This document shows positions 1-34,279 of a DNA stretch of 34,279 bases, in pieces (position 1 is the first letter of the stretch; every line of letters starts with the position of its first letter). The notes under the pieces were generated by a model. That model searched no databases and was not told the origin of the DNA. It saw nothing but the letters and a program-made list of their open reading frames with translations. Made by a program: the position numbers and the translations under genes. Location: contig JAFYPJ010000074.1 in the NCBI GenBank assembly GCA_017547545.1, positions 1 to 34,279 of the forward strand, in the 5' to 3' direction. This DNA comes from Clostridia bacterium. GTDB taxonomy: Bacteria; Bacillota; Clostridia; Oscillospirales; CAG-272.

Positions 1-125
1 TGAAGCGATGCTTTGCATCGTGAAGTGCCTACAGGCGTGGGTGGCACACTTAACTTCACTTCGTGCGTAAGTACGATACTTCACAGCGGCATCGCCGCTG
101 CTTCACTTGGCAAAGCCAAACTTTA
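1..125. repeat. Left hairpin array with TGAAG/CTTCA linkers
   Basis: Short hairpins are separated by a five-base linker. Perfect or near-perfect stems are 6-11/15-20 (loop TTT), 61-66/71-76 (loop GTAA, one G-T pair), 84-90/94-100 (loop ATC) and 107-111/115-119 (loop AAA). The linker is TGAAG at 1-5 and 21-25, then its reverse complement CTTCA at 54-58, 79-83 and 101-105, with a variant CTTTA at 121-125. The two halves therefore mirror each other around about position 45 and could pair into one multibranched structure. The array ends just before the promoter of the four-helix-bundle gene. The window starts on a linker, so the array may continue to the left. Confidence 0.85.
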
Positions 126-133
126 CTAAATAA

Positions 134-162
134 TTGCTAATTCACCGCATTTATGATACAAT
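134..162 (+). promoter_or_regulatory. Promoter of the four-helix-bundle gene
   Basis: TTGCTA (134-139), a 17-base spacer and TACAAT (157-162) resemble a sigma-70-type promoter. The predicted start lies about 17 bases before the GGAGGTG ribosome binding site at 174-180. It is the only good match between the left hairpin array and the gene. Confidence 0.55.
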
Positions 163-185
163 ATGATTGAATTGGAGGTGTCATT

Positions 186-536
186 ATGTCTGAAAGTAAA
201 TTAAGAACACAGCCTATGGATTTCGCAGTATCCATCATTAACCTTGTTAAATGTCTGAAGGAAAAACTCGAGTCTATCATCTCCAACCAAATCGGCAGAA
301 GCGGCACCTCTATCGGTGCAAATATCCGTGAAGCACAATATGCCCATGGAAAAGCTGACTTTATTTTGAAATTGCAAATTGCACTAAAGGAAGCAAACGA
401 AACTGGTTATTGGCTGGAATTGCTTTATAAAACAAATTACATCACCGAAGCAGAATATAAAACGCTCGATACTGCTTGCACAAGTATTCGCGTTATGCTT
501 ATCTCCTCCATCAACACCGCAAAGGAGAACAGATGA
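186..536 (+). CDS. Four-helix-bundle protein (S23/Avd-like family)
   Basis: 116 residues, all helical in character, with no signal peptide or membrane segment. The hallmark stretch of the family is clear: an NQIGRSGTSIGANIREA-type motif near residues 34-50, then ADF.LKLQIALKEANETGYWLELL near residues 57-80. Relatives are encoded in 23S rRNA intervening sequences and, as Avd, in diversity-generating retroelements, where a basic pentameric barrel binds RNA and the reverse transcriptase. Here no reverse transcriptase, template repeat or rRNA is nearby. The start is set by GGAGGTG five bases upstream. The stop overlaps the ATG of the next gene (ATGA), so the two should be translationally coupled. 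Hairpin arrays lie on both sides. A nucleic-acid-binding role is inference; the family call is firm. Confidence 0.88.
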   Translation: MSESKLRTQPMDFAVSIINLVKCLKEKLESIISNQIGRSGTSIGANIREAQYAHGKADFILKLQIALKEANETGYWLELLYKTNYITEAEYKTLDTACTSIRVMLISSINTAKENR

Positions 537-973
537 AAACTCTTTATACTGCGTTTAAAGGTAAGAATAACACATCATACCAATTAGTTACCGCAATAAA
601 CGGAGAATCATTACTTTTAACAAATTCTTTTCAAGGAATCGAGAGGGATATAGCAGATCTTTGTTCCAATTATGATGCAGTGGTTATGTTTGGTGTGGAT
701 AAAACCTTGGTGAACTGCATAAGAATTGAAGGTTGTGCTGAACACAACGGAGAAACCATCTACTCAATATACGACATTAAACTTATCGCACAAAAAGGTA
801 GTCAAGCAAAGATTACACATAATATATCTTATAATCCAACAAAATACTTTTGTAATTTTGCATATTGGCATATGCTGCATAAGGTTCCGAACACTGTTTT
901 CATACATATCCCTTCTATTGGAGGAATGACACCTGACTTTATGAATCTTCTTATAGATTTCTTTCGTGATTAG
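533..973 (+). CDS. Small protein resembling pyroglutamyl-peptidase I (C15), miniaturised
   Basis: 146 residues from the ATG at 533, chosen over an upstream in-frame ATG because AAAGGAG sits five bases before it and it overlaps the previous stop. Seen by eye: an N-terminal LYTAFKGKNNTSYQ motif, which lines up with the T-x-F...N-P-S motif of C15 peptidases; IRIEGCAEHN near 63-72, like the ERVAIN strand; a cysteine in TKYFCNFAYWHML (C107), like the TYVCN nucleophile motif; and a histidine in VFIHIP (H125), like GFIHVP. The family is normally about 200-215 residues, so this copy lacks about 60. Activity on pyroglutamyl peptides is not implied. Pairing with the four-helix-bundle gene suggests one functional unit. 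Homology is moderately sure, function unknown. Confidence 0.6.
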   Translation: MKTLYTAFKGKNNTSYQLVTAINGESLLLTNSFQGIERDIADLCSNYDAVVMFGVDKTLVNCIRIEGCAEHNGETIYSIYDIKLIAQKGSQAKITHNISYNPTKYFCNFAYWHMLHKVPNTVFIHIPSIGGMTPDFMNLLIDFFRD

Positions 974-978
974 CGATA

Positions 979-1024
979 ATTTACACTACTTTTGGTCGTT
1001 TTTACCCCTATTTACACTACTTTT
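979..1024. repeat. 15-base direct repeat pair
   Basis: ATTTACACTACTTTT occurs exactly at 979-993 and 1010-1024, with a 31-base period, between the stop of the C15-like gene and the right hairpin array. It could be a binding site pair or a remnant of element insertion. No promoter was recognised here. Confidence 0.7.
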
Positions 1025-1043
1025 ATTAGTCGCTCTTTTCAAC

Positions 1044-1145
1044 GAAATAAATCCCTCGCGGGATTTGTGAAATACGCTTGGCGTGTGAAATATTGCTTAG
1101 CAATGTGAAATGCGCTGCGGTGCGTGGGGATTTATTTCATTTCAC
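1044..1145. repeat. Right hairpin array with GTGAAAT linkers
   Basis: Four small hairpins follow each other: 1049-1055/1060-1066 (loop TCGC), 1074-1077/1081-1084 (loop TTG), 1092-1096/1100-1104 (loop TTA) and 1112-1115/1120-1123 (loop TGCG, one G-T pair). They are joined by identical GTGAAAT linkers at 1067-1073, 1085-1091 and 1105-1111. The reverse complement ATTTCAC closes the array at 1139-1145. An outer perfect inverted repeat, GAAATAAATCCC at 1044-1055 with its partner at 1127-1138, encloses everything. Its inner seven bases can pair with either 1060-1066 or 1127-1133, so two folds compete. The array shares TTCACTTG with the left array (102-109 and 1141-1148). Confidence 0.88.
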
Positions 1146-1161
1146 TTGATACATACATCAA
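1146..1161. promoter_or_regulatory. TTGAT-N6-ATCAA dyad upstream of the MBL/Crp operon
   Basis: Perfect five-base arms TTGAT (1146-1150) and ATCAA (1157-1161) stand directly before the AAAGGAA ribosome binding site. The arms match the FNR half-site, but the known FNR spacing is four, not six. The operon encodes a Crp/Fnr regulator, so autoregulation is possible. The position, 21 bases before the start codon, would suit repression more than activation. Confidence 0.35.
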
Positions 1162-1182
1162 TATCTTAAAGGAACCGCAAAA

Positions 1183-1959
1183 ATGAAAATTACTGTACTT
1201 ACCGAAAATACATCAATAAATGAAAATATAGGATGTGAGCACGGTCTTTGTTTATATATTGAAACAGAGAACAAAAAAATTCTTTTTGATATGGGAGAAA
1301 CCGATATTTTTTATGAAAATGCAAAAGTTTTGGGGATAGATCTATCCAAGGTTGACCTTGCAGTTCTTTCCCATGCTCATTGCGATCATACGGGGGGACT
1401 CGGAAAATTTCTTGAGGTGAATAACAAGGCTTTTGTATATGCAAACCAAAATGCAAAAGGTGACCAATACGGACATGAGGGTGTTTATATAGGTATTGAT
1501 GCTGAATTGAAAAGTAATGGGCGCATTATATATACCAATGATACTTTTGAAATAGAAAAGGGACTTACCCTTTATTCATGCAATGAGAAGAAAAGAGAAT
1601 ATGAGTTTGGTTCCTTTGGTCTTTGCGAAAGAATCGGGGAAGAAATTCTGCCGGACAGATTTTTGCACGAACAATACCTTTTGATTAAAGAAAAGGATAA
1701 AAAAGTGCTTATAAGCGGCTGTTCCCATAAGGGAATATTAAACATTGCCTCATGGTTTGATGTGGATTTTATAGTTGGCGGATTTCATTTTATGCATGTT
1801 GAACCGGGCGAGATTTTAAAAGGTTATGCAAAACATCTCGGTGAAAAGAAAACCAAGTTTTTAACCTGTCATTGTACGGGTATTGAACAATTTGAATTTA
1901 TGAAAAAATATGCGGAAAATATTCGATATATCAGGGCGGGAGAAAGGCTTGAGATATGA
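1183..1959 (+). CDS. MBL-fold metallohydrolase (COG1237-like)
   Basis: 258 residues. The metal-binding signature HAHCDHTGG is at residues 64-72 (H64, H66, D68, H69). Further candidate ligand histidines occur in SGCSHKG and near GGFHFMH, and LTCHCTG near the C-terminus resembles the end motif of the group related to methyltetrahydromethanopterin/RFA-P-synthase-like MBL proteins (COG1237). No signal peptide, so cytoplasmic. The substrate cannot be told. AAAGGAA lies eight bases before the ATG. The stop overlaps the start of the Crp/Fnr gene (ATGA at 1956-1959), so the two are one operon. A hairpin array and a dyad lie immediately upstream. Confidence 0.85.
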   Translation: MKITVLTENTSINENIGCEHGLCLYIETENKKILFDMGETDIFYENAKVLGIDLSKVDLAVLSHAHCDHTGGLGKFLEVNNKAFVYANQNAKGDQYGHEGVYIGIDAELKSNGRIIYTNDTFEIEKGLTLYSCNEKKREYEFGSFGLCERIGEEILPDRFLHEQYLLIKEKDKKVLISGCSHKGILNIASWFDVDFIVGGFHFMHVEPGEILKGYAKHLGEKKTKFLTCHCTGIEQFEFMKKYAENIRYIRAGERLEI

Positions 1960-2624
1960 GTAACAGAGAAGATATTTTTAAAACAACTTTTCCTTTCTGG
2001 AAGGATATAGGTGAAGAAAAACAACGCTTTATTTCAGAAAACACCTTTTCTGTTTCCTATAAAAAGGGCACAAATGTTCATGATGCACAGGGTTGTTCCG
2101 GGGTGTTTATAGTTCTGTCCGGATGCCTTCGCATCTATATTATGAGCGAGGAAGGGAAGGATATTACCCTTTACCGTTTGCATAAGGGGGAAATGTGCAT
2201 GCTCTCTGCCTCCTGTGTTATTCAGAGTATCACCTTTGATGTGTTTATAGATGCAGAAGAGGACAGCGAATGCTGTGTTATAGACGGAATGGCTTTTTCG
2301 CAACTCAGCGAAAGCGATCCTGCGGTTAAGATCTTTGCTCTTGAAACAGCTGTAAGCCGCTTTTCGGATGTTATGTGGGTAATGCAGCAGATACTTTTTA
2401 TGAGTATGGATAAACGCCTCGCCATATTCTTATATGACGAGGCGTTGAGAACATCTTGCGATACCGTTGTTCTTACCCATGAGCAGATTGCCAAATATAT
2501 GGGTTCTGCCCGTGAGGTGGTTTCCCGTATGCTTAAATATTTTTCAAATGAAGGTATAGTTGAGGTATCCCGTAAGGGGATCAAAATACTTGATAAAAAG
2601 AAGCTTCGCAATTTAGCCTTCTAA
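1956..2624 (+). CDS. Crp/Fnr family transcriptional regulator
   Basis: 222 residues. The N-terminal cyclic-nucleotide-type beta-barrel covers about residues 25-115 (GVFIVLSGCLRIY, then YRLHKGEMCMLSASC), followed by a long dimerisation helix and a winged HTH at about 173-205 (LTHEQIAKYMGSAREVVSRM). Cysteines C81 and C87 sit in the GEMCML...C motif common in redox- or heme-responsive members from anaerobes, but the N-terminal Fe-S cysteine cluster of classical FNR is absent. It overlaps the MBL gene by four bases and runs convergently into thioredoxin, with a 12-base overlap of coding ends. A CRP-like palindrome at the thioredoxin promoter is a plausible target. Confidence 0.9.
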   Translation: MSNREDIFKTTFPFWKDIGEEKQRFISENTFSVSYKKGTNVHDAQGCSGVFIVLSGCLRIYIMSEEGKDITLYRLHKGEMCMLSASCVIQSITFDVFIDAEEDSECCVIDGMAFSQLSESDPAVKIFALETAVSRFSDVMWVMQQILFMSMDKRLAIFLYDEALRTSCDTVVLTHEQIAKYMGSAREVVSRMLKYFSNEGIVEVSRKGIKILDKKKLRNLAF

Positions 2625-2921
2625 AAGCTTCAGTATTTGTGCCTTGGGACGGGCGCCGGGTGCCTTGTTTACGATCTCTCCGTTTTTAAGAACAACAAGA
2701 AGGGGAATACTGAACACACCAAACTGCTGTGCAAGCTCAGGCTCATTATCTACATTGATCTTTCCAACGATATATTCGGGATGCTCTTCGGCAATTTCTT
2801 CAATTGCGGGAGCTATCATACGGCAGGGACCGCACCAATCTGCATAGAAATCAAGGAGTATGGGTTTATCACTTTGCTTTATTTCTTCGAATAATTCTTT
2901 GTTTATATGAAGTAATGACAT
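2613..2921 (-). CDS. trxA: Thioredoxin
   Basis: 102 residues, the normal length for thioredoxin. The redox motif WCGPC is at 29-33 and the cis-proline lies in FSIP at residue 73. It is a cytoplasmic protein-disulfide reductase. AAAGGAGA lies about seven bases before the ATG. The stop codon overlaps the end of the convergent Crp/Fnr gene. A promoter with a good -10 but no -35 and a CRP-type palindrome lies upstream, which suggests activator control. No thioredoxin reductase gene is present in this window. Confidence 0.95.
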   Translation of the reverse strand: MSLLHINKELFEEIKQSDKPILLDFYADWCGPCRMIAPAIEEIAEEHPEYIVGKINVDNEPELAQQFGVFSIPLLVVLKNGEIVNKAPGARPKAQILKLLEG

Positions 2922-2955
2922 CTTTATGTCTCCTTTCTTTTTCTTTTGTAGTTAT

Positions 2956-2997
2956 ATTATAACCTATTTTTTGAAAAAATACTGTGACAAAGTCACA
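2956..2997 (-). promoter_or_regulatory. trxA promoter with CRP/FNR-like operator
   Basis: Reading the minus strand, a TATAAT box occupies 2961-2956. Seventeen bases upstream there is only CAGTAT, a poor -35. In its place is the perfect palindrome TGTGACAAAGTCACA (2983-2997), with arms identical to the CRP half-site TGTGA. Its centre, 2990, is about 41 bases upstream of the predicted start near 2949, the usual class II activator position. Spacing between arms is five rather than the canonical six. Confidence 0.6.
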
Positions 2998-3029
2998 AAA
3001 GCTCCGCTTTGCGGAGCTTTTTATTTTTT
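2997..3029 (+). terminator. Terminator, stronger on the plus strand
   Basis: AAAAGCTCCGC (2997-3007), loop TTT and GCGGAGCTTTT (3011-3021) form an 11-bp stem. On the plus strand it is followed by TATTTTTT. On the minus strand the trailing T-run is only four bases, so it is weaker for araD transcripts arriving from the right. On the plus strand it would end read-through from the MBL/Crp operon after crossing trxA in antisense. Confidence 0.75.
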
Positions 3030-3107
3030 CCGAAAACCGAATGGGGTTCCCCGAAACAAGCTTGCCGAGTTTTTGGGGTTCACATATATGTCGTTTTTCG
3101 AAGTCTG

Positions 3108-3797
3108 TCAATTTTGTCCATAGTAGGCATTTTTTCCGTGTTTTCTTAAATAATGCTTATCCAAAAGCTCTTTTTGCATTATTTCGATTGCGGGATTAAG
3201 CATTTTTGTCTGAAAAGCCATAAGTGCAAGTTCCTCAAGAACAACAGCATTATGTACTGCATTTTCCGCATCCTTGCCCCATGTAAAGGGGCCGTGGGAA
3301 TTTACAAGAACGGCAGGAATATCATCGGCACTTAAATTCTTAAAGGTTTCAACAATAACATTTCCTGTTTCGGCTTCGTATTCGCCTGCAATTTCCTCGG
3401 CGGTCATCTTGCAGGTGCAGGGAATGTTACCGTAAAAATAGTCACCGTGGGTGGTACCAAGGGCGGGAATATCCATACCTGCCTGCGCCCAGGATGTGGC
3501 ATTTCGGGAATGGGTATGAACTATACCGCCGATATTGGGAAATGCCTTATATAAAACAAGATGAGTGGGTGTATCCGAGGAAGGCTTCCGGTTACCCTCA
3601 ATAATGTTACCCTCAAGATCAACTATAACCATATCTTCTACTGTCATAGTGTCATATTCAACACCGCTGGGCTTGATTACAACAAGCCCCTTTTCGCGGT
3701 CTATTGCCGAAACATTTCCCCATGTAAAGGTTACAAGACCGTAACGGGGGAGCTCAAGGTTTGCTTTAAATACTTTTTCTTTTAACTGTTCTAACAT
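3108..3797 (-). CDS. araD: L-ribulose-5-phosphate 4-epimerase
   Basis: 229 residues, the family length. It converts L-ribulose-5-phosphate to D-xylulose-5-phosphate. The class II aldolase/epimerase zinc ligands are visible as HTHS (H94, H96) and NSHGPF (H168). The phosphate-binding SSDTPTH with D75 and the C-terminal [10 protein letters not shown] tyrosines correspond to residues known in E. coli AraD. UlaF/SgbE-type epimerases look alike, so the sugar source is inferred from context. It lies 173 bases downstream of the FGGY kinase on the same strand; the gap holds a 24-bp palindrome, so it may be transcribed both with the kinase and on its own. The only SD-like element is GGAG at a long spacing. 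Confidence 0.93.
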
Positions 3798-3835
3798 TGT
3801 TGTAATTACTCCGTAATTTAATGAATAATTGTGGT

Positions 3836-3859
3836 AGATTTTTGCCGCGGCAAAAATCT
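3836..3859. promoter_or_regulatory. Perfect 24-bp palindrome between kinase and araD
   Basis: AGATTTTTGCCG followed directly by its exact reverse complement, about 39 bases upstream of the araD start. On the plus strand six T residues follow, which resembles a terminator, but the genes here run on the minus strand, where no T-run follows. A repressor operator or an RNA element controlling araD is a better guess. The rest of the 173-base gap also holds a weak GCAGC/GCTGC hairpin at 3938-3951. Confidence 0.55.
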
Positions 3860-3970
3860 TTTTTATTATATAGGAAATTACTACGCCTCGTGAGATTGAA
3901 AAATCGGTTAATCACTAACGGTTGGGCGGAATTGTGTGCAGCACTTGCTGCTTTTTGATTTCCTTTAATC

Positions 3971-5500
3971 TCATATAATCACTTCAACTGCTTTTTTCTC
4001 AACTTCGATGAGCTTTTTATATTCTTCCATATAGGAGTTAAATCCGGCAATATCTTCGGTAGCGGGGGCAAGGGTTGTGCCGTCAACATTGGCAAAAACC
4101 GTATCCGAAAGGAATTTTCCAAGGGTGAGATCCTTTGCCTTTTCGTCGGCATAAGCCGCCAAAAGTGCCATACCGTAGGGGCCGCCTTCCCCTGCGGTCT
4201 GCATACAGGTTACGGGAGCGCCAATGGCCGCCGCCATATATTTCTGACCGACCACGGGGGTTTTGAAAAGTCCGCCGTGGGCAGTCATAGAGTCTATCTT
4301 AACCTTTTCCTTTGCTAATATTTCCATACCCATATTAAGGGTTGCCATGGTGGAATAAAGGGTGGAACGGAAGAAGTTTGCAAGGGTAAAGCGGGAATCG
4401 GGACGGCGGATAACCATAGGCCTGCCCTCGTCAAGGTGGGTAACACCCTCACCTGCCATATAGTTGCAAACAAGAACACCGCCGCAGTCTGCATCCCCTT
4501 CAAGGGATTTTTCATAAAGCTTTGTGTAAAGCTCTGCAGGATTGGGTTTGGTACCGAAAAGGGAAAGTGTTTCATCTAAAAGGGAAACCCAAGCATTGGA
4601 GTCGTTTGTACAGTTATTGCAATGAACCATAGCAACGGGAGAACCTGTTGGAGTGGTGATAACGTCTATTTCCTCATAAATATTTTCAAGGTTCTTTTCA
4701 AGCACTACCATGGAGAATATGGATGTTCCCGCCGAAACATTACCTGTTCGGGGAGCAACAGAGTTTGTTGCCACCATACCTGTACCTCCGTCACCCTCCG
4801 GAGGAGCAAACCGAGTGCCAACGGGGAGAAGATTATTTATAAGCTCAGCGCCCTCTTTTGTAAGCGCACCTGCATTTTCTCCTGCGCATAAAACCTTGGG
4901 AAGAAGGTCGGTAAGAGGTTTTGAAATACCCTTTGAGGTAAGAAGGGCATTGAATTTTTCAACCATTTCTTTGTCATAGCAAAGCTCTTCGGGATCAATG
5001 GGGAAAATACCCGAAGCTTCGCAAATACCAACGGCATTTACTCCGGTGAGCATATAGTGGATATATCCCGAAAGGGTGGTGATGTGAGCAAGACGGCAAA
5101 GATGCTCCTCGCCGTTCAAGATCGCCTGCCAAAGATGAGCAATACTCCAGCGCTGCGGGATATTAAAACCAAAAAGCTCTGTTAACTGCGCTGCCGCTTC
5201 TGCTGTTATGGTGTTCTGCCAGGTACGGAAGGGTACAAGAAGATTCCAATCCTCGTCAAAGGCAAGATAGCCGTGCATCATACCCGACACACCGGCACAA
5301 GCAATATTTTCACGGTCCTCTACGGCAGAAAGAGCCGCCTTTAAGCCTGTCCATGTCTCGGAGATATCGTAAGTCCATATACCATTTTCAAAGGATGACT
5401 TCCAGGTATAGTCTCCACTTGATACGGGAGCATAATTTTCATCTATACATACTGCTTTTATTCTTGTTGAACCAAGCTCAATACCAAGATATTTTTTCAT
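3971..5500 (-). CDS. FGGY-family carbohydrate kinase, probable ribulokinase
   Basis: 509 residues, typical of FGGY kinases. The N-terminal phosphate-1 motif GIELGSTRIKAV is at residues 6-17. The substrate-side segment GVSGMMHGYLAFD lies near 70-82, GDGGTGMV near 237-244, and the adenosine/phosphate-2 region GNVSAGTSIFSMV near 254-266. The C-terminal TAHGGLFKTPV...GAP motif follows around residue 410. Family members phosphorylate ribulose, xylulose or related sugars; the neighbouring araD makes L-ribulose the best guess, but the protein differs from classical AraB and could be a xylulokinase-like branch. AGAGGT precedes the ATG. A minus-strand promoter lies in the 92-base gap upstream. Confidence 0.82.
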   Translation of the reverse strand: MKKYLGIELGSTRIKAVCIDENYAPVSSGDYTWKSSFENGIWTYDISETWTGLKAALSAVEDRENIACAGVSGMMHGYLAFDEDWNLLVPFRTWQNTITAEAAAQLTELFGFNIPQRWSIAHLWQAILNGEEHLCRLAHITTLSGYIHYMLTGVNAVGICEASGIFPIDPEELCYDKEMVEKFNALLTSKGISKPLTDLLPKVLCAGENAGALTKEGAELINNLLPVGTRFAPPEGDGGTGMVATNSVAPRTGNVSAGTSIFSMVVLEKNLENIYEEIDVITTPTGSPVAMVHCNNCTNDSNAWVSLLDETLSLFGTKPNPAELYTKLYEKSLEGDADCGGVLVCNYMAGEGVTHLDEGRPMVIRRPDSRFTLANFFRSTLYSTMATLNMGMEILAKEKVKIDSMTAHGGLFKTPVVGQKYMAAAIGAPVTCMQTAGEGGPYGMALLAAYADEKAKDLTLGKFLSDTVFANVDGTTLAPATEDIAGFNSYMEEYKKLIEVEKKAVEVII

Positions 5501-5543
5501 TTTGTACCTCTGCTATTAGAAAGTATTTATATTATTAGCTTGA

Positions 5544-5572
5544 ATTATAAACATTATTAAGTATATTTCACA
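5544..5572 (-). promoter_or_regulatory. Promoter of the FGGY kinase/araD group
   Basis: On the minus strand TGTGAA (5572-5567), 17 bases and TATAAT (5549-5544) stand about 44 bases before the kinase start. The -10 is perfect and the -35 weak, consistent with regulated expression. Confidence 0.5.
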
Positions 5573-5592
5573 GTTGATATTTTAAAACAAAG

Positions 5593-6759
5593 TTATACAT
5601 AACTCTTATCAATATTTATAACCGCGTTATAGGTTTTATCAATTGTTTTAATGATTTTTTCTATATCTTTTTTTATTTCTTTATCGGTTTTTTGCATATT
5701 GTAAGGGACAACCACATCAAAAATGACATTTGTGTGGGTTGGGCCTTGAACCATTCTGAAATCATGGAGAGTAAGTCTGTTATCAATTACGGTGATAAGA
5801 GAGCTGATCTTTTCCTTTGCCTCCAAAATTGTTTCGTCATTTGTAACAATGGGATCCATATGAATAACCGCATCGCAGTTGAGTTCTGAGCGTAGCTTCA
5901 TTTCAATTTCATCTATCATATCGTGGGCAACAAGTATGTCTACATCCGATGCTACCTCGGCATGAAGTGATATCATTGTTCTGCCGGGGCCGTAATCATG
6001 GACTATAAGATCATGAATACCGGCAACGCCCTCATAGGAATACACGATATTGGATATTCTTTCAATATATTCTTTTCCGGGAGGGGTTCCCAACAAGGGA
6101 TCTATAGTTTCTTTTGCGGCACGGATGCCTGAAAAGAGGATAAATGCTGAAACTAAAATACCGCAGTATGCATCAAGATTCAATCCTGTGAATTTTGATA
6201 TAATAAGGCAGATAAGAACGGCTGAGGTTGCAATGCAATCGCAAAGACTGTCTGTAGCCGTTGCCTTCATGGCGGCAGACGATATCTTTTTTCCTATACC
6301 GAAGTTATATACAGCCATATATGTTTTTACAAGAATGGATATACAAAGAATGATCAGCGTAACTATTCTGAATTCTATTTTTTCGGGATTTAATATTTTT
6401 TCTACCGAACCCTTGCCTAATTCAAATCCAACAAGAATGATAAGCATTGAAACAACAAGACCTGAAATATATTCAATTCTGCCGTGGCCAAAGGGATGGT
6501 CCTCATCCGCCTTTTGATTAGCAAATCTGAAGCCCAAAAGGGTTACAATAGAGCTTGCCGCATCGGTTAAGTTGTTGAATGCATCCGAAATAACAGATAT
6601 TGCACCGCTGATAATTCCGGCAAAAAGCTTGATCCCGAAAAGAATAACATTGAATATTATTCCCATAATACCGCAAAGTGTTCCGTATGCTGTGCGTACA
6701 TCATTTGATTCGGCATTATTTCTGTCCTTTATAAAAATTCTTGCTAATATCGAAATCAT
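5593..6759 (-). CDS. Cation diffusion facilitator (CDF) transporter, probable Mn2+ exporter
   Basis: 388 residues with about six membrane segments up to roughly residue 215, followed by a cytoplasmic dimerisation domain that is longer than usual. Family motifs are SDAFNNLTDAASS (TM2, 58-70) and HPFGHGRIEY (88-97). The transport site reads N62/D66 in TM2 and D170/D174 in TM5 (ATATDSLCD). An N-D/D-D pattern, without the histidine of zinc CDFs, is known from manganese exporters such as pneumococcal MntE, so Mn2+ is inferred. GGAG lies five bases before the start. The radical SAM gene ends 20 bases upstream, so both probably share one transcript. Confidence 0.9.
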   Translation of the reverse strand: MISILARIFIKDRNNAESNDVRTAYGTLCGIMGIIFNVILFGIKLFAGIISGAISVISDAFNNLTDAASSIVTLLGFRFANQKADEDHPFGHGRIEYISGLVVSMLIILVGFELGKGSVEKILNPEKIEFRIVTLIILCISILVKTYMAVYNFGIGKKISSAAMKATATDSLCDCIATSAVLICLIISKFTGLNLDAYCGILVSAFILFSGIRAAKETIDPLLGTPPGKEYIERISNIVYSYEGVAGIHDLIVHDYGPGRTMISLHAEVASDVDILVAHDMIDEIEMKLRSELNCDAVIHMDPIVTNDETILEAKEKISSLITVIDNRLTLHDFRMVQGPTHTNVIFDVVVPYNMQKTDKEIKKDIEKIIKTIDKTYNAVINIDKSYV

Positions 6760-6779
6760 AATATCTCCGTTTCAAAATT

Positions 6780-7625
6780 TTATTTATATCTTAAACTGTA
6801 TCCGCACCTTTGGCAAAGAGGCTCGCAAACCTTTTTTTGTTCAAAGGATCTTTTGAGATCTTCTGCTCTTTTTGAAGAAAGGATTTCTTCAAGAGAGCTT
6901 TTGAAAATATTTCCCAAATTTATGCTGCCCTCTGCATCGAGGCAGCAGGGTACAACGGTACCGTTTGAAAGAATTCCTATCTGGTCACGAAGTCCGTAGC
7001 AGGAATGCTCATTTCCTTTATACTCACCCTCAGCATCCGGCCACTCAAAGCGTTCCCCCCATTCCAAAAAGAGCTTTTCTTTGATCTTATATCCCGAATA
7101 TATCTCTTTCCAATTGGAATTTTCATTTTCGTCAAAGGCAGTATGCATTTTGGAAATTATCATAGAATTCATTTTTTCCTCACCGCCCAGATTCCAAAGC
7201 CGCAGAACCGAAATTATTCCGTTAGCCGATGCTTCTTTGCAAAAATCAAAGCAACTGTACAAATAGTTTTCAAGGGGGATTCCTATGTTATTTGCCTCGT
7301 AGCAATGGAGAGAAATGCTTACCTTGAAAAGAGCTTTTGCCGAGAGAAGTATATCCTTTTTCTTTTGCAAAAGAGTACCGTTTGTGGTCAAAATCACCTT
7401 GAAACCAAGGTTGTTTGCAATTTCAAAAAGCTTTTCAAGTTCCGGGTGTAAAAGAGGCTCGCCCATAAGGTGAAAATAGAGATAATCTGCAAAAGAGCGC
7501 AGCTTTTTTGCCCCTGTTAAGAATTCATCGGGAGTTACAAAGCGGATATCTCTTTTTGTACCGGGACAAAAGCTGCAATTCAGATTACAGGCATTTGTTA
7601 TTTCAAAAAACGCTTTATTGACCAT
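6780..7625 (-). CDS. Radical SAM/SPASM-domain protein
   Basis: 281 residues from the ATG at 7625. A TTG four codons upstream is open, but its GGAG is needed as the ribosome binding site, six bases before the ATG. The [4Fe-4S]-SAM motif CNLNCSFC is at C13, C17 and C20, and the GEPLLHP motif near residue 60 fits the family GGEP. The C-terminal half carries SPASM-like cysteines: HSCYGLRDQIG, PCCLDAEGSINLGN and CEPLCQRCGY. Such proteins modify peptides, other enzymes or small molecules; no precursor peptide or target protein is visible nearby, so the substrate is unknown. It is first in an apparent operon with the CDF transporter. Confidence 0.85.
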   Translation of the reverse strand: MVNKAFFEITNACNLNCSFCPGTKRDIRFVTPDEFLTGAKKLRSFADYLYFHLMGEPLLHPELEKLFEIANNLGFKVILTTNGTLLQKKKDILLSAKALFKVSISLHCYEANNIGIPLENYLYSCFDFCKEASANGIISVLRLWNLGGEEKMNSMIISKMHTAFDENENSNWKEIYSGYKIKEKLFLEWGERFEWPDAEGEYKGNEHSCYGLRDQIGILSNGTVVPCCLDAEGSINLGNIFKSSLEEILSSKRAEDLKRSFEQKKVCEPLCQRCGYSLRYK

Positions 7626-7654
7626 ATTTTTCTCCAAAGCTGAATATTACATAT

Positions 7655-7683
7655 ATTATATATTATTTTACATGAAATGTCTA
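7655..7683 (-). promoter_or_regulatory. Promoter of the radical SAM/CDF operon
   Basis: On the minus strand TAGACA (7683-7678), 17 bases and TATAAT (7660-7655), placed about 30 bases upstream of the ATG. It is back to back with the flavin reductase promoter. Confidence 0.65.
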
Positions 7684-7696
7684 TACCTCTTTAGCA

Positions 7697-7725
7697 TTGA
7701 TTTTTTGTTAAAATGATGATATAAT
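7697..7725 (+). promoter_or_regulatory. Promoter of the flavin reductase/SDR operon
   Basis: TTGATT (7697-7702), exactly 17 bases and a perfect TATAAT (7720-7725), 29 bases before the start codon. AAGGAG at 7742-7747 follows. Confidence 0.7.
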
Positions 7726-7754
7726 TTTCACAGTAATATTTAAGGAGTAATTAT

Positions 7755-8312
7755 ATGAAAAAGAATATTGGTGCAAAAGCTATGCTATACCCTATGCCGG
7801 TGCTTATAATCGGCAGCTATGACGAAAATTATATTCCCGATGCAATGAACGCGGCTTGGGGAGGTATAAGCGAGGAAAAGGAGATTTCTATTTGCGTTTC
7901 CCCCGAACACAAGACCACCGAAAATATTTTAAAGCGCAGCGCATTTACCGTTAGCTGTGCCGATGCAAAAAATGTTGTGGAGGCGGATTTTGTTGGTTTG
8001 GTTTCGGCAAACGATATGCCCGATAAGATCGAAAAATGCGGCTGGAATGCAGTTAAGAGCAACAATGTTGATGCACCCCTTTTTGACGAGCTTCCCTTTA
8101 CTCTTGAATGTAAGCTTATTTCCTATGATGAGGAAAGCTGCCGTTTGGTGGGTGAAATTGTAAATATTGCGGTGGATGAGGAGATCTTGAATAACGGCAG
8201 GATAGATCTGACAAAGTTTAAACCGATAGTTTATGATTCCTCCAATCATAATTACCTGACCTTAGGAGAAGCGGTGGGCAAAGCATTTTCGGACGGAAAA
8301 AAGATTAAATAA
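7755..8312 (+). CDS. Flavin reductase-like FMN-binding protein (flavoredoxin family)
   Basis: 185 residues. The opening GAKAMLYPMPVLIIGSYDE...PDAMNAAWGG...ISICVSPEHKTTENI is the split-barrel FMN-binding fold of the DIM6/NTAB group (COG1853): P and V/LIIG at the first strand, N and A/W around FMN, and the H-T-x-x-N segment near residues 55-60. These proteins carry FMN and shuttle electrons or reduce flavins; the partner is unknown. The next gene, an SDR, starts ten bases downstream, so the pair is one operon. AAGGAG is seven bases before the ATG. No membrane segment. Confidence 0.87.
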   Translation: MKKNIGAKAMLYPMPVLIIGSYDENYIPDAMNAAWGGISEEKEISICVSPEHKTTENILKRSAFTVSCADAKNVVEADFVGLVSANDMPDKIEKCGWNAVKSNNVDAPLFDELPFTLECKLISYDEESCRLVGEIVNIAVDEEILNNGRIDLTKFKPIVYDSSNHNYLTLGEAVGKAFSDGKKIK

Positions 8313-8322
8313 GGGGAAATTT

Positions 8323-9033
8323 ATGTTTGATTTTAAAGGTAAGGTTGCCGTTGTAACAGGCGGAGCCCACGGTATAGGTCTTTGTATTTGCGAAAGATTC
8401 AAAGAATACGGAGCAGATACGGTTTCGGTTGATATAAATGAACCCTGTACTTTTAAAGGAGATATTTCGGATAAAGATACTCTTGAAAAAATTGCGGAAT
8501 TTGTTGTAGAAAAGTACGGTAAAATAGATTTTTTGATAAATAATGCTCCTCCCCCTTCCTTCGGTATTGAAAATGCCGGCTATGAGGACTTTGAAAATGC
8601 AATGAGGATAGGAGTTACCGCCCCCTTTTATCTTTCCAAGCTCTTTTCTACCTATTTTCGGGAGGGCGGTGCTATAGTTAATATTTCTTCCTCCCGTGAC
8701 CGTATGAGTCAGCCGGGAACCGAAAGCTATACTGCCGCAAAGGGCGGAATTTCTGCACTTACTCATGCTTTGGCTATCAGTTTTGCGGGAAGAGTCAGGG
8801 TGAATTCTGTTTCACCCGGCTGGATAGATACCTGTAATAACGAATTCGGCGGTGCCGATGCACTGCAGCAGCCTGTTGGAAGAGTTGGAAAGCCTTTGGA
8901 TATTGCAAATGCTGTACTCTATCTTTGCAGTGATATGGCGGGTTTTATTACCGGTGAAAATATCTGTATTGACGGCGGAATGACAAAACAGATGATATAT
9001 CACAATGACTACGGCTGGAAGCTTGAAAAGTGA
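8323..9033 (+). CDS. Short-chain dehydrogenase/reductase (SDR)
   Basis: 236 residues, classical SDR size. The dinucleotide-binding motif TGGAHGIG is at 12-19, NNA is near 73-75, the catalytic serine lies in NISSS, and the active-site YTAAK follows about 12-15 residues later. PGW and the C-terminal GENICIDGG fit classical SDRs. An acidic residue after the second beta strand (VDINEP, D37) suggests NAD(H) rather than NADP(H). The substrate is unknown. AAGGGG precedes the ATG, and it follows the flavin reductase by ten bases. Two hairpins follow its stop, the second an obvious terminator. Confidence 0.9.
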   Translation: MFDFKGKVAVVTGGAHGIGLCICERFKEYGADTVSVDINEPCTFKGDISDKDTLEKIAEFVVEKYGKIDFLINNAPPPSFGIENAGYEDFENAMRIGVTAPFYLSKLFSTYFREGGAIVNISSSRDRMSQPGTESYTAAKGGISALTHALAISFAGRVRVNSVSPGWIDTCNNEFGGADALQQPVGRVGKPLDIANAVLYLCSDMAGFITGENICIDGGMTKQMIYHNDYGWKLEK

Positions 9034-9073
9034 TTATTTCATAATGCAAATATGATATACAAAACTGCCCCCG

Positions 9074-9113
9074 ATTTCGTGCTATTTTTCGGTGCGGACA
9101 AATAACACGAAAT
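9074..9113. other. Unexplained 14-bp stem hairpin
   Basis: ATTTCGTGCTATTT (9074-9087) and AAATAACACGAAAT (9100-9113) pair over 13 of 14 positions with a 12-base loop. There is no T-run, so it is not an intrinsic terminator. It lies between the SDR stop and the real terminator and may stabilise the transcript end. Confidence 0.5.
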
Positions 9114-9133
9114 GAGGCGAATTTCTATTAAGT

Positions 9134-9184
9134 AAAAAAGACTGTTGTAAGTCGGAAAAATACGGCTTGCAACAGTCTTTTTTT
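9134..9184. terminator. Bidirectional terminator
   Basis: A 15-bp stem (9140-9154 with 9163-9177, two G-T pairs), with six A residues before and seven T residues after, works on both strands. It ends the flavin reductase/SDR operon from the left and the RHH gene from the right; the stop codon of the latter sits at its edge. Confidence 0.92.
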
Positions 9185-9359
9185 ACTTTTCTTCTTCATC
9201 AAGATTTTCAAGTGCTACACGTACAGCTTCAATTACAAATGCGGAAAAGGTACACTCTTTTCCTTGAATGGCATTTTCAACATTTTCTATAATGTCATTA
9301 GGAAATCGAATTGTTTTATTTGTAGTAGACGGTACTTTAGGAATTTTAAACTTTTTCAT
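9183..9359 (-). CDS. Small ribbon-helix-helix (CopG/Arc-like) DNA-binding protein
   Basis: 58 residues from the ATG at 9359, preceded by GAGGT. A longer reading frame upstream would cross the operator and has no ribosome binding site. The sequence NKTIRFPNDIIENVENAI, then TFSAFVIEAVRVALE, has the beta-strand, helix A, helix B pattern of the ribbon-helix-helix fold, with a short basic N-terminal arm. It should bind DNA as a dimer of dimers. A perfect 29-bp palindrome lies 17 bases upstream of its start, the obvious self-operator. It could be a solitary repressor or an antitoxin, but no typical toxin partner is next to it. A shared terminator lies at its 3' end. Confidence 0.8.
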   Translation of the reverse strand: MKKFKIPKVPSTTNKTIRFPNDIIENVENAIQGKECTFSAFVIEAVRVALENLDEEEK

Positions 9360-9375
9360 AATTACCTCAAGAAAT

Positions 9376-9404
9376 GTATTACAAATGTATTGCATTTGTA
9401 ATAC
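9376..9404. promoter_or_regulatory. Perfect 29-bp operator palindrome
   Basis: GTATTACAAATG (9376-9387), a five-base centre and the exact reverse complement (9393-9404). A further ATTGTAATA-like half-site continues at 9406-9414. It overlaps the -35 of the plus-strand promoter and the -10 of the minus-strand promoter, so one bound protein, probably the RHH repressor, could shut both genes. Confidence 0.75.
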
Positions 9405-9418
9405 TATTGTAATATAAT
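9390..9418 (+). promoter_or_regulatory. Promoter of the Cys-rich small protein
   Basis: TTGCAT (9390-9395), 17 bases and a perfect TATAAT (9413-9418). The leader then holds a GCATTGC/GCAATGC hairpin (9434-9440 with 9445-9451) just before the ribosome binding site. Confidence 0.65.
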
Positions 9419-9426
9419 AAAAGCAA
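9398..9426 (-). promoter_or_regulatory. Promoter of the RHH gene
   Basis: On the minus strand TTGCTT (9426-9421), 17 bases and TATTAC (9403-9398). It overlaps the divergent plus-strand promoter almost completely and its -10 lies inside the palindromic operator. Confidence 0.5.
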
Positions 9427-9466
9427 CAAATATGCATTGCACAAGCAATGCCGGAAGAGGTTGATT

Positions 9467-9712
9467 ATGATTTGCGAAAATGTATTTTGTGTTTACAATC
9501 ATAATAATAGATGTATTGTAAATGAACCGGAGTTGGATATTATGGGTATGTGCAGGGCTTGCGTGTATGTTGAGCCGGATGCAGAGTATATAAAATGTTT
9601 GAAAATCAAGATGTTAAAAAACTGGGGCGATGATGATCTGGCAGAAATATACTATAAAGATAAAAAAGCGCCGCCGGATACACCGAACTCTGCCCCGACC
9701 TTGTGTGATTAA
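9467..9712 (+). CDS. Cys-rich small protein of unknown function
   Basis: 81 residues from the ATG at 9467, chosen because GGAAGAGG stands directly upstream; a longer frame from 9437 would cover the leader hairpin. Cysteines at residues 3, 8, 16, 28 and 31 form C-x4-C-x7-C...C-x2-C, which looks like a zinc or iron-sulfur site within the first 35 residues. The rest is acidic and lysine-rich, ending in a proline-rich tail. I have no firm family name. It is divergent from the RHH regulator and shares its operator region, so they are probably co-controlled. A strong terminator follows 38 bases after the stop. Confidence 0.7.
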   Translation: MICENVFCVYNHNNRCIVNEPELDIMGMCRACVYVEPDAEYIKCLKIKMLKNWGDDDLAEIYYKDKKAPPDTPNSAPTLCD

Positions 9713-9750
9713 GTGATTCTTAAATTTCACAAAGTGGAGCAAACAACAAA

Positions 9751-9782
9751 AAAACCGACAGATTTTTCAGTCTGTCGGTTTT
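9751..9782. terminator. Bidirectional terminator
   Basis: AAAACCGACAGA (9751-9762), an eight-base loop and the exact complement (9771-9782). It ends the Cys-rich gene and the convergent transketolase genes. Confidence 0.92.
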
Positions 9783-9809
9783 ATATTTCATCGAAAGAGT
9801 GATCGCTGA

Positions 9810-10751
9810 TTACTTCTTGAGAGCGATAGAAGCCTTAGCCTTAGCAGCAATATTTTCTGCGGTAAGACCGTAGAGTTCAAGAAGGGGAGGAACCTTACCG
9901 GAACGGCCGAACTGGTCTTCAACACCTACGCGGAGCATAGGAACGGGGTAAGCTTCACAAAGAGCTTCTGCAACTGCAGAACCGAGACCGCCGATAATGT
10001 TGTGTTCTTCAGCAGTAACAACACAGCCTGTCTTCTGAGCAGACTTGATGATGATGTCGCGGTCAAGGGGCTTGATGGTGTGGATGTTGATAACTTCTGC
10101 ATCAATACCTTCGTTTTTAAGGAGTTCCTTTGCTTCAAGTGCCTTATGAACCATAAGACCTGTAGCAACTATGGTAACATCCTTACCTTCGCTCATCATA
10201 ACACCCTTGCCAAGCTCAAACTTATAGGTTGCAGGATCGTAAAGGGTGGGGATTGCAAGACGGCCAAAACGCATATAAACGGGGCCGTAGTAGTTAATAG
10301 CTGCTTCAACACAAGCTCTTGCTTCAACAGCATCAGCAGGGTTGATAATTGTCATACCGGGAATGGTACGCATTGTAGCAATGTCTTCGTTACACTGATG
10401 GGTTGCACCGTCTTCACCAACAGAGATACCTGCATGTGTAGCACCGATCTTAACATTGAGGTGAGGATAACCTATCATGTTTCTAACCTGTTCAAATGCT
10501 CTGCCGGCCGCAAACATTGCAAAGGTGGAAATAAAGGGAACCATGCCGGTAGAAGCAATACCTGCCGCTACAACTGCCATGTTACCTTCTGCGATACCGC
10601 ATTCAAAATGTCTGTCGGGGAACTTCTTCTTGAAAACACCGGTCTTTGTAGCCGCTGCAAGGTCAGCATCAAGAACTACAAAATCATATTTATCGCCAAA
10701 TTCAGCAAGCGCGTTACCGTACGCTTCTCTGGTTGCTATCTTATCTGCCAT
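9810..10751 (-). CDS. Transketolase, C-terminal subunit
   Basis: 313 residues, corresponding to the pyrimidine-binding and C-terminal domains of transketolase. The TPP-activating glutamate lies in FECGIAEGNM (E55). GEDGATHQ near residue 113 and the FGRSGKVPPLL region near the C-terminus fit the family. It works with the N-terminal subunit encoded 14 bases upstream; the split form is normal in many Firmicutes and archaea and is not a frameshift, since AAGGAGG stands before this ATG. The complex transfers two-carbon units between pentose and triose/hexose phosphates. Confidence 0.95.
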   Translation of the reverse strand: MADKIATREAYGNALAEFGDKYDFVVLDADLAAATKTGVFKKKFPDRHFECGIAEGNMAVVAAGIASTGMVPFISTFAMFAAGRAFEQVRNMIGYPHLNVKIGATHAGISVGEDGATHQCNEDIATMRTIPGMTIINPADAVEARACVEAAINYYGPVYMRFGRLAIPTLYDPATYKFELGKGVMMSEGKDVTIVATGLMVHKALEAKELLKNEGIDAEVINIHTIKPLDRDIIIKSAQKTGCVVTAEEHNIIGGLGSAVAEALCEAYPVPMLRVGVEDQFGRSGKVPPLLELYGLTAENIAAKAKASIALKK

Positions 10752-10765
10752 TATCCGGTACCTCC

Positions 10766-11593
10766 TTAGTTATTGGCAGTAAGCTCTGCTACTGCCTGGT
10801 CATACTGTTCTTTGTTGGGAGCGGAGCCGTGCCAGCCAACCTGGTTTTCCATAAAGGAAACGCCCTTGCCCTTTGTGGTCTTACAAACTACGCAAGTGGG
10901 CTTGCCGCTTGTAGCCTTGAAGTTTTCAACAGCTGCTTCGATTTCGTCGAAGTTGTGACCGTCTATCATAACAACGTTCCAGCCAAATGCTTCAAACTTC
11001 TTATCAATAGGAGTGGAGTCCATAACCTCTGCAATAGGACCGTCGATCTGGAGACCGTTCCAGTCTACAAATGCACAGAGATTGTCAAGGTCATAGTGGC
11101 CTGCAAACATTGCAGCTTCCCAAACCTGACCTTCACCGAGCTCACCGTCACCGAGAACGGTAAATACTCTGTAATCCTTATTCTTGATCTTAGCGGCAAG
11201 TGCCATACCGCAAGCAGCGGAAATACCAAGACCGAGAGAACCGGAAGACATATCAACACCGGGAGTACCCTTCATATCGGGGTGACCCTGAAGATAGCTG
11301 TCAACATGACGGAAGGTTTTGAGATCTTCCTTGGGGAAGAAACCTTTTTCTGCCAATGCACCGTAAAGTGCGGGAGCTGTGTGTCCCTTGGAGAGTACAA
11401 ATCTGTCTCTGTCCTCCCAGTTGGGGTTCTTTGCGTCAACATTCATTTCCGCAAAGTAGAGATATGAAAGAATATCAGCTATTGAAAGTGAACCGCCGGG
11501 ATGACCGGATGCTGCACTGTGTACTGCTTCAAGAGCGCCGAGTCTGATATTGTTGGCATGCTCTTTAAGCATTGTCAATTTTGCCTGTTCCAT
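10766..11593 (-). CDS. Transketolase, N-terminal subunit
   Basis: 275 residues, the TPP pyrophosphate-binding half. HPGGSLS (31-37), SKGHTAPALY (68-77) and the TPP/Mg motif GDGELGEGQ...WNG (148-180) are present. A strong AGGAGG precedes the ATG, and a consensus promoter lies about 50 bases upstream. Together with the adjoining C-terminal subunit it forms a full transketolase. The D-xylulose-5-phosphate made by AraD is a direct donor for this enzyme, so the genes plausibly serve the same pentose route even though they are not in one operon. Confidence 0.95.
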   Translation of the reverse strand: MEQAKLTMLKEHANNIRLGALEAVHSAASGHPGGSLSIADILSYLYFAEMNVDAKNPNWEDRDRFVLSKGHTAPALYGALAEKGFFPKEDLKTFRHVDSYLQGHPDMKGTPGVDMSSGSLGLGISAACGMALAAKIKNKDYRVFTVLGDGELGEGQVWEAAMFAGHYDLDNLCAFVDWNGLQIDGPIAEVMDSTPIDKKFEAFGWNVVMIDGHNFDEIEAAVENFKATSGKPTCVVCKTTKGKGVSFMENQVGWHGSAPNKEQYDQAVAELTANN

Positions 11594-11642
11594 TTTATCC
11601 TCCTGAAATATATATAATTATAATTTTTACATTATCTTCTAC

Positions 11643-11672
11643 ATTATACTACTATTCTACCCACTTTGTCAA
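11643..11672 (-). promoter_or_regulatory. Transketolase promoter
   Basis: Minus-strand TTGACA (11672-11667), 18 bases and TATAAT (11648-11643), both hexamers perfect. Confidence 0.8.
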
Positions 11673-11835
11673 TTATTTAAGTGAATAATTTAAAATTTAC
11701 TATAATGATATATTTGACGAAATAAAAACTACAACGTGAAAGGAGCGATTTTAAGTATACAAAAATACTATCACTACATTGATATAGTTTGTGCGGTATT
11801 CATTTTTTGAATTAGTTTTTTTGAATCAAATAAAG
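11673..11835. other. Intergenic spacer between transketolase and galM promoters
   Basis: This AT-rich spacer holds no gene I can support. A TATAAT-like box occurs near 11700, and an AAAGGAG sequence near 11741 has no start codon after it. A direct repeat of TTTTTTGAATYA is seen near 11805-11828. It may contain regulator sites, but nothing specific was recognised. Confidence 0.5.
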
Positions 11836-11864
11836 TTGACAAAAGCGTAATTATTATATATAAT
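11836..11864 (+). promoter_or_regulatory. galM promoter
   Basis: TTGACA (11836-11841), exactly 17 bases and TATAAT (11859-11864), a full consensus promoter 35 bases before the start codon. GAGGT at 11888-11892 is the ribosome binding site. Confidence 0.85.
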
Positions 11865-11899
11865 TTAACTAATAATATTTTTACTATGAGGTAATTAAA

Positions 11900-12910
11900 A
11901 TGATTTCAAGAAAACAGTTTGGCACAATGCCCGATGGCAAGGCTATTTTTGCTTATACAATGACCAACACAAGCGGTGCTTCCGTTAAGATAATGGAATA
12001 TGGCGGAATCATCATTGATATCTATGTTCCCGATAAAAACGGCGATTTTGCAGATGTTACCTGCGGTTACGAAACTCTTGAGGATTATATCAAGGGCGAC
12101 CAGAACCAGGGCGCACTTATCGGCCGTTACGGTAACCGTATCGGCAAGGGCAAGTTCACTCTTAACGGCAAAGAAATTCAGCTTAACTTAAATGACGGTA
12201 ATAACCACCTTCACGGCGGTCCTACAGGCTTCGGCACCCGTGTTTGGGCAAGCGAATGTGAGGAATGTGAAGGCTATGACAAGCTCACTCTTACCCTTCA
12301 TTCTCCCGACGGTGACGAAAACTACCCCGGCAATCTTGATGTTACGGTAGTTTATACATTTAACGAGGAAAACGAGCTTACAATCGATTACACCGCAACC
12401 ACAGATAAGGACACACTCTGCAACCTTACAAACCATGCATACTTTAACCTTGCAGGCTTCAACGGCGGTGATATCTGCAATCATAAGATAATGATAGATG
12501 CAGACAGATACACCGAAACAGATTCCGAGCTTATACCTACAGGCAATCTTCCCTCGGTTGAAGGCACAAAGTTTGATCTGCGCAAGCCCACAATGCTTAC
12601 CGAATACTATGACGATAACTTCTGCGTAAACGGCGAAGGCTTCAGACAGATAGTTGATGTTGTTGACACCGTATCCGGCAGAGGTATGAAGGTTTATACC
12701 GATCTTCCCGGTGTTCAGCTCTACACAGGCGGATTTATGGGCGGTGATATTCTTTATAAGAGAGGCGTTAAGTCCCAGCCCCACCATGCGTTCTGCCTTG
12801 AAACCCAGTGCTGGCCCGATTCTCCCAACCACGAAAACTTCACAAACACAGTTCTTCGCGCAGGCGAAACCTACAGAACAACAACCAAATATTCCTTCTA
12901 TTTTGTTTGA
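11900..12910 (+). CDS. galM: Aldose 1-epimerase (mutarotase)
   Basis: 336 residues, the usual length. It interconverts alpha and beta anomers of sugars such as galactose, glucose, xylose or arabinose. GRYGNRIGKG (74-83) and NDGNNHLHGGP near residues 95-105 carry the first histidine. NLTNHAYFNLAG near 180-190 carries the catalytic histidine, and FCLETQCWPDSPNH near 308 carries the catalytic glutamate. No signal peptide, so intracellular. Codon use differs from most neighbours: many GGC, AAC, GAC and ATC codons, which suggests high expression or a different origin. A very strong promoter supports high expression. The sugar is inferred from the araD and transketolase neighbours. Confidence 0.95.
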   Translation: MISRKQFGTMPDGKAIFAYTMTNTSGASVKIMEYGGIIIDIYVPDKNGDFADVTCGYETLEDYIKGDQNQGALIGRYGNRIGKGKFTLNGKEIQLNLNDGNNHLHGGPTGFGTRVWASECEECEGYDKLTLTLHSPDGDENYPGNLDVTVVYTFNEENELTIDYTATTDKDTLCNLTNHAYFNLAGFNGGDICNHKIMIDADRYTETDSELIPTGNLPSVEGTKFDLRKPTMLTEYYDDNFCVNGEGFRQIVDVVDTVSGRGMKVYTDLPGVQLYTGGFMGGDILYKRGVKSQPHHAFCLETQCWPDSPNHENFTNTVLRAGETYRTTTKYSFYFV

Positions 12911-12927
12911 TAATCAAACGATTTTTT
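12905..12927 (+). terminator. Weak terminator of galM
   Basis: GTTTGA, loop TAA and TCAAAC form a six-bp stem overlapping the galM stop codon, followed after GA by six T residues. The stem is short, so termination may be incomplete and galM could read into the protease gene. Confidence 0.5.
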
Positions 12928-13010
12928 GAATTTCATCATATAATCATCACATTTTGTGTGTAAACTATTCTCATAACACCAAATATCTCTATTAAGAAAG
13001 AGGGAATAAA

Positions 13011-14636
13011 ATGGATAAAAATTATAATAATGAACCATTTGAAAACGGTTTTACCAATTCCAACGAGGAAGATACTGCCGATGTAACAGAAGTGTTAAAT
13101 AATTCTTCGGCAGCTTCGCAGGAAGAAACAAAGGTAAAGTCATATGTTGAGATGACCGACCAAAGCAAATGGGATAAGCCGGAAGGACCTATTCACGGCG
13201 GCATAAAAACCACCCATGTTTCGGATGCTTCACAAATGCCCCAGGGAGAAAAATCCACCTATTCATATACCAGAAGTGCAAATCCCGATATCAGCAAGGA
13301 TTCAAACGAGCCTTACAGAAGACCTGCATTTACTCCCGGTGTAAATACCGCATACACAGGTACAAACACGGCATATACAGGCTCAACACCCCAACCCCAA
13401 GGCTCCTATTCCTATACTCCTCCTCAACCCAAAGCCGCAAAAAAGAAAAAACCGAAAACAAAGATAACAGGTACAATGGTTATACTTATGCTTGTGTTCA
13501 GCATGGTATTTTCGGGTATCTGGAGTGCAGTTTTCTTTATAGGCGGTAATGTGATCGAGTCGGTTATAGACGGAGAAGAGGTTGAGATCAAGAACTCCAT
13601 AATCGGTAAAAAAGAATCCAATGATCCCATGAATTCCAAAGAATCCAAGGTAGTTGTAGATCAGGATGCAAAGGGTGTTGCGGCGGCGGTTAATATAGCG
13701 GCAGACTCTGTTGTGGAAATTAAAACAGAGGTAGTAACCACAAGCTTCTTCTACGGTGAATATGTACAGAGCGGTGCGGGAAGCGGTGTTATTATTGATG
13801 CCGATGCAGGTTATATCATAACCTGTGCTCATGTTATAGACGGAGCCTCCAGCGTAACGGTAACTCTTAGAAACGGCAAGGAATATTCCGCAAAGGTTAT
13901 CGGAAGCGATACTCAGACAGATATAGCGGTTATTCAGATAGAAGCGGATAATCTTGTAGCTGCTGCAACCTATGATTCGGATAAATTGGTAGTGGGACAG
14001 ACTGCAATTGCTATCGGTAATCCTCTTGGAACTCTCGGCGGTACCGTTTCCAGCGGTATAGTAAGTGCTCTTGACCGCGAAATAACCATAGACGGTCAGG
14101 AATACAACCTGCTTCAGGTAGATACCTCCATAAATCCCGGTAACTCCGGCGGCGGTCTCTTTGATATTGCAGGTAATCTTATAGGTATAGTAAATGCAAA
14201 GTCCGGCGGTGCAGACGGCGGAACAACAATCGAAGGCCTCGGTTTTGCAATTCCGATAAATCAGGCACTTGAAGTTGCAAATGACCTTGTTGAAAAGGGT
14301 TATGTTGGCGGCAGAGTATATCTTGGTATAAATGTATATGAAATTACAGAAAGCACCACGCAGGTAGATCCTAATATTTACGATTATATCTACGGAACAG
14401 GCGTATACTTTACTGAATATCAACCGGGACAGAACGGCGACTTCCTTTACGGTGATAAGATCATTGCCATAGACGGAAGCGAGGTTTCCACAAGAAACGA
14501 GATCCTTTCCATCTTAAACGATTATTCTGTTGGTGATGAGGTTACGGTTACCGTTTCCAGACTCAACAGCGATATGGGACGCCGCAGAATGGTAGACGTT
14601 AAAGTAACACTTATAGAAAACGTCCCCGAAAAGTAA
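13011..14636 (+). CDS. htrA: HtrA/DegP-like membrane-anchored serine protease with PDZ domain
   Basis: 541 residues. A disordered, Gln/Ser/Pro-rich cytoplasmic N-terminus (1-150, with an internal NTAYTG repeat near 112-124 and a lysine stretch 144-151) precedes one membrane segment at about 154-178. The S1C protease domain follows, with triad H274 (TCAHVIDG), D304 (TDIAVIQ) and S379 (NPGNSGGGLF). A single PDZ domain fills about 430-541. It should act on the outer face of the membrane, degrading or refolding damaged exported proteins. A response regulator and kinase follow, an arrangement that recalls CssRS-controlled htrA genes of Bacillus. A TATAAT box at 12939-12944 is the best promoter guess; its -35 is poor. 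Confidence 0.93.
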   Translation: MDKNYNNEPFENGFTNSNEEDTADVTEVLNNSSAASQEETKVKSYVEMTDQSKWDKPEGPIHGGIKTTHVSDASQMPQGEKSTYSYTRSANPDISKDSNEPYRRPAFTPGVNTAYTGTNTAYTGSTPQPQGSYSYTPPQPKAAKKKKPKTKITGTMVILMLVFSMVFSGIWSAVFFIGGNVIESVIDGEEVEIKNSIIGKKESNDPMNSKESKVVVDQDAKGVAAAVNIAADSVVEIKTEVVTTSFFYGEYVQSGAGSGVIIDADAGYIITCAHVIDGASSVTVTLRNGKEYSAKVIGSDTQTDIAVIQIEADNLVAAATYDSDKLVVGQTAIAIGNPLGTLGGTVSSGIVSALDREITIDGQEYNLLQVDTSINPGNSGGGLFDIAGNLIGIVNAKSGGADGGTTIEGLGFAIPINQALEVANDLVEKGYVGGRVYLGINVYEITESTTQVDPNIYDYIYGTGVYFTEYQPGQNGDFLYGDKIIAIDGSEVSTRNEILSILNDYSVGDEVTVTVSRLNSDMGRRRMVDVKVTLIENVPEK

Positions 14637-14643
14637 ATTTTAT

Positions 14644-14670
14644 AGGGCGGCGTAATGCCGCCCTTGATTT
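14644..14670 (+). terminator. Terminator after the HtrA gene
   Basis: AGGGCGGC (14644-14651), loop GTAAT and GCCGCCCT (14657-14664), followed by TGATTTTG. The T-run is interrupted, so some read-through into the two-component genes is likely. Confidence 0.65.
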
Positions 14671-14694
14671 TGTAAGGAGCTATCAAGAAAATAT

Positions 14695-15363
14695 ATGTAC
14701 AATATTCTGATTTGTGACGATGAAATAATGATAAGAAAGCTCATACGCAAGTATGCTGAATTTGAAGGTCACAGTGTAACCGAGGCGGCAAACGGTATGG
14801 AAGCGGTAATGCTTTGCAGAAACAATGAGTATGATATTATAATTATGGATATCATGATGCCTGAATTAGACGGTTTTTCTGCCTGCCGTGAGATACGCAA
14901 GGATTCATTTGTTCCCATAATAATGCTTTCTGCCCGCGGTGAGGAATACGATAAGATAAACGGCTTTGAATTGGGTGTTGACGATTATGTGGTAAAGCCC
15001 TTTTCTCCAAAGGAGCTTATGCTGAGAATAGATGCGATAATGCGCAGAACGGTTAAAAACACCAATGTTAACGAAGTAATTACCATAGATTCTCTTGTGG
15101 CAGACATCACGGCAAGAACCGTTACAATAGACGGAGTGCGCATAGAAATGTCTCCCAAGGAATACGATCTTTTCTTTTACATGATAGCCAACAGGAATAT
15201 TGCCCTTACCCGCGAAAAGCTTATCACCGATGTATGGGGCTATGATTTTTACGGTGATGACAGAACTCTTGATACGCACATAAAGCTGCTTCGCCGTTCT
15301 CTTGGCGAATACAGCAAGCATATAGTTACATTAAGAGGGGTAGGTTACCGTTTTGAAGCATAA
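14695..15363 (+). CDS. OmpR-family response regulator
   Basis: 222 residues. The receiver domain is at about 1-118, with acidic DDE near residues 8-10, the phospho-acceptor aspartate in IIIMDIMMPELDG near residue 52, and lysine in VVKPFSP near 101. A winged-helix DNA-binding domain follows (SPKEYDLFFYMIANRN, then DDRTLDTHIKLLRRSLG and LRGVGYRFEA). The best SD-like sequence, AAGGAG at 14674-14679, is 15 bases from the ATG, which is long. Its 3' end overlaps the histidine kinase gene by 11 bases. It is probably a regulator of envelope functions, including the upstream HtrA gene; that is inference. Confidence 0.95.
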   Translation: MYNILICDDEIMIRKLIRKYAEFEGHSVTEAANGMEAVMLCRNNEYDIIIMDIMMPELDGFSACREIRKDSFVPIIMLSARGEEYDKINGFELGVDDYVVKPFSPKELMLRIDAIMRRTVKNTNVNEVITIDSLVADITARTVTIDGVRIEMSPKEYDLFFYMIANRNIALTREKLITDVWGYDFYGDDRTLDTHIKLLRRSLGEYSKHIVTLRGVGYRFEA

Positions 15364-16864
15364 ATCTCCGAATAATAAGGGACTCAGCATAAAATGGAAG
15401 GTATTTTTATATCTTCTCATTTTTGCGTTATTGATAGCATTGGTTCTTTGGCTTTGCCAGGTTGTTTTTCTTGACAGGATATACAAATCGGTAAAAATAA
15501 AAGAAATTAAGGACGATGCGGAAAAAATAGTAAGGAATATCAATGCAGAGAATACGGGAGAAACGGTGGAAAAGGTGGGCTCTTCCCACAACAGCTGTAT
15601 AAGTGTTCTTGTTATGAGCGAAAGAGGCTTTGTTCCCAAATACTATTATCACAGCTTTAACAGCTGTGTTGTACACAATATTTCCGCAATGAATTTGGAG
15701 CAGCTGTATAACAGCGCACTTTTAAACGGCGGAACAAACATTCAGCGGTTTCTTTTTGATCCTCAAACCCGCAGATATATCGGGGTTGAAGGCGATCTTT
15801 TTGAAAAAAGCGAGCTTTCGGAAAGTGAAAAGCTGCCTGAAAATATAATTTACTCGGTTACGGCAAAAAGCAGCGAGGGGCAAGAAATATTTATACTTAT
15901 CAACAGTGAGATATCCCCCTTGGATGCTACTGTAAATACCATAAACAAGATACTCATTTTTGTAACCTTTCTTCTTGTTTTTCTTTCGATGATACTTGCA
16001 CTTCTTATCTCACACAGGGTAACAAAGCCTATAAGAAGCCTTACAAATAAAGCATCAGAGCTGGCAAAGGGAAATTACGGTGTGGCATTTGAAGAAAAGG
16101 GGTATTCTGAAATATCACAGCTTGCCGACACCTTGAACTATGCAAAAACCGAGCTTTCGCGGGTGGATACCCTCCGCCGTGAGCTTATTGCAAATATATC
16201 CCACGATCTTCGCACTCCCCTTACCATGATCGGAGGCTACAGCGAGGTAATGAGGGATATTCCGGGAGAAAACACTCCGGAAAATATACAGGTTATAATT
16301 GACGAAACTAAGCGTCTTTCTTCTTTGGTAAATGATGTGCTTGATATTTCAAAGCTTGAATCGGGAAATATTGAATTGGCTGCAATGCCCTTCAATATTA
16401 CAAAAAGTACCGAAAAAATTCTTTGGAGATTTGCAAAGCTTTGCGAAAAGGACGGCTATAACATTGAATTTTTCTATGACAGAGAAGCTTATGTTTTTGC
16501 TGATGAAACAAGGATAACTCAGGTTATATATAATCTTGTGGGTAATGCCATAACCCACACCGGAGAAAGCAAACGGATAATAGTTCGGCAAAAAACAGAT
16601 AAGGCAAAGGTGCGCATAGAGGTTGAAGATTTCGGTCAAGGAATTGAACCCGAAAAGCTTCCGGATATATGGGAAAGATATTATAAGCTTGAGGGTGAAC
16701 ACAGGCGCGCGGCAATAGGAACCGGTCTTGGCTTGTCTATTGTAAGAAACATTATGGAACAAAGCGGCGGTGGCTACGGAGTATCCAGCACTGTTGGCAA
16801 GGGTAGCGTTTTCTTTATAGAAATGCCCCTTTATCTGAACGGAGATAACAAAGATGAACAATAG
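15353..16864 (+). CDS. Membrane sensor histidine kinase
   Basis: 503 residues from a TTG start inside the end of the response regulator gene. TM1 is at about 15-38 and an extracytoplasmic sensor region at about 40-200, which holds cysteines in NSCIS and NSCVV that could form a disulfide. TM2 is at about 203-225, then HAMP (RVTKPIRSL...). The HisKA box LIANISHDLRTPL follows near residues 275-287, then the ATPase domain with the N box (ITQVIYNLVGNAITH), G1 (VEDFGQGI), F-like ERYYK and G2 (GTGLGLSIV). No PAS domain. The signal is unknown; the HtrA neighbour suggests misfolded envelope proteins or wall stress. Confidence 0.93.
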   Translation: MKHKSPNNKGLSIKWKVFLYLLIFALLIALVLWLCQVVFLDRIYKSVKIKEIKDDAEKIVRNINAENTGETVEKVGSSHNSCISVLVMSERGFVPKYYYHSFNSCVVHNISAMNLEQLYNSALLNGGTNIQRFLFDPQTRRYIGVEGDLFEKSELSESEKLPENIIYSVTAKSSEGQEIFILINSEISPLDATVNTINKILIFVTFLLVFLSMILALLISHRVTKPIRSLTNKASELAKGNYGVAFEEKGYSEISQLADTLNYAKTELSRVDTLRRELIANISHDLRTPLTMIGGYSEVMRDIPGENTPENIQVIIDETKRLSSLVNDVLDISKLESGNIELAAMPFNITKSTEKILWRFAKLCEKDGYNIEFFYDREAYVFADETRITQVIYNLVGNAITHTGESKRIIVRQKTDKAKVRIEVEDFGQGIEPEKLPDIWERYYKLEGEHRRAAIGTGLGLSIVRNIMEQSGGGYGVSSTVGKGSVFFIEMPLYLNGDNKDEQ

Positions 16865-17633
16865 CTTTATCAAAGAAAATAAAAACGGCGTGGTATATTT
16901 CAGATGCACTGAAATTTCCACGCCAAACGGCTTTTCTACAAGATTGGGCGGTGCTTCGGTGCAGCCCCACCTTAAAAGTATGAATCTTGGTAAAAACTTA
17001 GGCGATGATCCTGTGTTGGTTGAAGAAAATTACAGGAGAATGGGGCAGGCAATAGGATTCAATGAAAAAAATATAGTTTTTACCAATCAGATACATTCAA
17101 ATACCGTAAAATATGTTGTAGAAAAGGACATAGGAAAAACCTATGACTGCGACGGATTTGTTACCGATAAAAAGGATGTGGTTTTAGCGGTTCGTACCGC
17201 AGACTGCGTGCCTATACTCCTTTATACAAAAGGGGTGGTGGGTGCAGTTCATGCCGGTTGGCGTGGAACTGCAGCCTCCATACAGGCAAATGCAGTAAAA
17301 GAAATGGTGAAATTGGGTGCAAAGCCGCAGGAAATAAAGGTTGCAATAGGTGCATGTATTCATAAATGCTGTTATGAGGTCGGCACTGACTTTTGTGATA
17401 CTCTTTATGAGCTTTTAGGCAGGGAATTTGCTTCCCGCCATATAGAAAAAAGAGGAGCTTCTGTATACTGCGATCTTGTTTCTTTGAACCGCGAAATGCT
17501 TGTTATGGCAGGGGTAAAAGAGGAAAATATCTTCTGCAGTGATGACTGTACCTGCTGTAACAGCGATTTATATTTTTCTCACAGAGCCTCAAAGGGTAAA
17601 AGAGGTGTAATGTCGGCATTTATTTCTCTGTAA
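16854..17633 (+). CDS. pgeF: PgeF/YfiH-family protein (multicopper polyphenol oxidase/purine nucleoside phosphorylase family)
   Basis: 259 residues, the family length. Conserved features are FTNQIHSNTV near residue 80, VRTADCVPILL near 117-127 with the cysteine, and AVHAGWRGT near 137-145 with the second histidine. GACIHKCCYEVG and the C-terminal DDCTCCNSDLYFSHR complete the family pattern. Members act as zinc-dependent purine nucleoside phosphorylase/adenosine deaminase-type enzymes, or in E. coli clear misincorporated L-serine from peptidoglycan precursors. It overlaps the kinase gene by 11 bases and is therefore the last gene of that operon, which fits an envelope-related role. Confidence 0.9.
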   Translation: MNNSFIKENKNGVVYFRCTEISTPNGFSTRLGGASVQPHLKSMNLGKNLGDDPVLVEENYRRMGQAIGFNEKNIVFTNQIHSNTVKYVVEKDIGKTYDCDGFVTDKKDVVLAVRTADCVPILLYTKGVVGAVHAGWRGTAASIQANAVKEMVKLGAKPQEIKVAIGACIHKCCYEVGTDFCDTLYELLGREFASRHIEKRGASVYCDLVSLNREMLVMAGVKEENIFCSDDCTCCNSDLYFSHRASKGKRGVMSAFISL

Positions 17634-17740
17634 TTCATAAAATATACACATTGATATACTATAATATAAGGTACGAATTTTATTTTGACTCTCGAAACTA
17701 AAGAAAGGAACAATCCGTTTTCGGAATTGTATTAAAGAAG

Positions 17741-18745
17741 ATGATCAAGGTTGAGAATCTGGTGAAGAAATACGGCACAAAGGTGGCAGTAAACGATATT
17801 TCCTTTACCGTGGGAGACCGCGAAATAGTAGGCTTCCTCGGCCCGAACGGCGCGGGTAAATCCACCACCATGAATATATTAACGGGATATCTTTCATCTA
17901 CCTCAGGCAAGGTTGAGATAGACGGTCAGGATATTCTTGAAAACAGCAACAAGGCAAAAAGCTCAATAGGCTATCTGCCCGAAATACCGCCCCTTTATAT
18001 GGATATGACGGTTAAGGAATACCTTAATTTTGTATACGAATTAAAGGGATGCAAGTTGAACCGCAAAAAGCATATTCAGGAAATATTGAATGTGGTTAAG
18101 ATAGAGGATGTTTATAACCGTCTTATAAGAAATCTTTCAAGAGGATACCGTCAGCGTGTGGGTATTGCCCAGGCACTTATAGGAAATCCCAAGGTGATCA
18201 TTCTTGACGAGCCCACCATAGGTCTTGATCCCAAGCAGATAGTTGAGGTAAGAAACCTTATAAGAACCCTTGGCCGTGATCATTCCGTGATATTAAGTAC
18301 CCATATTCTTTCAGAGGTACAGGCGGTTTGTGACAGGATAGTTATAGTAAACAAGGGCAGAGTTGTAGCAGACAAGCCTACCGATGAAATTTCCGAAAGC
18401 TATACGGGAAAACGCCGCCTTGAAGCAAAAATATGCGGCAATCCCAAGGAGGTACTCAATGCTCTGAGAAGCTTGCAGGGAGTTACGAAGGCAGAAGCGC
18501 TTTCACAGCATGAGCTTGATGCCACCACATTCATTATAGAAAGTGAGCCCGGCATTGATATAAGAAAACCCCTGTTTAATCTTCTTGCTTCAAAGAATAT
18601 GCCCCTTGTAGGTTTAAAGGAGCTCGGCATGAATCTTGAAGATATCTTTATTTCATTAACCAACGATCCCACAAAGGCCCCCGCCAGAAAAGGCTCTGTT
18701 GTAAAAAGAGCTTCGGCCGGTAATAACCAGAGAAAGGAGAAATAA
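17741..18745 (+). CDS. ABC transporter ATP-binding protein (gliding-type, GldA-like)
   Basis: 334 residues. Walker A GPNGAGKST is near 34-42, the Q-loop-like GYLPEIPPLY near 80, the signature LSRGYRQRVGIAQAL near 131-145, Walker B VIILDEPTIGLDP near 152-164, and the switch histidine in LSTHIL. The C-terminal part carries the extra domain usual for this subfamily and ends in a basic tail. The next gene is the permease, starting two bases later, followed by GldG-like and DUF4340 proteins, so it energises that transporter. The 107-base gap upstream contains TATAAT at 17660-17665 with a weak -35; only AAAGAAG serves as SD, preceded by a small hairpin around 17709-17731. Confidence 0.93.
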   Translation: MIKVENLVKKYGTKVAVNDISFTVGDREIVGFLGPNGAGKSTTMNILTGYLSSTSGKVEIDGQDILENSNKAKSSIGYLPEIPPLYMDMTVKEYLNFVYELKGCKLNRKKHIQEILNVVKIEDVYNRLIRNLSRGYRQRVGIAQALIGNPKVIILDEPTIGLDPKQIVEVRNLIRTLGRDHSVILSTHILSEVQAVCDRIVIVNKGRVVADKPTDEISESYTGKRRLEAKICGNPKEVLNALRSLQGVTKAEALSQHELDATTFIIESEPGIDIRKPLFNLLASKNMPLVGLKELGMNLEDIFISLTNDPTKAPARKGSVVKRASAGNNQRKEK

Positions 18746-18747
18746 CC

Positions 18748-19464
18748 GTGGCAGCTATTTATAAAAGAGAGTTACGCGCATATTTTACTACAGGTATAGG
18801 ATATGTTTTCTGCGCTGTATTTCTTGCAATAACAGGTTTCAGCTTTTCCATGTTTACCATGCAATATGCGGTGGGCGGAGAAAAAATGGATCTTCCCATG
18901 TACTTTTTGATAGTTATTCTGGCAATGGTGGTTCTTCTTCCTCTTTTGACCATGAAGTCCTTTGCCGAGGATAAGAAGCTCAAAACCGAACAGCTTATTT
19001 TAACCTCACCCGTTTCCCTTATGTCTATGGTGAGCGCAAAGTTTTTTGCGGCATATACGGTTTTTGCGGGTACTCTTATCGTAAGCAGTTCATATTTTCT
19101 TGTGCTTTCATTATACGGTGAGCCCACCTATTCCATAATTTTCGGATATCTTATAGGTATTCTTCTTTTGGGTGCAGCTTTTTGCGCGGTTGGTATTTTT
19201 ATATCCTCCCTTACCGAAAATCAGCTTATTGCTGCTGTGGGAACAATTGCCGTTCTTATGATAATGATTGCTTCAAGCATGCTTAATAATTTTATCGATT
19301 CCGCAGTTGTTCGTACGGTGCTTAGCTGGATATCGGTATATTCAAGATTTTCCAACTTTACTTACGGTCTTTTCGATTTCTCTGCACTTTTATATTATAT
19401 TTCAATCTGCTTTGCTTTTCTTTTCCTCACGGTACGCGTGTATGAAAAGCGCAGATGGGAATGA
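18748..19464 (+). CDS. ABC transporter permease (GldF-like)
   Basis: 238 residues from GTG at 18748, with AAAGGAG eight bases before it. Six hydrophobic segments are visible, near 15-35, 50-72, 100-125, 135-155, 160-185 and 210-230. The cytoplasmic loop TMKSFAEDKKLKTEQLILTSPVSL near 70-95 is the conserved coupling region of this ABC-2 subfamily, and the opening YKRELRAYFTTGIGYVF is typical. It lies between the ATPase and the GldG-like gene. In Bacteroidetes the related GldAFG supports gliding; in Firmicutes the substrate is unknown. Confidence 0.9.
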   Translation: MAAIYKRELRAYFTTGIGYVFCAVFLAITGFSFSMFTMQYAVGGEKMDLPMYFLIVILAMVVLLPLLTMKSFAEDKKLKTEQLILTSPVSLMSMVSAKFFAAYTVFAGTLIVSSSYFLVLSLYGEPTYSIIFGYLIGILLLGAAFCAVGIFISSLTENQLIAAVGTIAVLMIMIASSMLNNFIDSAVVRTVLSWISVYSRFSNFTYGLFDFSALLYYISICFAFLFLTVRVYEKRRWE

Positions 19465-19481
19465 GAAGGGGGTTGTATATT

Positions 19482-20945
19482 ATGATGAATAACAAAAAAC
19501 TCAAATACGGCTCCTTTGCCGTGGCATTTACCGTTATGGTTCTTGCAGTTCTCATTCTTGTTAACTTTGTTTTTGCCGCAATTGCGCAGAACAAGTCTCT
19601 TTATGTGGATATGACTAAGGAACAGCTTTATTCTGTATCCAAGGAAGCTGATGCTATATATTCCACCTTGGGTGAAAAGGAAATTGAAATAATATTTTTC
19701 ACCGAATTTGATAAAATGCTCAACAATAAAACCCAGAAGCTTGTATATGAATATGCAAACAAGCTTTCCGAAAAGTATGATTTTATAAGCGTTGATTATA
19801 TTGATGTTATAGAAAATCCTACCGAGCTTGAAAACCGTCTTCCCGGTGTTTCAAAGGTTTCATTTACCGATGTTGCCATAACAAACGGTCAGGATTTCAG
19901 AAAGTATTCCGTAGAAAAGTTTTTCACAATAGATTCCGAAACGGGCGGTGTGTTTGCTTTCAACGGTGAATACAGATTTGCCACTGCATTTATGCAGTTG
20001 ACATACGAAAGCATGCTTGCCTGCTTTACCGTAGGACACGGTGAAACAACTTCATCCTCTTATATGATGACTCTTTTCAAGGATGCAGGCTTTGATGTAA
20101 AGGAAATAGATCTTATGAAGGAGGATATTCCCGAAGAGGCAAGAGTGCTTATAGTTAACGATCCCGTAAGCGATTTTGCAGGGGATAAGGATGAGGTCAA
20201 TGAAATTGAAAAGGTGCGCAAATTTTTAAGTCAGCGTGCAGTTTTGGGAAATCTTATGGTATTCTCTTCAGCGGAAAATTCACTTAATCTTACAAACTTA
20301 AATGAGCTTTTGTGGGATTGGGGTGTTCGCTTTACTCCTGCTTATGTTGAGGATAAGGAAAACACTATCTCCTCCGATTATCAATCTGTAATTGCAAGAT
20401 ATCCCGCAGAGGATGAAGGTGCAGGTGCAGGATTTACAAAGAAGTTCCGTGAAATGGAAAATCCCCCTAAAACCATTGCTAAAAATGTTACCCCCATAGA
20501 AATCAGATGGGAAGAAACTCATGATTTTATCACCGTTTCAAGTGTTCTTAAAACTCATGATACCGCTATTGCATATTCAACCGAAAGCGGTGATGAGGTA
20601 GATAAGGGCGAAATGAATATCATGACGGTATCCACCAAGATGACCTTGGGTGATAACTATGAAAAGTATTATAACTATGTTCTTTGCGCAGGAACCTCCA
20701 GCTTTGTTGATGAAACCTATCTTAACGGTAATGTATACGGTAATACGGATATCATCTATGAGGTAATGCGTGCCTTCGGTAAGGAAATGGTTCCCGTTGA
20801 CCTTGATTTTAAGGTATTTGACAATGAATCTCTTGATGTAACCTTAAAGCAGGCAAACGGCTGGAGCGTTACTCTTACCTGTGGTATTCCCGTAATTATT
20901 CTTGCCCTTGGTCTTGTTATGTGGGCAAAGAGGAGACATTTATGA
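19482..20945 (+). CDS. GldG-like ABC transporter auxiliary protein
   Basis: 487 residues from the ATG at 19482 (a second ATG follows at once), with AAGGGGG nine bases before it; an upstream in-frame ATG overlapping the permease end has no SD. A membrane helix lies at about residues 11-34, then a large extracytoplasmic region starting with the family pattern of LTKEQLYSLS type (here MTKEQLYSVSKEADAIYSTL), and a second helix near the C-terminus (about 464-482) before RRHL. The ABC-type uncharacterised domain occupies about 40-290, including FTVGHGE. It probably forms the outer part of the transporter with the DUF4340 protein. The stop overlaps the next start (ATGA). Confidence 0.87.
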   Translation: MMNNKKLKYGSFAVAFTVMVLAVLILVNFVFAAIAQNKSLYVDMTKEQLYSVSKEADAIYSTLGEKEIEIIFFTEFDKMLNNKTQKLVYEYANKLSEKYDFISVDYIDVIENPTELENRLPGVSKVSFTDVAITNGQDFRKYSVEKFFTIDSETGGVFAFNGEYRFATAFMQLTYESMLACFTVGHGETTSSSYMMTLFKDAGFDVKEIDLMKEDIPEEARVLIVNDPVSDFAGDKDEVNEIEKVRKFLSQRAVLGNLMVFSSAENSLNLTNLNELLWDWGVRFTPAYVEDKENTISSDYQSVIARYPAEDEGAGAGFTKKFREMENPPKTIAKNVTPIEIRWEETHDFITVSSVLKTHDTAIAYSTESGDEVDKGEMNIMTVSTKMTLGDNYEKYYNYVLCAGTSSFVDETYLNGNVYGNTDIIYEVMRAFGKEMVPVDLDFKVFDNESLDVTLKQANGWSVTLTCGIPVIILALGLVMWAKRRHL

Positions 20946-22546
20946 TAAAAAAACAAAAGGCTCTTATTATAACATGTGCCGTTGTTATTGCGGCACTTGC
21001 CGTGGCATATTTTATTTGGGTACACCCCCTGCTCAATAAAATGGTTGAAATAATCCTTGAACCTACTATCGGGGAGGAGTGTTACAACATCGGCTCTGAT
21101 TATATAAGAGTTGAAGAGGATAAAAACGGCAAGCAGGTGTGGACAAATCTTTATACGGGTAAGGAGTGTGTTGCTCCCGACGGGGCAAGTGAGTCTTCCT
21201 TTAGCCACCTTATGTTCCCCACTATAGAGCTTGAAAATATTTATGATCTTACCGTTCATAATCAGTACGGTGAATTTTCCATGTATTATTACAATTCTTC
21301 AAATCCGGAAGAATCCACCGTTTATATGAGAGGATATGAAGAAACACCTATTATAAGCGACTATTCATATCTTATGGTTGCGGCACGCCATCCCGTTGTT
21401 TATTCAAGAATGACAGAGGATCTTTCCAATCTCAAGGATTACGGTCTTGATGAAGAAAGTGTAAGCGCGTGGTATGAGATAACCGAGGTTGGCGGAAGAA
21501 AGTATAAGGTTCTTATAGGCAACCTTGCACCTACCGGTGACAGATATTATGTAATGGTAGAGGGACAGAAGGCAATATATATTGCGGATACCGAAATAAA
21601 TTATCTTCTTCGTTCCAAGGAGTCCTATGTTCTTCCTGTTCTTTCCATGCCTACAGATGAAAACGAATATTACAAAACCGAGCGTTTTACTTTGAAAAAG
21701 GACGGAGAAATATTTGTTGATATTGACTTTCTTACCGAAAGTGAAAGGGCACAGCTTGGAACAAGCAGCTATTATAAAATGCAAGAGCCGGGTGATTACC
21801 CCGTAAACTCCACCAACTATGATGATATCCTTAAAAAGTTTACCGGTTTTCAGGGAACGCAAACCGTTGCCTTTGGCAGTACCGAGGATGTTATGGACAA
21901 GGCAATTCTTGAAGAATACGGTTTAAATGATCCCAAATATTGTATTTATTATAATTATGCCGGTATAGATAACGATATCTATGTAAGTGATCTTATAACC
22001 AATGAGGAAACCGGCGAAAGCTGTTACTATGCATATTCGCTTTTCTTCAATATAGTTGCCAAGGTTGATCCCTCAACTGTTGACTTTGTTAACTGGGATT
22101 TCCTTAAATTTGTAGACCGTCCCGTTCTTGCCCATACCAACATCAACAGTATTGCTTCTATTTCTGTTTCGGGAAGCGGTGTGGATGAAACCTTTGAGCT
22201 TAACGGTACAGACGATAATTTAAGTGTTCTCTGCAAGAGTACCGGCAAGGCATATTCGGGTGATGGAACTATGAATTTCCGTCTTTTCTACAAAAAGATG
22301 CTTGAAATTGCCCTTCAGGATTATTCCCAAAATAAAACTGCCGATAATATGATAATGACTCTTACCGTAACCACAAAGGCGGGAGAGAAAAAGGAATATG
22401 TATTCTATGCCGAAAGTGCAGGACATTGCTACTATACCGTTAACGGTGACGGAGAATTTTATGTCCTTCGTGACCGTGTGGAAAGAATACTTGCAGATGC
22501 GGTTGTTCTGGCATCGGGAGGAGAGATAGACAGTGAAGCAACCTGA
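20942..22546 (+). CDS. DUF4340 domain protein, membrane-anchored
   Basis: 534 residues from the ATG at 20942, with GAGGAG five bases upstream and an ATGA overlap with the GldG-like gene. One N-terminal membrane helix (about 6-26) is followed by a long extracytoplasmic region with repeated beta-rich modules. VSAWYEITEVGGRKYKVLIG near residues 178-197 is the DUF4340 signature (Y.v.iG.......YYV), and YVLRDRV closes a second copy near 520. Proteins of this family commonly follow GldFG-type genes. The function is unknown; a substrate-capture or scaffold role for the transporter is inference. Its end overlaps the PpiC lipoprotein gene. Confidence 0.85.
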   Translation: MIKKQKALIITCAVVIAALAVAYFIWVHPLLNKMVEIILEPTIGEECYNIGSDYIRVEEDKNGKQVWTNLYTGKECVAPDGASESSFSHLMFPTIELENIYDLTVHNQYGEFSMYYYNSSNPEESTVYMRGYEETPIISDYSYLMVAARHPVVYSRMTEDLSNLKDYGLDEESVSAWYEITEVGGRKYKVLIGNLAPTGDRYYVMVEGQKAIYIADTEINYLLRSKESYVLPVLSMPTDENEYYKTERFTLKKDGEIFVDIDFLTESERAQLGTSSYYKMQEPGDYPVNSTNYDDILKKFTGFQGTQTVAFGSTEDVMDKAILEEYGLNDPKYCIYYNYAGIDNDIYVSDLITNEETGESCYYAYSLFFNIVAKVDPSTVDFVNWDFLKFVDRPVLAHTNINSIASISVSGSGVDETFELNGTDDNLSVLCKSTGKAYSGDGTMNFRLFYKKMLEIALQDYSQNKTADNMIMTLTVTTKAGEKKEYVFYAESAGHCYYTVNGDGEFYVLRDRVERILADAVVLASGGEIDSEAT

Positions 22547-23498
22547 TATGAAAACGGCTTCTGTAATTAAAAAGGTCGGTTTGGTCATCCTTTCTCTTGT
22601 TCTCTGCTTTTGTCTTTTCTCCTGTTCCAAAGAGATTGGCGCAGGTTATGAAAACAAGGATATTGTATTGAAGGCAAATAAAGAAAAGATCTCATACGAT
22701 ACCTACAGGTATTTTTATATGAATTATAAGGATTCTATGCCGCAGGCAGACGAAGAGGAGCTTTATTCTCTTTGTACCAAGGCAATTGCACAGGATCTTG
22801 CAATAACTCTTTTGGCAAAGGAATATAAGGTTGAATTGGATGATTCCGAAAAGGAAACTCTAAACACATATGTGCAGAGTATCATAGACGAAAAGGGCGG
22901 AGAGGAAGAATATTACCAATATCTTTCGGAAAATTACCTTACGGGTGATCTTTTCCGCCACCTCTATTCCCAGAAGCTCCTGGAGCAGAGCCTTCGAGAA
23001 TACCTGATGAGCGAATATAACAATATCATTCCTTCAGATGATGCAAGCTTTGAAAAAGACCTTGAAAAAAATTTCATGGCAGCAAAGCAGATCCTTATAA
23101 AAAAGGAGAGCGCAAATGCAAGTGAGCTTGCTTCGGAAATTATGCAAATGCTTGAGGAGGGGGAGGACTTTGACACCCTTGTGGCAGAATATAATGAAGA
23201 TGAGGGAACAGACAGCGAATACGGAAGGTATTTTACCAAGGGTATGATGGTTGCTGAATTTGAAGAAGCGGTGCTTTCTGTAAAAGAGGGTGAGCTTTAT
23301 CCCGAAGTAGTTGAAAGCTCTGTGGGCTATCATATCATTAAACGTTTACCCATTGATATGAAGTATGTTGACGAAAATTACGAAACGCTTCGGTATTATT
23401 ACCAAACCAGATGCGCAAATGAGATAATTTCAGAAAAAGCAGACAGCATCAAATTTGAAAAAACCAAGAAGTTTGATTCATTTACTGCCGGAAAATAA
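22533..23498 (+). CDS. PpiC/parvulin-type peptidyl-prolyl isomerase lipoprotein (PrsA-like)
   Basis: 321 residues from GTG at 22533, eight bases after GGAGGAGA and overlapping the previous gene. A lipoprotein signal peptide is clear: KK at 13-14, a hydrophobic core to about 29 and the lipobox LFSC with C31. The helical chaperone part covers about 40-180; the rotamase domain covers about 185-295 (AAKQILIKK, FDTLVAEYNED, GRYFTKGMM, EFEEAVLSVKEGE, SSVGYHIIK). It should sit on the outer membrane face and fold exported proteins, perhaps components of the neighbouring transporter. GYHIIK matches the usual parvulin end. Confidence 0.9.
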   Translation: MKQPDMKTASVIKKVGLVILSLVLCFCLFSCSKEIGAGYENKDIVLKANKEKISYDTYRYFYMNYKDSMPQADEEELYSLCTKAIAQDLAITLLAKEYKVELDDSEKETLNTYVQSIIDEKGGEEEYYQYLSENYLTGDLFRHLYSQKLLEQSLREYLMSEYNNIIPSDDASFEKDLEKNFMAAKQILIKKESANASELASEIMQMLEEGEDFDTLVAEYNEDEGTDSEYGRYFTKGMMVAEFEEAVLSVKEGELYPEVVESSVGYHIIKRLPIDMKYVDENYETLRYYYQTRCANEIISEKADSIKFEKTKKFDSFTAGK

Positions 23499-23499
23499 T

Positions 23500-24330
23500 A
23501 TGAAAAAAAGATTATTTATAACAGATATGGACGGAACTCTGCTTAACAATAAGTGCGAGCTTTCGGATAATTCAAGGCAAATAATAAACTCCCTTACAGA
23601 TAAGGGAGTTTGTTTTAGCGTTGCAACTGCAAGAACCATTATGAGTGTTGGGCATATATTGGACGGCCTGAATATAACAGCTCCCGCCGTACTTATGACG
23701 GGGGTATGCATATATGATATGGCTAAAAAGGAGTATATCCATTGTCATTACATAAATGAAAGATCGGTCCGCCGTTTTTGTGATATAGTTGGCAAGGCAA
23801 CGGATATTTCTCCTTATATATATACAATAAGAGATAATGAGCTTTGTGTTTACTGTGAGCAGATGGATACTCCTGCTGCAAAGGCTTTTGCCGAGGAGAG
23901 AAGAAAAAAGTACGGTAAACGCTTTGTAATATTAAAGTCATTTGAAGAGCTTGATACATCAAATGTGCTCTATTTTGTTATTACAGCAAAGAAAGAAGTA
24001 ATAGATCCTTATTATGAGAAGCTCAAGGGAGATAAGGAGCTTTACTATTCTTATTACAGAGATATTTACGATACAGGTGTATATTATCTTGAAATATGCA
24101 GCGCTAAGGCTTCAAAGGCAGGTGGTATACGCTATCTGCGGGAAAATTACGGTTTTAGTGAGATCCATTGCTTTGGTGATAACAATAATGATATCCCCAT
24201 GTTCAGTGAAAGTGATTTTTGCTATGCGGTGGAGAATGCTCTGCCTGAGCTTAAAGAAATTGCAACCGAGGTTATTGCTTCAAATGAAAATGACGGGGTT
24301 GCTCTTAAAATGAAGGAGCTTTGCCAATGA
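23500..24330 (+). CDS. HAD-superfamily (Cof-like) phosphatase
   Basis: 276 residues from the ATG at 23500, one base after the preceding stop; only a GGAAAA-like SD is visible, so expression probably depends on coupling. Motif I is DMDGTLLNN near residues 8-16, motif II the threonine/serine of VATAR, motif III the lysine in SAKASKAGGIRYL, motif IV GDNNNDIPMF. The cap is of the C2B type typical of Cof proteins that dephosphorylate sugar phosphates or cofactors. The substrate is unknown. It overlaps the next HAD gene by ATGA. Confidence 0.9.
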   Translation: MKKRLFITDMDGTLLNNKCELSDNSRQIINSLTDKGVCFSVATARTIMSVGHILDGLNITAPAVLMTGVCIYDMAKKEYIHCHYINERSVRRFCDIVGKATDISPYIYTIRDNELCVYCEQMDTPAAKAFAEERRKKYGKRFVILKSFEELDTSNVLYFVITAKKEVIDPYYEKLKGDKELYYSYYRDIYDTGVYYLEICSAKASKAGGIRYLRENYGFSEIHCFGDNNNDIPMFSESDFCYAVENALPELKEIATEVIASNENDGVALKMKELCQ

Positions 24331-24965
24331 AGTATACGCATATCCTCTGGGATTTTAACGGAACAATTATAGATGATGTGGCAACAGGAATAAAAAGTGT
24401 AAACACCTTGCTTGAAAGAAGAGGATTGCCCGTAATAGAAAGTCTTGAAAGATATCACAGCGTTTTCACCTTTCCCATAACCCGTTATTATACAAATTTA
24501 GGGTTTGATTTTGATAAAGAACCCTTTGCTGATATAGCAATAGAATGGACAGAGCAAAACGAAGAAAATATAAAAAAAGCTCCCTTGCATAAAGATGTAA
24601 GGAAAGCATTTGAATTTTTTAAATCACAAAATATCCCTCAGATAATTCTTTCCGCCACAAAAAAAGATATGCTTGTAAATCATATCAAAGGTCTTGGTGT
24701 GGCAGAATATTTCGATGAATTTTTAGGTCTTGATAACATTCATGCCGAAAGCAAGGTTGCTATTGGCGAGGAATGGATAAATAAAAATCCGGGTGCTGTC
24801 CCTTTAATGATAGGTGATACCACCCATGATTCCGAGGTTGCGCAAAAAATGGGCTGCGAGTGTGTTCTTATTGCAAAAGGACACCAAAGCAAAAAAACCC
24901 TTCTTGCAACGGGAAGAAGGGTTTATGATTCACTTGAAGAATTATTAAGTTTATTTATGGAATAA
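24327..24965 (+). CDS. HAD-superfamily hydrolase (phosphoglycolate phosphatase-like)
   Basis: 212 residues from the ATG at 24327; a TTG two codons earlier is open, but AAGGAG at 24312-24317 gives better spacing to the ATG. Motif I reads DFNGTIIDD (an N for the usual D-G-T spacing residue), motif II is ILSATKKD, and motif IV GDTTHDSEVAQKMG. A C1 helical cap lies between. Such proteins hydrolyse small phosphoesters. The codons near 24895-24924 also form a minus-strand terminator for the convergent DUF1846 gene, and the two genes overlap by 15 bases at their 3' ends. Confidence 0.87.
   Translation: MKYTHILWDFNGTIIDDVATGIKSVNTLLERRGLPVIESLERYHSVFTFPITRYYTNLGFDFDKEPFADIAIEWTEQNEENIKKAPLHKDVRKAFEFFKSQNIPQIILSATKKDMLVNHIKGLGVAEYFDEFLGLDNIHAESKVAIGEEWINKNPGAVPLMIGDTTHDSEVAQKMGCECVLIAKGHQSKKTLLATGRRVYDSLEELLSLFME
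24891..24924 (-). terminator. Terminator of the DUF1846 gene inside the HAD coding sequence
   Basis: AAACCCTTCTT (24895-24905) and AAGAAGGGTTT (24914-24924) form a perfect 11-bp stem with an eight-base loop. On the minus strand it is followed by seven T residues. It lies within the coding region of the convergent HAD gene, about 27 bases past the DUF1846 stop. Confidence 0.85.
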
Positions 24966-26438
24966 TTTCTTTGTTGTGTAGGTAGGCTCACAGGTAAGAT
25001 TTATACCTAATTTTCTGTAGATATCATCGTCTACCTGAGCAAGCATTACCGTTGAATGAGCCTCACAGCCCTTTAAGCATTCAAGATTTTCGTAAGCTAA
25101 CTTTGCATTTTCGTTCATCGTTGCGGAAATGGAAAGAGCAATGAGAGTTTCGTCTGAATGAAGACGGGGATTGTGGTTGCCAAGAGTTTTAACCTTGAGT
25201 GCCTGAACAGGCTCAATAATGGCAGGATCTATAAGCTTGATGGGTTTTTCAAGCCCGGAATAGGTTTTAACCGCGTTCAAAAGAGCAGCGGAGGCTGCAC
25301 CTAAAAGTGCAGAGGTTTTTCCTGTTACAATTCTGCCGTCGGGAAGCTCTATGGCAACAGCAGGCTGATTGTCTGTAGCTTCACTTCTTTCTATAGCGGC
25401 ACTTACAACAGGACGGTTTTCTTCGGTTATCTGTGCCTGGCGCATAAGGGTTTCAACCTTCTGTACCGCGGTTTCATTACATAAACCCTTCTTTTTCTGG
25501 CAGAGGGTTTTAAAATATCTTCTTATGATCTCGTTGTGTGAAGCTTCTCTTACAGCCTCATCGTCAACTATACAGAAGCCTGCCATGTTAACTCCCATAT
25601 CTGTAGGAGATTTATAGGGACTCTCTCCGGATATCTGCTCGAAAATTGCATTAAGAACCGGGAAAACCTCAACATCTCGGTTATAGTTTACGGTGGTAAC
25701 ACCGTAGGCCTCAAGATGATAGGGATCTATCATGTTTATATCGTCAAGATCGGCTGTTGCCGCCTCATATGCAAGGTTAACGGGATGCTTTAAGGGAAGA
25801 TTCCAAACGGGGAAGGTTTCAAATTTGGCATATCCCGCTTTAACTCCTCTTTTGTGCTCATGATAGAGCTGGGATAAGCAGGTTGCCATTTTTCCGCTTC
25901 CGGGACCGGGTGCGGTTAAGATAACAAGGGGACGCTTTGTTTCGATATATTCGTTTTTGCCAAAGCCCTCGTCACTTACTATATGCTTTACATTATAGGG
26001 GTAACCTTCTATGGGATAATGGAGATACACTTTAAGTCCAAAGCCTTCAAGCTTATCCTTAAAGCTCTTTACTCCTGCCTGGCCTCTGTACTGCGCAATA
26101 CAAACGCTGCCAACATAAAGTCCGCAGGCGCGAAAGGCGTCTATAAGACGCAAAACATCAACATCATAGGTTATTCCTATATCTCCGCGCACCTTGTTGT
26201 TTTCTATATGTTCGGAATTGATTACTATAACAACTTCAGCTTCATCCTTTATGTTCAGGAGCATCTGAAGCTTACTGTCGGGACGGAATCCCGGAAGTAC
26301 CCGGGAAGCATGAAAGTCATCAAAAAGCTTTCCGCCGAATTCAAGGTATAATTTCCCCCCGAATTTGCTGATGCGCTTGCCTATTTCTTCAGATTGAAGT
26401 CTGATATAAGCGTCATTGTCAAAGCCTTTTCTGAACAT
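24951..26438 (-). CDS. DUF1846 domain-containing protein
   Basis: 495 residues from the ATG at 26438; an upstream in-frame TTG is ignored because the GGGGGG run behind it serves as the ribosome binding site, seven bases before the ATG. MFRKGFDNDAYI, then GKLYLEFGGKLFDDFHASRVLPGF, is the typical opening of the DUF1846 family, and PGPGSGKMATCLSQ near residue 195 is a phosphate-binding-like glycine loop. The family has known structures but no agreed function. No signal peptide. It is monocistronic, with its own promoter and terminator. Confidence 0.92.
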   Translation of the reverse strand: MFRKGFDNDAYIRLQSEEIGKRISKFGGKLYLEFGGKLFDDFHASRVLPGFRPDSKLQMLLNIKDEAEVVIVINSEHIENNKVRGDIGITYDVDVLRLIDAFRACGLYVGSVCIAQYRGQAGVKSFKDKLEGFGLKVYLHYPIEGYPYNVKHIVSDEGFGKNEYIETKRPLVILTAPGPGSGKMATCLSQLYHEHKRGVKAGYAKFETFPVWNLPLKHPVNLAYEAATADLDDINMIDPYHLEAYGVTTVNYNRDVEVFPVLNAIFEQISGESPYKSPTDMGVNMAGFCIVDDEAVREASHNEIIRRYFKTLCQKKKGLCNETAVQKVETLMRQAQITEENRPVVSAAIERSEATDNQPAVAIELPDGRIVTGKTSALLGAASAALLNAVKTYSGLEKPIKLIDPAIIEPVQALKVKTLGNHNPRLHSDETLIALSISATMNENAKLAYENLECLKGCEAHSTVMLAQVDDDIYRKLGINLTCEPTYTTKKLFHK

Positions 26439-26483
26439 CTTCGTTCCCCCCAATTGGTTTAAAATATAATAAACACAAACACT

Positions 26484-26512
26484 ATTTTATCACACATGAA
26501 ATCAAAAGTCAA
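26484..26512 (-). promoter_or_regulatory. Promoter of the DUF1846 gene
   Basis: Minus-strand TTGACT (26512-26507), 17 bases and TAAAAT (26489-26484), about 45 bases before the start codon. A TATAAT box near 26515-26520 on the plus strand may serve the divergent methyltransferase, but without a good -35. Confidence 0.6.
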
Positions 26513-26535
26513 GTTATAATAAAGGAAAGCAAAAT

Positions 26536-27657
26536 ATGGAAACTTACAAATATGTGGCAACCTGCCTTTTCGGTCTTGAAAAGCTCTTAGGTGAGGAAAT
26601 TGATGCTCTTGGTTATAAGAGGATTGAAACAATTGACGGCAGAGTAACCTTTGAAGGAGGAATTGATGCTATTGCCCGTTGCAATATCAATCTCAGAGTT
26701 GCGGAAAGAGTGTATATTCTTGTGGGTAGCTTCCCTGCACCTACCTTTGATGCACTTTTTGAAGGTACAAAGGCCCTTTGTTGGGATGAATGGATCCTTG
26801 AAGATGACGAATTTCCCGTAACCGGACATTCGGTAAAAAGTAAGCTTACCTCTATTCCGGATTGCCAGAAAATTGTAAAAAAGGCGGTGGTAGACAGCCT
26901 TTCTTCGGTTTACGGAATAGAACGCTTTTGTGAGGAAGGCTCAAGGGTTAGGATTGAATTTTTCATACTTAACGATATTGCCCATCTTATGATTGATACA
27001 AGCGGAAGTCCGTTGTTTAAACGCGGATACCGAACAGAGTCCAATTCAGCACCCTTGCGCGAAACTTTGGCGGCAGCATTGGTAAAGCTTTCCCGCCCCA
27101 GAGAAAATGTTGTAACATGGGATCCCTTTTGCGGATCGGGAACAATACCGATAGAAGCGGCTATGCAAATGACGAACACAGCTCCCGGAATAAATCGCAG
27201 CTTTGCCGCAGAGGACTTTTATACTTTACCTATGGATATCTGGTCAAGGGCAAGGGAAGAGGCAAGGGATAATATAATTAAAAGTGACTTTATTGCCTTT
27301 GCAAGTGATATTGATCCTGTATGTATAGAAATTGCAAATGCCAACATAAAACGCGCAGGTATGGAAAGTAATGTGAAATGCTTTTTGCAGGATGCTTTGA
27401 AGATTCAAAAAGGGGATATGAGGGGAACTGTTGTATGTAATCCTCCCTACGGTGAAAGACTTATGGATAAGCAGAGCTGTGAAAAGCTCTACCGTGCTAT
27501 GGGCGAGCATTTCAAAACGCTCGAACCCTGGCAGATCTATATTATTACATCCCATCCCTATTTTGAAAAATTTTACGGCAAAAAGGCAGATAAGGTGCGT
27601 AAGCTGTATAACGGTATGATAAAATGTAATTATTATCAGTATTTTAAGCATAAATAA
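26536..27657 (+). CDS. THUMP-domain class I SAM RNA methyltransferase (RlmL/YpsC-like)
   Basis: 373 residues. The N-terminal ferredoxin-like/THUMP part covers about 1-155, with YVATCLFGLEKLLGEE at the start. The Rossmann methyltransferase follows, with DPFCGSGTIPIEAA at 196-209 as the SAM motif and CNPPYGERL at 301-309 as the catalytic N-P-P-Y for N2-guanine or N6-adenine methylation. Relatives modify 23S rRNA G2445 or tRNA. It has AAAGGAAAG before the ATG and ends directly in a terminator shared with typA. Confidence 0.93.
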   Translation: METYKYVATCLFGLEKLLGEEIDALGYKRIETIDGRVTFEGGIDAIARCNINLRVAERVYILVGSFPAPTFDALFEGTKALCWDEWILEDDEFPVTGHSVKSKLTSIPDCQKIVKKAVVDSLSSVYGIERFCEEGSRVRIEFFILNDIAHLMIDTSGSPLFKRGYRTESNSAPLRETLAAALVKLSRPRENVVTWDPFCGSGTIPIEAAMQMTNTAPGINRSFAAEDFYTLPMDIWSRAREEARDNIIKSDFIAFASDIDPVCIEIANANIKRAGMESNVKCFLQDALKIQKGDMRGTVVCNPPYGERLMDKQSCEKLYRAMGEHFKTLEPWQIYIITSHPYFEKFYGKKADKVRKLYNGMIKCNYYQYFKHK

Positions 27658-27686
27658 AAGGAGCCTTTTACAGACTCCTTTTATTT
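27652..27686. terminator. Bidirectional terminator between methyltransferase and typA
   Basis: AAATAAAAGGAG (27652-27663), an 11-base loop and the exact complement CTCCTTTTATTT (27675-27686). The left arm contains the methyltransferase stop codon; typA ends ten bases to the right. Confidence 0.9.
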
Positions 27687-27696
27687 ATTTGTTTAT

Positions 27697-29535
27697 TTAT
27701 GAATTTGCCTGTTTTCTCTTTTTGCTTTCTGCCTTTAAGCGAAGCTCTGTGTTGAGAATTGCCTTACGCAGACGGATATTTTCCGGAGTAACCTCTATAA
27801 GCTCGTCCTCTGTAATAAACTCAATAGATTCTTCAAGGCTGAAACGCACGGGTGTTACAAGACGGAGTGCTTCATCCGCACCTGCGGAACGGATAGCGGT
27901 AAGCTGTTTCTTTTTACAAACATTAACCGCTATATCTCCCTGCTTGGGATTTTCACCAACTATCATGCCTTCATATACGGGGGTTGCGGGACCAATGAAC
28001 ATTGAACCTCTGTCCTGAGCATTGAAAAGACCGTAGGAAGTGGATTCTCCCGCTTCACTTGCAACAAGTGAGCCGGTATAACGAAGAGGAATATCACCCT
28101 GCTTGGGCTTGTAGCTGTCAAATATGGAATTGATGATACCTTCACCTCTTGTGTCGGTTAAGAACTGGCTTCTGTAACCGAAGAAGAATCTTGAAGGAAT
28201 AATATATTCAAGGCGCATGCGGTTACCCTGAGGAGCCATTTCAATAAGCTCTGCATGGCGGGCACCAAGCTTTTCCATAACCGAACCCATACAGCTTTCG
28301 GGAACATCCACAACAACTCTTTCGCAGGGTTCACAGATAACGCCGTCTATTTCCTTCATAAGAACACGGGGAGAGCTTACGCTGAGCTCATAACCCTCAC
28401 GGCGCATAGTTTCAATAAGAATAGAAAGGTGCATTTCACCTCTGCCCGATACTCTGAAGGAATCAGAGGTCTCACCGTCCTCAACGCGAAGGGAAACATC
28501 TTTAAGAAGTTCTTTATAAAGTCTTGCTCTGATCTGACGGGAGGTAACAAATTTACCCTCTCTGCCCGCAAAGGGACTGTCATTAACAGCAAAGGTCATC
28601 TCAAGGGTAGGTTCGCTTATCTTAACAAAGGGAAGTGCTTCGGGGGCAGCAAGAGAGGTTACGGTATCTCCGATAGTGATATCAGCGGCTCCGGAGAAGC
28701 AAACGATATCACCCATTTTTGCCTCGGTTACGGGTGTACGGGTAAGTCCGTCAAACTGATAAATAGAAACGATCTTTGTTTTAACGGGAGCCTTATCGGG
28801 GGTATGGTAGTTGGAGATATAAACCTCCTGGTTCTGTTTGATAACACCGCGTTCTATTCTTCCTATACCGATTCTGCCCACATAGTCATTATAGTCGATA
28901 GAGGAAACAAGAAGTTGTAATTCACCCTCATCATCACCTTCGGGACAGGGGATATATTCAACTATAGTGTCGAAAAGAGGCTCAAGATTTACACCCTCCT
29001 GATAAGGAGAAAGACTTGCGGTACCGGCTCTTCCCGAACAGAAAAGCATGGGGCAGTCAAGCTGCTCACCGGTTGCATCAAGCTCTAAAAGAAGTTCAAG
29101 AACTTCATTTTCAACCTCTTCAAGTCTTGCATCGGGACGGTCTATCTTATTTACAACAACGATAACGGGATGATTCAATTCAAGTGCCTTCTGCAAAACG
29201 AATCTGGTCTGGGGCATGGGGCCCTCTGCGGCATCAACCAAAAGGATAACACCGTTAACCATTTTAAGGATTCGTTCAACCTCACCGCCAAAATCGGCAT
29301 GGCCGGGGGTGTCAATAATATTTATTTTTGTGTCTTTGTAGTGTACTGCGGTGTTTTTTGCAAGAATGGTAATTCCTCTTTCACGCTCAAGCGCATTAGA
29401 GTCCATAACACGGTCTTCTGTTTCCTGATTTTCACGGTAAACACCGCCCTGCTTTAACATTTCATCAACAAGAGTTGTTTTTCCGTGGTCAACATGGGCG
29501 ATGATCGCCACATTTCTTAAATCTACTCTTTTCAA
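27697..29535 (-). CDS. typA: GTP-binding translation factor TypA/BipA
   Basis: 612 residues from TTG at 29535. A further upstream TTG is open, but its GAGGAG is the ribosome binding site, seven bases before this TTG, and the resulting start MKRVDLRNVAIIAHVDHGKT matches the usual TypA beginning. G1 is AHVDHGKT (13-20), G3 DTPGH, G4 NKID; domains II, III and V and the C-terminal TypA-specific domain with GVSEAGEST-like LVASEAGESTSYGL follow. It is a ribosome-bound GTPase involved in stress and ribosome assembly. A consensus promoter lies about 46 bases upstream. Confidence 0.97.
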   Translation of the reverse strand: MKRVDLRNVAIIAHVDHGKTTLVDEMLKQGGVYRENQETEDRVMDSNALERERGITILAKNTAVHYKDTKINIIDTPGHADFGGEVERILKMVNGVILLVDAAEGPMPQTRFVLQKALELNHPVIVVVNKIDRPDARLEEVENEVLELLLELDATGEQLDCPMLFCSGRAGTASLSPYQEGVNLEPLFDTIVEYIPCPEGDDEGELQLLVSSIDYNDYVGRIGIGRIERGVIKQNQEVYISNYHTPDKAPVKTKIVSIYQFDGLTRTPVTEAKMGDIVCFSGAADITIGDTVTSLAAPEALPFVKISEPTLEMTFAVNDSPFAGREGKFVTSRQIRARLYKELLKDVSLRVEDGETSDSFRVSGRGEMHLSILIETMRREGYELSVSSPRVLMKEIDGVICEPCERVVVDVPESCMGSVMEKLGARHAELIEMAPQGNRMRLEYIIPSRFFFGYRSQFLTDTRGEGIINSIFDSYKPKQGDIPLRYTGSLVASEAGESTSYGLFNAQDRGSMFIGPATPVYEGMIVGENPKQGDIAVNVCKKKQLTAIRSAGADEALRLVTPVRFSLEESIEFITEDELIEVTPENIRLRKAILNTELRLKAESKKRKQANS

Positions 29536-29580
29536 AATTTTTCTCCTCAAAAACTAAGATTCTTATATTCACAACTTTTT

Positions 29581-29609
29581 ATTATATACCTATTTTTTTA
29601 ACATGTCAA
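29581..29609 (-). promoter_or_regulatory. typA promoter
   Basis: Minus-strand TTGACA (29609-29604), 17 bases and TATAAT (29586-29581), full consensus. Confidence 0.85.
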
Positions 29610-29620
29610 TAATTTTATAA

Positions 29621-29653
29621 AAACAAATAAGCTGTCTGTAAAAGACAGCTTAT
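29621..29653 (-). terminator. Terminator of the SLH/DUF4838 gene
   Basis: ATAAGCTGTCT (29627-29637), loop GTAAA and AGACAGCTTAT (29643-29653). On the minus strand TTGTTTTTAT follows. It separates the surface-protein gene from the typA promoter. Confidence 0.85.
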
Positions 29654-29667
29654 CGGTATCTGTTTGT

Positions 29668-32292
29668 TTAATTCCAATACAGCGGAGATTTTGAAAAATC
29701 AATATCTATGGGAGCATTACTGCGGTGGCTCCATTTATAACCCTTTTCTTGGATCATATTGAAAAGTGCTTCATTTTCCAGCCTGTAGGTTTCGGGATCC
29801 GAAATACCTTCAAGAAATACCTGACGGATGAATTTATAACCTGCCATGCAGTTTTCATCACCTATTTTTTCTGCAAGGGAGTCAAAATAGGGTATATATT
29901 CAGCAAATTCCTTTGGCATGGTAACATTTGCGGCGGCATTATGGGAAAAATGAACCTGATTCTGCAAAATTCCCATAAAATCAATATAATCTTTAATTTC
30001 ATTGGCGTTTTCACCGTAATTTTCGGTCAGATATATGCGTATCTGCTTTGCATATTCCTCCCTTGTCATGTTGGGATCTGCCAAAAGGCAAAGGCGAAGA
30101 TGTGCATAAAGATCATTGAAATTACCTTGGGTATAATTGTCATCATAGGTGAAATATCCATTCATGCCAAGCTTGTGGAAAAACATAAAATCATCATAGA
30201 GTGTATCAAGGGCAAAAAGTGGAGCAAGATAATATTCTCCGGAAATTATAGCCTCACAGATGTAGAAATTATCGGTATATTCCGCCAATTTGCGAAGGGA
30301 ACTTACAATATTTTTGTTAAGTGTGCAGCTGTTATCGCAAAGGGCGTGGGAATAACAGCGGTTATTCAGCTTTGCACACAAAATAACATTATCGGGGTAG
30401 GGAGTATTTGGCGGTTCAAGATTAAAATCACTTATGTAAATAAGTATCTTGTTTTCGGGGAAAAGTGCTTCTGTTTTTGCAGAAATATTTCTAAGTAGCT
30501 TTATAAATGCACCGCCGCGGCTACCCTCATCTCTGCCTGCTGCTTCGCAATCGGTGCATAAACAGAAATAAGAATGCTCATAGGGAGTAAGGAAGAATAC
30601 ATTTTTGGAAGGGTTCTTTTCCATATCAAGAAGGATATTTTCCGTAACCCTTTCAATAAGTGCGGGATCCGAATAGCAGGCATTGAAATTGCCGGCACCC
30701 TCAAAACCTTCACCGTTGTATATAGGTACAGAATTCTTAATATCGCTGTGGTCTGAATTGGTTTTATATAAGCCGAACACACTCTGTATTTCAATATTTG
30801 TAATAGATGTTGAAATATAGTCATATTCCTTTTCGCAAACGGGATGATTTTTAATGATATACATAGGCATGCAATCGGTAAAATTCATCATAAGCTGTGA
30901 GCTTTCGGCTCTTGTTATGGTTTTTTGCGGTTTAAGAAAAGTTTTGTTGTTTTGGGTAATACCGTTTATTACACCGTTTCCGGTTGCCCATTCAAAGGCA
31001 ATATTGCTCCATGAAGGAACATTAGATTTATCCGCATAGCCATCAATGGGTGTTCGCAAGCATTCGCATTGGTCATATTCGGAATAATATCTGTAAAGCA
31101 TGGTTACCGCTTCTGCTCTTGTAAGGTAACGGTGGGGAGCAAAGTTACCGTTTCCTACACCCGAAACTATCTTATTTTCACTTGCCCAGTTAACCGCAGC
31201 AGTGTACCATTCATTTTCGGGGACATCGGAAAAGTGTGTATAATTGCCTTTGGGCTCTGCTTCGGCATATCTTTGTAAAAGCGAAACAAACATTGCTCTT
31301 GTTAAAAAAGAATCAGGTTCAAAGTTACCGTTTCCCATTCCATTGAATATTTTTTTGCGCACCGTATATTCAACAGCTTCAAAATACCAGTCATTTTTAT
31401 TTATGTCCGGAAAATTCACATCAAGGGGCGAATTATTATCTGCCTTGGGTAGTGTATCGGTATAAAGAGATATTCCGTAAGAACCGATAACGGGATTAGG
31501 TGCAAAGGAGGGGCAAAGGGCGCCCTCATACGAATTCATTTCGAGAGTAGAAAGACGGTTACCCGTTTCGTTTTTTCCGGTTTCGTTATCAAAATATCTG
31601 TCCATAAAGATAACACATGCCTTGGAAAGGGTACCCTTTTCCAAAATGGCGGCCTTGTTAAATTCCGCGATACCAAAGGATGTAAGATCCACAAGGGAAG
31701 CAATAATATCCCAGGGAATACAAGCTTCAAGCTGCCAACCCTTATCGGTAACACATCCTGTGGCTTCAATTTTTTCTGTTAAATCGGCCTCGCCGAATCT
31801 GGTACGGCGAACCACAATTTTTTCGTCTTCTGTCATACCAAAGCAAAGCCATGCTTCATAGTCACTTGCAAGGGTAAGGCCGGAATTCAAAAGTATATTT
31901 GCGGGATCTACGGTAAAAATAAACACATCCCCGTTCCAAGCGTAAAAATCACTTTCCTTACGGTACATATCAATGCCGTAGTAAAAATTATTTCTTCCGG
32001 TGGTAAATATAAAATCCTCGTCCTCAATATCTGCATAGAAGCAAAGGCCTTCATCGGTATACTTAAAGCGCATATCTGCCTTTGGGTAATTGTCGCTGAA
32101 ACGGTCATAGCTTGGAATATAATTGGTTTCGTCAATATGTAAGGTCTCGCTCCAACCGTTGTTTACGGGAACACTCACATCACCTGCCGCCTCTTCAAAC
32201 TTATCCATATAATAGGTAGTTATGGCAAAGGAGGGTACGGTAAAATGTATACTTATTATAAGTGTTAAAATAAATAATAAAACCTTTTTCAT
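29668..32292 (-). CDS. Secreted SLH-anchored protein with CBM9-like and DUF4838 domains
   Basis: 874 residues. A Sec signal peptide covers 1-23 (KK, hydrophobic core, PSFA). Residues about 25-255 look like a CBM9/DOMON-type beta sandwich. Three S-layer-homology repeats follow at about 294-341, 354-402 and 418-470 (FPDI..NDWYFEAVEY, TRAM/TRAE motifs), which bind pyruvylated wall polymers. Residues about 495-790 match DUF4838, a glycoside-hydrolase-like domain, with its CLCTDC cysteine cluster at 577-582 and FLTPYEHSYF just before. Placing SLH repeats in the middle is unusual. It starts nine bases after the ImmA-type gene and has AAAGGAT as SD, with no promoter of its own visible, so it belongs to the xre-immA transcript. 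Probably a surface protein binding or processing polysaccharide. Confidence 0.87.
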   Translation of the reverse strand: MKKVLLFILTLIISIHFTVPSFAITTYYMDKFEEAAGDVSVPVNNGWSETLHIDETNYIPSYDRFSDNYPKADMRFKYTDEGLCFYADIEDEDFIFTTGRNNFYYGIDMYRKESDFYAWNGDVFIFTVDPANILLNSGLTLASDYEAWLCFGMTEDEKIVVRRTRFGEADLTEKIEATGCVTDKGWQLEACIPWDIIASLVDLTSFGIAEFNKAAILEKGTLSKACVIFMDRYFDNETGKNETGNRLSTLEMNSYEGALCPSFAPNPVIGSYGISLYTDTLPKADNNSPLDVNFPDINKNDWYFEAVEYTVRKKIFNGMGNGNFEPDSFLTRAMFVSLLQRYAEAEPKGNYTHFSDVPENEWYTAAVNWASENKIVSGVGNGNFAPHRYLTRAEAVTMLYRYYSEYDQCECLRTPIDGYADKSNVPSWSNIAFEWATGNGVINGITQNNKTFLKPQKTITRAESSQLMMNFTDCMPMYIIKNHPVCEKEYDYISTSITNIEIQSVFGLYKTNSDHSDIKNSVPIYNGEGFEGAGNFNACYSDPALIERVTENILLDMEKNPSKNVFFLTPYEHSYFCLCTDCEAAGRDEGSRGGAFIKLLRNISAKTEALFPENKILIYISDFNLEPPNTPYPDNVILCAKLNNRCYSHALCDNSCTLNKNIVSSLRKLAEYTDNFYICEAIISGEYYLAPLFALDTLYDDFMFFHKLGMNGYFTYDDNYTQGNFNDLYAHLRLCLLADPNMTREEYAKQIRIYLTENYGENANEIKDYIDFMGILQNQVHFSHNAAANVTMPKEFAEYIPYFDSLAEKIGDENCMAGYKFIRQVFLEGISDPETYRLENEALFNMIQEKGYKWSHRSNAPIDIDFSKSPLYWN

Positions 32293-32301
32293 AGTTATCC
32301 T

Positions 32302-32697
32302 TTATTCAAAATAAAATGTATATGCAAAGCGTACATTATCTTCGGTTACAGAAAGCTCTTCGGCTATCTGCCATGACTCGGTAAGCCCTTTTTTAAAGGC
32401 AGAGATAAGCTTTTTCTTGGGAATAAGCTTTTTAATTGCCCAGGAATTTGCCTTATATTCGTTTTTTGCCCGATTGTCTAAGGGAGAGTACATATTATAA
32501 AATGCACCTGTCTCACAATGCCCTATCTCATGGGCAAGGTGAGCCTTTTTTTCTGCCTCTGTCATTTCTTTGTCATCAATACCGATAACATAACAGCTAT
32601 CAAGGTCAACTGCGCAGCTGCCCGTTTGAGGCAGAGATGCATATTCAATAATAATGCCCTTTTCTTCGGCATATTTCAGCAAATCAAGACTTGTCAT
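32302..32697 (-). CDS. ImmA/IrrE-type metallopeptidase
   Basis: 131 residues. The zinc motif HLAHEIGHCETG contains HEIGH, with a downstream glutamate region (NEYKANSWAIKKL) supplying the third ligand. Members of this family cut Xre-type repressors, as ImmA does for ImmR in ICEBs1, and so switch on mobile elements. It follows the Xre gene with a 14-base overlap and has AAGGAG before its ATG. The pairing makes the repressor its likely substrate. The C-terminal part (LISAFKKGLTESWQIAEELSVTEDNVRFAY) is typical too. Confidence 0.92.
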   Translation of the reverse strand: MTSLDLLKYAEEKGIIIEYASLPQTGSCAVDLDSCYVIGIDDKEMTEAEKKAHLAHEIGHCETGAFYNMYSPLDNRAKNEYKANSWAIKKLIPKKKLISAFKKGLTESWQIAEELSVTEDNVRFAYTFYFE

Positions 32698-33058
32698 TTT
32701 TCTCCTTATTATACTTATATTTTATGGCAACCATTTCGGCAAAGCTCTTAACCTCTTGCCACATTTCATCGGTAACCTCCGTGTCCCCGTTAAAAAGAGC
32801 AATTTTAAGGTCATCTTCGGAAACAAAGGAGGTCTTTTCCTTTTTTTCTCCGGTTATAAGATAATCAACGGAAATATCAAAATAATCCGCAATTTTTTGT
32901 GCGGTTGCTGTTGAAATCTTTCTTTCCGGATAGTTTTTGATCCATGTAAAGGTGGATTTTGAAACCCCCAGCTCTAAGGCGAGCTTGGAGATAGTCATCC
33001 CCCTTTTCATACATAATTCTTTGATTCTGTCATAGGTAGTTTCGGGAATATTACACAT
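32684..33058 (-). CDS. Xre/CI-type transcriptional repressor
   Basis: 124 residues from the ATG at 33058, with GAGGTG just upstream; a longer frame starting at 33130 would cover the -35 of the rightward promoter region and has no SD. The HTH covers about residues 9-62 (YDRIKELCMKRGMTISKLALELGVSKSTFTWI, then DYFDISVDYLITGE). The C-terminal part is short and has no LexA-type peptidase, consistent with inactivation by the ImmA-type partner instead. It should bind the palindrome between the two promoters upstream. Confidence 0.92.
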   Translation of the reverse strand: MCNIPETTYDRIKELCMKRGMTISKLALELGVSKSTFTWIKNYPERKISTATAQKIADYFDISVDYLITGEKKEKTSFVSEDDLKIALFNGDTEVTDEMWQEVKSFAEMVAIKYKYNKEKNDKS

Positions 33059-33136
33059 AACACACCTCAAAATAAATGAATGCAAACAAAAATTTTGTGC
33101 AACATCAACAAAGTGCAAAAAAATGAACATAAGTTC
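33059..33136. other. Leader of the repressor gene with repeated GTGCAA and ATGAAC words
   Basis: Between the repressor start and the rightward promoter, GTGCAA occurs at 33097-33102 and 33113-33118 and ATGAAC at 33123-33128. These words recur near the other promoter and may be half-sites for the repressor. The leftward transcript starts near 33204, so this is its untranslated leader. Confidence 0.4.
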
Positions 33137-33165
33137 TTGACAAGTACAACAAGATGCACTATAAT
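33137..33165 (+). promoter_or_regulatory. Rightward promoter (lysis genes)
   Basis: TTGACA (33137-33142), exactly 17 bases and TATAAT (33160-33165). The start, near 33172, gives a leader of about 180 bases before the first lysis gene. That leader crosses the leftward promoter and holds two small hairpins: 33281-33298, where AGTCC pairs with GGACT, and 33325-33338. Confidence 0.85.
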
Positions 33166-33175
33166 ATGGCTACAG

Positions 33176-33191
33176 GTTCATTTTGATGAAC
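33176..33191. promoter_or_regulatory. Palindromic operator between the facing promoters
   Basis: GTTCAT (33176-33181), four bases, ATGAAC (33186-33191). Further ATGAAC half-sites are at 33123-33128 and 33227-33232. A second palindrome, ATGTCGACAT, is at 33197-33206. The position just downstream of both starts suits a repressor switch. Confidence 0.65.
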
Positions 33192-33210
33192 TATTTATGT
33201 CGACATCTAT

Positions 33211-33239
33211 ATTATAATGCAAAAACATGAACTTGTCAA
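33211..33239 (-). promoter_or_regulatory. Leftward promoter (xre-immA-SLH operon)
   Basis: On the minus strand TTGACA (33239-33234), exactly 17 bases and TATAAT (33216-33211). The start, near 33204, faces the rightward start near 33172, so both polymerases run towards each other. Both promoters share the nine bases TTGACAAGT. Confidence 0.85.
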
Positions 33240-33317
33240 TAGTTTTCCTCCAACTATAGTAATCATTATAACAAAGGGTTAGTCCAAAAAAACGGACTGT
33301 AGCGCAGGATACAATAT

Positions 33318-33353
33318 ATGGGAGTGCCAATCATGGCACAGAAAGGAGGATGA
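33318..33353 (+). CDS. Possible 11-residue leader peptide
   Basis: ATG at 33318 opens MGVPIMAQKGG and stops with TGA at 33351-33353, one base before the ATG of the next gene. The ribosome binding site AAAGGAGG of that gene lies inside it, so translation here would couple the two. There is only a weak SD (AGGAT), so the peptide may not be made. Confidence 0.3.
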   Translation: MGVPIMAQKGG

Positions 33354-33354
33354 T

Positions 33355-33603
33355 ATGACAGAAGAGATAATAGTAGCTCTTTTGGCTCTGTTAGGAACAT
33401 CGGGAGGTTCATTTATGGGGGTACTTACTGCAAACAAGCTTGTTAACTATCGAATAGAGCAGCTTGAAAAGAAGGTAGACAAGCACAATAATGTAATTGA
33501 GCGTACCTACAAGATGGAAAGGCGGCTGTCCCTTGTAGAAGAGATAATGGAGCGTAACGAAAACACTATTGAGGAATTAAAGGAATATCACAAGGGGGTG
33601 TAA
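33355..33603 (+). CDS. Phage-type membrane protein with coiled coil (XhlA-like position)
   Basis: 82 residues. A hydrophobic segment at about 4-28 (glycine-rich, LLALLGTSGGSFMGVLTA) is followed by a charged helix with heptad pattern, 33-75 (IEQLEKKVDKHNNVIERTY...). Proteins of this shape stand before holin and endolysin genes in clostridial phages. It may assist membrane lesion formation; no firm family name. AAAGGAGG is five bases before the ATG, and the following gene starts two bases after its stop. Confidence 0.75.
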   Translation: MTEEIIVALLALLGTSGGSFMGVLTANKLVNYRIEQLEKKVDKHNNVIERTYKMERRLSLVEEIMERNENTIEELKEYHKGV

Positions 33604-33605
33604 AT

Positions 33606-33779
33606 ATGCGAAAAAATCTTGCAGATCTGATAAAGGTAAAAACCATAGTAACCTTTGTTGTTCTCGGAATATTTTCCGTGCTTTCCCTCAAAGGAAGTAT
33701 AACAAGCGATAATGTAATGATAATAGTATCCTCGGTGATATCCTTTTATTTCGGTACACAGGCAGAGAAAAGGGGCTAA
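33606..33779 (+). CDS. Small holin-like membrane protein
   Basis: 57 residues with two hydrophobic segments, about 12-27 (TIVTFVVLGIFSVLSL) and 33-49 (SDNVMIIVSSVISFYFG), and a charged C-terminus ending EKRG. Size and topology fit a small class II-type holin or holin accessory protein. AAGGGGGTG lies seven bases upstream, overlapping the end of the previous gene. An M23 endolysin gene starts three bases after its stop, which supports a lysis role. Confidence 0.7.
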   Translation: MRKNLADLIKVKTIVTFVVLGIFSVLSLKGSITSDNVMIIVSSVISFYFGTQAEKRG

Positions 33780-33782
33780 AGA

Positions 33783-34279
33783 ATGTTAAATCCCTATAAA
33801 GGCGGAGAATTCCGTGTAACATCACCCTACGGCACAAGAGCTTTTGAGGGCGGGGAAGAATTCCACTTTGGTCTTGACCTTGTTGGAGAATCGGGCAAGG
33901 AATTGCTTTCAATATGTAACGGAAGGGTAATTCAAAGCAGAATAGTTTCAGATAAAAGCAATATCACATGGCAGTGGGGGAACTATATAATAATACAGGC
34001 AGAAACAGGAGAGCGCGTAATTTATGCTCATCTTTCAAAACGGTTTGTATTTCTGGGGGATAAGGTGAAAAAAGGAGATGTTATAGGAATAGAAGGAAAT
34101 ACCGGTTATTGCTTTGGCAGTCATTGTCATCTTGAAGTAAGAGATACCGAAAACAGGGTAACAACAGAGGTAAATACCCCCGCATATACAAAGATCCCCA
34201 ACAAAACGGGAAAGTATAAAATAAAGGAGGAAAAAAATATGACAAGTGAAGAAACACAGGCAATGATAAATGCATCAAA
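33783..34279 (+). CDS. M23-family peptidase, probable phage-type endolysin (partial, runs off the window)
   Basis: At least 165 residues; no stop before the window end. The LytM/M23 zinc site is complete: H28 and D32 in HFGLDL, catalytic H83 in YAHLS, H114 and H116 in GSHCHLEVR. No signal peptide, as expected for a holin-dependent endolysin that cuts peptidoglycan cross-bridges. The catalytic domain ends near residue 135, then a lysine-rich linker. An in-frame ATG at 34239 (residue 153) has a strong AAAGGAGG eight bases before it and could start a second product made of the unseen C-terminal part. SD for the main start is AGGGG. Confidence 0.88.
   Translation, partial: MLNPYKGGEFRVTSPYGTRAFEGGEEFHFGLDLVGESGKELLSICNGRVIQSRIVSDKSNITWQWGNYIIIQAETGERVIYAHLSKRFVFLGDKVKKGDVIGIEGNTGYCFGSHCHLEVRDTENRVTTEVNTPAYTKIPNKTGKYKIKEEKNMTSEETQAMINAS

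Follow-up and report, generated by a model that had tools for sequence, protein, structure and literature searches.

The first 1,161 positions of the window (the whole stretch of 34,279 nucleotides analysed here) hold two overlapping genes, one for a four-helix-bundle protein and one for a protein weakly resembling C15 peptidases, together with two hairpin arrays. They raise the question of whether these parts form one element and, if so, where it begins and ends and what kind of element it is. We find that positions 1–1,038, joined to a start that lies on another contig, are probably a single copy of a small mobile cassette whose insertion is site-specific and falls directly behind the CCA end of tRNA genes. 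Such cassettes look like residents of gut and rumen Clostridia that carry a gene of the IVP/S23 family (IVP below) and an exchangeable cargo gene and encode no recombinase. The central idea of an earlier note on this DNA, that arrays and four-helix-bundle gene belong together in a mobile unit, stands; the boundaries that it gave to the unit differ from those found here.

The unit at the start of the window

The arrays were located with a linker-repeat detector (at least four copies of a 6-mer on either strand, spaced 8–40 nt) that was designed after the first examples had been seen. As the earlier note had described around the gene pair, it finds exactly two arrays in the 34,279-base window, at 20–106 (CTTCAC, -+++) and 1,067–1,145 (GTGAAA, +++-); with five copies required it finds none there. 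Both arrays fold better than shuffled sequence, with z values of -3.7 (1–119) and -4.7 (1,040–1,147) against -1.0 for a coding control. Array 2 is a member of the Gut-1 RNA family (RF01706; 71.3 bits, cut-off 50), and array 1 bears a weak resemblance to it on the minus strand (25.9 bits, below the same cut-off). The sequence TTCACTTG, previously taken as a shared array end, does terminate both arrays, but it is the linker plus TTG. Array 2 begins past the right end and hence outside the window's unit, so the gene pair is not bracketed by its own two arrays. It follows the right end directly, most of a terminator is missing before it, and it may belong to an older unit next to this one, as its first half without a full terminator. 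The features are collected in Table 1.

Table 1. Features of the cassette copy and of the array that follows it, in window coordinates
Feature	Position	Strand	Basis or remark
Array 1, the 3' portion of the hairpin array of the unit (linker GTGAAG / CTTCAC)	1–119	+	start, terminator and tRNA-Met(cat) on contig C132
Probable promoter TTGCTA - 17 nt - TACAAT in the gap between array and IVP gene	134–162	+	sequence
Probable ribosome-binding site GGAGG of the IVP gene	174–178	+	sequence
IVP/S23 gene, four-helix-bundle protein of the 23S rRNA intervening-sequence family, 116 aa	186–536	+	PF05635, TIGR02436
Probable ribosome-binding site AAAGGAG of the cargo gene, within the C-terminal codons of IVP	521–527	+	sequence
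Cargo gene, 146 aa, weakly pyroglutamyl peptidase (C15)-like	533–973	+	retains the Cys and His blocks; by eye also the cargo of L079 and L088
Right end, conserved motif of two similar half-units, final GCA absent here	976–1,038	+	right-end model
Array 2, Gut-1 RNA (RF01706) plus following linker	1,040–1,147	+	covariance model

Array 1 is incomplete in the window because the window begins at a contig end, the start of contig C64 in a draft genome of 2.03 Mb (147 contigs, 80% complete). Its first 36 bases are the last 36 of contig C132, and a search of the whole genome with up to three mismatches allowed found no third place matching this overlap. At the end of contig C132 stand tRNA-Met(cat), a terminator and the initial part of a hairpin array. 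Judged by the 36-base overlap, it likely precedes the window directly, which would give the order tRNA, terminator, array 1, promoter, IVP gene, C15-like gene, right end and array 2.

The IVP protein belongs to both PF05635 (4.9e-26, 91.5 bits, cut-off 33.8) and TIGR02436 (4.7e-30, 104 bits, cut-off 24), and its relatives in the PDB are 2rld and 2gsc, with five chains listed for each. Its gene overlaps the cargo gene by 4 bases, and at several further loci the cargo likewise starts near the IVP stop. The 146-aa cargo protein matches C15 weakly (E 0.033, 14.6 bits, below the Pfam cut-off of 22.7) and Peptidase_C34 slightly better, likewise below cut-off (E 0.0097); against the pyroglutamyl peptidase 6ltq_A (E 0.018) the Cys (YFCN/YICN) and His (FIHIP/FVHLP) blocks are aligned. 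The earlier note counted this gene with the four-helix-bundle gene in a single candidate element. By eye it is present at only three of the 37 IVP loci of the genus, namely the window, L079 (in two frames) and L088, and we rejected it as part of the core, since many different cargoes occur in its place. Whether the pair keeps its arrays in close relatives has a mixed answer, since at L079 IVP and C15-like genes follow a tRNA with no array visible to the detector, and L088 begins within the IVP gene, where an upstream array is not assessable. Neither of these two window proteins has a match in PADLOC that would support the defence unit suggested before. When eight further cargo proteins were compared with PADLOC, two matched, at L152 (several models, best 5.4e-11) and at L104 (0.006).

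Insertion sites, ends and cargo in other genomes

At the level of sequence comparison, we show a tRNA target, a conserved right end, sites free of the unit, tandem units and exchange of cargo. Every source was one draft genome per species, and none showed an excision or a circular form. Within the genus, six genomes yielded 37 IVP matches and at least 150 Gut-1 matches, the latter grouped into 112 clusters. Among the matches listed, 11 of the 112 clusters have an IVP gene no more than 300 bp away, compared with 0.26 expected; this is the enrichment of hairpin arrays at four-helix-bundle genes that the earlier note had proposed to look for. All 11 are upstream of the IVP gene, nine of them at 41–63 bp, and 99 of the 112 have no IVP gene within 1.5 kb, both counts again among the matches listed.

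Outside the genus we used the best 80 of 567 relatives, a sample biased to close ones, of which 77 had enough sequence. At 54 of these 77 loci, drawn from the best 80 of 567, the IVP gene has an array in the 300 bp before it; the background was 24 arrays per 302,819 bp. Altogether, an upstream array was detected at 77 of 116 distinct IVP loci and not at the other 39, and a same-strand tRNA within 450 bp upstream at 61 of 116 (background 3 of 1,254 positions), with 26 anticodon types represented and a close tRNA missing at 55; array and tRNA are both present at 43. The loci L073 and L191 are the same in sequence and count once among the 116 loci, in the linker coupling and in the 42 junctions below, and both were kept in the left-side comparison, the terminator-copy, right-end and inverted-arm sets and the 167-pair counts; L280 and L293 are L267 and L266 again. 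Full arrays carry linkers in one sense followed by the same linkers reversed (----++++), with a word that differs between loci. A promoter with at most two mismatches to the consensus lies between array and IVP gene at 25 of the 43 loci with tRNA and array, versus 2% of single-base shuffles. At one locus (L101, 1,372–2,357) tRNA-Trp is followed by a tandem of four alternating arrays that use two linker words and include a near-exact duplication.

On the left side, the order past the CCA in 15 loci read is a few bases, a symmetrical terminator and the array. An A-run begins within 4 bases of the CCA at 41 of 42 distinct junctions of tRNA and array, the exception being L170. Units at different tRNAs can be alike from exactly this point: L154 (tRNA-Gln) and L161 (tRNA-Lys) are 99% identical starting at the CCA, and homology between L021 and L022 likewise starts there. 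Among 167 related pairs at different tRNAs, homology extends to the tRNA end in 73, some of which may be helped there by the conserved T-arm, begins only past the terminator in 79, and the remaining 15 are mixed; for pairs with at least 85% identity the numbers are 11, 6 and 2. The terminator therefore often travels with the unit and often differs too. A downstream terminator copy that beats all controls was found at six of 56 loci. These comparisons show in part that the terminator belongs to the unit, being common to only about half of the related pairs.

The right end is a motif of about 60 nt after the cargo, made of two similar half-units ending in GCA and mostly abutting another terminator. 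A model built from 10 seeds, after the first examples had been seen, gave 18 matches below 1e-4, eight of which were not seeds, with the next best at 0.83. When 20 loci of the family were added, there were 41 matches in 864,420 bp, none of them on the minus strand, some of the underlying loci having been retrieved by the right-end motif. Thirty-two of the 41 finish in GCA, two more do so within two bases and seven are without GCA; an A-run follows within 6 bases at 32 of 41. The right end is present in 19 of 59 genomes of the family. A compact, uniform layout with the same right end recurs in many genera, a comparison in which part of the loci had likewise been retrieved by that motif. A search of viral contigs with three exact patterns of right-end words gave 0 matches for each.

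The earlier suggestion of a mobile unit with empty sites in relatives is supported. In one species the CCA of tRNA-Thr(cgt) is followed by a terminator, an array and a broken IVP gene, in four others by a plain terminator; the likeness to these four spans the tRNA and stops 13–42 bases beyond it. At tRNA-Leu(caa), one IVP unit, one terminator and array followed by another gene, and one plain site were found. The three species compared at tRNA-Met(cat) differ past the tRNA, with likeness stopping 7–8 bases beyond. Tandem units occur at L149, L259 and L263, separated by right end, terminator and array. Their cargo is of many kinds (GNAT, deaminase, methyltransferase, hydrolase, MazG, nucleotidyltransferase, DUF4279 and DUF3885), and 11 of the 20 cargo ORFs scanned against Pfam, out of 38, gave no hit at the thresholds applied. 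One type of cargo can be found with different linker words. At L249 the cargo is retained and the IVP gene is reduced to its last codons (by eye). Two back-to-back Gut-1 halves lie on the 3' side of the IVP gene at L022, after a MazG-like cargo and before a gene named NUDIX-like by eye.

A second class of IVP elements lies outside tRNA loci. In L072 and L068 the IVP gene sits within a split array, in the order left arm, TTAAGGA, hairpin, IVP gene, hairpin, TCCTTAA and right arm; other members of this class have plainer repeat arms. Relatives without the split-array element were found at the DJ-1, ProA, dCMP deaminase and DapA neighbourhoods, so empty sites exist for this class also; not all of them are clean, L118 and L122 having other short repeats and L133 a short gene-less copy. 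Inverted arms, defined as a 7-mer occurring at least three times in inverted sense, were found at 11 of 106 loci, some of which are orthologues, compared with one of 843 control pairs. No paired inverted arms were found around the window's own unit. The IVP genes of L080, L062 and L067 likewise lie away from tRNA loci, between inverted arrays or runs of short tandem repeats. In Flavobacterium (L213) and Bacteroidaceae (L216), inverted arms seen by eye accompany the same protein family with a different kind of end.

Array structure, linker words and the possible role of the IVP protein

Comparing sequences, we also show compensatory changes in the structure of the array and a coupling between IVP type and linker word. 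In an alignment of nine terminator-arrays, read without a shuffle control, 21 of 55 predicted pairs show a compensatory change. By our own division of the pairs, the terminator has nine of 16 such pairs and the array 12 of 39, and none is among the array's linker pairs in these nine sequences. The nearest IVP relative has the same linker family in 62 of 70 cases (shuffles: mean 11.3, maximum 25), with families drawn by hand and seven loci with unclassified linkers left out, and in 52 of 70 the linker family is still the same when the nearest relative is less than 75% identical. The coupling is consistent with an IVP protein that recognises its array; plain co-inheritance could also suffice.

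Taken together, these features suggest a cassette that consists of a rho-independent terminator, a palindromic hairpin comb with a single linker (Gut-1 kind), a promoter, the IVP gene, the cargo and the right end of about 60 nt. The IVP protein may bind the array, and the cargo would be translated via the ribosome-binding site within the IVP end. The newest copies would land beside the tRNA and displace older ones outward, with a recombinase supplied in trans, for which a large serine recombinase is the first candidate. We favour a role of the array mainly as folded DNA because it sits between terminator and promoter, where little transcription is expected.

That last point bears directly on another explanation, according to which array and IVP protein form a ribonucleoprotein: the array would be transcribed as the Gut-1 non-coding RNA and bound by the IVP protein in the manner of Avd in diversity-generating retroelements. 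The compensatory changes in the array agree with this. PF05635 has been linked to Avd (PMC10053308, in the part of the source available), and Gut-1, which the accessible part of its 2010 description gives as confined to the human gut, was published there among the motifs most likely to be expressed as non-coding RNAs (Weinberg et al. 2010, PMC2864571). The position of the tRNA-class array between the terminator and the IVP promoter makes the ribonucleoprotein rather unlikely in our judgement.

Known systems and candidate recombinases

Array 2 of the window is alike to Gut-1 RNA and array 1 weakly so. The accessible text of PMC2864571 treats Gut-1 as a stand-alone probable non-coding RNA and does not mention IVP genes, tRNA ends or mobility. 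The intervening sequences of 23S rRNA share with the cassettes the protein family, the small size and the sporadic spread, and inverted arms comparable to their complementary ends occur at some loci of the non-tRNA class described above; the Coxiella intervening sequence has been described as a selfish element with terminal inverted repeats, whose ORF in theory served mobility (PMC4990558 for all of these, as far as its available text goes). In contrast, the target of the cassette is a tRNA CCA or intergenic, and it has arrays, promoter and cargo. Nor does the window's unit lie in 23S rRNA: an Rfam scan of window positions 1–3,000 lists Gut-1 only, and the unit is flanked by protein genes and, going by the contig overlap, by a tRNA. 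The unit also departs from diversity-generating retroelements, as only the IVP and C15-like genes lie between array 1 and right end.

RAYT transposases pair with palindromic REP sequences, which also occur as dispersed solo copies. The cassettes are similar in that palindromic repeats are tied to a protein gene and solo copies are dispersed; they are unlike REP/RAYT in their ends and target, and IVP is not an HUH transposase. The window's unit encodes only IVP and cargo, with no integrase and no RAYT-type/HUH (Y1) transposase. The RAYT-like arrangement proposed before thus falls away, and we rejected a RAYT/REP-type unit for want of a transposase in the element.

Integron cassettes place small genes in tandem at a fixed anchor, with the recombinase outside the cassette and structured DNA between the genes. 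The cassettes described here resemble them in their tandem units, diverse small cargo, fixed anchor, lack of a recombinase of their own and structured intergenic DNA, and differ in that the anchor is a tRNA 3' end and that the units have their own promoter and terminator. A wider reading, which we put forward tentatively and with less than even confidence, is that of an integron-like platform for gene capture on tRNA genes. The CCA of any tRNA would be a docking site, each cassette would bring a terminator and a folded hairpin comb recognised by its own IVP protein, a recombinase acting in trans would insert new cassettes beside the tRNA, and the intervening sequences of 23S rRNA would be one offshoot of the same mobile family built from IVP and inverted arrays. 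The available portions of the open-licence PMC literature (including PMC10910872) yielded no earlier description of tRNA cassettes with IVP genes and arrays, and the tRNA-end cassette seems to represent a type of element not described before. It would give both a place and a possible purpose to two orphans, Gut-1 RNA, a motif known since 2010, and the IVP/S23 family, whose role in mobility has been a guess. It would also indicate that gut and rumen Clostridia have a system of gene capture, with small cargo genes gathering at the ends of tRNAs, and it makes the recognition of structured DNA by IVP proteins testable.

As to the enzyme, a large serine recombinase gene lies directly before two cassettes (L266 and L267). 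Of 66 matches to it, 30 homologues were read; 17 of these 30 elements end in GTTCGGAT...CCA, 16 of the 17 with exactly 18 bases between. Past GTTCGGAT-N18-CCA the flanks are unrelated, and by eye four have the start of a terminator-array right there, two of the four being those from which the search had started. Three genomes, each from a different genus, carry a tRNA-Leu(tag) 9–10 kb before the recombinase, with a 3' tail that differs among the three and nearly the same sequence after the CCA (by eye). At L280, L281 and L283 (upstream L327, L310–L311 and L312–L313) we observed a large-serine-recombinase element of about 10 kb, apparently at the CCA of tRNA-Leu(tag), with the words GTTCGGAT/ATCCGAAC near both ends. 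About 130 bp after the recombinase end, L290 has a fragment resembling a tRNA 3' end (GGTTCAGATTCCC...CACCA), maybe a leftover of repeated insertions. The serine recombinase element thus appears to use the tRNA CCA, the same point as the cassettes, but unlike them it is about 10 kb long, encodes its own recombinase and ends in GTTCGGAT-N18-CCA, which differs from the cassette right end. It was found in nine of 19 genomes with a right end versus 10 of 40 others, assuming that all 59 genomes were in both draws, and in the genome of the window nothing matched it at 1e-60. The large serine recombinase is a candidate for the cassette enzyme, sharing the tRNA point and differing in its ends.

Since tRNA 3' ends are the classic targets of genomic islands, the cassettes might instead be remnants of tRNA-integrating islands that lost their integrases independently, or be moved by a tyrosine integrase such as that in L206. 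A location at a tRNA 3' end holds for the element class and, via the contig overlap, for the window's copy; the serine-recombinase element uses the same tRNA point, and the tyrosine integrase gene of L206 stops some 140 bp short of a strong right end. The window's unit, however, encodes no integrase, and the uniform compact layout and common right end across many genera argue against repeated independent loss. The integrase homologues L328 and L330 have no right end after the gene, and L329 ends too early to judge. With two of three homologues lacking it, the case for the L206 integrase as the cassette enzyme is weakened, and we consider an origin from islands or by this integrase improbable. 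L206 (1–1,288) and L328–L330 have in common a 3' tail that ends near GATAAATTTCAATTTATCG and is followed by unrelated flanks.

Least probable of all, and in our view very unlikely, is that the arrays are independent REP-like repeats favouring terminators or gene ends, with IVP genes adjacent by chance: the 99 of 112 clusters away from IVP genes (among the matches listed) fit such repeats, as do the 20 of these 99 solo Gut-1 places that were read, six with a tRNA within about 70 bp and most others with none in the stretch examined, but the constant upstream position of the 11 near clusters and the similar spacing of nine of them, the tracking of linker word by IVP type, the units of array and IVP gene common to different tRNAs and the split arrays around IVP genes, with element-free sites elsewhere, all argue against it.

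Among the solo Gut-1 places, gene-less copies seem to exist, judged by eye. Short gene-less versions of the split array, MITE-like in form, were observed at L105, L112 and L133.
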